Shown in pieces: positions 1 through 64,000 of a DNA stretch of 64,000 nt. Under the pieces are notes generated by a model that worked only from the letters and a program-made list of their open reading frames with translations, did not search any database and was not told the DNA's origin. The stretch is from NCBI GenBank assembly GCA_021463195.1, contig JAJTXZ010000016.1, positions 1-64,000 on the forward strand, written 5' to 3'. Made by a program: the position numbers and the translations under genes. How positions within the stretch are numbered: position 1 is the stretch's first letter; every line of letters begins with the position of its first letter. Source of the DNA: Anaerolineae bacterium (GTDB lineage: Bacteria; Chloroflexota; Anaerolineae; UBA4142; SHND01).

Positions 1-276
1 TTGAATTGAATCGTTTCGCGTTCGCTGCAAAAATAGTTCGCTGAACCCAGCAAGGTCTTGAGCCGATATAGGTGACTGTTCAAGTTGCGCCGCGCTTGCG
101 CTTCCGAACTGTCGCCCCAAAACGCGGCGGCGACAAAGGAACGCGCGAGCGGACGTTCGCGCTGCATGACCAAGTATGCCAAGAGACTCACGAGAGTTGG
201 CGAACCCATCAATTTTGCTAACGGTTGATTCTCTACGAGCAGCAAGGGGGGCAGAAAAAAATTTCAGATTGAGCAT
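1..276 (-). CDS. BTAD/SARP-type transcriptional regulator, N-terminal part, apparently frameshifted
   Basis: Read on the minus strand from an ATG at 276, the peptide begins MLNLKFFSAP. After the C6/T7 homopolymers (plus-strand G6 at 246-251 and A7 at 255-261) the reading moves to another frame. That frame gives LLLVENQPLAKLMGSP, then LVSLLAYLVMQ, RPLARSFVAAAFWGDSS, ARRNLNSHLYRLKTLLG and ETIQFN, and runs off the window edge. This is the N-terminal winged-helix layout of BTAD/SARP regulators, which usually start LxLxxFGxPxLxxxxxP and continue LALLAYLA...LWPDSSExxARxxLRxxLxRLRxxLG. One deleted C would join the two parts. Without a shift, possible in-frame starts are TTG at 245 or ATG at 209. It could be a pseudogene, a homopolymer sequencing error or a shortened protein. 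The family call is fairly secure; whether the gene is intact is not known. Confidence 0.65.
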   Translation of the reverse strand, partial: MLNLKFFSAPLAARRESTVSKIDGFANSRESLGILGHAARTSARAFLCRRRVLGRQFGSASAAQLEQSPISAQDLAGFSELFLQRTRNDSIQ

Positions 277-314
277 CGCGCGCGACCTCGTTTGATAGAT
301 ATTTGATAGAGGGA

Positions 315-323
315 TGCTACACT
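315..323 (+). promoter_or_regulatory. Possible extended -10 promoter for the C39-like peptidase gene
   Basis: TGCTACACT is an extended -10 (TGN + TACACT) about 67 bases before the start codon at 391. TTGATA copies at 292 and 303 do not sit at good spacing, so no -35 is assigned. Confidence 0.3.
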
Positions 324-390
324 CGTGTCAGCATTATTTTACCATCGGCTTGTACCAGAGCCGTAAATTCATTCAACACGGAGGACAACA

Positions 391-1179
391 ATGAAAAGCT
401 CTAAATTCTGGATTGCAGTAGGAATGTTAGTCATCGGCTTCAGTTTCTTGCCCAATGTCGCGCGCGCAGATGATCCCGTTTGGAACGGCGGTGGCAAAGA
501 CCCGAACCATGTCTATTCGGAACAAGAAATCAAAGCCAGCAAGACGAAAAAAGCCACAGCGAAACGCTATCTGAAACAGCGCCAGAAAGAGTTTTCTGGC
601 GAGGCGGTGACTGCCACAAAAATATTGAATATCCCGGAGGTGGACCAACTCAAAGAAAAAGATGATTACGAGCACCGCAACTATTGCGGTCCTGCCGCGA
701 CCAAGATTATCTTGTACACCTGGACACTGGATCTTGGCGTATTGCCTACGATGAATGAAATTGGAGCAGGAGAGAACATTGACTCGGGTAGTGGAGTATT
801 CAACCACGACGTGCGCGATTATCTCAATACTTGGCTGGATGCCAATGTGCCATCATATAATTGGGACTATGTCGAGTCTCTCAATTCGACCAAAGCCGAC
901 CTCAAGAGCTATATCATTTGGGACATTGACGCGGATCGCGGGTTGGAAACTGCTTTGTATATCGGAGCTATGCCAGGGTGGCCCGCCGACAAAGATGTTC
1001 GGCATATTCTTGCCATCCGTGGTTACGAAGTGGCATCTAATTCCACTCAAATCTACTATATCGAGTCAGGTCAGGCGGCGCAAGGGTATTATGGCACGTT
1101 TTATCAGGATGCGGGCCTCAAAAAATTTTTCAAGACGGTGAACGCGCATAATGCGGATAACAATTCTCAAGTGTGGTAA
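391..1179 (+). CDS. Secreted C39-like (papain-fold) cysteine peptidase
   Basis: 262 residues. An N-terminal signal peptide (basic MKSSKFW, hydrophobic 9-20, cleavage probably after ARA at 26) predicts export. The mature part has NYCGPAA around Cys99 and RHILAIRGY around His205, matching the Cys and His motifs of peptidase C39-like domains. Residues 40-70 are very charged and may be a linker or propeptide. A Shine-Dalgarno GGAGG at 380-384 fixes the ATG. The next gene is a lipoprotein on the same strand, but nothing shows joint function. There is no ABC exporter domain, so this is not a bacteriocin-exporting C39 protein. Substrate unknown. Confidence 0.75.
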   Translation: MKSSKFWIAVGMLVIGFSFLPNVARADDPVWNGGGKDPNHVYSEQEIKASKTKKATAKRYLKQRQKEFSGEAVTATKILNIPEVDQLKEKDDYEHRNYCGPAATKIILYTWTLDLGVLPTMNEIGAGENIDSGSGVFNHDVRDYLNTWLDANVPSYNWDYVESLNSTKADLKSYIIWDIDADRGLETALYIGAMPGWPADKDVRHILAIRGYEVASNSTQIYYIESGQAAQGYYGTFYQDAGLKKFFKTVNAHNADNNSQVW

Positions 1180-1273
1180 ATCGTCACACTCCTCTCGTCA
1201 TATTGGTTTGCCAAGCGCTCGCCAAGTGTTCATGCCGATTGAGCGCTTGGCAATTCCATTGAATATCTATCCT

Positions 1274-2542
1274 ATGCCGCGTTTGCTCCGAATGTCTGCG
1301 TGCCTGACAATCCTTTTCCTCGCTGGCTTTCTCGCAGCTTGCGTAGGCGGAGTCAAGCCACAGTCAGAGAATGAGCTTGCTCCTTTCCAAACCAAGTCTC
1401 CCACCAGCTTGGTTACGCCACCCGCTGCACATGCGCCATCGCCTTCAAGCCAAGCGCATGTACTCGGTCCCGAGCCGACTAAATTTGTAACTTTGACTCC
1501 CGGAGCCCGGTCAACGCGGATTCCGACTGCCTCCATGTCGGAGGAGATTTCGGCGACCAGCAAAATTTATTCCTTTGCCCTCGATAAACAATATCCCGCC
1601 AAGTTCGCGTTGGACGAAACATTTATCTATTGGACAGGTGGTCCTGACGCCTCGCTTTTCCGTTTGCCAATCAAGGGCGGCGAAAATGAACTGCTAGCGC
1701 GCTCGCGGTTCCAGCAGTACCATGACGGCTATCTTTTTAGCGAACGGATGATTCGCGCGGGAGATTGGCTCATCTTTATGGATACACGACTCAACGACAC
1801 TGGTCGCTGGGCGTTACATGCAATGAATCTCAAAACCATGCAAGACAAGATTGTGATGCAAGAAAACGGAAGCCGCGCGCCGGTCTGGTCGCCTCTGCCC
1901 GATTATTCGGCGACGGGCGATTGGTTGGCGTGGGCGCGTTTGAATCTTGGCAATCCCAATTCTTGTGACCAAAGCGTTCTTGGCATGACCAATCTCGCAA
2001 CTGGCGAGGAACGCGAATTGGACCGCGTTTGCACGGCGGATCATTATATGTGGGTTGCGCCACTCCTTTCAGACAATCACCTTGTCGTGGAGCAGGATTT
2101 GCCGGACAAGCAAGGGCGAAAGAATAACATTTATCTTTGGGATTGGATGACTGGCGCGCGCACGGCATTGACCACAAATGGTTACAGCAGTATGCCCGCC
2201 GTTTCCGGTAAATGGATCGTGTGGAAAGAAGCGTCGCGATTCACTGAAAGCAGAAATGTCCTGATTTATAATCTCGCGACGAATCAACAAATATCTTTCC
2301 GCGTGCCAAATGGTTGTTCGTCCGACCCAAGAGTCAGCGCTCGCTGGCTGTATACGCAACCATGCGGCGGTAGTCTTTCCGCGTATGATTTGGAGAAACA
2401 CCGCATGATCAAAATCATCGGTCTTTCTAAAGGCGAGGAAATTGAAGGAGTTGCTTTGTCTGACAAATGGTCGGTGTGGGGTGTGGCGCGGGATACAGCG
2501 GCGGGCAAAGAGTATGAGATTCAGTGGCGGAGGTTGCCTTAA
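1274..2542 (+). CDS. Lipoprotein with TolB/WD40-like beta-propeller repeats
   Basis: About 422 residues from the ATG at 1274. An earlier in-frame ATG at 1151 would overlap the previous gene and put about 40 non-signal residues ahead of the signal peptide. From 1274 the protein starts MPRLLRMSACL and reaches a lipobox LAAC, a good type II signal, so it is probably a membrane-anchored surface protein. After a Ser/Pro/Thr-rich linker come repeated blades with patterns such as GDWLIFMDTR, GDWLAWARLN, GKWIVWKEAS and DKWSVWG, each followed by a strand and a 'YDLE/NLAT' turn. This is typical of TolB-like propellers. Its ligand is unknown, and no Shine-Dalgarno is evident. Confidence 0.65.
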   Translation: MPRLLRMSACLTILFLAGFLAACVGGVKPQSENELAPFQTKSPTSLVTPPAAHAPSPSSQAHVLGPEPTKFVTLTPGARSTRIPTASMSEEISATSKIYSFALDKQYPAKFALDETFIYWTGGPDASLFRLPIKGGENELLARSRFQQYHDGYLFSERMIRAGDWLIFMDTRLNDTGRWALHAMNLKTMQDKIVMQENGSRAPVWSPLPDYSATGDWLAWARLNLGNPNSCDQSVLGMTNLATGEERELDRVCTADHYMWVAPLLSDNHLVVEQDLPDKQGRKNNIYLWDWMTGARTALTTNGYSSMPAVSGKWIVWKEASRFTESRNVLIYNLATNQQISFRVPNGCSSDPRVSARWLYTQPCGGSLSAYDLEKHRMIKIIGLSKGEEIEGVALSDKWSVWGVARDTAAGKEYEIQWRRLP

Positions 2543-2596
2543 TTATTGATTTATGATTTCTGATTGAGGGTTTTTCAGAAACGGCGTGTTGTGTTG

Positions 2597-2713
2597 AAAT
2601 CATAAATCTCAAATCTCAAGTCTCAAATCTCAAATCTCAAGTCTCAAATCTCAAATCTCAAATCTCCAATCTCCAATCTCAAATCTCCAATCATAAATCA
2701 TAAATCATAAATT
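2597..2713. repeat. Heptamer tandem array (AAATCTC type)
   Basis: About 16-17 consecutive 7-bp units: AAATCAT, then mostly AAATCTC with AAGTCTC and CAATCTC variants, ending in AAATCAT units. It fills the space between two convergent genes. Related heptamers occur inside topA and at 36088-36153. Confidence 0.9.
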
Positions 2714-2715
2714 CC

Positions 2716-3114
2716 CTACACGTCCACCACCACCGTCGCTTCCCAACCCTTTTCCGTTTGTTCAATTTTCAAATCGTGATACGTCACCGCTTTGATAAAT
2801 TTTGTGATGGGCTGCGTGTGCGCGCCGTAAACGGTGGCTTGCAATTCCGTGTCGGATAATTTTGTGATTTCAAATTTCTGATACGTCTCGCGTTTCGTCT
2901 CTTGCAAAAACAAAAGTTCGCTCAACCAATTCACCAGCAACGCCTCGCGGTCAATGCCCTCGACGTAAATCTCGCGCGTCAAGGTGGATTGCGCGTCGAG
3001 CGCGCCTTCCAACGCAAACAACGCGTACGCGGCGTTTTGAAACAACTCTTTTAAATCGGTTCCGAACGCGCGAAACGCCCAATCGGCGGTGTGGTCGAGC
3101 TCTTCGTACTGCAT
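2716..3114 (-). CDS. Archease family protein
   Basis: 132 residues, the normal archease length. It opens LDHTADWAFRAFG, contains LLVNWLSELLFLQ, and ends with a strand-rich IKAVTYHDLKIEQTEKGW...VVVDV; all are archease hallmarks, including the acidic metal-site residues (Asp7, Asp11 and the C-terminal Asp). Archease stimulates RtcB-type RNA ligases by helping form the guanylate intermediate. No rtcB is in the window. It is the last gene of the nusA-to-ribF unit; its ATG directly follows the ribF stop codon (TAAATG), implying translational coupling. A function in RNA ligation or tRNA repair is inferred from the family only. Confidence 0.85.
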   Translation of the reverse strand: MQYEELDHTADWAFRAFGTDLKELFQNAAYALFALEGALDAQSTLTREIYVEGIDREALLVNWLSELLFLQETKRETYQKFEITKLSDTELQATVYGAHTQPITKFIKAVTYHDLKIEQTEKGWEATVVVDV

Positions 3115-4089
3115 TTACGTCGGCAGCGCGGCGACGGCGGACGATAGCTGTGGTTCGCCCTCGCCGAAAGTCTTTAAAAGCGCGCGCGTGTTTTCGACAT
3201 CGCGCGCCATTTGTTTCAACAATGCGTCAATGCTGTCGAATTTTTCTTCGTCGCGCAAGCGCTCCACAAAATACGCTTCCAATTCCTCGCCATAAATCCA
3301 GCGCGTGAAATCCAAAATATAAATTTCGACCAAACGTTGACCGCCGCCGAACGTGGGGCGAATGCCGATGCTTGCCGCGCCGTCGTGCCATTCCTTGCCG
3401 AGCCGTACGCGCACCGCGTAAATGCCATTGGCGGGAATCAATTTTTGTTCGGACACTTGGAGATTCGCTGTCGGGAATCCGAGTTCGCGCCCGCGATGGT
3501 CGCCGTGAACGACGACGCCGCGCAGCGATGGAAAATGTCCGAGCAGCTGCGCCGCTGCCGCGACCTGTCCGTTTGTCACCAAGTCGCGCACGCGCGTGCT
3601 CGAAATCATCCCTTGCTCAAAAGCGCGCGGTTCAACCACGGTCACGCCAAAACCCATTTCCGCGCCGAGCGTTCGCAAAACCTCAATCGTGCCTTCGCGT
3701 TTATAGCCGAGCGCGAAATTGGGCCCGCACACCAATTCCACCATATGGAGATGTTTTTTCAAGAGCTCCGCGAATTCGCGCGCGCGCAGTTTCGATTGCT
3801 CCAACGAAAATGGAAAGACGACCACATAATCTATGCCTTGCTCCGCCAACAGCGCCGCGCGCTCCTCGAGCGTAGAAAGCAGGCGCAGATCCGAGTTGGG
3901 GCGCAGCACGAGTTTAGGATGCGGATGAAGCGTGACGACAACGCTGGCGGCGTTTTTTTCGCGCGCGTGCTGTTTCAAAATATCGAGCAGTTGAATGTGT
4001 CCGCGATGCACGCCGTCGAACGAGCCAATCGTGATTACGCTTGGCTGCGTGAGCTGCGCGTCGAATAAGGATGAGATGATTTCAGTCAT
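3115..4089 (-). CDS. ribF: Bifunctional riboflavin kinase / FAD synthetase
   Basis: 324 residues, standard size. The N-terminal adenylyltransferase half has GSFDGVHRGH at about 22-31, TLHPHP, GPNFALGYKREG and the ISSTRVR motif. The C-terminal flavokinase half has GDHRGRELGFPTANL and a GIYAV...G strand pattern. The enzyme makes FMN from riboflavin and then FAD in the cytoplasm. It overlaps truB by four bases (ATGA) and is followed at once by archease, so it lies in the nusA-infB-truB unit, where ribF is commonly found. No FMN riboswitch is seen, as expected for an internal operon gene. Confidence 0.95.
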   Translation of the reverse strand: MTEIISSLFDAQLTQPSVITIGSFDGVHRGHIQLLDILKQHAREKNAASVVVTLHPHPKLVLRPNSDLRLLSTLEERAALLAEQGIDYVVVFPFSLEQSKLRAREFAELLKKHLHMVELVCGPNFALGYKREGTIEVLRTLGAEMGFGVTVVEPRAFEQGMISSTRVRDLVTNGQVAAAAQLLGHFPSLRGVVVHGDHRGRELGFPTANLQVSEQKLIPANGIYAVRVRLGKEWHDGAASIGIRPTFGGGQRLVEIYILDFTRWIYGEELEAYFVERLRDEEKFDSIDALLKQMARDVENTRALLKTFGEGEPQLSSAVAALPT

Positions 4090-4961
4090 TCGGTCAATAC
4101 TTTTTTGGGTTTGAGTTGACGTTCAGAAACGCGTTCGAGAATCGCGATCAAGCGATGCTGTTCATCATACGCGCGCGCCAAGAGCGTCGTCAAGTTTTGC
4201 GGCGCGGCGATAAACTGTCCATTAAGAATCGCGCGCGTTTCGGTTTGATTCAAATACACCGCGTCGAACTGCGGAATCGCCAAATCCATCGGCAAAAGAT
4301 ATCTTTCCAAATCATTGCGCGTCATCGCTTCGCTCGTTTGTTCCAGCGTCAAGCTTTGTTCAATCGAAAAATTTCCGCTTGCGGTGCGGCGCAGCGCGGC
4401 GAGATGCGCGCCCGCGCCAAGTTTCGCGCCAAGGTCGTGCGCGAGCGAACGAATGTACGTGCCTTTACCGCAATGGACATCGAACGCGACGAGATCATTT
4501 TCGATCGCGATATTTTCGATGGAGAAAATTTCAATCGCGCGCGGCTGCATCTCGAGTTCGACGCCTTGCCGCGCGAGTTTGTACGCGCGCTTGCCCTGAA
4601 TTTGAATCGCGGAATGCGCGGGCGGAATCTGCTTTTGTTTGCCGATAAAAGTCTCAAGCGCGGCGGCGATTTCTTCTTTGGAAACGTTGACGGCGCGCGT
4701 TGTCGTGACATTTCCGGTCGCGTCATACGTATCGGTCTCGACGCCGAGTTTCACCGTCGCGCGATATTTTTTGTCATGGGTCACGATCCATTCCGAGAGC
4801 CGCGCCGCGCTGCCAAGCAATATCAACAACACGCCGGTCGCCATCGGGTCGAGTGTGCCGGCGTGTCCCACGCGTTCTTCGCCGGTGATTTTTCGGATGC
4901 GGTGAACCGCCGAGTGGGAAGAGAGACCTTGCGGTTTGTCGAGAATGAGGAGCGCGTTCAT
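4086..4961 (-). CDS. truB: tRNA pseudouridine(55) synthase
   Basis: 291 residues. The catalytic motif GHAGTLDPMATG places the nucleophile at Asp38. LILDKPQGLSSH at the N terminus and GKGTYIRSLAHDLG further on are TruB signatures, followed by a small PUA-like C-terminal part. It isomerises U55 in the T-loop of tRNAs. The start is the ATG at 4961. Its stop overlaps the ribF start by four bases. The gap to nrnA holds an inverted short-repeat array. Confidence 0.95.
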   Translation of the reverse strand: MNALLILDKPQGLSSHSAVHRIRKITGEERVGHAGTLDPMATGVLLILLGSAARLSEWIVTHDKKYRATVKLGVETDTYDATGNVTTTRAVNVSKEEIAAALETFIGKQKQIPPAHSAIQIQGKRAYKLARQGVELEMQPRAIEIFSIENIAIENDLVAFDVHCGKGTYIRSLAHDLGAKLGAGAHLAALRRTASGNFSIEQSLTLEQTSEAMTRNDLERYLLPMDLAIPQFDAVYLNQTETRAILNGQFIAAPQNLTTLLARAYDEQHRLIAILERVSERQLKPKKVLTE

Positions 4962-4963
4962 AC

Positions 4964-5030
4964 GGACGACGGGCGCCGGACGATAGACGACGATTAAAGC
5001 TCGTTGTCTGCGGTCTATCGCCGGCGGTCA
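4964..5030. repeat. Inverted array of short GACGACGG/CGATAGAC repeats
   Basis: GGCGCCGGACGATAGACGACGA on one side faces GTCTGCGGTCTATCGCCGGC on the other, making an imperfect hairpin between truB and nrnA. The nrnA stop codon (5028-5030) lies inside it. A related stretch (GACGACGGGCGACAGACGG) lies in topA near 13630-13660. Confidence 0.6.
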
Positions 5031-5993
5031 GGGTTTAGTCTCTTGCTGAAGCGCTGTCAGAACGCGCTGCGCGGCGGTCTCAAAGGGGGGGGGCAGTGTC
5101 GCGCCGGCGGCTTGTTTGTGTCCGCCGCCGCCGAGACGGCGCGCCGCGTTCGATACGTCGGCGTTGACGCGCGAACGCAAACTCAAATCAATTTTGCCGT
5201 CCGCTTTTTCGGCAAGGAAAAAAGAAATGTCCGCTTCGGCGACCGTGAGCAGCTGCGTGACAATGCCGCCGGTGCCGTTGCCGTTCCCTCCAAACGTCTG
5301 AAGCGTTTTGTAATCAATCGCGCTCCATATCACGTTAGCTTGAAGCTGCGAATGTTCAATCGCGTAACCCAACACGCGCAGCGCCGCGTAGGAACGGCGA
5401 TTGTACACGCGGTCAATGATTTCGGGAATAGACGCGCCCGCGCGCACAAGTTCGGCGCCCTGTTCCAATGTTTCGGGCGTCGTCGGCGTGGTGCGAAAAC
5501 CCATTGTATCGGTGACGATGCCGGTGAGCAGCGCTTGCGCCATGTCGGGCGAAAACGGAACGTCCAACGCGCGGATGACCTGAAAAATAATTTCGGCGGT
5601 GGAGGCGGCATCCGGGTCCACCAAATTCAAATCGCCGAACGGCTCGTTTGTAATGTGATGGTCAATCAGAATGACGGGGCGCGCGCCGCTGCGCGCGCGA
5701 TTGAATGCTTTGCCGTAGCGACCTGTATCGCTGCCGTCCACATAAACAAACAAATCTTCCGCCTGCGGTTCGCGCGGTTTGATTTCGCGAAACCCGTTCA
5801 AAAAATTGAGATTGTCGGGTAATTTATCATCCAACGCCAGCGCAACCTCTTTGCCCAGCGCGCGGAGCGCGTGACCGAGCGCGAGCTGCGAACCCACGCA
5901 ATCGCCATCCGGTTGAATGTGCGCGGCGATAAAAATAACGCGCGCGTCTTTCAATGCCGCCGCGACTACTTGCAAAACTTGAGGGTCGAACAT
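5028..5993 (-). CDS. nrnA: DHH/DHHA1 phosphoesterase (NrnA-type nanoRNase/pAp phosphatase)
   Basis: 321 residues. The DHH part has HIQPDGDCVGS, YVDGSD and IDHHIT; the DHHA1 part ends with the substrate loop GGGGHKQAAG. These are the metal and substrate motifs of NrnA-like enzymes, which degrade 2-5 nucleotide RNAs and dephosphorylate pAp. Position downstream of infB fits, although rbfA, normally between them, is absent. Upstream, a hairpin at 6003-6056 separates it from infB. The c-di-AMP phosphodiesterase activity known in some relatives is possible but cannot be told from sequence. Confidence 0.85.
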   Translation of the reverse strand: MFDPQVLQVVAAALKDARVIFIAAHIQPDGDCVGSQLALGHALRALGKEVALALDDKLPDNLNFLNGFREIKPREPQAEDLFVYVDGSDTGRYGKAFNRARSGARPVILIDHHITNEPFGDLNLVDPDAASTAEIIFQVIRALDVPFSPDMAQALLTGIVTDTMGFRTTPTTPETLEQGAELVRAGASIPEIIDRVYNRRSYAALRVLGYAIEHSQLQANVIWSAIDYKTLQTFGGNGNGTGGIVTQLLTVAEADISFFLAEKADGKIDLSLRSRVNADVSNAARRLGGGGHKQAAGATLPPPFETAAQRVLTALQQETKP

Positions 5994-6002
5994 GATAATG
6001 GC

Positions 6003-6056
6003 GCCGAGAGGCGGATGACGGGCTGTAGCGCGTTTGCGATCATCCGCCTCTCGGCC
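6003..6056. repeat. Palindromic hairpin between infB and nrnA
   Basis: GAGAGGCGGATGA pairs with TCATCCGCCTCTC around a loop of about 20 bases. It has no T tract, so it may be an mRNA stability element or a repeat rather than a terminator. Confidence 0.65.
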
Positions 6057-6057
6057 G

Positions 6058-8436
6058 TCAACTCACTCTTTCTTTTTTGTAAAACTCGATGAGATCGCCT
6101 TCGCGCAAGTCATTGAATCCTTCGAGCGAGATACCGCATTCATAACCTTCGGCGACTTCTTTGACATCATCGGTAAAGCGTTTGAGCGAAGAAAGTTGTC
6201 CGGTGAACAATTCCTTTTGTCCGCGCAAAACTTTGGCGGTGGCGCCGCGCGCGATGTTCCCTTTGATGACGCGACTGCCGGCGATGACATTCTTTTTCAC
6301 GTTAAAGATTTTCAACACCTGCGCGCGCCCCGTCAAGACATCTTTGTATTCAGGTTCGAGCATTCCCTTGAGCGCCTTGTCAATATCTTCGATGAGTTTG
6401 TAAATGATATTGTATTTGCGAATGTCAACTTGCTCTTGGCCCGCCAACGCCTCCGCCGCGCCTTCGATGCCGACGTTGAACGCGATGATGATACCTTGCG
6501 ACGCGGCGGCGAGCATCACATCCGCTTGCGTGACCGCGCCAATGCCCTGCCGCACAATTTTCGCGTGCAGATTGCCATACCCCAATTTTTCCAGCGATGA
6601 CACAATCGGTTCGAGTGAACCGGCGACATCCGCTTTGACCAGCAGGTTAAGCTCTTTGACCGCGCCCTCTTTGAATTTGGAATACAAATCGTTGAGTGAA
6701 ATCGCGGGCGTCTTGATTTCTTTGACGCGGCGCGCTTGAATGCGGTCATAGGCGCGCGCGCGCGCTTCCTGTTCGCTTTCGACTTCTTCAAACAGTTCTC
6801 CGGCGGGCGGCACATCGCTCATGCCGGTAATGACGACAGGCGTGGCGGGCGGCGCGTCCGTTATATTTTCGCCGCGTTCGTTGAACATCGCGCGCACTTT
6901 GCCATACGTTTCGCCCATGACAATAATATCGCCGACGTTGAGCGTGCCTTCTTGCACCAACAGCGTCGCCGTTGGCCCCTGTTGTTTGTCGAGACGCGAT
7001 TCAATAACGACGCCGTGCGATAATTTATCCGGATTCGCTTTGAGGTCGGCAAGCTCCGCGACGAGCAACACATTTTCAAGCAATTCATCCAGCCCGATTT
7101 TTTGTTTGGCGGAAATCGGCACGACCGTCACTTCGTCTTTGCCGCCGTACACTTCCAAACCGATTTCATTCAACTGTTGTTTGGCGCGTTCCGGATTCGC
7201 GTTCGGGCGATCAATTTTATTTAACGCAATAATAATCGGCACATGCGCCGCGCGCGCATGCTCAATCGCTTCGCGCGTAGTGGGCATGACGCCGTCATCG
7301 GCGGCGACGACGATGATAGCAATGTCGGTGGACTTGGCGCCGCGCGCGCGCATCGCGGTAAAGGCTTCGTGTCCGGGCGTATCGAGAAAAGTGATTTTCT
7401 TGTCGTTGTGGACGATTTGATAGGCGCCAATGTGCTGTGTGATGCCGCCGAATTCGCCGCCAACTACATTGGTGTTGCGAATCGCGTCGAGCAGCGAAGT
7501 TTTGCCATGGTCAACATGCCCCATGATGGTGACGACCGGCGGACGCGTTTGCATTTTAGCGAGTTCTTCGGGCGTGTATTCGACCTTTTTGGGAATGGAG
7601 GAAAGGGTCGAAACAACTTCTTCGACCACTTCGGGTTTTTCTTCTTGCACCTGAAACCCAAGCTCTTCGGCGATGAGCGCGGCGGTGTCGAAATCAATGG
7701 ACTGGGTGATATTTGCCATCACGCCATTCGCCATCAATTTTTTAATAATGTCAATCGGTGTGAGTTTAAGTTGCGTCGCTAAATCGCGCACGGTCAGCGA
7801 GGCGGGCAAAATGACAATCGGCGCGACGAGCGGTTTGAGCGGCACGACAGGCGCGGCGACTTTGGACATGGGCGCGCTGGATTTGCCCGAATGACTGCCT
7901 TGCGATGAACGATTTCCGGTATGCGAGCGATTGCCGCCTTGTGACCGATTGCCGCCCTGACGATTTTGCGTTTGCGGCGGACGCTGTCCATTGCCCGGTT
8001 TATGTGATGAATGCTGCTTGTTGCCGCCGGAGGTGGGACGCGATGCATTGGGACGACTGCCGCTGCCGGAACCGTAACGTTGTCCAGAATTGCCTGAACC
8101 GGATGGACGCGGTGCGCCTCCGGATTGCGGACGCGGCGTGTTGCCGGATTGCGGACGCGGCGTGTTGCCGGATTGCGGACGCGGCGTGTTGCCGGATTGC
8201 GGGCGCGGCGCGTTGCCGGATTGCGGGCGCGGCGCGTTGCCAGATTGCGGGCGCGGCGCGTTGCCGGATTGCGGGCGCGGTGTGGTGGAGGATGTGGGTT
8301 TGGATGAGGGAGCCGTCGCTGGTTTAGGTTTGGCGGTGACGTTGCTAGTGGCGTTGTCGCCAGTGTTGGCGGATTTCTTTTTGTCCGCGTCGGCGGCGGG
8401 CGTATCGGTCGCTGTTTGATTTAGATTGTCTGCCAT
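6058..8436 (-). CDS. infB: Translation initiation factor IF-2
   Basis: 792 residues. After a low-complexity N-terminal region, an IF2-N fold (VRDLATQLKLTPIDIIKKLM, about 217-236) precedes the GTPase domain with GHVDHGKT at 306-313, DTPGHEAF and NKID, then the beta-barrel and C-terminal fMet-tRNA-binding domains. IF-2 is the GTPase that brings initiator tRNA to the 30S subunit. Residues 53-108 are seven exact-length copies of an eight-residue PRPQSGNA/T unit. The ATG at 8436 is preceded by GAGGA. The gene stands 337 bases downstream of ylxR, with no ylxQ between. Confidence 0.97.
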   Translation of the reverse strand: MADNLNQTATDTPAADADKKKSANTGDNATSNVTAKPKPATAPSSKPTSSTTPRPQSGNAPRPQSGNAPRPQSGNAPRPQSGNTPRPQSGNTPRPQSGNTPRPQSGGAPRPSGSGNSGQRYGSGSGSRPNASRPTSGGNKQHSSHKPGNGQRPPQTQNRQGGNRSQGGNRSHTGNRSSQGSHSGKSSAPMSKVAAPVVPLKPLVAPIVILPASLTVRDLATQLKLTPIDIIKKLMANGVMANITQSIDFDTAALIAEELGFQVQEEKPEVVEEVVSTLSSIPKKVEYTPEELAKMQTRPPVVTIMGHVDHGKTSLLDAIRNTNVVGGEFGGITQHIGAYQIVHNDKKITFLDTPGHEAFTAMRARGAKSTDIAIIVVAADDGVMPTTREAIEHARAAHVPIIIALNKIDRPNANPERAKQQLNEIGLEVYGGKDEVTVVPISAKQKIGLDELLENVLLVAELADLKANPDKLSHGVVIESRLDKQQGPTATLLVQEGTLNVGDIIVMGETYGKVRAMFNERGENITDAPPATPVVITGMSDVPPAGELFEEVESEQEARARAYDRIQARRVKEIKTPAISLNDLYSKFKEGAVKELNLLVKADVAGSLEPIVSSLEKLGYGNLHAKIVRQGIGAVTQADVMLAAASQGIIIAFNVGIEGAAEALAGQEQVDIRKYNIIYKLIEDIDKALKGMLEPEYKDVLTGRAQVLKIFNVKKNVIAGSRVIKGNIARGATAKVLRGQKELFTGQLSSLKRFTDDVKEVAEGYECGISLEGFNDLREGDLIEFYKKERVS
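8113..8280. repeat. 24-bp tandem repeat, seven copies, inside infB
   Basis: Seven 24-bp units encode PRPQSGNA or PRPQSGNT, with the last being PRPQSGGA. The units are near-identical at DNA level (ggattgcgg/gcgcgg core), implying recent expansion. Copy-number change keeps the reading frame. Confidence 0.95.
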
Positions 8437-8773
8437 TCCATCCTCGCTTAAGGGCTATACCCACAAAATCATTTGGCTCGAATCGCGCCGCAGCGCGGCG
8501 CGTTTAAAGCGTGTTCTTGTGAACATGCATCCTGTGCAATCAGTTGCTGCGTAGATAACGCAGGCGGTTTAAAAAGGCGACAAACGGAAGAGCCAAGGCA
8601 GAGGGCAAAGTGCGCCAAGACGCTGACGCGGCGGCGAACGAGGGAAGGGGACAAGCAATCAAATCATTGCCATTCGCTCCTCGTGGCGCCGGACCAACGC
8701 CATGTCATATGCCAGGCGTAACCGGTTGTCACGCGCAAGTTTTCGCAAACCAGAGTTTCGCTTGCCATGCTAC
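8437..8773 (-). other. infB 5' leader/intergenic region without a recognisable gene
   Basis: 337 bases between ylxR and infB. ylxQ (L7Ae-like) normally lies here, but no frame on the minus strand shows its motifs. A strong GC hairpin, CGCGCCGC-agc-GCGGCGCG, lies at 8484-8502, about 50 bases before the infB start. A short minus-strand frame exists (8469-8654), but its composition and lack of homology motifs argue against a gene. No tRNA cloverleaf was found. Confidence 0.5.
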
Positions 8774-9166
8774 TTAGACCGTAGGCGATTTTCGGTTTGT
8801 GACAGCTTGCTTTTTTGTTTGCGTCGTTTTGCCTAGAGCGCGACGCGGCTCGGACGTTTGAACGTTCATCTCGTTTCCCGACAAATCAGACGCCGGAAAA
8901 GTTTTCATCAATGCTTGCAATGCCAATAAATCGTCGGACAAAAGCGGCGTTTGTAGATTCAAGGCCTGCCGCAATTTGTCGGGCGCGCCCAAAATATTTT
9001 CAAAACAATCGCGTGTTTTATGCACGTACGTGCCGCGCCCGTTGCGTTTGCCCGTTGGGTCGGCGATGACGCGCCCCTCGGGCGTGCGAACGATACGCAA
9101 GAGTTCGCGTTTGGATTGAACGACGCGACAGCCAATGCACGTGCGCTGTGGAATATGCTTGGGCAT
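8774..9166 (-). CDS. ylxR: YlxR family RNA-binding protein (DUF448)
   Basis: 130 residues. The N-terminal 50 residues have the family pattern PQRTCIGCR...KRELLRIVRTPEG...DPTGKRNGRGTYV. The protein is longer than the usual ~90 residues because of a basic, Thr/Lys-rich tail. It begins six bases after the nusA stop codon, the conserved nusA-ylxR arrangement. In Bacillus subtilis the homologue (RnpM) binds and modulates RNase P; whether that holds here is inference. Confidence 0.9.
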   Translation of the reverse strand: MPKHIPQRTCIGCRVVQSKRELLRIVRTPEGRVIADPTGKRNGRGTYVHKTRDCFENILGAPDKLRQALNLQTPLLSDDLLALQALMKTFPASDLSGNEMNVQTSEPRRALGKTTQTKKQAVTNRKSPTV

Positions 9167-9172
9167 ATTCGT

Positions 9173-10699
9173 TTACTCGCTGCCGTTATCGTCGCTCTCG
9201 GCGGGCGATTCTTCCAGCGGCTCGTCTTCGTCCTCGCCCAATTCATCCAGCCAATCTTGTTTGCCGCCTTTGTGTTTCTTTTGCGCGATGACTTTGCCGG
9301 CTTTGGGATCAAAGACGAGCGTTTGCCGTTTGCGCCGGTCTTCTTTTAATTTGCGCGTGCGTTCGTCGTCTTGGACCGTTTCTTGTTCCTCTTCTTTTGC
9401 TTGCCGCTGTTCAAATTGTTCCAATGCTTCGGCAAAAGAAAGTTCCTCTTCCGGTTCGGGTTCTGGCGCGCTCGGCACGGCGACTATCACGCTTTCGGTA
9501 ATGACCGGCTCGACGATTTGGAGTGGCGCGCTCATTTCCGTTTCCGGCAAAGCTTCGTCTTGCTCCAAAACGACTTGGGCTTCCGCCACTGCTTGCTGCG
9601 CGTCCAGCGTGGATTGCTCTTGCATCTGCTGGCGCATCAATTCTTCGTTGACTTGGGCTTCGCTCTTGATGTCAATCCGCCAGCCGGTCAATTTCGCGGC
9701 GAGCCGCGCGTTTTGACCCTCTTTGCCAATCGCCAGCGACAACTGTTTGTCTTGAACAATAACGGTTGCGACTTTGTCGCCGTTTTCGTCTTCGGTCAAA
9801 GTCACTTGCGTCGCTTTGGCGGGCGACAGCGCGCTCGCGATAAAAATTTGCGGATTAGGATTCCATTCAATCACGTCAATTTTTTCGCCGGTCAGTTCGT
9901 TTACAATCGCTTGAATGCGTCCGCCGCGCTGACCCACGCACGCGCCGACCGGATCAATGCCGTCTTGGGTCGCGGACACGGCGACTTTGGAACGCTGTCC
10001 CGCTTCGCGCGCGATAGATTTGATTTCGACCAGACCGTTAAAAATTTCCGGGACTTCGATTTCCAACAAGCGACGCAGCATATTGCGATGCGTGCGCGAG
10101 AGCAAAACTTGGGGCCCGCGTGACGCCTTGTTGACTTCGGTGATGAGCGCGCGAATTTTTTGATTGTGCCGATAGCGTTCGGTGGGAATCTGTTCGTTCT
10201 TGGGCAGCAGGCCCTCAATGCGTCCCAAATCCACCGTGATGGCGCTCTGTTCAAGCGTCTTGATGGTGCCTTGAACAATTTCGCCTTCGCGCTCGTGAAA
10301 AGAAGTGTACAAAGCATCGCGTTCGGCTTCGCGAATACGTTGCAACACGACCTGTTTGGCGGTTTGCGCGGCGATGCGCCCAAAATTATCGGGTGTGGAT
10401 TCGATGGCGACGGTGCCGCCAAGATCCGCCATCGGATCAATTTCGCGCGCGTCTGGCAAAGTGATTTCCGCGCGGCGGTCCAATACATTGTCCACCACTG
10501 TTTTCTGCGCGAAAATTTTCACCTTGCCCGAGTTCGGGTCAATTTTCGCGGAAATGTTTGCCGAGCCGCCGTAATTGCGTTTATATGCCGAAACGAGCGC
10601 CTGTTCCACTGCATGTAAAACAGTATCTTTGGATAAACCGCGCTCGGTGCAAATTTGCGCGATTGCGACAATAAAATCGTTCTTGGATTGCTGCGCCAT
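9173..10699 (-). CDS. nusA: Transcription termination/antitermination protein NusA
   Basis: 508 residues. An N-terminal RNA-polymerase-binding domain (1-~125) is followed by an S1 domain (GEIVQGTIK...RIEGLLP), KH1 (DPVGACVGQRGGRIQAIVNEL) and KH2 (SLAIGKEGQNARLAAKLTGW). A ~130-residue acidic, Gln/Glu-rich tail replaces the C-terminal repeats of E. coli NusA and ends in EDEDEPLEESPAES. It heads the unit; rimP, normally upstream, is absent. Promoter TTTGCC-N17-TATAAT at 10780-10808 and a leader hairpin suggest attenuation control. Confidence 0.97.
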   Translation of the reverse strand: MAQQSKNDFIVAIAQICTERGLSKDTVLHAVEQALVSAYKRNYGGSANISAKIDPNSGKVKIFAQKTVVDNVLDRRAEITLPDAREIDPMADLGGTVAIESTPDNFGRIAAQTAKQVVLQRIREAERDALYTSFHEREGEIVQGTIKTLEQSAITVDLGRIEGLLPKNEQIPTERYRHNQKIRALITEVNKASRGPQVLLSRTHRNMLRRLLEIEVPEIFNGLVEIKSIAREAGQRSKVAVSATQDGIDPVGACVGQRGGRIQAIVNELTGEKIDVIEWNPNPQIFIASALSPAKATQVTLTEDENGDKVATVIVQDKQLSLAIGKEGQNARLAAKLTGWRIDIKSEAQVNEELMRQQMQEQSTLDAQQAVAEAQVVLEQDEALPETEMSAPLQIVEPVITESVIVAVPSAPEPEPEEELSFAEALEQFEQRQAKEEEQETVQDDERTRKLKEDRRKRQTLVFDPKAGKVIAQKKHKGGKQDWLDELGEDEDEPLEESPAESDDNGSE

Positions 10700-10724
10700 A
10701 CGTAACTATCTCTCCATCAACAAA

Positions 10725-10749
10725 GAACAGTCGGGGGCGCCGACTGTTC
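10725..10749 (-). promoter_or_regulatory. Leader hairpin of nusA mRNA
   Basis: Perfect 10-bp stem GAACAGTCGG/CCGACTGTTC with a five-base loop, followed on the minus strand by TTTGTTG and then the nusA start 25 bases on. It resembles a weak intrinsic terminator or attenuator. NusA autoregulation through leader structures is known in other bacteria; its operation here is inferred. Confidence 0.6.
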
Positions 10750-10779
10750 TCAAAAAAACGTGCGAGGTTGAATACACAA

Positions 10780-10808
10780 ATTATACGCGGATGATTTTTT
10801 TTGGCAAA
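10780..10808 (-). promoter_or_regulatory. Sigma70-type promoter for nusA operon
   Basis: On the minus strand TTTGCC (10808-10803), 17 bases, then TATAAT (10785-10780). The transcript would start about 75 bases before the nusA ATG and include the leader hairpin. Confidence 0.65.
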
Positions 10809-10814
10809 TTCGCA

Positions 10815-10843
10815 TTGACGCTGATTGAGCTAGATGCTATATT
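10815..10843 (+). promoter_or_regulatory. Sigma70-type promoter for the PsbP-like protein gene
   Basis: TTGACG (10815-10820), 17 bases, TATATT (10838-10843) with an extended TGC. It diverges back-to-back from the nusA promoter, seven bases away, so the two may compete. Confidence 0.7.
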
Positions 10844-10926
10844 GAATGTCAAGTTTGGATTGCTGGTTGCGTTCGTCGCTCTCTTTTATGGACACTTGTT
10901 GTCAAAGCGAATAAAAGGAGTATCTA

Positions 10927-11799
10927 ATGTCCGATTCAAGAAAGGCAAATCCTTCTGTTTCTCCAAATCCCTTGCTCTTGGCTATCTTGATAGGAATCGG
11001 CGTACTTGTAGCTTGTGGCTTGACCTTTGCCTTGCTGGATTTGCGTAGAGTATCTCCTGAAACGTCTGTCTCGATTGCTGCAGCTCGAAAAGCTACGTCC
11101 CCAGTTTATCCAACCGCCACCTTATTCCCCGGAGCGCCAGCATTCCCCGATGCTCCGACGGGTCCCGCAACTCTGTTGCCCACAGTTGACTTTAAACTTG
11201 TTGGGACTCCCCCTCCACCTGATGAGACTGCCGATTTCCTTGAAGAAGCTACAGAGAACGCTGAAGCTCCTGTCCCTGTTGTAACCGAGCTTCCGATATC
11301 TACGCCTCCAGTCCCAGCGCCTCCTAGCGGAACATATCTGACTTTTACAGATCCAAATTTGAAGGTGTCTTTTGAATACCCTGACAATTGGTTTGTTGAA
11401 CCCACAGGTGGAGTCGGTGAAGATATTACGCTCCAAAATATTGATCCGGGCAAAGTTGGCATGACAAAGGGAATTGTTGTGGTAACTCCCGATCATTTCA
11501 ACATTGAGATTGGATACAATCCAGGCGCATTGGAAGGGTATTCCTCGTTTGAAGAATGGGTTGATATCGTTGAGCAGCAAGTCCCGGCGGAGAATCGCAT
11601 ATCGCGTGTCAACTTGGAAAACGTAGACGGTCATCGAGCGATTCAACTTGTCTCCACTGACGTCACTGACCCAGATACTGTATTCGGGGTAATTCTAATT
11701 GAAAAGAATAAGGACGTGTATTTTATTCGAGTTATTCCAGCTAACACAGAGTACACTGAAATCCTCAATCATATCCTAAAGTCGATGCATCTCCCATAG
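10927..11799 (+). CDS. Membrane-anchored PsbP-like (DcrB/DUF1795-like) protein
   Basis: 290 residues. A single transmembrane segment (about 17-39) is followed by a Pro/Thr/Ala-rich linker (~55-135) and a C-terminal domain starting YLTFTDPNLKVSFEYPDNWF, the usual opening of PsbP/DcrB-type folds. It continues with ITLQN, GIVVVTPD and YFIRVIPANTEY strands. The domain probably faces outside the membrane. The ATG is preceded by AAGGAG at good distance and has its own promoter. Codon use is less GC-rich than its neighbours. A second protein of similar plan lies at 26256. Function unknown. Confidence 0.6.
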   Translation: MSDSRKANPSVSPNPLLLAILIGIGVLVACGLTFALLDLRRVSPETSVSIAAARKATSPVYPTATLFPGAPAFPDAPTGPATLLPTVDFKLVGTPPPPDETADFLEEATENAEAPVPVVTELPISTPPVPAPPSGTYLTFTDPNLKVSFEYPDNWFVEPTGGVGEDITLQNIDPGKVGMTKGIVVVTPDHFNIEIGYNPGALEGYSSFEEWVDIVEQQVPAENRISRVNLENVDGHRAIQLVSTDVTDPDTVFGVILIEKNKDVYFIRVIPANTEYTEILNHILKSMHLP

Positions 11800-11910
11800 A
11801 ATATGGCGCGCAATTTATGTTTGACGTGATAGGCGTAGCGCTTGCGACTTTTGCGCCGCCTCGCTTGAAAGTCAAGAAGGATGGGGACGCGCGTTAAAAT
11901 TTTCACGAAT

Positions 11911-12009
11911 TTCTGGTGATTGCCCGGATTTCCAGACCCTAAGGGTTTTCGAAAACCCTTAGGGCCTGGAAATCCGCTGCGTTTTCGAGATGTGGGTAAT
12001 CACCAACAA
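11911..12009. mobile_element. 99-bp fold-back (MITE-like) element, copy A
   Basis: Begins TTCTGGTGATTGCCC and ends GGGTAATCACCAACAA, giving inverted ends around TGGTGATT. The centre is a 50-bp palindrome built on GATTTCCAGACCC...GGGTTTTCGAAAACCC. Copy B at 32072-32170 is the same element in opposite orientation, with about 11 differences in 99 positions counted by eye. It carries no coding capacity. It lies seven bases upstream of the sodA -35 box and fills most of the 11800-12163 gap, whose first 110 bases show nothing else. Confidence 0.75.
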
Positions 12010-12016
12010 ATTTACA

Positions 12017-12045
12017 TTGACGCTTGCATCCCAGAATGGTATAAT
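12017..12045 (+). promoter_or_regulatory. Strong sigma70-type promoter for sodA
   Basis: TTGACG (12017-12022), exactly 17 bases, TATAAT (12040-12045). The leader would be about 112 bases and contain a perfect hairpin. Confidence 0.85.
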
Positions 12046-12102
12046 ACTTTGACAGCATTATTGTTGCTAAAGTTTTTGAAAACGTTAAAGCTTTGGCGCC
12101 TT

Positions 12103-12139
12103 CAAAACAAAGCTGTCGCCGTTATACAGCTTTGTTTTG
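12103..12139 (+). promoter_or_regulatory. Perfect leader hairpin before sodA
   Basis: 14-bp perfect stem CAAAACAAAGCTGT / ACAGCTTTGTTTTG with a nine-base loop, ending just before the GAGGAGGA ribosome-binding site of sodA. It is not followed by a T run, so it is more likely an mRNA stabiliser or a translation control element than a terminator. Confidence 0.6.
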
Positions 12140-12163
12140 ACAACGCCTGAGGAGGAATCCACG

Positions 12164-12787
12164 ATGAAGTTCGAATTACCACCTTTGCCGTATGCGTATG
12201 ATGCGTTAGAGCCGCATATTGACGCCGAGACGATGAAAATTCATCACGACAAGCATCACGCCGCGTACGTGAACAATCTGAATGCTGCGCTCGAAAAGCA
12301 TCCCGAACTCGAGTTCAGCGACCCCTGGACGATGGTGGCACAACTCGATAAAGTGCCGGAAGATATTCGCACGGCGGTTCGCAACAATGGCGGCGGTCAC
12401 GCGAATCACGCCGCGTTTTGGTTGGCGATGGGTCCGAATGCCGGCGGCGCGCCCAAAGGCGCGTTGGCGGACGCCATCAATGCCGCGTTTGGCAGTTTTG
12501 ATGAATTCAAAGCAAAGTTCAAAGCGGCAGGCGCCGGTCGCTTTGGTTCGGGTTGGGCGTGGCTCGTTCTCGATGGCGGCAAGCTGGCGGTCATGAGCAC
12601 CGCCAATCAGGACAGTCCGTTTATGGAAGGTAAGACGCCCGTGTTTGGCGTGGATGTTTGGGAACACGCGTATTACTTGAAATATCAAAATCGCCGTCCC
12701 GATTATCTCGACGCGATTTGGAATGTCTTGAATTGGGATGTGATTGGCAAGAACTATGATTATGCTGTCGCGTATGCCAAAGGATAG
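12164..12787 (+). CDS. sodA: Superoxide dismutase, Mn/Fe family (Mn-type)
   Basis: 207 residues from the ATG at 12164, placed by GAGGAGGA 7 bases upstream; an in-frame ATG at 12137 lacks such a site. Metal ligands are visible: His27 in [12 protein letters not shown], the second His in [11 protein letters not shown], and Asp/His in DVWEHAYY. The GGGHANH motif and Gln in ANQDSP are the Mn-type determinants; Fe enzymes have different residues there. No signal peptide, so cytoplasmic. It removes superoxide and is probably monocistronic, between a strong promoter and a terminator. Metal choice is predicted, not proven. Confidence 0.93.
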
Positions 12788-12815
12788 CGTCGTAGCGGAC
12801 ATTCATTGACGAGTC

Positions 12816-12856
12816 AAGGCGAGCGCAATATTTATTATTGCGCTCGCCTTTATTTC
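12816..12856 (+). terminator. Intrinsic terminator of sodA
   Basis: 15-bp stem AAGGCGAGCGCAATA / TATTGCGCTCGCCTT with a five-base loop, followed by TATTTCT. Confidence 0.85.
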
Positions 12857-12887
12857 TATAGCAGGTCAGAAAGGGTTTTGAACTATC

Positions 12888-12922
12888 AGCCCCTTTGGGT
12901 TTTCGGAAACCCGAAGGGGCTT
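12888..12922. repeat. Palindrome of the GGGTTTTCGGAAACCC type
   Basis: AGCCCC-TTTGGGTTT / AAACCC-GAAGGGGCT hairpin. Its core resembles the centre of the 99-bp element but lacks that element's ends. Confidence 0.6.
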
Positions 12923-13020
12923 GCCCACAAACGAATTAAGAATTCGCCCTGGTAACGCAAGACGCGGCACGCGCGAAAATTTTTGGATCGAGTAAAGGGG
13001 AAAATTTCAAGACGGTCGCG

Positions 13021-13407
13021 TCAAGGCGCCAAACCGTTTGTGACGCGCGAAAAAATATTGCCGATTTGCGGAGCGCTGAACGCGAGGAACCCGATGACTC
13101 CGATGGCGACACAGACGCAGATGATCAGGATGCCAAAATAACCGATCGCGAAAATCGCGGGTTTGCTCGCGTCTTCTTGTTTGACTTGAATTGGCGCGAC
13201 GCTTGCGCGCGGCGTTTGCCCCGCCGCCAGCAACTGCGCTCGCGCGGCGACGCGCGCATATTCCATTGGATCGGCGCTGACAATGTTTTGCAGTTGCTCG
13301 ATAACTTGGGCGTCCGTCAAATCGGTCGCGGTCAAATTCTGGATCGCGCGCTCGCGTCGTTTCGCGCTATCCGATTTTAATTCGGCAATGTGCGAGAGTT
13401 CCGCCAT
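13021..13407 (-). CDS. Small membrane protein, unknown function
   Basis: 128 residues. A charged, helical N-terminal part (1-60; AKRRERAIQNL, DAQVIEQLQNIVS) resembles a HEAT-like helical pair. It is followed by a linker and one or two closely spaced C-terminal membrane segments (about 84-111, IFAIGYFGILIICVCVAIGVI). GGAGG lies 8 bases upstream of the ATG. It diverges from topA. No family is recognised; anchoring of a cytosolic helical domain to the membrane is all that can be inferred. Confidence 0.6.
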   Translation of the reverse strand: MAELSHIAELKSDSAKRRERAIQNLTATDLTDAQVIEQLQNIVSADPMEYARVAARAQLLAAGQTPRASVAPIQVKQEDASKPAIFAIGYFGILIICVCVAIGVIGFLAFSAPQIGNIFSRVTNGLAP

Positions 13408-13477
13408 GTAAAATCCTCCGTGTGAACGAGATAACGAAATTATATCCTAATTCGCGTCGCACAACTGTTCTAATTTG

Positions 13478-13486
13478 TGATACAAT
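13478..13486 (+). promoter_or_regulatory. Extended -10 promoter of topA, predicted leaderless transcript
   Basis: TGATACAAT (TGN + TACAAT at 13481-13486) ends six bases before the topA ATG at 13493, so transcription would begin at or next to the start codon. No Shine-Dalgarno is present. The -35 is weak. Confidence 0.5.
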
Positions 13487-13492
13487 TTCCCC

Positions 13493-16030
13493 ATGCAAGC
13501 GCACTGTCCCAAATGCAAAATTTCGCGCGAAATTTCCAACGCGCAAGTGGTGAAAGCGACAAACGGAAAACCGTTAACGCGCGGAACTTGCGCGGTGTGC
13601 GGCAGCGTGTTGATGCGGGTGATAGAGCCGTCCGACGACGGGCGACAGACGGTAGACGCGATAATGCAGCCCGCGTTGCCGCTGGTTGAATCGCGTCAAG
13701 AAAAAACCGTTGCGCGTGAAACCAAAGCGTCCGATGAAAAATCACGCGTGAAAAAATCCACTGCGCCAAAACGCGCAACGCGTTCACGCCGCGCGCGCTC
13801 AGAGGATGACGATTTGGGTGAGGAATCAATCTCCAATCTCCAATTTCCAATCTCCACCTCCGGCGCCGCGCTCGTCATCGTCGAATCGCCCGCCAAAGCG
13901 AAAACGATTTCCAAATTTCTTGGACGGAATTACCGCGTGCGCGCCTCCGTCGGACACATCCGCGATTTGCCGCGCAAAGATTTGGGCGTGGACCTTGAAC
14001 ACGATTTCAAACCGAAATACGAAATCACCGCGAAAAAACGCGACGTGGTGGACGAACTGCGCGAGTACGCGCAAAGCGCGCGCGAAATTTATCTCGCCAC
14101 CGATCCCGACCGCGAGGGCGAAGCGATTTCGTGGCACCTCGCCGCTGTGTTGAAAAATCAAATCGCGGGCAAACCCGTCCATCGCGTCGAGTTCCATGAG
14201 ATTACACAAGACGCGATTCGCCGCGCGTTTTCGCATCCGCGCGAACTCGACATGGGACGCGTGGACGCGCAGCAAGCGCGTCGCGTGCTGGACCGCATCG
14301 TCGGTTACACCATCAGCCCCTTGCTCGCAAAGAAAATGAAAAAGTGGACGTTGAGCGCGGGGCGCGTACAGTCGGTCGCTGTGCGGCTCGTCGTCGAACG
14401 CGAGCGCGAAATTCAAAATTTTGTCGCGGTCGAATATTGGAGCATCGAGGCGGAATTGGAGAAACAGGGAAACACGGAAACAGGGAAACAGGGAGAATCA
14501 ATCTCCAATCTCCAATCTCCATTCTCTCCCTTTCGCGCGCGGCTTGTCCAAGTCGGCGACAAAGATTTTGAATGTCATTCGGGCGCAGAGGCGTTGAAAC
14601 TCAAAGAGGTACTGGAGAAATGTAATTACCGCGTGCTTGATGCGCGGCGCAAAGATGTAACGCGCAATCCGTATCCGCCGTATATCACTTCGTCGCTGCA
14701 GCAAGACGCGTCGCGGCGCTTGGGTTTCAATCCAAAGCGGACGATGAAAGTGGCGCAAGAATTGTACGAAGGGATTGATGTAGGAGAGGAAGCCGCAGTT
14801 GGTTTGATTACGTACATGCGCACCGATTCAACCAACGTTGCCGAGGCGGCGCAAAAAGAAGCGCTCGAGTACATTGAGCAAAAGTTTGGCGCAAACTATC
14901 TGCCGCCCAAGCCGCGCGTCTATGCCAAAAAAGTCGCGGGCGCGCAAGAGGCGCACGAAGCCATTCGTCCGACAAAAACATTTCGCGAGCCGAACGCTAT
15001 TCGCCAACATCTCGACAATGACCAATTCCGTTTGTACGATTTGATTTGGAAACGCTTTGTCGCGTCGCAAATGGCGAGCGCGATCTTTGATACGACAGCA
15101 GTGGACATTGAGGCGAACGAAGCAAATCACCCAATCACCCAATCACCGAACTATCTCTTTCGCGCGAACGGTTCCATTTTAAAATTCGCCGGCTATCTCG
15201 CAGTTTACGGCAGAAACGTTGGCGACGAGGACGAAGAAAACGATTCGGATAAGCGACTGCCGCCGTTGGAAAAAAACGAGCCGCTCGCTTTGCTCGGCAT
15301 TTATCCCGAACAACATTTCACCGAACCGCCGCCGCGTTATACCGAAGCGACATTGATCAAAGCGTTAGAGCAGCACGGCATCGGGCGTCCGTCAACCTAC
15401 GCGCCCATCATGGCGAATATCCAAGAGCGCGATTACATCGAACAAATCCAAGGACGCAGATTGAAACCGACGGAACTCGGTTTTGTGGTGAATGATTTGC
15501 TCGTCGCGCACTTTGCCGAAATCGTTGATTTGGGATTCACCGCGCAGCTGGAAGAAAAACTGGACGCGGTGGCAGCGGGCAAGGAAAATTGGACCAAGTT
15601 GATGCGCGAGTTTTATGGTCCATTTAAAGAAACGCTTGACCGCGCCGCGCAAGAAATGCCCATCACAATTGTGGCGGATGAAAAGACAGACGTACTGTGT
15701 GATTTATGCGGCGCGCCGATGGTGATCAAAAAAGCCAAGTACGGAAAATTTTTATCGTGTTCGCGTTTCCCCGCGTGCAAAGGCATGAAAAAAATCACGA
15801 CCGGCGTGCAATGTCCCAAATGCAAAGAGGGCGAATTGCGCGAAAAGAAATCAAAAAAAGGTCGCGTCTTTTACGGCTGCGCGCGTTACCCAAATTGTGA
15901 TTTCGCGTCGTGGGACAAACCGCTGAGTGAACCGTGCCCGAACTGCGGCGGCTTGCTTACACAGAGTTCCAAAAATATGATACGATGCGTGAATGGCGAT
16001 TATTCGCGCGGCAGTGTAACCGCGCGATAA
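13493..16030 (+). CDS. topA: DNA topoisomerase I with N-terminal zinc ribbon and repeat-derived insertions
   Basis: 845 residues. A zinc-ribbon domain (1-~45; CPKC...CAVCG, DUF5679-like) and a basic linker precede the TOPRIM domain (LVIVESPAKAKTISKFLG, DPDREGEAISWH). The active-site region is GLITYMRTDST, with the catalytic Tyr. The C terminus has three zinc-finger repeats; the third (CPNCGG...CVNGD) lacks a clear fourth Cys. The enzyme relaxes negative supercoils. Three in-frame insertions built of 7-8 bp tandem repeats interrupt it at about residues 110-123, 323-346 and 543-554, all at domain linkers or loops. No frame is broken, so the gene looks functional. Confidence 0.95.
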   Translation: MQAHCPKCKISREISNAQVVKATNGKPLTRGTCAVCGSVLMRVIEPSDDGRQTVDAIMQPALPLVESRQEKTVARETKASDEKSRVKKSTAPKRATRSRRARSEDDDLGEESISNLQFPISTSGAALVIVESPAKAKTISKFLGRNYRVRASVGHIRDLPRKDLGVDLEHDFKPKYEITAKKRDVVDELREYAQSAREIYLATDPDREGEAISWHLAAVLKNQIAGKPVHRVEFHEITQDAIRRAFSHPRELDMGRVDAQQARRVLDRIVGYTISPLLAKKMKKWTLSAGRVQSVAVRLVVEREREIQNFVAVEYWSIEAELEKQGNTETGKQGESISNLQSPFSPFRARLVQVGDKDFECHSGAEALKLKEVLEKCNYRVLDARRKDVTRNPYPPYITSSLQQDASRRLGFNPKRTMKVAQELYEGIDVGEEAAVGLITYMRTDSTNVAEAAQKEALEYIEQKFGANYLPPKPRVYAKKVAGAQEAHEAIRPTKTFREPNAIRQHLDNDQFRLYDLIWKRFVASQMASAIFDTTAVDIEANEANHPITQSPNYLFRANGSILKFAGYLAVYGRNVGDEDEENDSDKRLPPLEKNEPLALLGIYPEQHFTEPPPRYTEATLIKALEQHGIGRPSTYAPIMANIQERDYIEQIQGRRLKPTELGFVVNDLLVAHFAEIVDLGFTAQLEEKLDAVAAGKENWTKLMREFYGPFKETLDRAAQEMPITIVADEKTDVLCDLCGAPMVIKKAKYGKFLSCSRFPACKGMKKITTGVQCPKCKEGELREKKSKKGRVFYGCARYPNCDFASWDKPLSEPCPNCGGLLTQSSKNMIRCVNGDYSRGSVTAR
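13828..13855. repeat. Heptamer repeat AATCTCC, four copies, within topA (site 1)
   Basis: Four 7-bp units (AATCTCC x2, AATTTCC, AATCTCC) encode ISNLQFPIS in the linker between zinc ribbon and TOPRIM. Confidence 0.9.
14461..14527. repeat. Octamer plus heptamer repeats within topA (site 2)
   Basis: Four GAAACAGG-type octamers (14461-14492) are followed by three AATCTCC heptamers (14500-14520) and a degenerate fourth. They encode KQGNTETGKQGESISNLQS in a position where related enzymes pass directly from the AELE strand to FRARL. Confidence 0.9.
15125..15148. repeat. AATCACCC octamer, three copies, within topA (site 3)
   Basis: Three 8-bp units encode NHPITQSP between VDIEA and YLFRA, a loop that is normally short. 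Confidence 0.85.
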
Positions 16031-16100
16031 TCCGTCCAACCCGCGCTTTCCTTTTGTCAATCAACCATTTAAAAGCAAGAACCAAAAACGGAGTTTTTTC

Positions 16101-17198
16101 ATGTCTTTACGTCTTGGCGCTTTGCGCGAAAAAATGAATGAGCTTGGACTCGACGCGCTGATTGTGTCGCGTAATGAGGACCAGCAATATCTCACGGGCT
16201 TTAGCGGACATGCCGACTTTGATTCGGTCCTGTTGATTTCTCAAACCGACGCGCGCATCGTCACTGATTTTCGTTATGTGGAAGCGGCAACTCGCCAAGC
16301 GCCCGCGCTGCCGGTGATGAAACTCGAACGCGGCAAATACGAAATTGGCGACGCGCTGCGCGATTTCGCGCAGGCGAATCATTTGCGAATTGTCGGTTTC
16401 GAGCCGCAGCATGTCAACGTCTTTCGATACAAGCAATGGCAAAAAACCGCGCGTAAAGCGGGCGTCAAACTCAAAGCGGCGGAGGATGTCATCCTGCAAC
16501 TGCGCGCGGTCAAAGACGAATCAGAAATTGGACGGATTCGGCGCGCGGTGGATTTAACCGACGCGGCATTCGCCCATTTCGTTTCGGTAGTGCATCCCGG
16601 CATGACTGAAAAGCAGGGCGCGTGGATTATCGAATCGTATTTCCGCGAACACGGCGCCGAGGGCAACGCCTTTGACCCGATTGTGGCGAGCGGCCCAAAC
16701 GCGGCGCTGCCGCATGCCGTGCCGAGCGACCGTCAAATTCAGTTGGGCGAACCGCTAACGATTGATATTGGCGCGCGTATGGATGGCTACAACGCGGATA
16801 TGACGCGCACGATTATTTTGGGACACACCACCGCCAAATTCGACGAAATCTATAACATTGTTTTGAAAGCGCAGTTAGCGGTTGAAAAACGCGCGCGCGT
16901 CGGGATGAAAGGCAAACAAATTGACCGCATCGCGCGCCGCATTATCGAGCAAGCGGGTTACGGCGAAAACTTTGGACACGGTTTGGGCCACGGCGTCGGA
17001 CGCGTGGTGCATGAACTTCCGCGCGGCGGCAAATCATCCCAAGATATTGTTAAAGCGGGGATGCTTCTCACGATCGAACCGGGCATTTATATCCCCGATT
17101 GGGGCGGCGTGCGAATTGAAGATTTGGTCGTATTCCGCGATGATGGCGTGGAGGTCTTGACGCGTTCGACCAAAGATCCGCTGGCGCGCGCGGCGTAA
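16101..17198 (+). CDS. M24 family Xaa-Pro aminopeptidase/dipeptidase
   Basis: 365 residues with a creatinase-type N-terminal domain (1-~130) and a pita-bread catalytic domain. Metal ligands visible: Asp222 and Asp233 (DIGARMDGYNADMTR), the His of GHGLGHGVGR (293-297), Glu326 (TIEPGIY) and Glu340 (GVRIEDLV). Such cytoplasmic enzymes release N-terminal residues before proline or split X-Pro dipeptides; the exact substrate cannot be read. GGAG precedes the ATG. The phosphoesterase gene follows after 11 bases and is probably co-transcribed. Confidence 0.9.
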   Translation: MSLRLGALREKMNELGLDALIVSRNEDQQYLTGFSGHADFDSVLLISQTDARIVTDFRYVEAATRQAPALPVMKLERGKYEIGDALRDFAQANHLRIVGFEPQHVNVFRYKQWQKTARKAGVKLKAAEDVILQLRAVKDESEIGRIRRAVDLTDAAFAHFVSVVHPGMTEKQGAWIIESYFREHGAEGNAFDPIVASGPNAALPHAVPSDRQIQLGEPLTIDIGARMDGYNADMTRTIILGHTTAKFDEIYNIVLKAQLAVEKRARVGMKGKQIDRIARRIIEQAGYGENFGHGLGHGVGRVVHELPRGGKSSQDIVKAGMLLTIEPGIYIPDWGGVRIEDLVVFRDDGVEVLTRSTKDPLARAA

Positions 17199-17209
17199 TT
17201 AACGTTCCC

Positions 17210-18394
17210 ATGATTCGAATCGTATTCACCGCCGATAATCATCTCAATCGCTATTACGCGAAAATGACGCGCGACCAACTGCGCGAACGGCGCAAGCGCA
17301 TTCGCCAAGCGTTCCGCGCCACCGTTGACTTTGCCATTCAACAGCGCGCGCATTTTTTTTTGCACGGCGGCGATTTGTTTGACAATTCCGACCCCAGTCC
17401 CATCGAGCTCGCGTATGCGGCGCGCGAATTCAAACGTTTGCAAGAACACAACGTGCGCGTTCTCGCCATCAGCGGCAATCACGATATGCCGCGCTATCTG
17501 GGCGAAAGCGCGACGCCGATTCGGATTTATCAAGAATTGGATGCGCTGCGCGTATTCAACAAGCGCGCGCAGGTCGAATTTGAAACATTCGAGATTGACG
17601 GCGCGCGCATCGCCATCGGCGGCCTCGCGCCCGACCCGCGCGCGACCGCCGAGACCGATTTATTGGATGGCGTGGAAATCAATCCGCCCGATGCCGATGT
17701 GAAAATTCTGTTGTTGCACGGCGGCGTGGAGGATGCCGTGCCGCCCGGCTTTGACGACGCGGTGTATAAAAAATCCGCCATCGCCGCGCTGAAACAAATT
17801 GATTATTTCCTCGTCGGTGACATTCACGCCGACAAAAAACTAAATGTCGAACACGCGACCGTGTTGATTCCCGGCGCGACCGAGCGGCTCACCTTTGGCG
17901 AATTGAAAAACGAACCCGGCTTTTATTATCTCGAACTCGAGGGCAAGATCCCGCGCAAATTGCGCCGCGAAACGATTGCGCCGCAGGCGATGCGCCGTCA
18001 CGAAATTCGCTGCGGCAATTTGCCCGCCGACGATCCGACCGAATATATTTTTCAAGAAATTCGCGCCATCAGCGACCCCGACCAATTATTGCAACTGCGC
18101 CTCGAAGGCATCCTTGACCGCGACGCGTATCATAAAATAAAGTTTTTTGATTTGTGGCGCCTTGGCAATGAACTTAATTTTTATTTTGATCTAGATAAAT
18201 CCCAAATCGAAATTCGCGCGCGCGACGCCGACGCGGACAGCAATGCCGCGCCCGCGGAACACGTGGATGTGGAGCGCGAACTCGCGCGCGTCGCCGATGA
18301 ACTGTTGGCCCAAGCCCAAGATGACGACGCGCGTCTAACCATTCAAGAAGCGCACGCGCGCATCGTAAATTTGTACCGACGCGCAAGTGTGTAA
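17210..18394 (+). CDS. Mre11/SbcD-like metallophosphoesterase (YhaO type)
   Basis: 394 residues. The five calcineurin-like motifs appear in order: ADNHLN (8-13), GGDLFD, SGNHD, LLHGG and GDIHADK. The first motif has ADNHLN instead of the usual DxH; Asp9 and His11 keep the metal ligands. A capping region and an acidic, Ala-rich C terminus follow. The size and its Rad50-like partner further down (20924) suggest the YhaO/YhaN pair rather than classical SbcCD. Predicted DNA end-processing nuclease. It follows the M24 gene by 11 bases; a subtilisin gene separates it from the ATPase. Confidence 0.8.
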   Translation: MIRIVFTADNHLNRYYAKMTRDQLRERRKRIRQAFRATVDFAIQQRAHFFLHGGDLFDNSDPSPIELAYAAREFKRLQEHNVRVLAISGNHDMPRYLGESATPIRIYQELDALRVFNKRAQVEFETFEIDGARIAIGGLAPDPRATAETDLLDGVEINPPDADVKILLLHGGVEDAVPPGFDDAVYKKSAIAALKQIDYFLVGDIHADKKLNVEHATVLIPGATERLTFGELKNEPGFYYLELEGKIPRKLRRETIAPQAMRRHEIRCGNLPADDPTEYIFQEIRAISDPDQLLQLRLEGILDRDAYHKIKFFDLWRLGNELNFYFDLDKSQIEIRARDADADSNAAPAEHVDVERELARVADELLAQAQDDDARLTIQEAHARIVNLYRRASV

Positions 18395-18448
18395 AATACA
18401 TCCACCTGCGCTCTCACTCATTTTTCAGCCCAAAGGAGTTTTCTCGCA

Positions 18449-20713
18449 ATGCGTAAAATTATTTTGCTCGCGGCGCTGTGCGCGCTGAGCATCTTTCCCG
18501 CGCTCTTGGTCGCGTCCACTGTCACCGCGCAAAAGGCGCGCCGCGCGCCCCTGCGCCTCAAAACGGGTTTAGTGATACCCACTCACGAAAATTCAATCGC
18601 CGCCGCGCCAATGCCCGAAGCCGCGCTAAACGCGCGCGACTATTATTTGGTGCAATTTCACGGCGCGGTGAATGACGCGTGGAAACAGCAGCTGCAAGCG
18701 GCAGGCGGCGAGATTGTGGCGTACATTCCTGATTTCGCGTTCAAAGTCCGCATGTCAGGTTCGCAAGCGTCGAGTTTTGCGTCGCAGCAAAATGTCGCGT
18801 GGGTGGGCGCGTTCTTGCCCGCGTATAAAATGAATCTCGATTTGAAACGCGGCGACGCTTTCCCCTATACTATTCGCGTCGAAGAGGGCGCGGATATGGC
18901 GGCGACGCTTGCCGCGATTAGCGCGACTGGCGCCCAAGTCTTGGGCGTTGACGAAACTATCGCGCGCGTTGCCGCGTCGAGCGCGCAGGTGGACGCGATT
19001 TCGCGCGTGACCGACGTGGCATGGATTGAAAATTATATTTTGCCGCAAAAGCACAATGATTATGGCGGCGGCGCTATCATCGGCGGCAATATCGCCAACA
19101 CGAACGGTTATGACGGTTCGACGCAAATCGCCGCCGTCGCCGACACCGGTTTGGGTGACGGCACCAAAACGGGCGCGCATCCCGATATTCCCGCGTCGCG
19201 CATTGTCAACATTAATAATTTGCCCGGCGCGACCGATATTTGTTTTATCAAGATTTTTGACGATGGCGCGATTGACGCCGACAGCGGTCACGGCACGCAT
19301 ACTTCCGGTTCCGTGTTGAGCGATGGCGGCGCGAATGGCGAAGGCAAAGGCGTCGCGCCCGCCGCGCAGTTAGTTTTCCAAGCCGTCGAAAATTTTGTCA
19401 AAATCAATCCCGTCTGTCTCGACGCCGGCGAACCGAATACCGGTTATTTCTTGACCGGCTTGCCCGCGAATTTGAGATCGCTGTTCGCGCAAGCGTACAA
19501 GCAAGGCGCGCGTGTGCATTCCAATTCGTGGGGCGCGGCAGTGAATGGCGATTACAACGCCAATAGCGCCGAGACCGATGCGTACGCGTGGAAAAAGAAA
19601 GATTTGACGATTACGTTTTCCGCCGGCAATTCGGGCACGGACGCCGACAAGAACGGCATTGTGGATTTCGGTTCGCTCGGCGCGCCCGCGACCGCGAAAA
19701 ATGTTATCACCGTCGGCGCGAGCGAAAACGACCGTCAAGGGCATTGGGAATGCGACCCGAATTTAAATTACACCTCGCACGATTTGTACCAGACCGCGCA
19801 AACGTGCAATAGCATGGGCGGACAAAATGTTCTCGGCACCTATGGACAACGCTATCCCGATAGTTTCTCGAGAAATCCGCTCAAAAATGATACGACCGCA
19901 GGCAATCAGGAACAAATGGCGGCGTGGTCTTCGCGCGGCCCTGCGGATGATGGACGCATCAAACCGGATGTCGTCGCGCCCGGCACATGGATTCTTTCGA
20001 CCTCCGCCGGTTTATATCAAGAGGGTTATGGCGACCCCAAGAATCCGCGCGTGAATGAATACAGTTGGGATGGCTGGGGCATGCCGCGCAACGAATTTTA
20101 CAAATACATGGGCGGCACTTCAATGTCGAACCCACTCGTCGCCGGCGCGGCAACCGTTGTCCGCGACTATTATCAAAAAGCGCACGGACTCAACGCGTCG
20201 TCCGCATTGGTCAAAGCCACGCTCATCAACTCGGCGGTGGATTTATTGGATGAAAACAATGACGGCGCGAACGACAACGCTTATCCGATTCCAAACAATC
20301 ACGAAGGGTGGGGGCGCGTGAATGTGGCGGACGCGACCGACGGCACGCGTCAATTTGTCCAAGACGCGCCGGGCGTCGTCACAAAAAATCGGCGCAACTA
20401 TCAATATACGTTATCGGGCGGACAGCCCTTTAAAGTCACATTGGTTTGGACCGATTATCCGTCCACCGAAATCGCCGCGCGCAATCTGGTCAACAATTTG
20501 AATCTGCTCGTGATTTCGCCGAGCGGCGTCAAATATAAAGGCAACGTGTTTGCGAATGGTTGGAGCAAAACAAAGGGCAAATATGACGCGGTGAACAATG
20601 TAGAAAATGTATACATTCAATCCGCCGAAGCGGGGACCTGGACCGTGCGCGTCATCGCCGCGAACGTGCCGATGGGGCCGCAGCCCTTTGCGTTGGTCGT
20701 TCAAGGACCGTAA
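18449..20713 (+). CDS. Secreted subtilisin-like serine peptidase (S8, KP-43-like)
   Basis: 754 residues. A signal peptide (MRKIILLAALCALSIFPALL, cleavage near TAQ) is followed by a prodomain-like region (~45-195) with YYLVQFHGAV. The S8 domain carries the triad Asp232 (VADTGLGDG), His281 (SGHGTHTSG) and Ser558 (GGTSMSNPL). A C-terminal beta-rich domain (~640-754; FKVTLVWTDYP, NNLNLLVISPSG, GTWTVRVIA) matches the KP-43-type jelly-roll. It should be an exported, self-processing protease. GGAG precedes the ATG; a terminator at 20845 ends the unit. Its place between the two DNA-repair-like genes appears incidental. Confidence 0.92.
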   Translation: MRKIILLAALCALSIFPALLVASTVTAQKARRAPLRLKTGLVIPTHENSIAAAPMPEAALNARDYYLVQFHGAVNDAWKQQLQAAGGEIVAYIPDFAFKVRMSGSQASSFASQQNVAWVGAFLPAYKMNLDLKRGDAFPYTIRVEEGADMAATLAAISATGAQVLGVDETIARVAASSAQVDAISRVTDVAWIENYILPQKHNDYGGGAIIGGNIANTNGYDGSTQIAAVADTGLGDGTKTGAHPDIPASRIVNINNLPGATDICFIKIFDDGAIDADSGHGTHTSGSVLSDGGANGEGKGVAPAAQLVFQAVENFVKINPVCLDAGEPNTGYFLTGLPANLRSLFAQAYKQGARVHSNSWGAAVNGDYNANSAETDAYAWKKKDLTITFSAGNSGTDADKNGIVDFGSLGAPATAKNVITVGASENDRQGHWECDPNLNYTSHDLYQTAQTCNSMGGQNVLGTYGQRYPDSFSRNPLKNDTTAGNQEQMAAWSSRGPADDGRIKPDVVAPGTWILSTSAGLYQEGYGDPKNPRVNEYSWDGWGMPRNEFYKYMGGTSMSNPLVAGAATVVRDYYQKAHGLNASSALVKATLINSAVDLLDENNDGANDNAYPIPNNHEGWGRVNVADATDGTRQFVQDAPGVVTKNRRNYQYTLSGGQPFKVTLVWTDYPSTEIAARNLVNNLNLLVISPSGVKYKGNVFANGWSKTKGKYDAVNNVENVYIQSAEAGTWTVRVIAANVPMGPQPFALVVQGP

Positions 20714-20716
20714 TCG

Positions 20717-20830
20717 GCGCCTAGTACTAACTTGATGAGAATGCGGGGTGCCAAACTTCCGAAATTTGCCAAATTTCGAAAGTTTGAACTCATCAAACCC
20801 GCAACCTCATGTTGGTCGAGTACTAGCGCT
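20717..20830. repeat. Fold-back palindromic element
   Basis: GCGCCTAGTACT at the left pairs with AGTACTAGCGC at the right. Inside, TTGATGAG pairs with CTCATCAA, and AAACTTCCGAAATTTG with CAAATTTCGAAAGTTT. About 114 bp, non-coding. No second copy was noticed in this window. Confidence 0.65.
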
Positions 20831-20844
20831 CACAGGATCATCAA

Positions 20845-20878
20845 GGGATGCGGCAAGCGCGCCGCATCCTCTTTTTTT
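20845..20878 (+). terminator. Intrinsic terminator after the subtilisin gene
   Basis: GGGATGCGGC-aagcgc-GCCGCATCCT then C and seven T. It lies inside a longer open frame of the downstream gene, which supports the later start at 20924. Confidence 0.9.
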
Positions 20879-20886
20879 ACGCGCAT

Positions 20887-20915
20887 TTGCGGAACAATCG
20901 TTCTATGCGTAGAAT
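20887..20915 (+). promoter_or_regulatory. Promoter of the Rad50/YhaN-like gene, nearly leaderless
   Basis: TTGCGG (20887-20892), 17 bases, TAGAAT (20910-20915). The start codon at 20924 is eight bases beyond the -10. Confidence 0.6.
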
Positions 20916-20923
20916 GTCGAAAC

Positions 20924-23900
20924 ATGATTCGCCTCAAACGTCTTTACGCGCACGATTTCAAACAACTTTCCGAAATCGAAATTTCTTTTCCCGACACGGG
21001 ACGTATTCTGGTGCAAGGCAAAAATGAAGCGGGAAAATCCACGCTCTTTGAAGCGGTCTTTTTCGCGCTCTTTGGCGCGGCGCTCAATACCGAAAGCGGC
21101 GCCAAAAATCTCGATGACCTCATTCGCTACGACCAAGAAAAAGCGCGCGTCGAACTTGATGTGCAGGCGCGCGATCGTATTTTCAAAATCACGCGCACCC
21201 TCATTCGCGGCAAAACCAACAAGTGGGAATTGGAGATTGCGCGCCCCGACGGCGCGCTCGAAGAAATTCGCGGCAACAAAGCGGTGAACGAACGACTGGT
21301 CAGCGAATTGGGTTTTGACGCCGAAGCGTTGCTCAACACCTGTTTTGTCGAACAAAAAAAATTGGAAAAACTCGAGGGTATGAGCAAAGCAAAGCGCGAA
21401 GAATCGCTCTCGAAAATTTTGAATCTGGAACGCTTGCTCGAACTGGAAGAGCGAATAAAGTTGCGCGGCGAGGATGAAAAACTTTTGACGCGTCTCGCGC
21501 AGCGCGTAGAGCTTGGGCGCGCGCAAGCAGAGCTGCCGGGCGTCGCGCAAACATTGCAGCGCGCCGAGTCCGAACTAAAACAGTTGGATGTGCGCGCCGC
21601 GCTGGAACGCGCGCTAACTGAACTGGACGCGCGCGAAACGTTAACGCAAGAACTTGACGCGCTGCAAATTCAACGCGTCGCGCTGCAAACGCAAATGGCG
21701 CGCGTGGACGCGCTCGACCGCGCGCAACAGACAATGAGCTTGTTGCTTGTGCGCCACGACGCGCTGGCGCACGACCAAGAACAATCCGCCGCGCTTGAAA
21801 CTGAACGCGTCGAAATCGAACGCGCGCTCCAAGAACAGCTGCCCGCGCTAGTCGCGCGTCAAGACGAAATTAAACGCCTCGGCGTTTTAGCGGCGCGGCT
21901 TACGCGCGTCGAAGCCGCGCGTGGCGCGATTCTGAATGATTTGCAACGCGCGCAGAATCGGCGGCAGGAACTTGACGCGCATTTAGAGCGCGGCGCGAAT
22001 TTGAACGCGACGATTGAACAACATACGGCGCGGCTTGCCGCGCTTGACGAAAAATTGCGCGCGTACGAGATCGGCAACGCGTTAGGCGCATGGGCGACGG
22101 CAATGGATGAGGTTGCGAGCGGCGCGGCAGATGCTTCTCAAAGCAGCGCCAAAAAGATAGAGCGCGACGCGCTCGGACGCGCCCAGCGCCAATATCTGAT
22201 TTATCTCGCCGTCATTGTCACTGGCATCGGACTCGTCAGCGCCATTCTTTTGCCCGCGCTCGTTTTACGCAGCGCGAATCTTTTTCTCGGCGTATTGGTC
22301 GCGCTCGTTCTCGCCGCCATCGCCACCTTTGCGGTCATTCTCATCGCGCGACGACTTGTCCAACTCAATCGGCAGGCGACTCTGTTGACCCAAGAGCTTG
22401 GACGCCTCGAAGGCCAAGCCGCCGCCAAACAAACGTTGCAACAAAATGCGCGCGAACGTCTTGACGCGGCGGCGGCGCATTTGCGCGCGCTCGATCCGTC
22501 AATGCCGCCGACGACGGAAGCGGCGCGCGCGCGCCGCGTGGACCTCGCGGCGACATTGGAAAATAAGACGCGCGCCGAGTTGGAAGTCGAGCGCGAAACG
22601 GAACGTGAAAAATTCAATTACGCCTGCGCGCAGCGCGACGAGATAGCGCGTCGCATTCAAGAGTCATCGCCCGCGACCCAAGACAGTATCCCGCAGTTGG
22701 AACGTCGGCACGCGCGCGCGGAACAAATTCTCAATCGTTGGCGCCCCCGCCTCGCGCGACGCTGCGCGCCATTGAATACGCAGCCCGAGACCGAAGCGCT
22801 GCGCGACGCGTACCGCGCGGCGCAAAGCGACATCAAAGCGCTGCAAGCGCGCGCGCAGCAAGCCGATAAATTGGCGCATGACTTGGCGCGTCTACAAGAG
22901 CGCATTGCAAAAACTCGGGACGAAATGCGAGCGCATTATGATGAAATTGTTCCGCTGTTGGATGAACGCGCGGCGGCATGGTCGCCCACTCTCGCGCGCG
23001 CTGCGTATGTGACGCTGCAAGCGCAATTAGCGGCGTCGTTTCGCGACATCGGCGGCGAAACGACGCGCGCGCAAACCGCGCAAGTGGAAAAGCGTTTTGG
23101 CGCGCTGGAACGCGAGCGCGCGATTCGGCAGCGCAACGCGGCGGACGCGCTCCACGCCGCGCGCGCTTTGAAGAACGAATTGGGCGCGGTTGAAACTTTA
23201 CCCGACAAACCCGCGTTGGCGGAATTGCGCGCGCAGGTTGAACGCGTGAGAGAAAATCCCTTGCAAGACCGCGCGGCATTGGAAATACGCGTGCGGCAGT
23301 TGCATCAACGCGTCGGCGAATTGAACGGCACGCGTGAACGCTTTGAACGCGAGCTCGGTCTGGTCGGCGAAAACGTGAACGTCCAAGCCGCGGAATTGGA
23401 ATTGCGCGCCGAGCAGCGCGAACAGTCGCAGCGCAAATACAGCGCCGAGATTGTCGCGCGCGCGCGACGGCGCATCGTGCATCAAGTGCTGCCCGCGACG
23501 ATGGATTATATGCGCCGCATCTTGCCGCAGTTGACGCGCGACCGATATCACGACGCGGAGCTCGACGCCGAAAGTTTCAAAATCAGAGTGTGGGATGAGC
23601 GGGCGGGCCAAAGCGGCGCCTGGAAAGAAAAAAATATTTTCAGCGGCGGGACCAAAGACCAATTTTCGCTTGCGCTGCGTCTGGCGTTTGCGCTGGCGAC
23701 GTTGCCGCAAGAACGCGGCGCTTCGCCCGGTTTTATTTTTTTGGACGAGCCGCTCGGTTCGTTCGATGACGACCGCGCGCAAGCGTTGTTATTCCTGTTG
23801 ACCGAAGGCGAAATCGGCCGCGCCTTTGATCAAATTTTTCTCATTAGCCATGTGCCGGTGCCAGAAAGTAAATTTACACATCGCATTCGCCTGGAGAATG

Positions 23901-23935
23901 GAACGGTGACGCAAAATAGCATTGAAAATATCTGA
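20924..23935 (+). CDS. Rad50/SbcC-like ATPase with mid-protein transmembrane hairpin (YhaN type)
   Basis: About 1003 residues from ATG 20924 (MIRLKRLYAHDFKQL). An in-frame start at 20732 is rejected because it spans a terminator and the promoter. Walker A is GKNEAGKST; the C-terminal ATPase lobe has the signature IFSGGTKDQFSLALRLA and Walker B FIFLDEP with D-loop GSFDD. Long Arg/Glu/Ala coiled coils lie between. Near the apex, where SbcC/Rad50 carries a zinc hook, two hydrophobic helices (about 425-449 and 455-475) form a membrane hairpin and there is no CxxC. B. subtilis YhaN has a comparable plan. Likely a membrane-tethered DNA-end ATPase acting with the 17210 phosphoesterase. Confidence 0.85.
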   Translation: MIRLKRLYAHDFKQLSEIEISFPDTGRILVQGKNEAGKSTLFEAVFFALFGAALNTESGAKNLDDLIRYDQEKARVELDVQARDRIFKITRTLIRGKTNKWELEIARPDGALEEIRGNKAVNERLVSELGFDAEALLNTCFVEQKKLEKLEGMSKAKREESLSKILNLERLLELEERIKLRGEDEKLLTRLAQRVELGRAQAELPGVAQTLQRAESELKQLDVRAALERALTELDARETLTQELDALQIQRVALQTQMARVDALDRAQQTMSLLLVRHDALAHDQEQSAALETERVEIERALQEQLPALVARQDEIKRLGVLAARLTRVEAARGAILNDLQRAQNRRQELDAHLERGANLNATIEQHTARLAALDEKLRAYEIGNALGAWATAMDEVASGAADASQSSAKKIERDALGRAQRQYLIYLAVIVTGIGLVSAILLPALVLRSANLFLGVLVALVLAAIATFAVILIARRLVQLNRQATLLTQELGRLEGQAAAKQTLQQNARERLDAAAAHLRALDPSMPPTTEAARARRVDLAATLENKTRAELEVERETEREKFNYACAQRDEIARRIQESSPATQDSIPQLERRHARAEQILNRWRPRLARRCAPLNTQPETEALRDAYRAAQSDIKALQARAQQADKLAHDLARLQERIAKTRDEMRAHYDEIVPLLDERAAAWSPTLARAAYVTLQAQLAASFRDIGGETTRAQTAQVEKRFGALERERAIRQRNAADALHAARALKNELGAVETLPDKPALAELRAQVERVRENPLQDRAALEIRVRQLHQRVGELNGTRERFERELGLVGENVNVQAAELELRAEQREQSQRKYSAEIVARARRRIVHQVLPATMDYMRRILPQLTRDRYHDAELDAESFKIRVWDERAGQSGAWKEKNIFSGGTKDQFSLALRLAFALATLPQERGASPGFIFLDEPLGSFDDDRAQALLFLLTEGEIGRAFDQIFLISHVPVPESKFTHRIRLENGTVTQNSIENI

Positions 23936-23961
23936 CGTTAACGCGCGCGCCGTTCTGCGCG

Positions 23962-23989
23962 TTGACACTCTGTCCGTCTGGTCTATAAT
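23962..23989 (+). promoter_or_regulatory. Strong sigma70-type promoter
   Basis: TTGACA (23962-23967), 16 bases, TATAAT (23984-23989), upstream of the sugar-binding lipoprotein gene and the seven-gene run ending at 30707. Confidence 0.85.
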
Positions 23990-24007
23990 CTACAATAGCT
24001 TCGCTGG

Positions 24008-25417
24008 ATGCTTTCCCATCCGACAATAATGCGCTCGCATTTTCCGTTTTTCATGTATTCGATACGTTCACAAATCGCTCGTTTTTTGACGTTGGCGTTA
24101 TGCCTCGGCAGTCTGGTCATTGTAAACGGTTGCGGCGCGGCGCCTGCTTTGCCTCCGGCGCCTGCGACTCCTTCCGCCAATTCCGCCGATAACTCGACAA
24201 CGCTTACGGTCTGGCATACTTTTACCGATACGCCGCGCGAGACGTTTGAAAAACTCGCGCAAGATTTCCATCGCGTCTATCCTGATCTCAATATCAATCC
24301 GGTGTATGTTGGCAGCCGCGATGATTTGACCAAGCAATACAATGCCGCCATTGCGCTGGGCGCCGCGCCGGATCTTGTTCTCGCCGACCGCAGACAAATC
24401 GCGGATTTTGCGGCGGCGGGCGGACTGCAGCCGATGGAATCATTTTTGCGCGACGCGGATTTGGGCTTGACGCCGCAAGATACCAAAGATTTTCTGAATG
24501 GCGCGTTACAGTTGGGCAAATTCCCTATGCTCGGCGAGCGCACTTTTGGAATGCCGTTCAATCAAGAGGCGTTCGTGCTGTTTTATAACGCGAACCGTTT
24601 CAAAGAATTAAAGGTCGCGCGCGCGCCGCGCACTTGGGAGGAATTCGCCGAGGACAGCAAATTGGCGTCCGCCGAAAAAACATATGGCTGGGTTTTATAT
24701 CCCAGCGCCGCGATGTTGGAGGCGATGCTCGCGAGTCGCGGCAGCGCGCTCTTGACCGATGCCGAAACGCGCGCGTTATTCCAAGAGCGCGCGGGTTTGG
24801 CGACTTTGAAAATGACGGCGGAATTGTCTGGGGCAGGGTATGCCAAGCTCATGGCGAGCGCGCCTGAGGCGCAGCAAGAATTCGCGTCGGGGCGCGCGAC
24901 ATTTTATCTGGGCTGGATGTCAGAGCTGGATACGCTGCAAGCATTGCAGCGCCAAAGCAAATCAAATTTTGAAATCGCGCTCGCGCCGCTGCCGCAGAGT
25001 TCCGCCGATGAAACGTGGCTGCTCACGCGCGGCGATTTTTTTGGAATCTCCGCCGCGCCGCATGGACGCACTGATGTCGCGCGCGCGCGCAACGCGTGGT
25101 TTTTTGTGCGCTGGATGACGGCGCCGACGCAGAGCGCGCAATGGGTGCGCGTGACCAATGCGATTCCTTTGCGCGCGTCCGCGCTGCAATTCATCGCGCC
25201 GGATTTGAGCAAGAACGCGCGCTATCGCCAAATCGCCGAAGCGTTTCAAGGCGCGCTGCCGAATCTTGTCGCGCAGCCCGCGCTGCCGGCGATAGAACGT
25301 ATCGAGCAGCAGGTGGCGGGTCTATGGCTTGAAGCGACGGAACCGAAAGCCCAAATCAGCGCGCTGCTCGATACATTGGCGGCGCGTGTCAATTCGATGT
25401 TGGCGGCGCAGCCATGA
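24008..25417 (+). CDS. ABC-type sugar-binding lipoprotein (family 1 extracellular SBP), orphan
   Basis: Up to 469 residues. Starts at 24008, 24029 or 24053 are all possible; the last gives MYSIRSQIARFL, the tidiest lipoprotein signal, ending at lipobox VNGC. The mature protein opens TTLTVWHTFTDTPRETFEKLAQDF and has YNAAIALGAAPDLVLAD, MPFNQEAFVLFYNANRF, PRTWEEFAE and FYLGWMSELD, all typical of MalE/UgpB-like binding proteins. No permease or ATPase genes adjoin, so it may serve a transporter elsewhere. Its stop overlaps the next start by four bases. Confidence 0.88.
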   Translation: MLSHPTIMRSHFPFFMYSIRSQIARFLTLALCLGSLVIVNGCGAAPALPPAPATPSANSADNSTTLTVWHTFTDTPRETFEKLAQDFHRVYPDLNINPVYVGSRDDLTKQYNAAIALGAAPDLVLADRRQIADFAAAGGLQPMESFLRDADLGLTPQDTKDFLNGALQLGKFPMLGERTFGMPFNQEAFVLFYNANRFKELKVARAPRTWEEFAEDSKLASAEKTYGWVLYPSAAMLEAMLASRGSALLTDAETRALFQERAGLATLKMTAELSGAGYAKLMASAPEAQQEFASGRATFYLGWMSELDTLQALQRQSKSNFEIALAPLPQSSADETWLLTRGDFFGISAAPHGRTDVARARNAWFFVRWMTAPTQSAQWVRVTNAIPLRASALQFIAPDLSKNARYRQIAEAFQGALPNLVAQPALPAIERIEQQVAGLWLEATEPKAQISALLDTLAARVNSMLAAQP

Positions 25418-26226
25418 AACCGCGCGCGCTTTTTGACGTTGCCGCGACAGCAGAAGGTAAAATCGCGCTGCGCGCCGCGTTTGCGGCTGGACGCGCGCTC
25501 GCGGAAAAATTTTACGGCGCGCGCCAAGTTCACTCCAAAGGTTTTCGCGATATTGTCACGGACGCGGATTTTGCCGCCGATCGCGCGGCGCGGCGAATTA
25601 TTACACGCGCTTTTCCGACGCACGCGCTTTGGTCCGAAGAAGACCCGACGCCGCCGCAACGCGCGGAATATGTGTGGTTGATGGACCCGCTCGATGGCAC
25701 GACGAATTACGCGCGCCAGATGCCGGTGTTTGCCACTTGTCTGGCGTTGACGCGCCGCAATCAGCCCCTCGTCGGCGTAGTGTACGATCCGCTGCGCGGC
25801 GAATGTTTTTTTGCTGAACGCGGGCGCGGCGCGTTTTTGAACGGCAAACGGTTGCGCGCGAGCAAGACGGCAGCGCTCGAACGCGCGATCGCGGGTTTTG
25901 AATTGGCGCGCGCCCCTCACGCGCGCGCGTTGAGTTTGAAACTTTTGACGCGCTTGGCGGCGCAATGCCGCACTGCGCGCGTCAGCGGCAGCGCGGCGTT
26001 ATCGCTGTGCTATATCGCCGCCGGACGACTCGACGCTTATCTCGCGTTGACCTTGTTTCCGTGGGATGTGGCGGCAGGTATCTTGATTGTACGCGAAGCC
26101 GGCGCGCGGGTGACGCAGCTGGATGGCACGCGCGCCGCGCTGCGTGGCGGCGCGTATCTCGCGAGCGCGCCGCGCGTTTTTTCGGAATTCGCGAGACAGG
26201 CGAAAATAATAATCGGCGAGCAGTGA
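25414..26226 (+). CDS. Inositol monophosphatase family protein
   Basis: 270 residues. Motifs DIVTDADFAADRAA, SEEDP (metal Glu), WLMDPLDGTTNY and PWDVAAGILIVREAGARV are the diagnostic IMPase signatures with all metal-binding acids present. Substrates in this family include inositol-1-phosphate, fructose-1,6-bisphosphate, histidinol-phosphate and pAp, which cannot be told apart here. It is translationally coupled (ATGA overlap) to the sugar-binding lipoprotein, hinting at a sugar-phosphate substrate. Confidence 0.9.
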   Translation: MKPRALFDVAATAEGKIALRAAFAAGRALAEKFYGARQVHSKGFRDIVTDADFAADRAARRIITRAFPTHALWSEEDPTPPQRAEYVWLMDPLDGTTNYARQMPVFATCLALTRRNQPLVGVVYDPLRGECFFAERGRGAFLNGKRLRASKTAALERAIAGFELARAPHARALSLKLLTRLAAQCRTARVSGSAALSLCYIAAGRLDAYLALTLFPWDVAAGILIVREAGARVTQLDGTRAALRGGAYLASAPRVFSEFARQAKIIIGEQ

Positions 26227-26255
26227 ACGTCGTTCGCTGTTTGTTTCTTTAATCC

Positions 26256-27041
26256 GTGACTAACACCGAATCGCGTTTTCTTAAACGCCTGATTATTTTT
26301 CTTGTGTTGGCGGCGCTGTGTCCGTTGGCGGCGTTCGCGTATCGCGTCGCGCTAAATATTGCGCCCGACAGCCTCCCGGGCGCCGCGCCCATTTATACGC
26401 TTGTGCCTGCGGTCGGCGATATGGGTTTTGCGACGCCCGCGCCGACTTCAGTGATTGTGGTCGTGCCAAATGGGTGGAGCGAATACGCGCTGCCCGAGAG
26501 TGGATTCGCCGTTTCCGTTCCGACGACTTGGCAGCGGTTGCCTGTGAAAAATCCGGAACTCGCCGCCGCGTTAGGGAGCGTGCGTCAGAGCAACCCCGAA
26601 TTGGCGCAAACGCTGGGCGAGAATGCGGAGGCGCTGCTGCAAAATGGCGTGAAATTTTGGGCGATTGATTTGAATCCCGAAACGCAGCAATCCGGCTTTG
26701 CGTCGAATGCGACCGTGACGCGTCAAACGCTGCCGAACGCGGTTTCGTTCGATACGTTCGTGGCGCTTAATCTGGCTCAACTTGACGCGCTGACGACGCG
26801 CAATAGCGAAATTACGCACGAGCGCGTTTCGATCGCGGGTCAACCGGCGGAACGCGTGCGTTATTTGCTTGCGCTGAATCGCGAAGATGATTCGCCGATG
26901 TTCGCCGCGATTACACAGTATTTGGTTTTGAATGGGCGTTACGCGTACGTGTTGACGTACGCGACGCGCAGCGATTTGATCGCCAAGTATCGCGATGTGT
27001 TTGAGCAAAGCGCGGCAAGTATGCGTTTTATCGGACAATAA
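26256..27041 (+). CDS. Membrane-anchored PsbP/DcrB-like protein
   Basis: 261 residues from a GTG start. One N-terminal transmembrane segment (10-32; LIIFLVLAALCPLAAFAY) precedes a Pro-rich spacer and a domain opening YALPESGFAVSVPTTWQRLP, the PsbP/DcrB-like start also seen in the protein at 10927. Strands such as ERVRYLLALN and YAYVLTYATRSD follow and the end, QSAASMRFIGQ, corresponds to the family's terminal helix. Probably extracytoplasmic. Role unknown. Confidence 0.65.
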   Translation: MTNTESRFLKRLIIFLVLAALCPLAAFAYRVALNIAPDSLPGAAPIYTLVPAVGDMGFATPAPTSVIVVVPNGWSEYALPESGFAVSVPTTWQRLPVKNPELAAALGSVRQSNPELAQTLGENAEALLQNGVKFWAIDLNPETQQSGFASNATVTRQTLPNAVSFDTFVALNLAQLDALTTRNSEITHERVSIAGQPAERVRYLLALNREDDSPMFAAITQYLVLNGRYAYVLTYATRSDLIAKYRDVFEQSAASMRFIGQ

Positions 27042-27094
27042 TTATGCTGGCGGATCGCAGACATTTTTTGCTTGCGGTTCGCTGTTTTGCAGAG

Positions 27095-28003
27095 ATGAAA
27101 GTAACGACGATGCGCGATGCCATTCGCGAATTGGTGCGCGATGGCGATATGGTGGCGCTGGAAGGTTTTACGCAGCTGATCTGTTTTGCGGCGGGCCATG
27201 AGATTATTCGCCAGCGGAAAAAAGATTTGACGCTGTGTCGGCTGACGCCTGATTTGGTGTATGACCAGATGATCGCGGCGGGCGTGTGCCGGAAATTGGT
27301 TTTTAGTTACGCGGGCAATCCTGGCGTCGGCAGTTTGCAAGCGTTTCGTCGCGCGGTGGAAAAGGGCGAACCGCGTTCGCTTGAACTGGAAGAATATTCG
27401 CATTTTGGCATGGTCGGGCGTTATATCGCGGGCGCGGCGCGTTTGCCGTTTTATCCCGTCAACAGTTATCTGGGCGGCGATTTGCCGCGCGTGAATCCGC
27501 GCATTCGACAAATTCAATCGCCTTATGGCGACGAAAAAATTTACGTGGTTCCGCCATTAAATCCTGATGTGGCAATCTTGCACGCGCAGCGCGCGGATAA
27601 AAATGGCAATACGCAAATTTGGGGTTTGACCGGCGCGCAAAAAGAGGTCGCGTTCGCGTCGCGGCGCGTCATCGTCGTCGTCGAGGAATTGGTGGCGGAG
27701 AGCGTCATTCGCGCGGACCCGAATCGCACGCTCATTCCCGGTTTGATTGTGGACGCAGTGGTAGTCGAACCGTTCGGCGCGCATCCGAGTTACGCGCAGG
27801 GCTATTATGATCGCGATAACGCGTTTTATGTGGAATGGGATACGATTGCGCGCGAGACGGCGGGGTTGAACGCGTGGCTCGACGAATGGGTGTATGGCGT
27901 CAATGACCGCGCGGAATATGTCGCCAAGTGGGGCGAGAAATTGAACGCGCTCAAACCGGGCGACGCGTTCGCGGAACCGGTTAATTATGGAGAGTATAAA
28001 TAA
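27095..28003 (+). CDS. CoA-transferase subunit A (glutaconate/3-oxoacid type)
   Basis: About 302 residues from the ATG at 27095 (MKVTTMRDAIRELVRDGD), after a GCAGAG site; an upstream ATG at 27044 adds a non-homologous stretch. DGDMVALEGFTQ, FSYAGNPGVGS and YFPVNSYLGGD-like motifs match GctA/family I alpha subunits. The A and B subunits form an enzyme moving CoA between carboxylic acids. TAATG overlap with subunit B shows coupling. Substrate not predictable; some relatives (IpdA) act as hydrolases in sterol ring breakdown. Confidence 0.85.
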   Translation: MKVTTMRDAIRELVRDGDMVALEGFTQLICFAAGHEIIRQRKKDLTLCRLTPDLVYDQMIAAGVCRKLVFSYAGNPGVGSLQAFRRAVEKGEPRSLELEEYSHFGMVGRYIAGAARLPFYPVNSYLGGDLPRVNPRIRQIQSPYGDEKIYVVPPLNPDVAILHAQRADKNGNTQIWGLTGAQKEVAFASRRVIVVVEELVAESVIRADPNRTLIPGLIVDAVVVEPFGAHPSYAQGYYDRDNAFYVEWDTIARETAGLNAWLDEWVYGVNDRAEYVAKWGEKLNALKPGDAFAEPVNYGEYK

Positions 28004-28764
28004 TGGAGTACTCTCAAAATGAACTCATGATTTCCGCCGCGGCGCGCGAATTGCGCGGCGCGCGCGTGGCTTTTGTCGGCGTCGGTTTGCCAAATATTGT
28101 GTGTAATCTTGGGCAGCGCTTGCACGCGCCCGCTTTGGAATTGGTGTACGAGGCGGGCGTGTTTGGCGCGCGGCCCGCGCGTTTGCCGCTCTCGATTGGC
28201 GACCCAACGATTGTGACGGGCGCGGCGAGCGTGATGGGGATGCCCGATTTATTTCAATATTATTTGCAGCGCGGCTTGATTGATGTTGGATTTCTCGGCG
28301 CGGCGCAGATTGATAAATTCGGCAATATCAACACGACCGTCATTGGCGCGTATGCCAAACCCAAGACGCGCTTGCCCGGTTCCGGCGGCGCGGCGGAAAT
28401 CGCGGTGTTGTGCGGAAAAATTTTGGTGATTACGCGTTTGAACAAACGCGCGTTTGTGCCGCGCGTGGATTTCATTACGTCGCCCGGCTATTTGGAGGGC
28501 GGCGCCGCCCGTGAAAAATTAAAGGCACGCGGTCGCGGGCCCGAAGCGGTGATTACAGATTTGTGCGTTTTGCGTTTCGCCGCGGATACGCGCGAAATGA
28601 TGGTGACAAGTTTGCATCCGAACGTGACGCGCGCTCAAGTTCAGGCGAATATTGGCTGGCAAATTCGTTTTGCGGACGCGCTTGAAACGACGGAACCGCC
28701 GAGCGCGGAAGAATTGCGACTGATACGCGAGGAATTGGACCCGCAGCGCTTGTATTCGCGCTAA
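28003..28764 (+). CDS. CoA-transferase subunit B
   Basis: 253 residues. FVGVGLPNIVCNLG, ELVYEAGVFG with Glu50 at the position of the catalytic glutamate, PLSIGDPTIVTGA, DVGFLGAAQIDKFGNINTTVIG and GSGGAAEIAV define the family I beta subunit. It forms the enzyme with the preceding gene. 17 bases separate it from the N-acetyltransferase gene. If Glu50 is used, this is a true transferase rather than a hydrolase; that is an inference from alignment by eye. Confidence 0.88.
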   Translation: MEYSQNELMISAAARELRGARVAFVGVGLPNIVCNLGQRLHAPALELVYEAGVFGARPARLPLSIGDPTIVTGAASVMGMPDLFQYYLQRGLIDVGFLGAAQIDKFGNINTTVIGAYAKPKTRLPGSGGAAEIAVLCGKILVITRLNKRAFVPRVDFITSPGYLEGGAAREKLKARGRGPEAVITDLCVLRFAADTREMMVTSLHPNVTRAQVQANIGWQIRFADALETTEPPSAEELRLIREELDPQRLYSR

Positions 28765-28781
28765 AGAAAAATCCGAACGCA

Positions 28782-29540
28782 ATGACTGATTTAGAGCTGG
28801 CGCGATATTTGGAGCGCATCCATTACACAGGCGCGCTGACGCCGACCAAAGAAACGCTGTTTGATTTGCAGCTCGCGCATTTGCTCGCCGTGCCGTTCGA
28901 GAATCTGAGCATTCATGCGGGCGAGACGATTCAACTATGCGAGGATTGGTTGTTTGACAAAATTGTTGCGCGGCGGCGCGGCGGTTTTTGTTATGAGCTA
29001 AATGGTTTGTTCGCGCAGCTCTTGCGTCAACTGGGCTTCAAGGTCACAATGTTGTCGGGGCATACGATTCGCGGCGATGGCTCGTTTGGCGCCGAATTCG
29101 ATCATTTGGTTTTGATGGTCGAACTGGCGGAACGATGGTTGGTGGAAGTTGGATTCGGCGATTCTGCTCGTCAGCCCTTGTTGATTGACAGCCGGCAAGA
29201 GAGCGCGCAATATGAATTCACGTATCGCATCGTTCAAGCTGGCGAGAGGTTGATTCTGATGCGGCGCGCCGAGGGCGGCGAATGGACGACGCAATATCGT
29301 TTTACGCTCGCGCCGCACGAATTGACCGAATATCAAGAGATGTGTCAGTATCATCAAACTTCGCCGCAATCATCTTTTACGCAGCGACAGATTTGCACGG
29401 TGGCGCGGCGAGACGGTCGGGTGACGCTCAGCGGAATGCGTCGGATTGAAACGATAGACGGCAAGCGCGCAGAACGGCTCTTGGCAAACGCGCAAGAATA
29501 TGCCGCGGCGCTGGCGCAAGATTTTGGAATTGTCATGTGA
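28782..29540 (+). CDS. Arylamine N-acetyltransferase family protein
   Basis: 252 residues. The Cys-His-Asp triad is present: Cys70 in RRGGFCYELN, His108 in FDHLVL and Asp127 in VGFGD. The N-terminal VPFENLSIH motif is also typical. NAT enzymes transfer acetyl (or larger acyl) groups from CoA to amines or hydrazines in the cytoplasm. Its position after a CoA-transferase is compatible with an acyl-CoA-linked role, but this is only contextual. Confidence 0.92.
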   Translation: MTDLELARYLERIHYTGALTPTKETLFDLQLAHLLAVPFENLSIHAGETIQLCEDWLFDKIVARRRGGFCYELNGLFAQLLRQLGFKVTMLSGHTIRGDGSFGAEFDHLVLMVELAERWLVEVGFGDSARQPLLIDSRQESAQYEFTYRIVQAGERLILMRRAEGGEWTTQYRFTLAPHELTEYQEMCQYHQTSPQSSFTQRQICTVARRDGRVTLSGMRRIETIDGKRAERLLANAQEYAAALAQDFGIVM

Positions 29541-29555
29541 CAAACTGGAGGCGCT

Positions 29556-30707
29556 TTGCTTTTTATACGCGAACAACTCGAAGATAAAGAAGCTCTTACG
29601 CTCGCGCCCTATGGCATGCAGAGTCGCGCGACGCGTGGGCGCGTGTATCCTGACCCCGAACACGAATATCGCACCGCGTTCCAACGCGACCGCGATCGGA
29701 TTTTGCACACTACCGCGTTTCGGCGACTCGAATATAAAACGCAAGTGTTTGTTGTCACCGAAGGCGATTACTATCGCACGCGTTTGACGCACACGGTCGA
29801 GGTCGCGCAAATCGGGCGCACGCTGGCGCGCGCGCTCGGCGCGAATCAAGATTTAACCGAAGCGATTTGTTTGGTGCATGACATTGGGCATACGCCCTTT
29901 GGGCATTCGGGCGAATATACGATGCGGCGTTTGATGGCGGATTTTGGCGGCTTTAATCATCAGCAGCAATCGCTGCGCGTGGTGGATGAATTGGAAGAGC
30001 GTTTTCCAGAACATCGTGGCTTGAATCTCACGTACGAGGTGCGCGAAGGTATCGCCAAGCATGAGACGGCGTACGATGAAATTGGGTTTGGCGATTTTGA
30101 TTTTTCCGAAGAGCCGACGTTAGAATCGCAACTCGCGAGCGCGGCGGATGAAATCGCGTACAATACCGCCGACTTGGACGATGGTTTGCGCGCGGGTTTG
30201 CTCGACCCTTACGATTTGAACGAGTTGGAGTTTTGGCGCGAGTGGAGTTCCGCGCAGCTGGAAAGCAATGCGCGCTTTGGCGAGATGATTCGCCATAAAT
30301 TTATTCGTTGGTTGGTGAATGAATTTGTGACTGATTTTGTGAATACGACCAATGCGCGCTTGACGGAATATCATATTGCTTCGGTGGCGCAAGTGCGGAC
30401 ATTTGGTTCGCCGCTGGCGGAATTTTCGGAAGCGTTCGCGCAGCACGTCAAACCATTGCAAGAATATTTGCTGACGAAATTTTATCGGCATTATCGCGTA
30501 ATGCGGATGGCGAGCAAAGCGGAACAGGTGATTGAAAAATTATTTCACGCGTATTTGAACGACCCGCGGCTCTTGCCGCCGAAAACGCAGCTGCGTTTGG
30601 AAAGGGAAATTCCCGCGCGGGTGGTGTGCGATTATATCGCGGGGATGACGGATCGTTACGCGTTGGATGAATATGCGCGCTTGTTTGATCCGCGAACAAG
30701 AGTCTAA
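29556..30707 (+). CDS. dGTPase-like HD-domain dNTP triphosphohydrolase
   Basis: 383 residues from a TTG at 29556, preceded closely by GGAGG (29547-29551). HD-domain residues: His79 (RLTHTVEV), His108-Asp109 (LVHDIGHTPFGHSGE) and the later Asp in ADEIAYNTADLDDG. FQRDRDRILHTTAFRRLEYKTQVF is a strong signature of the deoxyguanosinetriphosphate triphosphohydrolase-like family (short type). It removes triphosphate from dNTPs and can limit dNTP pools, sometimes as antiviral defence. It is the last gene before a strong terminator. Confidence 0.92.
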   Translation: MLFIREQLEDKEALTLAPYGMQSRATRGRVYPDPEHEYRTAFQRDRDRILHTTAFRRLEYKTQVFVVTEGDYYRTRLTHTVEVAQIGRTLARALGANQDLTEAICLVHDIGHTPFGHSGEYTMRRLMADFGGFNHQQQSLRVVDELEERFPEHRGLNLTYEVREGIAKHETAYDEIGFGDFDFSEEPTLESQLASAADEIAYNTADLDDGLRAGLLDPYDLNELEFWREWSSAQLESNARFGEMIRHKFIRWLVNEFVTDFVNTTNARLTEYHIASVAQVRTFGSPLAEFSEAFAQHVKPLQEYLLTKFYRHYRVMRMASKAEQVIEKLFHAYLNDPRLLPPKTQLRLEREIPARVVCDYIAGMTDRYALDEYARLFDPRTRV

Positions 30708-30730
30708 CGCTTTGCGTAGAGAAACTGAAA

Positions 30731-30769
30731 ACGGGTTTCCGCTCGTCAGAGCGGAAACCCGTTTTTTTT
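30731..30769 (+). terminator. Strong intrinsic terminator
   Basis: Perfect 14-bp stem ACGGGTTTCCGCTC / GAGCGGAAACCCGT, loop GTCA, then eight T. It ends the 24.0-30.7 kb transcription unit and separates it from the convergent gene at 30802. Confidence 0.95.
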
Positions 30770-30801
30770 GGTAATGCAATGCGCGCGGCGCTTGGGCGGC
30801 G

Positions 30802-31890
30802 TTATTTCTGACTGGGCACCATTTCGACAATCAGTTTTTGGAAATGGCTGTTGGGCGGCAAACCGGGCGTGCTGGCGTACACCAAATCCACAATTTCGCA
30901 ATCCACCACCAGCGTCGCGGTTTCGAGGCGGACGGTCTTGCCTTTTTCCGCCAACACCAATTCGCCTTTGGTGGCGAGGCGTTGACGCGTCGCTTGGTTA
31001 TTGTACGCGGCGTCGCTCATTAAAATTTGGGTGACGGTGCGGACATCGGTTTTGTCAAAAAGCCAGATATCGAACGCGGTCACTTTGTCGGGTTTGCCTT
31101 CGCCGACGGTTTCAGAGCTGCCCATGCCGGTCTCGCCTAGAAAATCGCCGCGATTCGTTTCGAGCGTGAACGAAGTGTCGTAATTATCTTCGCCGAATTT
31201 ATAGGTTGCGGCAAAGGTCCCGAGCGATTTGGCGAGGGAGGACGTTGCTGGTCGTGATGCGGCGGGGGCGGCAGCGGTAACGGGCGCCACAGCCAACGCG
31301 GGCGCTTGGCCTGGTTGATCGGTCAATTCACTGGGCGAAACCACAGACGCGGACGCGGCGGATTTTGGTTCAGCCGCGTTTTGGCGATTGCGTATACGCA
31401 TATAGAGGAACAAGACCGCGGCGGCTAGCAGCAGTACGCCTGCCAGGGCGATCAAGATTATTCCCCAATCGTTGGAAGCTCCGCCGGTTGATTTCGGCGG
31501 CGCGGGCGTCGCGCCCGGTTGCGCGGGGGAGCTGGGAAGCGGCATACCGAGCGCTTGCGCAAACGAACTAATGCGCTTTGCGCCGTTGGCATCATCTTTG
31601 GTATTGCGCTTGGCGAACTCGGCGGTCAAACTTGCGCTGATTTCTTGAGCAGTCAAACCGCGCAATCTTTCTTGCGCCAAAGTGGCATTCTGATTTGCCG
31701 CAAAAGCGTCGGCGATGGCAATAATATATTGTTCTTTGGCGGGCGAGTTGAGGTCCCAAATGTCCGCGTTGGTGAATTGGACCGGAAAGAGCATCCAACC
31801 CAACAAGAACCAGCCGATGAGCAGACCCACGACGAGTCCGCCAACGCCAAGCAGAATTGGATTGGAAAGCAAACTGGAACTATTTTTCAT
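30802..31890 (-). CDS. Two-TM membrane protein with C-terminal beta-rich domain, unknown function
   Basis: About 362 residues from the ATG at 31890 (MKNSSSLLSNPILLGVGG), placed by GGAGG. Segment 1 (12-35) is a transmembrane helix. An extracytoplasmic helical part follows (AKEQYIIAIADAFAAN, LRGLTAQEISASL). Segment 2 (about 142-162) leads to an Ala/Pro-rich linker and a C-terminal cytosolic domain (~225-362; ATYKFGEDNYDTSFTLET, AFDIWLFDKTDVRTV). Similar hypothetical proteins occur in Chloroflexota, judging from remembered architecture. Function not known. Confidence 0.65.
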   Translation of the reverse strand: MKNSSSLLSNPILLGVGGLVVGLLIGWFLLGWMLFPVQFTNADIWDLNSPAKEQYIIAIADAFAANQNATLAQERLRGLTAQEISASLTAEFAKRNTKDDANGAKRISSFAQALGMPLPSSPAQPGATPAPPKSTGGASNDWGIILIALAGVLLLAAAVLFLYMRIRNRQNAAEPKSAASASVVSPSELTDQPGQAPALAVAPVTAAAPAASRPATSSLAKSLGTFAATYKFGEDNYDTSFTLETNRGDFLGETGMGSSETVGEGKPDKVTAFDIWLFDKTDVRTVTQILMSDAAYNNQATRQRLATKGELVLAEKGKTVRLETATLVVDCEIVDLVYASTPGLPPNSHFQKLIVEMVPSQK

Positions 31891-32071
31891 TGCGCCTCCG
31901 CAAGGGCGTCCGGATATGATTGGCTTGACCGTCATCAGGCGTCATCGGGTGGGAGCCGATGTGTGGGTACGCGCTGCGTTTGGGCCGCCGACAGTCAACA
32001 CTGTATTTGTTCCATGAACCGGCAGAATTGTCTCGATTCTAACACAAGACGCGCGGGAATTCAAATAAAAT

Positions 32072-32170
32072 TTTCTGATGATTATCCACATCTCGAAAAC
32101 GCGGCGAATTTCCAGACCCCAAGGGTTTTCGAAAACCCTTGGGGTCTGGAAATTCAGGTAATCACCAGAA
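32072..32170. mobile_element. 99-bp fold-back (MITE-like) element, copy B
   Basis: Reverse-complement orientation relative to copy A (11911-12009). Ends are TTCTGATGATTATCC and GGTAATCACCAGAA; the centre is the TTTCCAGACCCC...GGGTTTTCGAAAACCC palindrome. Its right end overlaps the 3' end of the CHAT-like gene and provides that gene's last codons (TTC TGG TGA). Confidence 0.75.
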
Positions 32171-33241
32171 CTTTTCTTTGACGTCGGGCGTCATAGCTTG
32201 CGCCGAAATATATTCTGCATCGAATTTGTCCGCGTCCGGGCGGGGCTGGTCGTCAGGCAACGCGGAATACAACACGGGCGCGCCCCATTCCCAAATGCCA
32301 CCTTGTTCCGCGATGGCGCGACGTCCTTCGCTAACTGCCAGGTCCAGACCCATTTGTTTAGACAGCGCGCGATAGAATGATTGAAAAAACGCTTTGCGCA
32401 AGCTAGCGTCCAAAGGAAATTGAAATGTGACGGCTGACGCGATTATTTGCCGTTCGACCAGTTCCGCCGCTACGGCGGATGCCGCATATGAATCGGATGT
32501 CGCGCGCGTGCCGCCATCAATTACGCCAAGTAGAATAGCGGCGCTCGGGTCGAGCCAGCGCGCGATTTTCGCGGGAGTAAGCCATTGTTCGGGTTGTCGG
32601 TTGCTCAGGCGCAGCGCATAGCTGCCGCTTGCGGGGTCGCGTCCGCCCGTCGTTTGAACGTGCCAGATTTGGACGTGTGTGAGCGCCGTCGCGTCGTTTT
32701 CGAGCGTGGCGAGTGCGAGTCGCCGCGTCGTGATTCCGTTTTTTTCCGCCAGACGCATCAAAAAATCAACGTCCGGAGTCGCATCGTCCGCGGCGCTCGT
32801 GTAATAAATGACAAGGTCTGACCAGTCAAACGGTTTGCGCGGCGGAGCTGCATTGAAATGGCGCGTCAGCGCAAGGCGTCCTTCCAGGCAAAGAAATTCG
32901 CCGACATCGGGATTGTATAAATATTCCCAAGGGAGTTGCATCAGCGTGGAATCTATCGCCAATTTTAGCCGCAGCGCGAGGCCTTGCCGTTCGGCAAAAC
33001 GCTGCGTGGCTTGAAACGCTTGACAAATTTCCGGCGAGAACAAACGCCGATATAGTAACGCGCCAATCTGGCGCATTTCGCGCGGGGCGAGTCCGTTACG
33101 CCAGGTATGGATGCGCTCGTCGCCGAATGGAGAAACGAATTGCGCCGATACGCGTCCGTTCGTCGGGCTGTGCGTAATGACGCGATAGCGTTCTGAATTC
33201 GCCAGTGGTTGTAACGCGATAATTAAATCTTGATATGCCAT
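32162..33241 (-). CDS. CHAT-domain-like protein, probably catalytically inactive
   Basis: 359 residues. RLKLAIDSTLMQLPWEYLYNP (91-111), the 'IWHVQTT' strand at 192-198 and a C-terminal LVERQIIASAVTFQFPLD...FFQSFYRALSKQMGLDLAVSEGRRAI...WEWGAPVLY follow the CHAT (caspase-like) order. His194 occupies the first His of the usual HFxGHG, but the catalytic second His is Thr, and the Cys motif (NACxS) is replaced by LLGVIDGGT (238-245). It thus seems a pseudo-peptidase or a distant relative. The last residues FW and the stop come from the 99-bp repeat element, so the original C terminus may be altered. It has its own promoter. Confidence 0.65.
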   Translation of the reverse strand: MAYQDLIIALQPLANSERYRVITHSPTNGRVSAQFVSPFGDERIHTWRNGLAPREMRQIGALLYRRLFSPEICQAFQATQRFAERQGLALRLKLAIDSTLMQLPWEYLYNPDVGEFLCLEGRLALTRHFNAAPPRKPFDWSDLVIYYTSAADDATPDVDFLMRLAEKNGITTRRLALATLENDATALTHVQIWHVQTTGGRDPASGSYALRLSNRQPEQWLTPAKIARWLDPSAAILLGVIDGGTRATSDSYAASAVAAELVERQIIASAVTFQFPLDASLRKAFFQSFYRALSKQMGLDLAVSEGRRAIAEQGGIWEWGAPVLYSALPDDQPRPDADKFDAEYISAQAMTPDVKEKFW

Positions 33242-33272
33242 GCCGTTTCATCGCCTTGATTCGCAAGGGATA

Positions 33273-33301
33273 ATTATAGCATGACTGTAATCAAACTGTA
33301 A
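33273..33301 (-). promoter_or_regulatory. Promoter of the CHAT-like gene
   Basis: On the minus strand TTACAG, 17 bases, then an extended TGCTATAAT (-10 at 33278-33273), ending 31 bases before the ATG. Confidence 0.7.
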
Positions 33302-33485
33302 TGCGGATATTTTGGCATGTTGGCGCTCCGCGCTTTCTCGGAGCATATTTGAATATCAAGTTTGTCAGTTCGTTTTCGAGTGTTCGTTTGCTTGAAAATT
33401 CACAAAACGAATTTGGATTCCGAAAATTCAAATGTTCTCGCAGGTGGTGACGACGCGTTTGTGGTCAAGTTGGTCAGATTCCGTC

Positions 33486-34403
33486 TCATTCTGCCATAGT
33501 TAATTGCAACGTTTTGTTTTCGGAAATTGGATACCCAAGAACTTGATGGCTAGGTTTGACTATCAACACTTCTTCCATCTCATTCCTCAAATCTTCGGTC
33601 GAGCCAACATGATAAAAATGTTTAATGGTGCGTTGAACGTCATTCCCCCATTGAGCATCAACATACGCGTTCACGCGATATTTGTTTTGTTTCCACATCG
33701 AGAGGGCATAGCCCGCTTGAAGTGAATGAGCAACGTGGGCTAAATCAATCGAGTCTTGTTCGCTCCACGCATCGAAATAATCCGCGTGTCGCGCGATATA
33801 GGGTGGGTCAAGATACGCAAAATCAGCGCGGTCAACATCACGCAAACATTCGCGCCAATCGCCAACTCGAAATTCCCATTTCTTGTTGTGCATTACGCGC
33901 GTAACATCCGCGACTTGATTCGCGATTTTCGTGACAAGCGCTTTGCGAAAGCGGTCAGGTTTGCGGCAAAAGGGCGTATTGAATTGCCCTTTGCGATTGA
34001 ACCGCATCACGCCGTTGAAACAAGAACGATTTAGAAATAAAAAATCAAGCGGGTCGCTTGAACGATTAAAGCGTTCACGAATGAAATAGTAATGTTCTTC
34101 ACCCTTGGCGAGTAATTCTCCGCCCTCATGTGTGAGGTGTTCGCTCACCCGACGCGGCGTAATTTTGCCTTGATGAATTTGTTGGTAGAGCGTGATGATG
34201 TGCGGATTACTGTCATTCAATAAGGCGCGCTCCGGTTGCACATTAAACGCGACAACGCCCGAACCAAGAAATGGTTCAATCCAACGCCCACAGCCATCCC
34301 AACAAATGTTCGCTGCGATGAACGGCACGAGTTTGGTTTTGATCCCTTGACATTTGATTGGCGGGACAATGATGTGAGGGATTTCTCGCGGAAGTAGATT
34401 CAT
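33486..34403 (-). CDS. D12-class DNA N6-adenine methyltransferase (M.EcoRV/Dam-like)
   Basis: 305 residues. The SAM-binding motif I is EPFLGSG (about 43-49) and catalytic motif IV is YLDPPY, in the motif order of alpha-class (D12) adenine methyltransferases. The opening PPIKCQGIKTKLVPFI and FLFLNRSCFNGVMRFNRKGQFNTPF region resemble Dam, M.DpnII and M.EcoRV. It overlaps the upstream EcoRV-like endonuclease by four bases (ATGA), so it is the likely protecting enzyme, predicted to methylate adenine within the endonuclease site. Specificity is inferred from context. Confidence 0.9.
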   Translation of the reverse strand: MNLLPREIPHIIVPPIKCQGIKTKLVPFIAANICWDGCGRWIEPFLGSGVVAFNVQPERALLNDSNPHIITLYQQIHQGKITPRRVSEHLTHEGGELLAKGEEHYYFIRERFNRSSDPLDFLFLNRSCFNGVMRFNRKGQFNTPFCRKPDRFRKALVTKIANQVADVTRVMHNKKWEFRVGDWRECLRDVDRADFAYLDPPYIARHADYFDAWSEQDSIDLAHVAHSLQAGYALSMWKQNKYRVNAYVDAQWGNDVQRTIKHFYHVGSTEDLRNEMEEVLIVKPSHQVLGYPISENKTLQLTMAE

Positions 34404-35179
34404 TCTGAACCTTTATGTTTAAGGTAACTTTTCAAATTGTTGTATGGACGTTTTGGCAGTTCTGCAGCACGCGCCATGTCTTGGGTCAAATAAAACATCC
34501 AATAGTCGTCAAAGACGCGCTCGCCTAATTTTGCGAATGGCCCGTCCCCTTTGAGCAATTTTTCAATTTCGATGACCGAACCAATATTTTTCGTGTTGCC
34601 GCTGCCCGGTCTGTCGGATGCAATTCGATATTTCTCTTGCAGAAAGAAATGAAAATTGTTGATCACCGAAGTAATCCGTTCGAGTTCTTCGAGCCGATAC
34701 TTGCGACGTTCGTCTATTTCTCCATCGGCTTTGGAATAAAGAACGCCGAGAACATAATGCGCGTTATAAGAGCCATAAGGAAACGCAATGTTTTTGCTGC
34801 TTTCGCGTTGACGAAAATATCCCGTGAATGCGCCGAGCGTCATGCCATTTACAAATTTCTCGTTAGTACGATATGTGCTTTTCAAATCCACCGCAAAACG
34901 ATGTCCTTGGCGGTCAACAAAGCTGATGTCGGGATAAAAATTTTGCTGTCCTGCCAGAATCATCTTGAGGTTGTGCGTATCCGCGAAACGCGATAGTTCG
35001 GGAAATAGTAATAATTCCATGATTTTGGATATCACTTTGGTATCTACCGAAATTGTATAAATGTTTTTGGCAATATCAATAAAACTCTTGACAATCCAAT
35101 CGCCGTCTGGAGTCGCAACCGCCGAATTAAAGTTGGCGACATGCGCTTGCAATGCTGTTTGAAAAGATTTCTTGTTCAC
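34400..35179 (-). CDS. EcoRV-like type II restriction endonuclease
   Basis: 259 residues (EcoRV has 245) from a GTG start that shares its G with the TAG stop of the upstream methyltransferase. The PD-(D/E)xK centre is FYPDISF (Asp84) and AVDLKS (Asp98, Lys100), with Glu55 at the position of EcoRV Glu45. Long EcoRV-like stretches include DTKVISKIMELL, TYRTNEKFVNGMTLGAFTG, SKNIAFPYGSYNAHYVLG and RPGSGNTKNIGS (the EcoRV recognition-loop region). Predicted to cut GATATC or a related site as a dimer. Low-GC features and mosaic neighbours suggest horizontal gain. Confidence 0.9.
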   Translation of the reverse strand: MNKKSFQTALQAHVANFNSAVATPDGDWIVKSFIDIAKNIYTISVDTKVISKIMELLLFPELSRFADTHNLKMILAGQQNFYPDISFVDRQGHRFAVDLKSTYRTNEKFVNGMTLGAFTGYFRQRESSKNIAFPYGSYNAHYVLGVLYSKADGEIDERRKYRLEELERITSVINNFHFFLQEKYRIASDRPGSGNTKNIGSVIEIEKLLKGDGPFAKLGERVFDDYWMFYLTQDMARAAELPKRPYNNLKSYLKHKGSE

Positions 35180-36129
35180 TATTTCACTCTCCGAAACGGC
35201 GCCCTCTTTTCATTCTTCGCCGCCATCTTTTCCCCGTATTCCAATTTCACAAAATCCGCGATCAACTGTTTTCGTAATTTCAAATCTTCCTTGACGCGCT
35301 TGTTCGCGAATTTGATGTATTCTTTTTTTAATTCATAGCCGACGTAATTTCGATTCGTCGCGCGCGCGACTTTTAAGGTTGTCCCGATGCCCGCGAACGG
35401 GTCGAGGACGAGGTCGCCGGTGTACGAAAAAAGACGAATGAGGCGATACGCGAGTTCTTCGGGAAAGGGGCAGGGGTGCGGCAGTTGATTGGGCGGCACG
35501 GGCGCGATGTGCCAGATATTGTTGGCAATGTCGCGGGTAAACACGGCGTCGAGTTCCATCGCATCGCGTTCTTTTTCTTGTTTTGTTTTGCCCGCGTACA
35601 TTTTTTTCTCGCCCGGTTTCCGAAAAAGCAAAATATATTCGAGCATCAAGTTCGGATAATAATAGCCGGGATACGGATTTTGAATCGTCGCGCCCGCGCG
35701 TTTCACGCCGCCTGTCACTTTTGCCCAAATAATGTCTTGATGAAAGTCCCAGCCGATTTCTTCCATCAACGCCGTCACATGATATGGCACAGGCACATGT
35801 TTGCCGTTCAACAAAACGGTGCCAATCACAAGCGCGCAATGTCCGCCTGCTTTTGTCACGCGCAAGGTTTCGGTGAACACGCGTTTCAAAAATTGCAAAT
35901 AGTCCGCGTAATTTTCCGCTTGGCGCGGGCGATAATTTTTTCGCGCGGCTTTGTCAAGCGTCGCGTCTTGCGCGTGCGCGTCATAATCAATCGCGTTCCA
36001 ATACGGTGGAGAAGTGACAGTAAGATCAACCGAACCGTTCGCGAGCTCGGGCATGGTTTCGCAAGAGTGTTGGAAGATAGAGTTCAAGATTAGAGACTGG
36101 AGATCGGAGACTAGAGATTGGAGATTCAT
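35179..36129 (-). CDS. Beta-class DNA methyltransferase (N4-cytosine or N6-adenine)
   Basis: About 316 residues from the ATG at 36129; a TTG six bases upstream is also possible. Catalytic motif TSPPYW (about 40-45) comes before the SAM motif DPFAGIGTT (~250), the beta-class order. The first ~17 residues (MNLQSLVSDLQSLIL) are encoded entirely by AATCTCC-like heptamers; homology-type sequence starts only at LNSIFQHSCETMPEL. It lies 34 bases after herA and its stop overlaps the endonuclease start by one base. It may be a second protecting enzyme or an accessory one. Target base cannot be decided from sequence. Confidence 0.88.
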   Translation of the reverse strand: MNLQSLVSDLQSLILNSIFQHSCETMPELANGSVDLTVTSPPYWNAIDYDAHAQDATLDKAARKNYRPRQAENYADYLQFLKRVFTETLRVTKAGGHCALVIGTVLLNGKHVPVPYHVTALMEEIGWDFHQDIIWAKVTGGVKRAGATIQNPYPGYYYPNLMLEYILLFRKPGEKKMYAGKTKQEKERDAMELDAVFTRDIANNIWHIAPVPPNQLPHPCPFPEELAYRLIRLFSYTGDLVLDPFAGIGTTLKVARATNRNYVGYELKKEYIKFANKRVKEDLKLRKQLIADFVKLEYGEKMAAKNEKRAPFRRVK

Positions 36130-36153
36130 TTCCAATCTCTAGTCTCTAGTCTC
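36088..36153. repeat. Inverted heptamer array spanning the methyltransferase start codon
   Basis: On the minus strand GAGACTA GAGACTA GAGATTG lies before the ATG and AATCTCC AATCTCT AGTCTCC GATCTCC AGTCTCT after it. The halves are complementary, so the mRNA could fold a long hairpin with the start codon near its tip. No Shine-Dalgarno is visible. Confidence 0.85.
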
Positions 36154-36163
36154 GTCCTGCATT

Positions 36164-37993
36164 TCACGCGTCCAACTCTTCCACCCATTCCGTCTTTTTC
36201 ATTTTCGCGCGCTCTTGTTTTACCTCGCGTTCGCGTTTATCAATCACCACTTGGCTGCGCGCGTCCTCCAACGCTTTCACCACATCAATGTCATTCCCGC
36301 CCTGTGCGCTCGTACGCTGTCCAATGCGAACCATCACCGGCACGCGCACAATCGGTCCGAGAATCACGGCTTCGCCAACGTTCAAGCCGGGCAAGTCCGC
36401 GAGCAAACCTTCGCTAATGCCTTCGGACGATTGCTTGATGGCGAGTTGGTCTTGCGGATTCGTGAGGCGCATGATGATTTGCGAATTGCACTGCGATAAC
36501 GTGTCGCCGTGAATTTTGTACGGGCGCTGCGTGACGAGTACGAGAAACAGACCGAACTTGCGCCCTTCCGATGCGATGCGCTTGATAATGCTCGCGGCTT
36601 GCGAACGCGCGCCCTGCCCGCCCGGCACAAAATTGTGCGCCTCTTCCAACACAAAAAAGACGGGGCGCGCTAAACCGTTTGTCGTCGCTTCGCCCCACAT
36701 ATCATTCAACACTTTGTTGACGACAAATTCCGTCACCCAACTGTCCACGCCCGCGAGGTCAAGCACCGCCAAATTCATTGGGCGCGTCAAATCCGCGAGC
36801 GGTACCTGGTCGTGGCCCCAAATGTCCACGCGCGTCAAACGTTCCACATATTTGATGGCTTTTTGCGCGCCCGCAATCGCGTCGAGCGATAAATTTTTGC
36901 CGCCATTGTCGGCGCCATTTTTTTCAACGCGCGTCCGCGTATCGCGGGCGGATTCATCCGCTTCCGCTGCCGTGTCATTGCCAAAGTCGTCCCAATCCAC
37001 ATCGAGGTTGGCTTTGTTATATGCCGCTTTATGAAAATCTTCCATGCCGGGCATAGGTGTTTTATCGCGCGGACGTTCGGGGCCACGCGGCATAAAATCG
37101 CCGTCGTTCTCCCCCCCTCCGCCGTCGGCGATGCGCTGCACCTCGCGCAAAAATTCGTGCGGCGCGTAATCGCGTCCGCGCAAATTGTCGTACGCCGTTT
37201 GCAGCGCTTTGCGAATGTTGGTGGACGTTTCGGGAATGCCTGTCATCGCGCAAATTTCGTCCACTTCGAGCGCCGAAAATTTCATGGTGAATTTTTTCGA
37301 GCCGCCGATTTCGTCGTCCGAGATACGCCCCTTTTGATTCGTCGGCATTCGATAAATTTCAACGCGGTCGGCGAACGGCGTGACGCGCATATTTTCATCG
37401 CGGCGCATTTTGACGTAATCGCTGTTGGGGTCAAAAATCACGATCGAGCCGCCGAGCTGCAACAATTTTTCGAGAATGACGCCGACGGTGTACGATTTCC
37501 CCGCGCCCGTTTGCGCGATGACCGCCATGTGTCGCCGCAAACCGTTCGGATTCAGCAGCACATTGACGTTATCGCGATTGATGAGCGAACCGATGTCAAT
37601 TCCGCTTTCCACGTCTTGCGAGAAAAAACGTTTCAATAAATCATCGGGCGCTTGCGTGACCGGATTGCCGGGCATCGTGGCGTGACGCGGATAGCGCACT
37701 GTTTTGCCGTCGAGATAACCCAGCACCTGCGCCGTGCCGACGATGATGGGCTGTGAAGTGGAAATGCGATTGAGGATTTGCGCGACTTCGTTGTACGAAA
37801 GCGATGTATCGAGCAAGCGCGACGAAACCGCGAGTTTGGTCACTTGCGCCAAGACATCGTACTGCGCGCCGCGTTCGGGGTCTTGCACTTGTACGACAAT
37901 ATATTCCAAGCGCGGCGGCGCGATTTCGCGATTGGTCACAAACGTAAATTCATCGGTGCGGACTTCGCCGACGACATAGCCGACAGTGTTCAT
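36164..37993 (-). CDS. herA: HerA-like hexameric DNA translocase ATPase
   Basis: About 609 residues from the ATG at 37993 (MNTVGYVVGEV), preferred over one eight codons earlier because the HAS-barrel domain begins directly here. The N-terminal HAS barrel (1-~110) is followed by the RecA-like core with Walker A AQTGAGKS (~160), an acidic insertion (~290-370) and Walker B FFVLEEAHNF, with sensor region VTQRPYKIH. HerA works with NurA nuclease in archaea and in several bacterial defence systems (with SIR2 or DUF4297 partners). Here no such partner adjoins; restriction-modification genes follow in the same operon. Confidence 0.9.
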   Translation of the reverse strand: MNTVGYVVGEVRTDEFTFVTNREIAPPRLEYIVVQVQDPERGAQYDVLAQVTKLAVSSRLLDTSLSYNEVAQILNRISTSQPIIVGTAQVLGYLDGKTVRYPRHATMPGNPVTQAPDDLLKRFFSQDVESGIDIGSLINRDNVNVLLNPNGLRRHMAVIAQTGAGKSYTVGVILEKLLQLGGSIVIFDPNSDYVKMRRDENMRVTPFADRVEIYRMPTNQKGRISDDEIGGSKKFTMKFSALEVDEICAMTGIPETSTNIRKALQTAYDNLRGRDYAPHEFLREVQRIADGGGGENDGDFMPRGPERPRDKTPMPGMEDFHKAAYNKANLDVDWDDFGNDTAAEADESARDTRTRVEKNGADNGGKNLSLDAIAGAQKAIKYVERLTRVDIWGHDQVPLADLTRPMNLAVLDLAGVDSWVTEFVVNKVLNDMWGEATTNGLARPVFFVLEEAHNFVPGGQGARSQAASIIKRIASEGRKFGLFLVLVTQRPYKIHGDTLSQCNSQIIMRLTNPQDQLAIKQSSEGISEGLLADLPGLNVGEAVILGPIVRVPVMVRIGQRTSAQGGNDIDVVKALEDARSQVVIDKREREVKQERAKMKKTEWVEELDA

Positions 37994-38010
37994 GGTTAGA
38001 GGTACCAGAC

Positions 38011-38133
38011 GTGACACAGTACATCACAATTTGCCCTTTTGGACACAGATTTCACAGATTGCACGGATAAATCAAACCTAAAATCTGTGGCATCTGTGTT
38101 ATCTGTGTCCAAAAAGGTGATGTACTGTGACAG
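38011..38133. repeat. 123-bp inverted repeat with CACAGAT units
   Basis: GACACAGTACATCAC...TTTTGGACACAGATTTCACAGATT on the left is mirrored by AATCTGTGGCATCTGTGTTATCTGTGTCC...GTGATGTACTGTGACAG on the right, about 50 bases per arm with small mismatches and a 20-base centre. Located directly upstream of herA, so it would lie in the herA leader. Confidence 0.8.
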
Positions 38134-38491
38134 GTTTTACGATGTCGAATTGCGTTCATGCGCGGCAGCGAGAAATCTGCCACGGCCCGCGAGGTGGAAA
38201 TGAAACAAGCGTTCTATTGCGCGTATTATACCACAGCGCCAAAAACTTGCGCGCCATATCAAATGTGCGCCGTGAACGCCACCATTGCCAGCGCAAGACA
38301 ACGCGCGCTTTGAAAAAGCGGAGGCGATGATAGAGCGGATATAGCGCGCGCCGCGCCCAGAGCGGCGCGCGGTGAAAAAACCACATTACGTTCATGACGC
38401 TTGTTGCGCGTGCCGCTGCCGTTGGAATAGACCGATACGCTTACAGACGATTTGCATAGGTCTTTTCAATGCGACGCGCAAGCGGCGTCAA
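38134..38491. other. Intergenic region upstream of herA, no gene seen
   Basis: About 360 bases. A minus-strand extended -10 (TGGTATAAT; TATAAT at 38230-38225) could drive herA through the 123-bp inverted repeat; no good -35. A GC hairpin GCGCGCCGC/GCGGCGCGC lies at 38346-38370. Short open frames here lack any recognisable pattern. Nothing else is supported. Confidence 0.45.
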
Positions 38492-39433
38492 TCACAATTT
38501 GTCGTACGCGGCATCGCGGTCTTGACGGCGTTTGAGTTCGTTCGCGTAATGTTTGCCGAGCGTATCCGCGTGCGCGCGCGCCCAATCCGTGAGCTTGGTT
38601 GTGCCGGCGGGCGGTGAAGCGGTGTACAACAGATTTTCCATCAGCCCTTGAATCTCTTGGCGCGTAATTGTGATATCGCCCATCCACTTGCTGATGAGCG
38701 CGCCGGTCCAATAGCCGACCGCGGGCGGCACCGATATTATCGGACGCCGCGCGCCGATGATTTCGCCGAGCTGTTCCACCAACGCGCGATACGTGAACGT
38801 TTCGGGCCCAATCGCGTCAATGACAACATTCGCGCGCGACGCATCTTGCGCCACCGCGAGCTGCGCGTAATCTTCGACAAAGATGGGCTGCAATTTATAT
38901 TGTCCGTCGCCGAAAACGCCAAAAATGGGCAGATGCCGCAGAATCCAAGCGATGTTGTTGACCAAAATATCTTCCTTGCCAAAAATAACCGTGGGGCGCA
39001 AAATCGCGTACGACAGGCCCGATTCGCGCAGCGCGCGCTCCAAACGCGCTTTGCCTGAAAAATATTCGAGATGCGACGTTTCGGATGGATTGGTGATGCT
39101 CGTATGCACGATGCGCTGCACGCCCGCGTTTTTCGCCGCCTCGAAAAGTTTTAGCGTATTGGCGACGGCGGTGGCATGACCAAAATCACTGCCGTAATTA
39201 AATCGCACCCAATAGGTGTTGTACAAAACCGTCGCGCCGCGCAGCGATTCGGTCAGCGCGGCGGGATTGTCAAAATTAAACGGATGCGCTGTTACTTTAT
39301 CGCCGAACGGATTCGCGCGATGCGTCGAATTGGTCAGCGTGTGAACTGTCAAGCCGCGTTCCAGCAAACGCGCGGCGATATATTTTCCCGTGTAACCAAA
39401 CGCGCCCGTCACGACGCGCAATTCTTTTGTCAT
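38492..39433 (-). CDS. Atypical short-chain dehydrogenase / NAD(P)-binding epimerase-like protein
   Basis: 313 residues. The N terminus RVVTGAFGYTGKYIAARLL holds the GxxGxxG dinucleotide motif of extended/atypical SDRs. NTLKLFEAAKNAGVQRIVHTS and YAILRPTVIFG are typical of the NmrA/NDUFA9 (complex I 39 kDa)-like group. The Tyr of the YxxxK catalytic pair may be Tyr in LEYFSGKARLE. C-terminal helical part (~240-313). Could be a sugar epimerase, quinone-related protein or regulator. Substrate unknown. Confidence 0.8.
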   Translation of the reverse strand: MTKELRVVTGAFGYTGKYIAARLLERGLTVHTLTNSTHRANPFGDKVTAHPFNFDNPAALTESLRGATVLYNTYWVRFNYGSDFGHATAVANTLKLFEAAKNAGVQRIVHTSITNPSETSHLEYFSGKARLERALRESGLSYAILRPTVIFGKEDILVNNIAWILRHLPIFGVFGDGQYKLQPIFVEDYAQLAVAQDASRANVVIDAIGPETFTYRALVEQLGEIIGARRPIISVPPAVGYWTGALISKWMGDITITRQEIQGLMENLLYTASPPAGTTKLTDWARAHADTLGKHYANELKRRQDRDAAYDKL

Positions 39434-39560
39434 GCTGCTCCCGATTCATTTTCAAATGCGCGATAAATTTTAAATTTGTCGCGGCGGATAAAAAATTATA
39501 GCATCGTTATTCTATTCGACGCATTCGAAACGCGGATATTTGCGTGGGTTGGATAAACCA

Positions 39561-39595
39561 CAAACCCCCGAACGCGTTTCACGTTCGGGGGTTTG
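39561..39595 (-). terminator. Terminator hairpin at the end of the cinA-uppP unit
   Basis: Perfect 14-bp stem CAAACCCCCGAACG / CGTTCGGGGGTTTG with a seven-base loop, three bases after the stop codon of the small membrane peptide. T content after it is modest on the minus strand. Confidence 0.75.
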
Positions 39596-39597
39596 CT

Positions 39598-39711
39598 TTA
39601 TTGCGGGTCTGAATGCGTTTGAGATATTTCGCTTTTTTCGCCGCTTTCGCCTTCGGGCAAAAACCACGCCAGACCCGCCAACATGCCGACCAACACAACC
39701 AAGATTGTCAT
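39598..39711 (-). CDS. Small single-pass membrane peptide (37 residues)
   Basis: Begins MTILVVLVGMLAGLAWF, a single hydrophobic helix, then a charged tail PEGESGEKSEISQTHSDPQ and stop. It starts 13 bases after the stop of the HEAT/BNR protein, with AAGGA seven to eight bases upstream of the ATG, and its stop lies three bases from a terminator hairpin. This tight packing supports a real small gene. No family is known; it may associate with the preceding membrane-anchored protein. Confidence 0.55.
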   Translation of the reverse strand: MTILVVLVGMLAGLAWFLPEGESGEKSEISQTHSDPQ

Positions 39712-39724
39712 TTCTATTTTTTCC

Positions 39725-40798
39725 TTATTGCAGGGTGACCAATGTTAAAACGCGATTTCCGGCGAGCGCATACAGCTGCCCGTCGCGGAACGCGAGACGG
39801 GAAATCGCATCGCGGCTTGCGCCGCTGCCCACGCTCAAAGCGCTCCAAGTTTTGCCGCCATCATGGCTGCTCATCAAACCAACGGGAAAATATTCCACCG
39901 CGCCGGTGCCGACCCATACGCCGCGCGCGATATATAGAATGTTCGCGTCGTCGGGATTAATGGCGATGGCGGAAATTGTTTCGCGCGCGCCCGGTGTCAA
40001 TGAGATGCCGTTGTTAATGGGCGTCCAAGTCGCGCCGCCATCCGCGCTTGTATATATGCCCATGCTTTCCACGCCCGCATATAAAATGTTCGGGTTGGTT
40101 GGATGTAGCGCCAGCGTAGTGACCTGACTCGGTAAAACTTTGTCCAAGACGTTCCAGGTTTTTCCGCCATCGTGGCTTGCCAACAGATCGCGTTTTACGG
40201 CAAGATAAACCGTCCCATTGTCCGCTGCGGCGGCAAATGCCCCGATGGTTTGCTCATTCACCTGCGCGCGCTGCGCCAGAATCGCGCGGAGACGCGCCAA
40301 TGAATCCGCCGCGGCGCCGCGCACGCTCGCGCTAGTATCGGCGATGGATGTTTTTTCAAGTTCGTTAATAACGCGCGTGTCGTGAATTTCGCCCAACGCG
40401 TATGCGGCATTGCGACGCACCGCCGGCGCGGGGTCTTGGCGCAAAACGTCAAGCAGCGCGTCGGTGGCTTGCGGCGAAGCGATATAACCCAACACATCCG
40501 CCGCGTTGCGACGCTGGGTCGAATTGTTCGAGCGCAAAGCGACGAGCAGCTGCGGCACCGCGTTTTCGCCGGCGGCTTCCAACTGCCGCTGCGCGTCATG
40601 TCGCGCCGTCGTCAACGGTTCGGTCTTTAATTGATTGACCCAACCCTGAATTTGAATTTGAACCGGGCTGATTGGCGTCGCGGTCGCATGCAACGTCGCG
40701 ATCGCGATGACGACGCCGAGCGTCGCGATGGCGCTAAACGTCAAAAGCGCGCGTCGTGTTTTCGAGTTTTGAATTCGCTGGGCAAAATGGGTGGTCAT
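39725..40798 (-). CDS. Membrane-anchored protein with HEAT repeats and BNR/Ycf48-like propeller
   Basis: About 357 residues from the ATG at 40798 (MTTHFAQRIQNSK), placed by GAGGA; a start 14 codons earlier lacks this. A transmembrane helix (~18-38) is followed by HEAT/PBS-lyase-like repeats (~65-180; AVPQLLVALRSNNSTQRRNAADVLGYI, AVRRNAAYALGEI). A C-terminal half-propeller has Asp-box motifs SHDGGKTW, SADGGATW and SHDGGKTW with NPNILYAGV and DANILYIAR. Such proteins bind partners outside the membrane. No enzyme function is implied. Confidence 0.75.
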   Translation of the reverse strand: MTTHFAQRIQNSKTRRALLTFSAIATLGVVIAIATLHATATPISPVQIQIQGWVNQLKTEPLTTARHDAQRQLEAAGENAVPQLLVALRSNNSTQRRNAADVLGYIASPQATDALLDVLRQDPAPAVRRNAAYALGEIHDTRVINELEKTSIADTSASVRGAAADSLARLRAILAQRAQVNEQTIGAFAAAADNGTVYLAVKRDLLASHDGGKTWNVLDKVLPSQVTTLALHPTNPNILYAGVESMGIYTSADGGATWTPINNGISLTPGARETISAIAINPDDANILYIARGVWVGTGAVEYFPVGLMSSHDGGKTWSALSVGSGASRDAISRLAFRDGQLYALAGNRVLTLVTLQ

Positions 40799-40949
40799 CT
40801 GATTCCTCGCTTTTGCGCGTGGTTCCGCGCAGAGCCGCAAAGCGTTTTGCGGCGTTACATCATAGAGACGCAGCCGAACCGATTTTTGTTCCGCGCGGCG
40901 CTAGGGCATCAGATGAAAAAATTTTAATTTTGAGGCAGCGTGATTTCTT

Positions 40950-41834
40950 TTATTTCGACTGCGGCGCGCTGAGACGACGATAGAGGGTCGCGCGTCCTGC
41001 GGAGGAAGCCAGAAAATTCACAAAATCAGAGACGGCGGTGGAAGAATTTTGCGGCACAATCAAGAATACGGTTTGCGACAGGGGCCAAGTTCCGTTAGCG
41101 ATATTTTCGCGCGTCGCGGCGATTCCGTCTAGCGCGAGCGTGCGCGTCGTAGTGTTGTTGTCCCAAATGTTCGCGGCGATATAGCCAATGGCATTGGGGT
41201 GTTCGGCGACGTAATCGAGCATGTCCAGATTCGTCGGCTGAACGAGCGCGGTAGGAGTTGTGCGCGCGCCTTGCATGATTTGTTCTTCGATGACCGCGCG
41301 CATGCCCGAACCCTCTTCGCGCGTGAGCGTCTGAATCGTGTCCTGTCCGCCCGGCGGGTCAATGCCCAACTGCGACCAGCGATTTATTTCGCCGCGCATG
41401 ATTTTTCCGAGTTCCGCGCGCGTTAGATTGCGGAGCGCGTTTGCGGGATGCGTAATCAGAAACACGCCATCGCGTCCGAGTTCGTATGCCGTCGCCTGCG
41501 CGCGCTCCAATTCATCCGCGCGCGGATTGCGTTCGACCAACGCGAAATCATATTGTCCGAACGCAAGTTGACGCAGCGACATGGTGGAATTGGTTTTGAA
41601 AAAATCGAACGTCGCGTTGGAATGTTCCGCGCGAAAAGCGGCGACGGCTTCCCGCGCAATGTATTGCGTCGAGTCGGCGGCGCCGATACGCAAATGAATG
41701 GGCGCGCTCGGTGTTGGCGTCGCGCGGCACGCGCCCAGCGCCGCGAGCGCGAGCAGCGCGCAAATCGCAGCCCAGCCCAAACGTATCGTCGCAAGAATTG
41801 CGGCGCGTCGTCCCGACGATTGCATGACGTTCAT
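40950..41834 (-). CDS. PstS-like phosphate-type substrate-binding lipoprotein, orphan
   Basis: About 294 residues from the ATG at 41834, which overlaps the uppP stop (ATGA). The signal peptide ends in lipobox ALGAC. The mature part has IGAADSTQYIAREAVAAFRAEH, QYDFALVERNP, NLTRAELGKIMRGEINRWSQLG, REEGSGMRAVIEEQIM and YVAEHPNAIGYIAANIW, the order of PstS/PBP-like-2 proteins. No pst permease or pstB is nearby. Coupling to uppP, which releases phosphate, is suggestive but not proof of linked function. Confidence 0.82.
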   Translation of the reverse strand: MNVMQSSGRRAAILATIRLGWAAICALLALAALGACRATPTPSAPIHLRIGAADSTQYIAREAVAAFRAEHSNATFDFFKTNSTMSLRQLAFGQYDFALVERNPRADELERAQATAYELGRDGVFLITHPANALRNLTRAELGKIMRGEINRWSQLGIDPPGGQDTIQTLTREEGSGMRAVIEEQIMQGARTTPTALVQPTNLDMLDYVAEHPNAIGYIAANIWDNNTTTRTLALDGIAATRENIANGTWPLSQTVFLIVPQNSSTAVSDFVNFLASSAGRATLYRRLSAPQSK

Positions 41835-42703
41835 TGCCAAAACAGCGCCAGAATGACGAGCAAGCCGGCGAGCGCCCAACGATAATAGACAAAGGGGTCT
41901 GTCGAGTTAAAGCGCAAATAGCGCAAGAGAAATCGAATCGCCAAAAAGCCGGTGAGCGCTGCCGCGCCAAAGCCGACGACGTACAAGCCAAGCTCATTGC
42001 CGCCAAGCGCGCCGCCCGCCGTCTCGGTGGCGACATCGTAAACGCTTTTCAAACCCGCGCCCGCGATAATGGGCGCGCCGAGCAGAAACGAAAAGCGCGC
42101 GGCGTCGTCGCGTTTCAAGCCCAAAAAAAGTCCCGCCGCCAGCGTTGAGCCCGAACGTGAAACACCGGGAAATACCGCCGCCGCTTGCGCGGCGCCGATG
42201 AGGAGGGCATCGCGCAAGGTGAGCTGCGCCAATTCGCGCTGATGTTTGGCGACGCGTTCCGCGATAAATAGCGCCAAGCCCAAGAGCGCGAGCAACGCCG
42301 CAATCGCAATCACCGCCCACGGCGCGAGTGGCGCGTGCGGCGCGTGAAAAATTTCTTCGATTTTGCTTTCGGCAAGCACGCCGACGACGCCGCCCGGAAT
42401 CGCGCCAATCACAATCGCCCACGCGAGGCGGCGGTCGGAATCGGCGCCGATTTTTCGTTCGCGGATGCTTTGCGCGCCCGCGCGAACAAGCCGTTTCCAA
42501 TCGTTCGCGAAATAGCCCAAGACGGAAACGAGGGTGCCCAGGTGGAGCGCCATGTCAAAGGTGAGACTATTGAGCAGCGCGCTATCCCATTTCAAAAGAT
42601 ACGGCACAATCAGTAAATGCGCCGAACTAGAGATAGGCAAAAACTCGGTCAGCCCTTGAAGGATGCCAAGAAAGATGGCTTGAAACACAAGTCCTAAATC
42701 CAT
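41831..42703 (-). CDS. uppP: Undecaprenyl-diphosphatase (BacA/UppP)
   Basis: About 290 residues from ATG 42703 (MDLGLVFQAIFLG); a TTG three codons upstream is possible. GILQGLTEFLPISSSAHL holds the conserved Glu and the SSSAH motif; FPGVSRSGST holds the second catalytic motif with Arg. About eight membrane helices. It recycles the lipid carrier of cell-wall synthesis by removing a phosphate from undecaprenyl pyrophosphate and gives bacitracin tolerance. Presence suggests the organism makes some undecaprenyl-linked envelope polymer. Confidence 0.95.
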   Translation of the reverse strand: MDLGLVFQAIFLGILQGLTEFLPISSSAHLLIVPYLLKWDSALLNSLTFDMALHLGTLVSVLGYFANDWKRLVRAGAQSIRERKIGADSDRRLAWAIVIGAIPGGVVGVLAESKIEEIFHAPHAPLAPWAVIAIAALLALLGLALFIAERVAKHQRELAQLTLRDALLIGAAQAAAVFPGVSRSGSTLAAGLFLGLKRDDAARFSFLLGAPIIAGAGLKSVYDVATETAGGALGGNELGLYVVGFGAAALTGFLAIRFLLRYLRFNSTDPFVYYRWALAGLLVILALFWQ

Positions 42704-42722
42704 TGGAGGCAAAAGGTATAAG

Positions 42723-42758
42723 GCAGGCGACAGAGTTTGACTGCATACTGCCGCCTGC
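42723..42758. repeat. Small inverted repeat between cinA and uppP
   Basis: GCAGGCGACAG and CTGCCGCCTGC form an imperfect stem around a 14-base loop. No T tract. Confidence 0.5.
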
Positions 42759-42765
42759 TGGCTGT

Positions 42766-43254
42766 TTAGTTTTTTAGCGCAAGATATTCGCGCAACATTT
42801 CCAACGCCGCGCGCGCGGCGCTCGCTTTATTTTCCAAACGTTCGTCGGTGAAAACGAATTTGCGACAGCGTTCGGCGTCGGACGCATCCAGCGCGATGTA
42901 GGTGAGACCGAGCGGTTTCGTCGGCGTCGCGCCGCCGGGGCCCATGATGCCGGTGATGCCGATGGCGATATCCGCGCCAAATTTCGCGCGCGCATTTCTG
43001 GCGAGTTCGCGCGCAACCGGTTCGCTCACCGCGCCGTGTTGCAGCAATAAATCATTTGGCACATCGAGCAGGCGCTCTTTGGCTTGGTACGCGTACGCGA
43101 CGACGCTGCCGAGAAAATATTCGGAACTGCCCGGCACATCGGTCAGATAAGACGCAATCAAGCCGCCGGTGCAAGATTCGGCGAGCGCAAGGGTTTTGTG
43201 TTGTTGGCGAAGCAAATCGCCGATGATGATGGCGAGAGGTTCAAGCATGAGCAT
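42766..43254 (-). CDS. CinA C-terminal domain protein (nicotinamide-nucleotide amidase type)
   Basis: 162 residues, a stand-alone PncC-type domain. ALAESCTGGLIASYLTDVPGSSEYFLGSVV contains the catalytic Ser of the ESCTGG motif; HGAVSEPVARELA and GITGIMGPGGATPTKPLG are the other signatures. It hydrolyses nicotinamide mononucleotide to nicotinate mononucleotide for NAD recycling. First gene of the cinA-uppP-PstS-like-HEAT/BNR-small peptide run, with a promoter at 43376-43404. Confidence 0.92.
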   Translation of the reverse strand: MLMLEPLAIIIGDLLRQQHKTLALAESCTGGLIASYLTDVPGSSEYFLGSVVAYAYQAKERLLDVPNDLLLQHGAVSEPVARELARNARAKFGADIAIGITGIMGPGGATPTKPLGLTYIALDASDAERCRKFVFTDERLENKASAARAALEMLREYLALKN

Positions 43255-43375
43255 TGCGGCATTTGTGAGTTACGCAAAAATGATATCTTTGCCAGACGTA
43301 CGACAAATTTTAAATTGATCCTATCAATCAGGCGCGTCTTTTGGCGCTGGCAAAGGTATTGCAAAAAACGAAGTG

Positions 43376-43404
43376 ATTATAGCGCGAGTTGGCGAGAGGA
43401 CAAA
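43376..43404 (-). promoter_or_regulatory. Sigma70-type promoter of the cinA-uppP unit
   Basis: On the minus strand TTTGTC, 17 bases, TATAAT (43381-43376), about 120 bases before the cinA start. Confidence 0.65.
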
Positions 43405-43473
43405 TAAATTTTTTCATGCAATTCGCATTGACTTGCGCGCGATGGAAACGTTAGCCCAGCACCTCGCGCAAGC

Positions 43474-43515
43474 AAAAACGAGGAGCTCACAACTTGTGAA
43501 CTCCTCGTTTTTTTA
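43474..43515 (-). terminator. Bidirectional terminator of the giant surface-protein gene
   Basis: AACGAGGAG-CTCACAA-CTTGTGAA-CTCCTCGTT with one mismatch, flanked by A5 on one side and T7 on the other, just after the stop codon of the gene at 43528. Confidence 0.88.
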
Positions 43516-43527
43516 TTCGGCGCGCCG

Positions 43528-46500
43528 CTATCTCACCAAAAAGATTGCGCTCAGCCATTGTTCCAACGGCAAGAGATTCAGCGCCTCTTGTCGTTGTGGC
43601 ATAAATGGCAGGTTGAAGGATTCCTGCACTTTGAACTTTATTCGTTTGGTGAATTCAGTGTGTCCGTCTTTATAGATTACCTCAATGCGATAACGATAGG
43701 TCGCGTCCTGTTTGGCAGTCGCATCCCTGAATCGGTAGCCCGCGCTTGTTCCATCGTCCAGATGTTTGGCTGGGCGCATTTGCTCGTTGAGCAGTTTCCA
43801 AGCGCCTTTGCCGCGTTTGCGATAGATGTTGAATCCTTCGACGAGCGCTTCGCTTGTGGTGCGCCACTTGATGATGACGCGCCCCTTGTCGTTGATGCGA
43901 GCGCGCAGTTTCTTGACGTTCAGCGCCGTGTTCGAGGACGGCGCAAGCGCGAGTGGACTGAGCGTAGTGAGCGCGACTGTGGCGGTGATGCAATGGTACG
44001 GCGCGTGTGTAGTTGTATCAAGCGTGCCGCCAAGGTCCTGCCAACTCGTGCCGTTGTAATGATACACATGGAGCTTGGTTTCATCTTGCCCGGTCAAAAT
44101 GCTTGGGTCGTAGCACTGGGTCACAATGACTGCGAAACCGGGATGAGATGCGGACGCGTCCCATTGGAGCGGCAAAGCGTTTGCGGGCGGCGTGGGAACC
44201 GTGCCTGCTTGCGGCGTATAGTCAACGGTGATGTCGAGCGGCGCGCCGTTCACGACTTGAAAGATGATGAGCGTCGGTCCAAGTGGGTTGGCGTCACCAT
44301 TGTTCGCGTAGTTAAAGGTATCGCTGATGGTCGCGGAACAATCTAGACCGCCATCGGTAATGTTCCAATTGTTTGGCGCCGCAATCATGTTGGCGCGCGC
44401 AGTCGCGCCGTTACAGTATTTGCTGCTGCCGCCGTCAAAGGTGACGTTGGGCTTTAGGGTTTGCGCGTTCCAGCCAATGAGCAGCGCGTCATAGTTGGCA
44501 GTGGAGAGGGTTGTGCTAGCGAACATTTCTGTCGCATCGGTGAGATTTGTGACATTCCAACCGCCGAGGTTCTGATTGAACGCGGTGGCTAATTCAAACA
44601 TCTCGCTCATATTCGTCACGTTCGCGGTATTCCACGCGCTGACGTCTTTATTAAACGCGCTGGCTGAACCGAACATCCCACTCATATCTGTCACATTGCT
44701 AGTATTCCAACTTCCGATGTTCCCATTAAAGACGCTTGCTCCAGCGAACATCGTACTCATATTGGTCACGTTCGCGGTGTTCCACGCGCCAATGTCTTGG
44801 TTGAACGCGCTTGCGCCAAGGAACATGTAACTCATATCCGTCACGCTGCCCGTGTTCCAACCGCCAATATTCCGGTTGAACGCGCTTGCGCTAACGAACA
44901 TCCAACTCATATTGGTCACGCTGCCGGTGTCCCAAGTGTCAATGTTCTGATTGAACGCGCCGTTTTGATTAAACAGATAACTCATATCGGTCACGTTCGC
45001 CGTGTTCCACGCGCTGAGGTCTTGGTTAAAAGAGCCGGCGCTAGAAAACGTCCCGCGCATATTCGTTACGTTCGCGGTGTTCCATGCGCCAATGTCCTGA
45101 TTAAACGCGCTGGCGTTAGAAAACATCACACTCATATCGGTCACGTTCGCCGTGTTCCACGCGCTAATGTCTTGGTTAAAGACGCTTGCTCCAGCGAACA
45201 TCCCTTGCATATTTGTCACGCTGCCCGTGTTCCAACCGCCAATGTTCTGATTGAACGCGCTGTCCTGACTGAACATGTAACTCATATCGGTCACGTTCGC
45301 GGTGTTCCACGCGCTAATGTTTTGGTTAAAGGCGCTCGCGCCCGAAAACATGCCACTCAAATTCGTCACGCTGCTTGTGTTCCAGTTACTGATGTTCCCA
45401 TTAAACGCGCTGGCGCTCTGGAACATGTAACTCATATTCGTTACGTTGCTCGTGTTCCAACTGTCAATGTTCCCATTAAAAGCGCTGGCATCTTGGAACA
45501 TGTGATTCATGTTCGTTACGCCCGCCAAGTTCGGCGCATCGGTGGCGTTGAGCGTGAGATTACTGCACCCGGCAAAAGCATACGCCATCGAGGTCCATTT
45601 GCTCGAGCCCCATTGCTCAATCGTCAGCAGTTTTAGTTTATCGCCACCATTGTTGAAATAGATGCGCGGAAAACCCGTTCCCGAACCTGTGTTGTCTTTG
45701 ATGCGAATAGTGTAGGTTCCTGCGCCGCCATAATTGCAAGTGTAGTTTCCTGACTGCGCGGTCGCTTCATTCGTCCCATCGTTGTTACAGTCCACGTTAT
45801 AGTTGTAACCGCCGCCCGTTGTCGGAATCGTGAATTGAGTGGCGGACGATGTGCCTGCATTGTCCGTTTTGACGGTGATGACAAAGCCGTCCGTCAACGG
45901 GTTGGTGGTCGCTGTTGCGGTTGGCGTGTTGGTTGGCGCGTTGGTCGGCGTGTTGGTTGGCGTATTGGTCGGCGCGTTGGTCGGCGCGTTGGTAGGCGTG
46001 TTGGTAGGCGTGTTGGTTGGCGTGTTAGTTGGTGTATTGGTTGGCGTGTTAGTTCGCGTGCTGGTTGGCGTGTTGGTTGCCGCGGGACAGTTGTAGCCGC
46101 CATCGGAAATGTTCCAGTTGTCAGAGCTAATCATGTTGGCGCGTGCAGTCGCGCCGTTACAGTAATTGCTGATGCCGCCGTTAAAGGGAACATTGGGTTT
46201 CAGCGTTTGCGCGTCCCAGCCGTTGAGCAGCGCGTCATAGTTGGCGGTGGAGAGGTATTTACCACTGAACATACCTGCCGCATCGGTCAGCGCGGTGACA
46301 TTCCAACTGCCGATGTTCTGGTCAAAGGCGCTGGCGATAAGAAACATATATTTCATGTTGGTCACATTGCTCGTGTCCCAACCGCCAATGTCTTGGTTGA
46401 AGGCGCTCGCGCTCTGAAACATAAAACTCATATCGGTTACATTGCCCGTGTCCCAACCCCCGATGTTTTGGTTGAACGCGCTCGCGCCCGTGAACATCGC

Positions 46501-48990
46501 ACTCATGTTGGTCACGTTGGCGGTATTCCAACCGCTGATGTCCTGATTAAACGCGCTGGCGCCATTGAACATGAGGCTTGTATCGGTCAATGCGCTCGTG
46601 TCCCAACTGCCGATATTCTGGTTGAACGCGCTGGCGCCAGAGAACATATAATCCATACGAGTTACATTACTTGTATCCCAACTGCCGATGGGTTGATTGA
46701 ACGCGCTGGCAAGAATGAACATCCCACCCATGTCGGTCACGTTCGTAGTGTTCCATGTGCTAATGTCTTGGTTGAACGCGCTCGCGCCATTGAACAAACT
46801 ACGCATATTGGTCACACTGGCGGTGTTCCAGCCGCTTATGTTTTGATTGAACGCGCTGGCGCCACTGAACAAATTACTCATATCGGTCACGTTGCTCGTG
46901 TCCCAACTGCCGATGTTTCCATTAAAGAGAGCTGCGTTCCGGAACATCGAGGTCATGTATGATACGCCCGACAGGTCAGGGGCATCGGTAGCGTTCAGCG
47001 TGAGATTGATGCAATCGTTAAAGGCGAGGTACATCGAAGTCCATTTGCCGGTCCCCCACTGCTCAATGGCAAGCAGTTTCTGGTTGTCGTTGCCGTATGC
47101 GAAATAGATTTGCGGAAAACCCGTCCCCGAACCGGTGTTGTCCTTGATGCGAATTGTGTAGGTACCCGCGACGCCATAGTTACAAGTGTAGTTTCCCGTC
47201 TGCGCGGTCGCTTCATTCGTTCCGTCGTTATTGCAGTCCACGTTATAGTTGTAGCCGCCGCCCGTTGTCGGAATCGTGAATTGTGTGCTGGAGGATGTGC
47301 CTGCATTGTCCGTTTTCACGGTAATGACAAAATCATCCGTCAACGAAGGAGGAGGCGTATTGGTGGGTGTATTCGTTGGCGTATTCGTTGGCGTATTGGT
47401 TGGCGTGCTGGTCGGTGTTGAAGTTGGCATTGGACAACCGCTTCCGCCATCGGTAATCGTCCAGTTGTCAGAACTAATCATGTTGGCGCGCGCTGTTGCG
47501 CCCGCACAGTATTTGCTGTTGCCACCGCTAAAATGGACAAAGGATGGGAGCGTTTGCGCGTCCCAACCGTTCAGCAGCGCGTCATAGTTCGCGGTGGAGA
47601 GAGTTGCGCCAGTGAACATTTCAGACGCATCGGTAAGCGCAGTGACATTCCAGCTGCCGATGTTCTGATTAAATGCAGTGGCGTCGCGGAACATTGCGGG
47701 CATATAAGCAACGTTGCCCGTGTTCCAAGCGCCAATGTTCTGGTTAAACGCGCTGGCGCCATCGAACATGTTACTCATTTGGGTCACGCTGCTGGTGTCC
47801 CAACCGCTAATGTCCTGATTGAACGCGCTGGCATACTGGAACATCCCCGGCATCAGCGTCACGTTACTTGTGTTCCAATCGCTAATGTCTTGATTGAACG
47901 CACTCGCGTAAACGAACACTTGGGTCATATTGGTCACATTGGCGGTGTTCCAAGCGCCCGTGACCGAGTTATAGTTGATGTTCTGATTGAACGCGCTCGC
48001 GCTGGCGAACATCGCATTCATATTCGTCACGCTGCTCGTGTCCCACCCGCTGATGTCTTGATTGAACGCAGTGGCTCCATAAAACATCCCAAACATAGTG
48101 ATCACACTGCCCGTATTCCAGTCGCCGGTGATCGAGTTGTAGTTGATGTTCTGGTTGAACGCAGTGGCATCGCGGAACATGTACTGCATACTAGTCACAT
48201 TCGCAGTGTCCCAACTGCCGATGGGCTGGTTGAACGCGCTCGCGCCATAAAACATGTAACTCATGTCGGTCACGCTGCTCGTATCCCACCCGCTAATGTC
48301 CTGATTGAACGCGCTCGCGCCAAAGAACATTTCGCCCATATCGGTCACGTTGCTCGTGTTCCAACTGCCAATGTTTTGGTTAAAGGAGCTCGCGTTGAGG
48401 AATAGGTTGCCCATATTCGTCACATTGCTGGTATTCCAACTGCCAATGTTCCCATTAAAGACGGTAGCGCCGTAAAACATTCCACTCATATCCGTTACCC
48501 CTGAAAGGTTAGGCGTATCGGTGGCATTCAGCGTAAGATTGCTGCAATTCGCAAAGGCGAGGAGCATTGAGTTCCATTTGCCTGTACCCCACTGCTCAAT
48601 CGAGAGCAGTTTCTCGCTGTCATTGCCAAAGGTGAAATAGATGTGCGGAAAGCCCGTGCCAGCGCCGCTGTTGTCCTTGATGCGGATGGTGTAGGTTCCG
48701 GCAACGCCATACGTGCAGGTGTAGCTGCCCGTCTGCGCGGTGGCTTCGTTCGTCCCGTTGTTGTTACAGTCCACGTTATAGTTGTAAGTGCTGTCAACGT
48801 TGATTGGGATATTGAATTGGGTAGAGCCGGAAACACCGGGATTATCCGTTTTGACCTTGATGACAAAATCATCGGCGGCTGCCGCATTGGGCGCGGCGAA
48901 AATCGCGCGCGGCGCTATTACTGTCAAGAGCAACAGCACGCTCAAAACAGCGAGGCGCGCTAGAGGCCGTATCATGCTAGCGAGAACCAT
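43528..48990 (-). CDS. Giant BspA-like (DUF285) leucine-rich-repeat surface protein
   Basis: 1820 residues. Signal peptide ([22 protein letters not shown], cleavage near FAA). Three modules follow, each with a beta-rich lead domain ([16 protein letters not shown]...[18 protein letters not shown]) and an array of 25-residue repeats of the form FNQxIxxWNTxNVTxMSxMFxxASA. I count about 11, 9 and 13 repeats. Each ends with [17 protein letters not shown] and a Cys-containing cap. Thr-Asn-Thr-Pro linkers join the modules. The C terminus (~1590-1820) has a beta domain and a fibronectin-III-like domain ([21 protein letters not shown]). No LPxTG or clear membrane anchor. AAAGGAG precedes the ATG. Predicted adhesin or cell-surface layer protein. 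Confidence 0.88.
45898..46082. repeat. 12-bp tandem repeats coding Thr/Asn/Ala-Pro linker
   Basis: About 15 units of a 12-bp repeat (plus-strand core GTTGGTNGGCGT) encode (PTNT/PTNA)n between modules two and three. Confidence 0.9.
47347..47432. repeat. 12-bp tandem repeats coding Thr/Asn-Pro linker
   Basis: About six or seven units of the same 12-bp repeat encode [17 protein letters not shown] between modules one and two. Confidence 0.85.
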
Positions 48991-49149
48991 AGTCTCTTCT
49001 CCTTTTTATTTTGAGGAAATCGGCAAAGCCCGCATTTGACGTTTTAGTCTCGAAAAAGGCAGCGAACGCGCCGCGCGCGATGGTTATTGGCGAATTCCAA
49101 TCGTGATATGTTTGAATAAAAGCAATTCTACTTGATAAAGTAAGTATAG

Positions 49150-49178
49150 ATTATTATATAAACTTTTAACATTGTCAA
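49150..49178 (-). promoter_or_regulatory. Promoter of the giant surface-protein gene
   Basis: On the minus strand TTGACA (49178-49173), 17 bases, AATAAT (49155-49150). An overlapping TATAAT at 49158-49153 would have only 14 bases spacing. Very AT-rich, implying easy opening; leader about 155 bases. Confidence 0.65.
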
Positions 49179-49381
49179 TCGCTTTTTCAACTTCGCGCCA
49201 ACAAAAACACGAAACGTCCCTGCGGGCATCCTTGCGCGCTAGTCTGCGCTTGCGAATGCGCTTGATCCGCGTGGTGAGGATTGCTTTGTCGCATGCGATA
49301 AACTATATCGTCGCGTTCCGCGCAATGATAAATGGGACGCGCTCGCGACTGGGTAGTTGCCATGCCAGCTCTCCGAGCGCA

Positions 49382-49409
49382 TTGACCCCGCGTGCGCTTG
49401 GCATATAAT
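49382..49409 (+). promoter_or_regulatory. Sigma70-type promoter of clpC
   Basis: TTGACC (49382-49387), 16 bases, TATAAT (49404-49409); leader about 35 bases with GAGGA near its end. Confidence 0.75.
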
Positions 49410-49450
49410 TCTCTTATCGTAACGATTCGGAATTTAGAGGAACAGCTGCC

Positions 49451-51952
49451 ATGATGAGATTTGACCGTTTCACTGAACGCGCGCAAGACGCGTTCGCCCG
49501 CGCGCATGAAATTTTGCAGCGTTATCGTCATTCCCAACTCGACGCCGAACATTTGCTCCTCGCGCTCGTCGAACAAACGGGCGGCGCGGTGCAGGCGATT
49601 CTCGAACGCTTAAGAATTGAACCTGACGCGATTCGCAATCGCACCGACGAGTATTTGCAATCCACGCCGAAAACCTATTACCCCTATGGCGGCGGACAGG
49701 CGCAAGTGTATGTGACGCCGCGCGTGAAACGCATCGTTGACAATGCGAATGAAGAAGCGTCGCGCCTCAAAGACGATTACGTCTCCACCGAACATCTGTT
49801 GCTCGCGCTGGCGAACGAACGCGACGGCATGGCGGGCAGAATCCTCGCGGAATTTGGGGTGACGAAGGACCGCATTCAAAACATTCTCGGCGATGTGCGC
49901 GGCGGACAGCGCGTCACCGACCCGACGGCGGAAAATCGCTATCGCATGTTGGAACGCTATTCGCGCGATTTAACACTGCTCGCGCGCGATAACAAACTCG
50001 ACCCCGTGATTGGACGCGACGACGAAATTTTGCGGCTGATTCAAATTCTCTCGCGCCGCACCAAAAATAATCCGGTGCTAATTGGCGAACCGGGCGTCGG
50101 CAAAACGGCGATTGTGGAAGGGCTCGCGGAAAAAATTGTCGCGGGTGATGTGCCGGAGCCGCTGCTCACAAAAAAAGTAGTGCAACTCGATTTGGGGGCG
50201 ATGGTGGCGGGTTCGCGTTTTCGCGGCGAATTTGAAGAACGCCTCAAAGCCGCGCTCGAAGAAATTCAAAATAGCAAGGGCGAAATTATTTTGTTCATTG
50301 ACGAATTGCACACCGTCGTCGGCGCGGGCGCGGCGATGGGAGCGATTGACGCGTCGAACATGATGAAGCCCGCGTTGGCGCGCGGCGAATTGCAATGCGT
50401 CGGCGCGACGACGCTCGACGAATATCGCGCGCACATTGAAAAAGACCCCGCGCTCGAACGACGCTTTTCGCCGGTGTTTGTAGATGAGCCGAGCGTTGAT
50501 GACACGCTCGAAATGTTAAAAGGTTTGCGCGCGCGTTACGAGGCGCATCATCAAGTGAAAATTGACGACACCGCGCTCGATGCCGCCGCGAAACTTTCAC
50601 ATCGCTACGTCGCCGATCGTTTTTTGCCGGACAAAGCGATTGATTTGATGGACGAAGCGTCGGCGAAATTGCGCGTCGCGATTTTTTCGATGCCCCCGGA
50701 ATTGAAACAGATGCGCGCGGCGATTCGCCAACTGCAAACAGACGAAGAAAACGCGTGGGGCGCGCGACATTACGAAAAGGCGGCAGAGGCGCGCGCCGAA
50801 CGCGTGAGTTTGGAACAAGAATTTTCAAAAGCGCGCGACGCGTGGCAAAAGGAACAGGGGCTGGACGAAATTGTCGAACGCGAAGACATTGCCCAAGTGA
50901 TTAGCAACTGGACGGGGATACCCGTCAGCAAAATGCTGCAAACGGAAGCGGATAAACTTTTGCGAATGGAGGACGCGCTGCACGTTCGCATCGTGGGACA
51001 GGACGACGCGATTCGCGCGATTAGCGACGCGGTGCGCCGTTCACGTTCGGGCATCGCGGACACGAAGCGTCCCATCGGTTCATTTTTATTTTTGGGACCC
51101 ACCGGCGTCGGCAAAACGTCGCTCGCGCACGCGCTCGCGGAATTTTTATTCGACGATGCGGACGCGCTGCATCGCGTAGACATGAGCGAATACCGCGAAC
51201 GGCACACGGTTTCGCGTTTGATTGGCGCGCCGCCCGGTTACGTCGGATACGAAGAAGGCGGACAGCTCACCGAAATTGTGCGGCGGCGTCCGTACCAAGT
51301 CATTTTGTTTGACGAAGTGGAAAAGGCGCATCCCGAAGTTTGGAATACGCTGCTCCAAGTGTTGGAGGATGGTCGTCTCACCGATGGGCAAGGACACGCG
51401 GTAGATTTTCGTAACACGGTCATTATCATGACCTCCAACATCGGCACCGCTTACGCGGCAAAAGGCGGCGCGATTGGTTTCGCGTCGAGCGCAAATGAAC
51501 GCAACGCGCGCGTGGACAAAGAATGGGCGGACGTGGAAGAAGATTTGAAACGCGCGTTCCGTCCCGAATTTTTGAATCGGATTGACGAAGTGATTTTGTT
51601 CGCGTCGCTCACGCGCGAACAAATTCAACAAATTGTGAATTTGCAAATGCAGGAAATCGCGGAGCGCTTGCGCGAACAAAATATCGCGATTGAATTGACC
51701 GACGCGGCGCGCGATTATCTCGCGCAAATCGGATTCGACCCGCAGTTCGGCGCGCGTCCCTTGCGTCGAACACTTCAGCGTCGCGTTGAATCGCCGTTGT
51801 CGCGAAAATTGTTGGCAAATGAATTTCACGCGGGCGATGTGGTGGTGGTGGATTTGAGCGACGAAAAGGAAATTGTGTTTCGCAGCAAGGACGATGGCGC
51901 AATCGAGTTGCCGTTGGTGATGGAGGCGGCGAGCGAGGCGGCGGAGGTGTGA
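49451..51952 (+). CDS. clpC: ClpC-type AAA+ unfoldase
   Basis: 833 residues. A double Clp-N repeat ([16 protein letters not shown]..., [15 protein letters not shown]) is followed by AAA1 with Walker A GEPGVGKT (212-219) and Walker B ILFIDELH, a short middle domain with a UVR-like stretch ([21 protein letters not shown]) and AAA2 with GPTGVGKT (549-556) and [11 protein letters not shown]. The short middle domain marks ClpC rather than ClpB. An IGF tripeptide in AAA2 (GGAIGFASS) matches the ClpP-docking loop, so it should feed ClpP. It unfolds proteins for degradation. GAGGA precedes tandem ATG codons. Confidence 0.93.
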
Positions 51953-52022
51953 GCGGAGATGTTTTGCGTTAACGTTCGTTCCTTGAGCGCTAGCGCGAAT
52001 TCCTGTTTGGTCTAGAATAAAA

Positions 52023-52053
52023 GACCCTTTGGGTTTCGGAAACCCAAAAGGTC
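52023..52053. repeat. Palindrome after clpC
   Basis: GACC-CTTT-GGGTTT / AAACCC-AAAAG-GTC hairpin of the same general type as those at 12888 and within the 99-bp element. May act as terminator or mRNA end. Confidence 0.6.
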
Positions 52054-52098
52054 TGTCCCCTAAATCAAATCGGAAACGGGTCTCGAAAGATCAAAATA

Positions 52099-52659
52099 AT
52101 GTCAACAGAACAACAAATGCGAAAAGTTGTTTTTGCAATCAACATCACGATAGACGGCTATTGTGGCCATGAAACGGTTCTCGCCGACGACGAATTGCAC
52201 GAGTACTTTACCGCGCTCTTGCGCGATTCGGACGTTGAAATTTTCGGACGCAATACGTATCACTTGATGTATCCGTACTGGCATGATGTCGCGGTGAATC
52301 AATCCGAAACGGAAACGACGAACGAATTCGCGCGCCTATTCGATGCCATGCCAAAGATTGTCTTTTCAACGACGTTGCAGAGTGTAGAGTGGAACAACAC
52401 GACGCTCCTCCACTCCAATCTTGAACAAGAGATTATAAAATTAAAACAACAGCCCGGGAAAAATATTTCCATTGGCGGACTGAACATCGCATCGCAAGTC
52501 GCGCAATGGGATCTTATTGACGAGTATCATTTTGTCGTTCATCCGATCATTGCGGGCAAAGGACCTCGCTTGTTCGAATCGGTGGAGAATCTTGCATTAA
52601 GACTTGTCGGGTCAAAAACGTTTCGTTCGGGAGTTGTGGCGTTGCATTACAAGAAATGA
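52099..52659 (+). CDS. Dihydrofolate reductase-like (RibD C-terminal domain) protein
   Basis: 186 residues. The fold is indicated by RKVVFAINITIDGYCGH at the N terminus, ELHEYFTALLRDSDVEIFGRNTYHLM, KIVFSTTL, NISIGGLNIASQV and DEYHFVVHPIIAGKGPRLF. These are the motifs of the YyaP/RibD_C reductase family that binds NADPH. It is most probably not the true folate enzyme. No Shine-Dalgarno is evident. The next gene has a separate promoter starting 28 bases after its stop. Confidence 0.85.
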   Translation: MSTEQQMRKVVFAINITIDGYCGHETVLADDELHEYFTALLRDSDVEIFGRNTYHLMYPYWHDVAVNQSETETTNEFARLFDAMPKIVFSTTLQSVEWNNTTLLHSNLEQEIIKLKQQPGKNISIGGLNIASQVAQWDLIDEYHFVVHPIIAGKGPRLFESVENLALRLVGSKTFRSGVVALHYKK

Positions 52660-52686
52660 TTCTTTTCAAGCGAGTTTTTTTGCCTC

Positions 52687-52714
52687 TTTACATATTCCCA
52701 TATTGGAATATAAT
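52687..52714 (+). promoter_or_regulatory. arsR promoter with overlapping palindromic operator, leaderless
   Basis: TTTACA (52687-52692), 16 bases, TATAAT (52709-52714). The ATG at 52721 is seven bases beyond, so the transcript should be leaderless. ATATTCC-N6-GGAATAT (52692-52711) sits exactly between -35 and -10 and is a good operator for the ArsR product. Confidence 0.75.
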
Positions 52715-52720
52715 ATCGTT

Positions 52721-53071
52721 ATGGCACGCGCACCCACAACGTTCGACCCCTTTAATGCCGTCGCCGAACCGAAACGCCGCCAGCTGCTCGAGGTCCTAGG
52801 AACGAGTGAATCGGCGGTAAATGAATTGGTGGAAAAACTTGGCTGGACGCAGCCGATGGTTTCCAAACATCTCGGCGTTCTCAAACAGGTCGGTTTGGTG
52901 AATGAGCGAAGGGTGGGGCGGCAGCGCTTGTATCGTTTGAACGCGGAAGCGTTAAAACCAATTTACGATTGGGTGACGCCGTTTGAACAGTTGTGGAACG
53001 CGCGCTATGAACGGCTCGACCAACTTTTACAAAATCTGCAAGAGGAGAAAAAAAATGTCCGCACAAAATAA
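52721..53071 (+). CDS. ArsR-family winged-helix repressor
   Basis: 116 residues from ATG 52721; a longer frame from 52604 would overlap the previous gene and contain the promoter. [64 protein letters not shown] is a classic ArsR HTH with wing. No Cys metal site, so it is the non-metal type commonly paired with SRPBCC proteins. It overlaps the following gene by 17 bases. Likely represses its own operon through the palindrome in its promoter. Confidence 0.92.
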
Positions 53072-53543
53072 AACAACTATCACCGCCGAACCCGGCAAGC
53101 AGGAACTTTTTGTCACGCGCGAATTTGATGCGCCGCGCGAACTCGTGTTTCAAGCGCACACCGACGCGAATTTGTTCACGCAATGGATGGGCCCGCGCGA
53201 GGATAAAATGAATCTCGAAACGTTTGAGCCGCGCAGCGGCGGACGCTGGCGCTATGTCAGCACGGGCAAAGATGGCAATGATTATGCCTTTCACGGCGTC
53301 TTTCACGATGTCACCCCATCGGAACGCATCATCCAGACGTTCGAGTTTGAAGGACTACCCGAATCCGGGCATGTGATTTTGGAGACATTGAAACTGGAAG
53401 CGCTGCCAAACAATCGCACGCGCATCGTTGGACAATCGGTGTTTCAATCCGTCGCCGACCGCGATGGGATGATTCAATCGGGCATGGAATGGGGCGTAAA
53501 CGAAGGGTACGCGCGGCTCGATGAACTCTTGGCGCGCGCATGA
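53055..53543 (+). CDS. SRPBCC/AHSA1-family protein
   Basis: 162 residues from the ATG at 53055, after AGAGGAGAAAAAA, within the end of ars[66 protein letters not shown] and [28 protein letters not shown] match the AHSA1/CalC-like helix-grip fold. The arsR-SRPBCC pair is common and thought to sense small hydrophobic molecules. Ligand unknown. Confidence 0.92.
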
Positions 53544-53568
53544 CAAGCTATGTCGGCTTTTGATGCAA

Positions 53569-53600
53569 GACGCGCGCAGACTATTTCGTCTGCGCGCGTC
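53569..53600. terminator. Hairpin between convergent arsR-SRPBCC and htpG units
   Basis: Perfect 13-bp GACGCGCGCAGAC / GTCTGCGCGCGTC with a six-base loop. No T run; may stop both transcripts or simply protect 3' ends. Confidence 0.65.
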
Positions 53601-53643
53601 CGATTTGACGCAAAAAGAAAATACAAGCGGGCAAAAGATTATT

Positions 53644-55512
53644 CTATTCCTTTTCCGCCGCCAACTCTAACAACTTTTCGATGCGCGGCAGCATCTCGGC
53701 GGGATTCGGATGCAAACCTTCTTGCACGAGCGCGCTGTCGTACAACTGCTCGATCGTCAATTTCGCGAATTCCGAATCGGGATGCGCGTGCAACGCGCGC
53801 GCGAGATTCGCGATGAGCGGATGATTGCGATTCACTTCCAAAATTTTTTTCGGCACCTTGTACTCTTTGTCGAAATAACGGCTCAAACGCTGGCGTTCGC
53901 GTTCCATATCATCTTTCGGAGACACGAGTCGAATCGGACTGTCTTTTAAAACTTTAGACGCGCGCACATCCAACACGCGCTCGCCCAAAACCGATGTGAA
54001 CCGTCCCAACAATATATTGAAATCATATTCGGGCGTTTGCTCTTGGTCTGGCGTGGTTTCTTCTTTTTCTTGCGGCAATTCCAATTCCGCATCGTCAATG
54101 TTGCGAAACTTTTTGTCCTGATACTCATTCAACATCGGCGCAATCAACGCGTCGAGCGGGTCAACCCAATACAACACTTGAATGTCGCGCGCGCGGAACG
54201 GGTCGAGATGCGGACTGTGCGCGACCGATTTCAAATCATCGCCCAGCACGTAATAAATTTCCGTTTGTTCCTCGCCCATCCCTTTGATGTATTCGTCAAG
54301 CGAAATCAATTTGCCGTCGGACGTTGATGACATATAGCGGAACAGCGGCAAAACCTGGTCCTTGGCGTCCATGTCCGTCGCAATCGCTTCGCGGAACGCG
54401 CGACTGTATTCATTCCAGAATTTTTCGTATTTTTCCGCGTCGCTGTCCGAGATATTTTTCAATTCGCGCAACACGCGTTTACGCAGCGTCTCGCCGAGTT
54501 GGCGCATCACGCGATTATTTTGCACTGTCTCGCGCGAAACATTCAGCGGCAAATCTTCCGAATCCACCACGCCGTCCACAAAGCCCAGCCATTTCGGCAG
54601 CAAGTCGGCGCAGTATTCTTGAATCAACACATTGTGCGAATACAAGAGCAGCCCCGGCTCTTTGCGCGCGGCGAGGATATTTTTTTCGCGCTGCGCGGGA
54701 ATAAACAACAGCGCGCGCACGTTCACGGGCGCGTCGGATGAAAAATGAATCGTCGCGAGCGGTTCTTGAAAATCGAGCGTGAGTTGCTGATAAAATTGTT
54801 TGTAATCGTCCGTCGAAACTTCGGAAGGATTTTTGCGCCACAGCGAGGTTTGTTGATTCGCGCGTTCGGTCCCCACATAAATCGGAAAGCGCACAAAGTC
54901 GGAATGTTTTTTGATGACCTGTTTTAGTTTCCACGCTTGCGCGAATTCAGCCGCGTCTTTTTTCAGCGTGATGTGAATTTCGGTGCCGCGGTCCGTTTTG
55001 TCGGCGGGTTCAATCGTAAAGTTTTCGCCGCCGTCTGAAATCCACGCCCACGCTTCGCCATCAAGGTAATAGCTGCGCGAAACAACGCGTACCTCGTCGG
55101 CGACCATGAAAACGGAATAAAACCCGACGCCGAATTGTCCAATCACATCGCTCGGGTCGAGTTGTCCCGCGCCGATTTTTTCGATGAACGCGCGCGCGCC
55201 CGATTGCGCGATGGTGCCGAGATTTGTTTCCATTTCCGCGCGTGTCATGCCGATACCCGAATCTTTAATGACGAGTTTTTTGGGTTCATCGCCCGTCGTC
55301 TCTGGCGTTTCAAGATGAATGGCGAGCTCCGCGTCCGGGTCAAGCGCCTCGCGGTTCGTCAGCATTTCAAACTGCATGCGCGTCAGCGCGTCCGAAGCGT
55401 TGGAAATCAATTCGCGCAAAAAAATGTCGCGCTCTTTGTAGAGCGAATGCGCGAGAATATACAACAGTTGTTTGACTTCGGCTTTAAAAGTGTGAGTGGA
55501 TTGAGTAGCCAT
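53644..55512 (-). CDS. htpG: Hsp90 chaperone HtpG
   Basis: 622 residues. N-terminal GHKL ATPase motifs: ELISNASDAL (Glu and Asn for ATP/Mg), DSGIGMT, IGQFGVGFYSVFMVAD and GTEIHITLKKD. The middle domain has DLPLNVSRETVQ with the catalytic Arg. The C-terminal dimerisation region ends in ELAAEKE without a eukaryotic MEEVD. Folds client proteins in the cytoplasm. It starts 16 bases after the phnE stop, on the same strand, so may be read with the phn genes or from a promoter inside phnE. Confidence 0.96.
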   Translation of the reverse strand: MATQSTHTFKAEVKQLLYILAHSLYKERDIFLRELISNASDALTRMQFEMLTNREALDPDAELAIHLETPETTGDEPKKLVIKDSGIGMTRAEMETNLGTIAQSGARAFIEKIGAGQLDPSDVIGQFGVGFYSVFMVADEVRVVSRSYYLDGEAWAWISDGGENFTIEPADKTDRGTEIHITLKKDAAEFAQAWKLKQVIKKHSDFVRFPIYVGTERANQQTSLWRKNPSEVSTDDYKQFYQQLTLDFQEPLATIHFSSDAPVNVRALLFIPAQREKNILAARKEPGLLLYSHNVLIQEYCADLLPKWLGFVDGVVDSEDLPLNVSRETVQNNRVMRQLGETLRKRVLRELKNISDSDAEKYEKFWNEYSRAFREAIATDMDAKDQVLPLFRYMSSTSDGKLISLDEYIKGMGEEQTEIYYVLGDDLKSVAHSPHLDPFRARDIQVLYWVDPLDALIAPMLNEYQDKKFRNIDDAELELPQEKEETTPDQEQTPEYDFNILLGRFTSVLGERVLDVRASKVLKDSPIRLVSPKDDMERERQRLSRYFDKEYKVPKKILEVNRNHPLIANLARALHAHPDSEFAKLTIEQLYDSALVQEGLHPNPAEMLPRIEKLLELAAEKE

Positions 55513-55528
55513 AATAATTTGCGATTTT

Positions 55529-57883
55529 TTATACCAATCGTTCGCGTATCTTGGCGCTCGCCAAATCCATCAAGGTTACGATGACGACAATGGAGAGAAT
55601 CACCGCGCCCGCTTTATGATATTGCAGCTGCCCAACATAGTTGGCGAACAGTTGTCCGATGCCGCCGCCGCCCGCCAGACCGATAATCGTGGCGAGACGG
55701 ATGTTGATATCCCATTGATAAATCGCGTACGAGATAAAGGGCGGCACGATTTGCGGCACAATCGCGAACGCGATAGATTGCAGCCGATTCGCGCCCGTCG
55801 CGGTTAACGCTTCGACGGAACCCTCTTCGATATTTTCCACCGCTTCGCTGAATAACTTTCCGATTAGCCCAAACGTCGTAATCGAAAGCGCGAGCATTCC
55901 GGCAAACGCGCCGATGCCCACCCAAAACACAAAAATCGAAACATACAAAATCGCTTCGATCGAGCGCAGGAAACTTAATATAAAACGCGTGCCGTAATAA
56001 ACCCAGCGCGTGCGCGCCGAACGGCCGGTGATATTTTTCGCGGCGAGAAACGCGAACGGCAGCGCCACCAGCGCGCCGAGCGTGGTCGCGAGCAGCGCTT
56101 GGAAAATGGTGATGAGCAGCTGCCGCGTGATTTGCTCCCACACCGGGATACTCAAATCCACCGTCGCAAAATCGGACAGCACGCTTACAAACGTCGGCGC
56201 GGGTTCAAATAATTTACCCAAATCAACTTGCGCGAGATTCCAACTGGCGACGAACACCAACGCGAAAAGGATGGTATAAAAAATCCCGCGTCGCGTTTTA
56301 TAAAATGGCTTGGGTGGCTCGGTCGAGATTTTGTTTTCGTTCTTGACAATTTGCTCGCGCCAATACGCGCTCAAATAATCCACAATCAACACCACAATCG
56401 CGATGCACCACAACGCCGCCGCGTATTCGCGATAACCGCCTTTGCGGATGGATTCGACAATGTAAAAGCCGATGCCCGCCGCCGAAACAAAACCGACGAC
56501 GGTCGCCGAACGCATATTAATATCCCAGCGCAAGAGCGAGTACGCGAGAAACGAAGGAATAATTTGCGGAATGACCGCAAAGCGAATATTTTGCAGCAGA
56601 TTGCCGCCGGTCGCGGTGACCGCTTCGACGGGCCCCGGGTCGGTATGTTCCACCTCTTCGGAATACAATTTCGCGATGGATGCGATCGAGTGAATCGAGA
56701 GCGCGAGCAAACCGGTGAACGCGCCCAGCCCGGTCCACGTCACCAAAATAATCGCCCAAATCAATGTATCAATCGAGCGGACGATATTGAAAACGCCGCG
56801 CGCGATGTAATAAATAATGACGCCGCCGCGCACGCGCGCCATGACATTGCGCGCGCCAAAGAACGAGAGCGGCGCGGCGACGATAATCGAAATCAACGTC
56901 GCCATCAGCCCCAAGCCAATGGTGACAAAGATTCCGCCGGGGACAAAACGCGGCACCGTATCGGTGGGTGAACGCAAGCCGAGCGATACCATCCACCCAG
57001 GGGCCGGATCTTGCGCGATGCTTCCAACCAACACCTGAAAATTTTCGCTCGGCTTGAGCGGCCCCACTTCTTGCGTAAAGCGCGCTTGAATGCCTTGCGC
57101 AATAGGCGCGGTGGGGTCCAACCCTTCGCGGCCCGCAAAGGCGGGAATCTCGAACGATACGGTAAATTTTCCATCGGCATCGGTGGTGATGAGAACGGGT
57201 TGGCCGGCGGCGCGGATTTGCACCTCATTCGTGCCGTTGTATTCGAGCCAATATACATTGCCGGTGGTATTGGGGTGAAAACCTTGCCCCGCCATTACGA
57301 GCGTATCGCCAACCGTGCCGCAGATTTTATTCACCCCAACCGGAAGCCCCGAATTGCCTTCGGGCGCGGCGGTTTGCGGCGGCTCGCTGCAGGGGACCCA
57401 GATCGTCGTCGCGCCGGCTTGCGTTTCGGTATCGCGCGTCAGCAAATCCGGATGAATGAGCGCGTTGAAAATAATTTGAACGTCCGAAAAACGCGTAACC
57501 AGCCGCGCAAAATTCGGATCGGTGACTTGCCAGGCGATGATGTAAATGAGCAAAATCGGAATGCCGAGCGAAAAAAGACGCGTGGTCGTTTTGCCGCGCG
57601 CGCGTTGATGCGCGTCCCAAACATTCCAAAGCCAAAACGCGACAAGCAGCAGCCAAAGCCAACTTGTTTCGACGCCGCCGATTTCAATTTTACCCGCGCG
57701 GAAATTATCGAGCGTAAACCCAATCAAAAAAATAAAGGCGACGCTGGCGACAAAAATCGCGAGCGCGACATTCCGCGCGCCGAGATAGAGTTGCCCCGCG
57801 CCGGGAATGACGAGCGAGAGGAGCGCGGCGAGCGTCGGAGATTTGGTTAGATGCGTTGTGGAAGAGTTGGCTGATTGAGCCAT
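55529..57883 (-). CDS. phnE: Fused double PhnE-type permease with N-terminal membrane domain and Ig-like insertion
   Basis: 784 residues, about three times a usual PhnE. Residues 15-125 hold several TM helices (LSLVIPGAGQLYLGARNVALAIF, a TM2-like pattern). Residues ~190-290 form an extracytoplasmic beta domain (GDTLVMAGQGFHPNTTGNVYW...TTDADGKFTVSFEIP). Two complete permease units follow: ~315-505 with EAA loop VEAVTATGGNLLQNI and ~530-780 with VEALTATGANRLQSI. One chain could therefore replace the PhnE dimer and pair with two PhnC. It follows phnC. Confidence 0.9.
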   Translation of the reverse strand: MAQSANSSTTHLTKSPTLAALLSLVIPGAGQLYLGARNVALAIFVASVAFIFLIGFTLDNFRAGKIEIGGVETSWLWLLLVAFWLWNVWDAHQRARGKTTTRLFSLGIPILLIYIIAWQVTDPNFARLVTRFSDVQIIFNALIHPDLLTRDTETQAGATTIWVPCSEPPQTAAPEGNSGLPVGVNKICGTVGDTLVMAGQGFHPNTTGNVYWLEYNGTNEVQIRAAGQPVLITTDADGKFTVSFEIPAFAGREGLDPTAPIAQGIQARFTQEVGPLKPSENFQVLVGSIAQDPAPGWMVSLGLRSPTDTVPRFVPGGIFVTIGLGLMATLISIIVAAPLSFFGARNVMARVRGGVIIYYIARGVFNIVRSIDTLIWAIILVTWTGLGAFTGLLALSIHSIASIAKLYSEEVEHTDPGPVEAVTATGGNLLQNIRFAVIPQIIPSFLAYSLLRWDINMRSATVVGFVSAAGIGFYIVESIRKGGYREYAAALWCIAIVVLIVDYLSAYWREQIVKNENKISTEPPKPFYKTRRGIFYTILFALVFVASWNLAQVDLGKLFEPAPTFVSVLSDFATVDLSIPVWEQITRQLLITIFQALLATTLGALVALPFAFLAAKNITGRSARTRWVYYGTRFILSFLRSIEAILYVSIFVFWVGIGAFAGMLALSITTFGLIGKLFSEAVENIEEGSVEALTATGANRLQSIAFAIVPQIVPPFISYAIYQWDINIRLATIIGLAGGGGIGQLFANYVGQLQYHKAGAVILSIVVIVTLMDLASAKIRERLV

Positions 57884-57890
57884 GCGATAC

Positions 57891-57965
57891 AGGTAAAAGA
57901 TAAAAGGTAAAAGCTAAAATCCAAGCACGATCAACTTTTAGCTTTTAACTTTATACTTTTAACTT
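57891..57965. repeat. Inverted array of GGTAAAAG-type octamers between phnC and phnE
   Basis: AGGTAAAAG-ATAAAAG-GTAAAAGCTAAAA faces TTTTAGC-TTTTAACTT-TATACTTTTAACTT across a 16-base centre, giving an AT-rich hairpin. Same logic as the heptamer array at 36088-36153. Confidence 0.75.
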
Positions 57966-58722
57966 AGATGATACTCACGCGCTGCGCGTCTTGGCCATAA
58001 ATCGCTTTGAATTGCGCGTCGTCAATTTCTTGCGGCAGACCTTGAAAGACCACTTGGCCATCTTTGAGCGCGATGGCATGGGTGGCGTAGCGATGCACGA
58101 GGTCGAGAAAATGCAAACTGCACAAGACTGTGAGCTGGTCTTCTTTATTCAGCAATTCCAGATATTTGAGAATCGAATGCGAAAGCACCGGATCGAGCGA
58201 AGCCACCGGTTCATCCGCCAAAATCATTTTCGGCTCTTGCATCAAGGCGCGCGCAATAGCAACGCGCTGCTGCTGTCCGCCGCTCAATGAATCGGCGCGG
58301 ACGTACGCTTTTTCTTTTAACCCAAGTCGCTCTAAATTGTTGAGCGCGCGTTCCGTATCCTGTTTGGAAAAATAATGCGCGAGCGATTGCGCGGTGCCGA
58401 CATAGCCGAGTCGTCCGGTGAGAACATTGGTGATGACGGTCGAACGTTTGACGAGATTGAATTGTTGAAAGATGAAACCGATTTGACGGCGCACATTGCG
58501 CATTTCGGTTTGCGAAAGCGCGGTAATATCCACGTCATTCCAAATAATTCTGCCGCTAGTCGGTTCGATCAACCGATTGATACAGCGCAAAAGCGTGGAT
58601 TTGCCCGAGCCGCTCAAACCAATGACGGCGAGAAATTCACCATCGGGGACTTGAAATGTGACATCTTTTAACGCGACTGTGCCGTTGGGAAAAACTTTGG
58701 TCAGATGTTCAACGCGAAGCAT
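57964..58722 (-). CDS. phnC: Phosphonate-type ABC transporter ATPase PhnC
   Basis: 252 residues. Walker A GLSGSGKST (34-42), Q-loop FIFQQFNLVKR, signature LSGGQQQRVAIARAL and Walker B MILADEP with ASLDP. NVLTGRLGYVGT and SLHFLDLVHRYATHAIAL are typical of PhnC. Powers uptake of phosphonate, phosphite or similar anions. Flanked upstream by a strong terminator after phnD, so it needs read-through or its own promoter. Confidence 0.94.
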   Translation of the reverse strand: MLRVEHLTKVFPNGTVALKDVTFQVPDGEFLAVIGLSGSGKSTLLRCINRLIEPTSGRIIWNDVDITALSQTEMRNVRRQIGFIFQQFNLVKRSTVITNVLTGRLGYVGTAQSLAHYFSKQDTERALNNLERLGLKEKAYVRADSLSGGQQQRVAIARALMQEPKMILADEPVASLDPVLSHSILKYLELLNKEDQLTVLCSLHFLDLVHRYATHAIALKDGQVVFQGLPQEIDDAQFKAIYGQDAQRVSII

Positions 58723-58772
58723 AAGTCCTCATCTCTCACCTCGCTCTGATCGGGAAGGGAAGGGGGTGAGGG

Positions 58773-58808
58773 AAAAAGCAGGCAGAGACAATCGTTGTCT
58801 CTGCCTGC
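58773..58808 (-). terminator. Intrinsic terminator between phnD and phnC
   Basis: Perfect 14-bp stem GCAGGCAGAGACAA / TTGTCTCTGCCTGC with a three-base loop, followed on the minus strand by TTTTTCCC. Probably raises phnD expression relative to phnC-phnE. Confidence 0.88.
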
Positions 58809-58816
58809 CATTCTTT

Positions 58817-59971
58817 TTATTTTACCAAACTGGATGGGTCAACGCCCGCTTTTTTGAGCAGCGCTTCAAACGCGTCGTAAAAGGTTGGGTCCACTTTGGC
58901 GAGACCGCCATAGCTGTACAAACTTTTCAGCAGCGTTTTGCCGCCCGGGTCGTTCGCGATAAAGAGCAAACCTTGCACCGTCGCATCAGTAATCGCGGGG
59001 TCAACGCCTTTGATAACCTGGAGACCGTCGTTCGGGATATTGTCCGTGACATAAAACACATCCACCTTTTCCACCATGTCGGGATAATTTTCCTTGATGG
59101 GTTTGGAATCGGTGCGAACGTCTACAAAGGTCGAACCCGCGTCGCAGTCGCCTTTGTATACCGCGATGGCAACGTTGTCATGCGAACCTGCGTTCACTGT
59201 GGCTTTCAAATCTTTATCCGGGTCAATCCCGTCGGCTTTCATGACGATTTGCGGAATGATGGAACCGGAAGTCGAATTGGGGTCTACAAAGCAAAACGTC
59301 TTGCCTTTTAAATCCGCGATGGTTTTAATGCCCGACGCTTTGTTGGCGATGAACTGCCCCTGATAATAATTTTCGAGTTTGCCCTTATAGTTGCGGAGCG
59401 CAACGAGCAGCGGCGTCACGCCATATTTTTCTTTGGCGAGAACTGCGGAAAACGTGTTCAGGAATCCGAACGGCGCTTTGCCCGCGCCCATCGCTTCAAT
59501 CGAGGCGGCAAAGTTCGTGCCGACTTCGATTTTGTAGGTGAGACCTGTGATTTGGCTCAAGCAGTCGGCGATGCCGGTGCCGGCTTTGGTAATCGTTGGC
59601 ACGTCGCCCGAAGGCACAAGCGCGATGACGATTGGCTTGTCTGGGGAACCGAGTTCGCCCGCTTTCACTGTCGGCATACCGTCCATTTTGGCGCAATTTG
59701 GCGCGGGCGGCGTGTTAGTGGCTTGGGCGACGACGGTGGCAACGGCGGTTTGCGCGCCAGCGGCGACGGTTGAAACCGTTGTGGCCGCGCCGGAAACTTG
59801 CGTAGCGGCGCCAGCGGCGGCGGTTTGCGCCTGGCTAGCTGCCGCCGCTGCGGCGGTGCTAGCTTGACTTGCGCCAGCGGCAATGGTCGGCGCGGCTTGC
59901 TGCGCCGGAGCGCAAGCGATGATTGTCAAGGCAAGGACAACCAATAGTGCGAGCAGTATGAATTTTTTCAC
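58817..59971 (-). CDS. phnD: Phosphonate-type substrate-binding lipoprotein PhnD
   Basis: About 384 residues from a GTG at 59971, immediately after GGAGGAGAT; a longer frame to 60235 has no signal-like N terminus. The lipoprotein signal KKFILLALLVVLALTIIAC fits. A ~65-residue Ala/Thr-rich stretch (AAGAATQVSGAATT...) tethers the binding domain: KPIVIALVPSGD, GLTYKIEVGTNFAASIEAMGAGKAPFGFL, KGKTFCFVDPNSTSGSIIP and AGSHDNVAIAVYKGDCDAG are PhnD/PtxB motifs. No C-P lyase or phosphite dehydrogenase lies nearby. Substrate therefore undetermined. Confidence 0.92.
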   Translation of the reverse strand: MKKFILLALLVVLALTIIACAPAQQAAPTIAAGASQASTAAAAAASQAQTAAAGAATQVSGAATTVSTVAAGAQTAVATVVAQATNTPPAPNCAKMDGMPTVKAGELGSPDKPIVIALVPSGDVPTITKAGTGIADCLSQITGLTYKIEVGTNFAASIEAMGAGKAPFGFLNTFSAVLAKEKYGVTPLLVALRNYKGKLENYYQGQFIANKASGIKTIADLKGKTFCFVDPNSTSGSIIPQIVMKADGIDPDKDLKATVNAGSHDNVAIAVYKGDCDAGSTFVDVRTDSKPIKENYPDMVEKVDVFYVTDNIPNDGLQVIKGVDPAITDATVQGLLFIANDPGGKTLLKSLYSYGGLAKVDPTFYDAFEALLKKAGVDPSSLVK

Positions 59972-60212
59972 ATCTCCTCCAAGATGTTTCTGGAACGATT
60001 GTCTGCAACAGGCATTTGAAGCTTGGCGGCGTTTTGGGAAACGCGCTTTAGACAACACGCGCGGTTGCGTCGGCATCCTTCCAAATGGTTTTTTGCGCGC
60101 CGTAGCGGAATGCGTTACAGCGCGACGTCTCGAGCAGATGATACAACGATTTGAATGAATGCACAAGATGATTTCCGCGCCGGTCGCGCTCCAAATCCGC
60201 GTGCCAAACACT

Positions 60213-60242
60213 TTGACAAATCGTAACTGCCACAACTATAAT
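60213..60242 (+). promoter_or_regulatory. Sigma70-type promoter of the Cys/Met enzyme gene, almost leaderless
   Basis: TTGACA (60213-60218), 18 bases, TATAAT (60237-60242); the ATG at 60253 is ten bases beyond. The leader is too short for a SAM riboswitch or T-box. Confidence 0.8.
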
Positions 60243-60252
60243 TCGCGCTACT

Positions 60253-61440
60253 ATGAATTCACAGCTTGCTTGGGCTGATACATTGCAATTTGAGACGCGC
60301 GCGATTCATGCCGGTCAAGAACCGGACGCGGCGGCGGGCGCGGTGATTACGCCGATTTATCAGACGGCCACTTTTGCGCAAACGGCGGTGGGCGAACATC
60401 GCGGCTATGATTACGCGCGCACGGATAATCCGACGCGCAGCGCGCTGCAAGAATGTCTCGCGTCGTTGGAACGCGGCAGCCATGGTTTGGCGTTTGCGTC
60501 GGGCATGGCGGCGATTACGACGCTGCTGTTATATTTCAAACAGGGCGATCATATCGTCGTCGCCGATGATGTGTATGGCGGAACGTATCGCCTGTTTCAA
60601 CGCGTGTTCACGCAGTTCGGTTTAGAATTTTCGTTTGTGGATCTGACCGATTTGACGGCGACGCGCGCGGCGCTGCGCGAAAATACGCGTTTGCTGTGGA
60701 TTGAATCGCCGACGAATCCGCTGCTCAAGGTGGTGGATATTGCCGCCGTGAGCGCGCTCGCGCGCGCGCGCAATATTTTGGTCGGGGTGGATAACACCTT
60801 TGCGTCGTCGTACTTGCAGCGACCGTTGGAATGCGGCGCGGATTTGGTTATGCACTCGACGACCAAATACCTCGCCGGACACAGCGATGTGGTGGGCGGC
60901 GCGATTGTAACGAGCCATGCCGCGCTATACGAGCGCCTAAAATTTTTGCAGAACGCGGCGGGCGCGGTGCCGGCGCCGTTCGATTGTTGGTTGACGCTGC
61001 GCGGTTTGAAAACGCTCGCGCTGCGGATGGAACGGCATTCGCAAAATGCGCTGCATGTCGCGCAGTGGCTTGAAATGCAGCCGCAGGTCGCGCGCGTCTT
61101 GTATCCGGGTTTGGCATCGCATCCCCAACACGAGATTGCGCGTAAACAGATGGTGACGCCCGCGGGCGCGCCGATGTATGGCGGCATGATTTCGTTTATC
61201 GCGCGCGGCGGCAAAGCCGTCGCGGAAAAAATCGCGGCGACGACCAAAATTTTTACGTTAGCCGAGTCATTGGGCGGCGTCGAATCGTTGATTGAAGTGC
61301 CGGCGGCGATGACGCACATGTCGGTCGCCAACTCGCCGTTGGCGGTGGATGCGGGCTTGGTGCGCTTGTCTGTGGGGGTTGAGCATCGCGCGGATTTGAT
61401 CCAAGATCTGAGCGATGCGTTGGAAAGTGTTCAAGCATAA
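60253..61440 (+). CDS. Cystathionine gamma-synthase/lyase family PLP enzyme
   Basis: 395 residues. FETRAIHAGQEPDAAAGAVITPIYQTATF, YDYARTDNPTRSALQECLASLE, SGMAAITTLL, IESPTNPLLKVVDI and HSTTKYLAGHSDVVGGAIV, with Lys205 as the PLP lysine. The family includes cystathionine gamma-synthase, gamma-lyase, beta-lyase and O-acetylhomoserine sulfhydrylase; sequence by eye cannot choose. It acts in transsulfuration. Coupled to the recombinase gene by a TAATG overlap. Confidence 0.9.
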   Translation: MNSQLAWADTLQFETRAIHAGQEPDAAAGAVITPIYQTATFAQTAVGEHRGYDYARTDNPTRSALQECLASLERGSHGLAFASGMAAITTLLLYFKQGDHIVVADDVYGGTYRLFQRVFTQFGLEFSFVDLTDLTATRAALRENTRLLWIESPTNPLLKVVDIAAVSALARARNILVGVDNTFASSYLQRPLECGADLVMHSTTKYLAGHSDVVGGAIVTSHAALYERLKFLQNAAGAVPAPFDCWLTLRGLKTLALRMERHSQNALHVAQWLEMQPQVARVLYPGLASHPQHEIARKQMVTPAGAPMYGGMISFIARGGKAVAEKIAATTKIFTLAESLGGVESLIEVPAAMTHMSVANSPLAVDAGLVRLSVGVEHRADLIQDLSDALESVQA

Positions 61441-62339
61441 TGGAACAACTGATTGAACGATTTATCCAATATCTCGCCGCTGAAAAGGGCTATGCGGACA
61501 ATACGCTGGCGGCTTATCGCAATGATCTAAGACAGTTTTATCAATTTGTCATGAATGCGCGTCCGGATATTTCATCGTGGGCGCGCGTAGATTTGATGTT
61601 GCTGCAAGCCTATTTGCTTGATTTAAAAGCGCGCGCCTATTCTAGCTCCAGCATCGCGCGCAAAATCGCGACGCTCAAATCTTTTTATTTTTATTTGACC
61701 GTGACGCGCGTGAGCGCGGTGAATCCAACTTTGGATTTAGAGTCGCCGCGTGTGACCAAGCGGATGCCGCAGCTCTTGACTACCGCGCAAGTAACGGAAT
61801 TGTTGAATGCGCCAGCCGAACTGACGCCAAAGGGTTTGCGTGACCGCGCGATGCTCGAAGTCATGTACGCGACGGGTTTGCGTGTATCGGAATTGGTGAC
61901 GCTGCGCGTGCAGGATTATGCGGCAGCGAACGCGACGCTTCAACTTGGACAGGGCGCGCATCGGCGCACGGCGATTCTTTCGGATGCCGCGCAGACGGCG
62001 CTGGATGTGTATTTGGCGCGCGCGCGCGCGCAGCTGGGCGCGCCGCCGGACGATGGCGCGTTGTTTGTGAATCCGCGCGGCGACCCCTTGACGCGACAGG
62101 GGGTTTGGCTGATTCTAAAACAATATGTCGCGCGCGCGGGCATTGACGCGTCAGTCATGCCGCATTCGCTGCGCCGCGCGTTCGCGGCGCAGCGGTTGGA
62201 GGCGGGCGCGAGTTTGCAGGATGTGCAGCGTTTGTTGGGCCACGCGCATCTTGCGACAACGCAGCTGTATCACCGTTCGCAACTGCCTGCCTTGACGGCG
62301 AGTTCCAAAACGGAAACGATGGAGCATACCGAAACATGA
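61440..62339 (+). CDS. Xer-type tyrosine recombinase (XerC/XerD-like)
   Basis: 299 residues. A SAM-like N-terminal DNA-binding domain (1-~100; LIERFIQYLAAEKGYADNTLAAYRNDL) and a catalytic domain with Arg148 (GLRVSEL), His242 and Arg245 (PHSLRRAFA), His268 (LLGHAH) and nucleophile Tyr277 (TTQLYHR). The beta-hairpin Lys of XerD (GKGNKER) appears as GQGAHRR, with no Lys. Length and continuous domains fit a chromosome-dimer resolvase rather than a phage integrase, but the missing Lys is odd. It is coupled to both neighbours (TAATG and ATGA overlaps). Confidence 0.88.
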   Translation: MEQLIERFIQYLAAEKGYADNTLAAYRNDLRQFYQFVMNARPDISSWARVDLMLLQAYLLDLKARAYSSSSIARKIATLKSFYFYLTVTRVSAVNPTLDLESPRVTKRMPQLLTTAQVTELLNAPAELTPKGLRDRAMLEVMYATGLRVSELVTLRVQDYAAANATLQLGQGAHRRTAILSDAAQTALDVYLARARAQLGAPPDDGALFVNPRGDPLTRQGVWLILKQYVARAGIDASVMPHSLRRAFAAQRLEAGASLQDVQRLLGHAHLATTQLYHRSQLPALTASSKTETMEHTET

Positions 62340-62968
62340 ATTACGTTACGCAGCTCATGGGCGAAAATGAGCAGATCGTTTTGAGAGCGCGTCAAAGTTG
62401 GGTTGTGTTGATTCGCTCCGCGTTGGAAAATTTTTTGATTGCGCTCGCGCTGGTGACAGTCGCGGTCTTGTGGCAGCGCGCAAGCGCGGATAATCGAATC
62501 TATTGGATATTGCTGTTGTTGTTGTTGCCGGTCGGGCGTTTTATGTTGGGCTTTATTCACTGGCTCAACCGCGAATACATTGTGACGAATCGGCGCGTGG
62601 TCCAAGTGGATGGCGCCATCAATAAAAATGTCATTGACTCGTCGCTGGAAAAAGTCAACGATGTGCGTATGTCGCAATCAATTATCGGGCGCATGTTGGA
62701 TTACGGCGATATCGAAATTTTGACGGCGAGCGAATTGGGTATAAATCGTTTTCAGCGCATTGGCGACCCCATCAAATTCAAAACCGCGATGTTGAATGAA
62801 AAGGAAAAGCTGGGTTACGAAGAGAACCCGCTACCCGCGCCGGTGGCTGCGCCCGCGCCGACGGAAATCACCGTATTGTTGGCGCAGCTGAACGCGCTGT
62901 ATAAAGAGGGCCTGATTACGGCGGACGAATTCGCGAAAAAAAAAGCGGAACTGCTGGCGCGCATGTGA
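62336..62968 (+). CDS. Membrane protein with bacterial PH (bPH2) domain and SHOCT tail
   Basis: 210 residues. Two TM helices (about 25-45 and 52-75; LENFLIALALVTVAVLW, IYWILLLLLLPVGRFMLGFI) are followed by a bPH2-type domain: EYIVTNRRVVQVDGAINKNVIDSSLEKVNDVRMSQSIIGRMLDYGDIEILTA. A Pro/Ala linker leads to a C-terminal SHOCT motif (LLAQLNALYKEGLITADEFAKKKAELL). SHOCT often mediates oligomerisation. Role unknown. Its ATG overlaps the recombinase stop by four bases. Confidence 0.88.
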   Translation: MNYVTQLMGENEQIVLRARQSWVVLIRSALENFLIALALVTVAVLWQRASADNRIYWILLLLLLPVGRFMLGFIHWLNREYIVTNRRVVQVDGAINKNVIDSSLEKVNDVRMSQSIIGRMLDYGDIEILTASELGINRFQRIGDPIKFKTAMLNEKEKLGYEENPLPAPVAAPAPTEITVLLAQLNALYKEGLITADEFAKKKAELLARM

Positions 62969-62986
62969 GCGGCAAGCGCGCAGCTT

Positions 62987-63014
62987 TTGACAAACTTGTT
63001 ATTAGTCGTAAAAT
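62987..63014 (+). promoter_or_regulatory. Sigma70-type promoter of the KimA-like transporter
   Basis: TTGACA (62987-62992), 16 bases, TAAAAT (63009-63014). Transcript start expected near 63021. Confidence 0.75.
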
Positions 63015-63020
63015 TTTCAA

Positions 63021-63107
63021 CTTGTGGGGGACGCGCCTGGTCCGGCGCAATTGGGCCCCGGCGGGAAATCTCGCCGTGGGCTTTTGTTTTGCTCGAGAAA
63101 GGATTTC
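63021..63107 (+). promoter_or_regulatory. GC-rich structured leader of the KimA-like gene
   Basis: Contains two compact hairpins, GCGCC-tggtcc-GGCGC and CGGCG-ggaaatct-CGCCG, between GGGGG and GGGC segments, then AGAAAGGA before the ATG. It does not match the ydaO c-di-AMP riboswitch consensus I know. Could be a simple structured leader or an unrecognised regulatory RNA. Confidence 0.35.
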
Positions 63108-64000
63108 ATGAACACGCATCATCCATCACGCAAGCCGCTCGATGGAGTCAAAGGCGAAGCCGGAATGACCGACGCGCCTGCGCCGTTATCGTTGGATAAC
63201 GAACCTATTGCGGATGCGCCCGCAAAATCGCCCGAGTCCTCCGCGTCGGCGAGTGAAGCGAGCGCGAATGTGGTGAATCCTGACCTAACGGTCACGGAAA
63301 TCAAACAGGGTACGCGTCCGGGCGATGTCTATGTGCGACGGCGCGAACCGCATCGCCGCTTTTTTAGACGCGTTGGCCCAGGTCACTTTGTCGCCACCGA
63401 AGCGGCATCGCATTCACCGACGCCGCTGCAACGCGTCTATCGTGGCTTTAAAGCGTTTTTCATCGGGCGCCCGCTCGAAAGCGAACAAGAGATTCATGAG
63501 CGGTTGAACAAAATCAAAGCGCTCGCGGTCTTTTCTTCTGACGCGATTTCATCGGTAGCGTACGCAATTCCCGAAATTATGATTGCGCTCGCGCTCGCGG
63601 GCACCGCTGCACTCGGTTTTGCCATCCCTATCTCGGTTGCGATTGCGCTCCTTTTGAGTATCGTCGTCTTTTCGTATCGGCAGACTGTGTTGGCGTATCC
63701 GAGCGGCGGCGGTTCGTACATTGTGAGCCGCGAAAATATCAGCACGCACGCCGGTTTGATCGCGGCGGCGGCGTTGTTGATTGATTACATTTTGACCGTC
63801 TCGGTTTCCATCTCTTCCGGCACCGACGCGATTACTTCGGCGTTCCCCGCGCTGCGCCCCTATGCTGTCGAGATTTCGCTTCTCTTTGTCGGAATTATGA
63901 CCGTGTTAAATTTGCGTGGCGCGCGCGAATCTGGCACGGTGTTTGCGATTCCGACGTATGCCTTTATCGCTAGTTTGGGTCTGTTGACGATCTTGGGTTT
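63108..64000 (+). CDS. KimA-like APC-superfamily potassium/amino-acid transporter (3' end beyond window)
   Basis: First 297 codons, cut by the window edge. Residues 1-~130 are a hydrophilic, Ser/Ala/Pro-rich then Arg-rich cytoplasmic extension not found in typical members. From ~133, LNKIKALAVFSSDAISSVAYAIPE, YPSGGGSYIVSREN and LIAAAALLIDYILTVSVSISSGTDAI match the KimA (YdaO) potassium importer group closely. About six TM helices are visible before the edge. In B. subtilis KimA is controlled by c-di-AMP through riboswitch and protein; whether that holds here is open. AGAAAGGA is placed 6-7 bases before the ATG. Confidence 0.88.
   Translation, partial: MNTHHPSRKPLDGVKGEAGMTDAPAPLSLDNEPIADAPAKSPESSASASEASANVVNPDLTVTEIKQGTRPGDVYVRRREPHRRFFRRVGPGHFVATEAASHSPTPLQRVYRGFKAFFIGRPLESEQEIHERLNKIKALAVFSSDAISSVAYAIPEIMIALALAGTAALGFAIPISVAIALLLSIVVFSYRQTVLAYPSGGGSYIVSRENISTHAGLIAAAALLIDYILTVSVSISSGTDAITSAFPALRPYAVEISLLFVGIMTVLNLRGARESGTVFAIPTYAFIASLGLLTILG

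Follow-up and report, generated by a model that had tools for sequence, protein, structure and literature searches.

Gene content of the locus

We analysed a stretch of 64,000 nucleotides (the window) from contig JAJTXZ010000016.1 of an Anaerolineae bacterium, whose genome we call G000 and whose five congeners we call G001 to G005 (six genomes of the genus in all). Four genes follow one another on the minus strand: herA (36164-37993; 609 aa from ATG 37993), encoding a repair-type HerA ATPase (central domain PF01935, 7e-33); a beta-class DNA methyltransferase gene of the N6/N4 type (35179-36087, within an open reading frame at 35179-36135; PF01555, N6_N4_Mtase, 3e-43); a gene for an EcoRV-like type II restriction endonuclease (RE) with predicted target GATATC (34400-35179; PF09233, 8.6e-107); and a gene for a D12 (Dam-family) adenine methyltransferase, the putative M.EcoRV-like cognate partner of RE (33486-34403; PF02086, MethyltransfD12, 4.5e-41; PADLOC MTase_II PDLC03264, 1e-116). 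The coordinates and Pfam matches bear out the four open reading frames and family names given in an earlier interpretation made from the letters alone (the sequence-only reading), as well as its overlaps of 1 bp between the beta-class methyltransferase and RE genes and of 4 bp between the RE and D12 genes. A CHAT-domain gene lies on the far side of the RE-D12 cassette (32162-33241, minus strand; PF12770), and 12-20 kb from herA the plus strand carries genes for an Mre11/SbcD-like metallophosphoesterase (17210-18394; PF00149) and a Rad50/SbcC-like SMC ATPase (20924-23935, with an open reading frame that opens at 20732; PF02463 and PF13558). Genes for topoisomerase I, the Mre11/SbcD-like protein, a subtilase and the Rad50/SbcC-like protein stand together on that strand (13493-23935).

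The ATG at 36129, from which a gap of 34 bp between herA and the beta-class methyltransferase gene had been counted, falls within a 40-bp imperfect palindrome (36107-36146), and alignments with homologues begin some 15 residues after it, matching TTG 36087. Because this TTG is the conserved start, the gap is 76 bp. The 91-base gap region folds as a strong hairpin (-36.9 kcal/mol), and each of G001, G002, G003 and G005 has a hairpin of its own, unrelated in sequence, just before the methyltransferase gene; in G002 the stem is followed by TTTTTT, the shape of an intrinsic terminator. Hence it should not be taken for granted that herA is transcribed together with the genes downstream, and the tight packing that had suggested one compact operon of four genes is confined to the methyltransferase, RE and D12 genes. 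Read-through from herA is possible, given the common direction and short gaps of the four genes in the window; a promoter and terminator scan of the sequence returned signal near chance level. Palindromic intergenic repeats occur on both sides of herA (36107-36146 and, upstream, 38037-38114), with a second copy of the first at 2647-2686.

A predicted EcoRV-type restriction-modification pair

RE aligns over residues 32-252 with the sequences of EcoRV crystal structures (1.3e-32). Its catalytic residues D84, D98 and K100 fall on D74, D90 and K92 of EcoRV and its GSGNT recognition loop aligns as well, so that the EcoRV motifs recognised earlier in the endonuclease hold. Ten Chloroflexota homologues of RE all keep the YPD and D-x-K motifs; seven of them have GSGNT as recognition loop, and the three that are most distant have GSSNT. 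Compared with the enzymes of an E. coli plasmid that carries EcoRV, identity is 47.7% for D12, against the D12 methyltransferase whose gene adjoins that of EcoRV, and 34% for RE. Judged by these likenesses, RE and D12 are a complete, ordinary and self-sufficient type II restriction-modification pair of the EcoRV type. A pairing of RE with the beta-class methyltransferase instead of D12 was rejected for this locus, the D12 enzyme being the relative of M.EcoRV.

Homologues of RE are scattered over many phyla. In a phylum-wide sample, 11 of the 15 other Chloroflexota genomes encoding an EcoRV-type endonuclease have RE-D12 pairs without HerA, and across 83 EcoRV-type loci (80 in genomes spread over many phyla and three on viral contigs) a D12 relative stands within 300 bp in 39. 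None of these 83 loci has HerA in its flanks, which reached up to 8 kb and were shorter at contig ends; one of them, L145, is congener G005, whose herA lies past the contig end. The conserved synteny between HerA and EcoRV-type genes that a joint system had been expected to show thus shrinks to two genomes, both of this genus, and a literature search found no title or abstract joining HerA to EcoRV-type genes.

EcoRV-type endonucleases are paired with at least three kinds of methyltransferase: an M.EcoRV-like D12 enzyme, a divergent D12 enzyme in which no PPY motif can be recognised, and an enzyme of the beta class encoded upstream (varied pairing is seen in loci L111, L114, L115, L117, L118, L119 and L148, and in L122, L136, L160 and L162). 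A divergent beta-class methyltransferase adjoins the endonuclease in seven other loci, and in L148, from Treponema, a beta-class enzyme and a D12 enzyme occur together. In a KSB1 bacterium (L143:3403-5277) a single frame of 624 aa joins an EcoRV-type endonuclease to a D12 methyltransferase. Depletion of GATATC was considered as a sign of long residence of the system and set aside as uninformative, the ratio of observed to expected sites being 0.56 in the window and 0.33 in the congeners' loci, which mostly lack the system.

herA as a core gene of the repair type

Orthologues of herA were found, among 60 relatives searched, in all five congeners (84-89% identity), in every sister-family genome at least 90% complete (65-69%, one copy each) and in one genome of another family (54%). 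The gene is single-copy in 6/6 genomes of the genus, and most sister-family genomes that have it are without the restriction genes of this locus. We conclude from this distribution that this order of Chloroflexota inherits herA vertically, in a single copy. The sequence-only reading had raised a joint system of HerA and an EcoRV-type enzyme, a proposal that fails the refuting check named in that reading itself: this HerA clade occurs without the restriction-modification genes in four of the six genus members and in the sister-family genomes that have it.

The central ATPase domain carries Walker A and B motifs and scores highest against repair models: two repair HerA models gave 208 and 200 bits (NF040819, 207.9) and two anti-phage HerA models 133 and 110 bits, all below the very high curated cut-offs of these NCBIfam equivalog models. 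The closest solved structure is a Sulfolobus-type HERA (4d2i, 2.5e-48). A single gene for NurA, the probable nuclease partner, lies on a different contig (G000:C1:114380-115054; 54.5 bits against a cut-off of 21). Genomic linkage of HerA with Mre11 and Rad50 was found: herA has an Mre11-like gene as its direct same-strand neighbour in G018 and in G056, the latter from a different family, and has one close by in G019, G006, G001, G004 and G005, and the Rad50-like gene of the window is 66% identical to the one beside Mre11 in G005. In archaea HerA-NurA acts with Mre11-Rad50 in end resection (PMC5715905; PMC4641729), and the part of PMC9960219 that cites its ref. 4 has herA clustering with rad50, mre11 and nurA. 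Family and neighbourhood make a role of this HerA in end resection the most likely one. An AP endonuclease gene (endonuclease IV-like) near herA in sister-family loci L053, L054, L056 and L058, assigned by a Pfam match in L053 and by the same N-terminal sequence in the other three, adds to the repair context.

The beta-class methyltransferase

The beta-class enzyme has the motif order TSPPYW, then DPFAGIGTT. Every genus genome (6/6) has an orthologue, which lies near herA in all cases where the contigs permit judgement; outside the genus its relatives stand apart from herA. It is most likely a solitary methyltransferase with a target of its own. SPPY motifs are commoner in m4C enzymes, and for this reason its product is more likely to be m4C than m6A.

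In a tree of the methyltransferase DNA sequences G000 groups with G003 and G005 (90/94). The HerA tree strongly groups G000 with G002, the other grouping being rejected (p-AU 0.0002), and for the methyltransferase the G000-G002 grouping is not quite rejected (p-AU 0.06). At its 3' end, beside the cassette, the methyltransferase gene of G000 resembles that of G005 more than that of G002. RE-D12 may plausibly have entered G000 through recombination with methyltransferase sequence of a G005-like strain.

Eight genomes of the class encode relatives of this methyltransferase (54-61% identity), and immediately after each comes an unnamed protein of about 400 aa (L101:6133-7446, L102:2429-3631, L103:8178-9365, L201-L208). 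Three members scanned gave no Pfam or PADLOC match; a profile of these matches the iron-sulphur loop of MutY glycosylases with its C-terminal Cx7Cx2Cx5C stretch (E 0.007). All eight full-length members that were found stand beside such a methyltransferase, and the protein is a candidate partner for it that might excise bases in restriction or repair.

A variable slot downstream of the methyltransferase gene

RE and D12 have orthologues in only two of the six genus genomes, G000 and G005. G002, the sister of G000 in the HerA and Mre11 trees (97/97 and 100/100), aligns with the window over 35188-37994 and 32856-33302 and has about 150 bp between these blocks, against a cassette of about 1.9 kb in G000; the segment missing there corresponds to 33303-35179, with an approximate right border, and the CHAT gene directly follows the beta-class methyltransferase gene. 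The GC content falls from 0.557 in herA to 0.50 in the methyltransferase gene, 0.468 in D12 and 0.427 in RE, and GC3 is 0.67 in herA, 0.47 in D12 and 0.45 in RE.

The order in G005 is herA-Cache-methyltransferase-RE-D12-g164-Mre11-Rad50, read across two contigs with a common 34-base end, a joint that we infer; in G004 it is herA-Cache-methyltransferase-SIR2_2-Mre11-Rad50 and in G001 herA-methyltransferase-three genes-Mre11. The methyltransferase and RE genes overlap in G005 as they do in G000; RE and D12 are 80% and 76% identical between the two genomes, which comes close to the divergence seen in genes nearby, and RE of G005 is frameshifted and decaying. The cassette thus sits at the same spot in two non-sister members and is no one-off. 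The SIR2_2 gene in the slot of G004, between the methyltransferase and Mre11 genes, encodes a protein of 929 aa that resembles defence proteins of the ThsA type (L052:4406-7195). Next after the CHAT gene of G002 comes one for a large CHAT-NTPase-TPR protein of 1156 aa (L048:8262-12839).

Discussion

Our main reading, to which we give a probability of roughly 0.88, is that a mobile EcoRV-type cassette occupies a variable slot of a herA-mre11-rad50 repair locus and neighbours HerA by chance. The hitch-hiker that the sequence-only reading had offered as its fallback comes nearer the truth than a joint system, with the roles reversed: the newcomers are the restriction genes, in the neighbourhood of HerA, Mre11 and Rad50.

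The locus resembles several known systems in part. Like the EcoRV system (R.EcoRV/M.EcoRV), it has a PD...D-K nuclease whose catalytic and recognition residues match, and an adjoining Dam-family D12 enzyme, both of full length; unlike that system, it has RE and then D12 in tandem on one strand with a 4-bp overlap, a beta-class methyltransferase gene upstream, and only 34% (RE) and 48% (D12) identity to the enzymes of the E. coli plasmid. With HerA-NurA and Mre11-Rad50 it shares the HerA family, the Mre11/Rad50-like neighbours and a NurA in the genome, but here, in a bacterium (Chloroflexota), NurA is not adjacent and Mre11/Rad50 lie 12-20 kb off. A HerA ATPase adjoining nuclease genes recalls the HerA-DUF4297 and HerA-SIR2 defence systems, yet this four-gene set contains neither DUF4297 nor SIR2, its nuclease is an autonomous type II enzyme, and its HerA scores lower against the defence HerA models; DUF4297, SIR2 or an equivalent effector beside a defence-clade HerA was not found, SIR2_2 occurring only in G004, after the methyltransferase gene. 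The best solved relative of the beta-class enzyme is of the Thermus TTHA0409 type (PDB 2zie, 3e-33), with the same order of SPPY, then FxGxG, but the enzyme of the window is probably solitary in this genus.

A variant of this reading concerns the history of the cassette. Because two non-sister genomes share the site, RE-D12 may have been ancestral at this spot, with G001, G002 and G004 losing it and keeping the beta-class methyltransferase, a history that we regard as tentative and somewhat less probable than its opposite: the orthologous position, the near-neighbour level of RE and D12 divergence and the decay already visible in G005 speak for it, and the low GC of RE and D12 relative to their surroundings and the scatter of RE homologues over many phyla speak against it. 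We think it unlikely that a three-gene block of the beta-class methyltransferase, RE and D12, not including HerA, moves as a whole, with the beta-class enzyme modifying a further base, for instance the cytosine within the target of RE or in a site overlapping it. The gene overlap in both G000 and G005, the methyltransferase tree that departs from that of HerA, and the Treponema locus L148, with a beta-class methyltransferase upstream and a D12 enzyme downstream of an EcoRV-type endonuclease, are consistent with such a block, but the L148 enzyme is only 22% identical to ours, the G000-G002 grouping is not rejected for the methyltransferase, four genus members keep the methyltransferase without RE or its D12, and its nearest relatives elsewhere are alone or paired with a different protein. 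An extension of that idea, in which the three-gene unit would prefer the herA-mre11-rad50 locus, breaks and resection would be co-expressed, and HerA, NurA, Mre11 and Rad50 would degrade cut foreign DNA, is improbable.

Least probable of all, to a degree that leaves it little room, is HerA as a functional fourth component, a DNA-scanning translocase that aids or regulates the endonuclease. EcoRV-type enzymes need neither ATP nor a translocase; HerA is a core gene that occurs without the cassette, it is absent from the flanks, of up to 8 kb, of every other EcoRV-type locus surveyed, and a 76-bp gap with a hairpin parts it from the methyltransferase gene. These points outweigh the common direction and short spacing in the window and the precedent of HerA-DUF4297 and related systems, in which HerA partners nucleases (PMC11291478; PMC12198126).

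Under the preferred reading of a mobile cassette beside a repair gene, HerA would be a hexameric DNA translocase that works with the NurA nuclease and the Mre11/Rad50-like pair in DNA-end resection. The beta-class methyltransferase would have come to stand beside herA earlier, in this genus, with the cassette slot just downstream of it, the slot that holds the SIR2_2 gene in G004 and other genes in G001. The D12 enzyme would methylate adenine in the predicted GATATC sites of host DNA and the endonuclease would cut incoming DNA left unmethylated at them, and neither reaction is expected to require ATP or a translocase. The locus offers a clean case of a type II restriction-modification cassette inside a core repair locus and removes a lead that was tempting but false: herA next to restriction genes does not by itself make a new HerA defence system. 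The variable slot beside herA, which holds restriction genes, a SIR2 protein gene or others in related species, is a place to watch for defence cargo.
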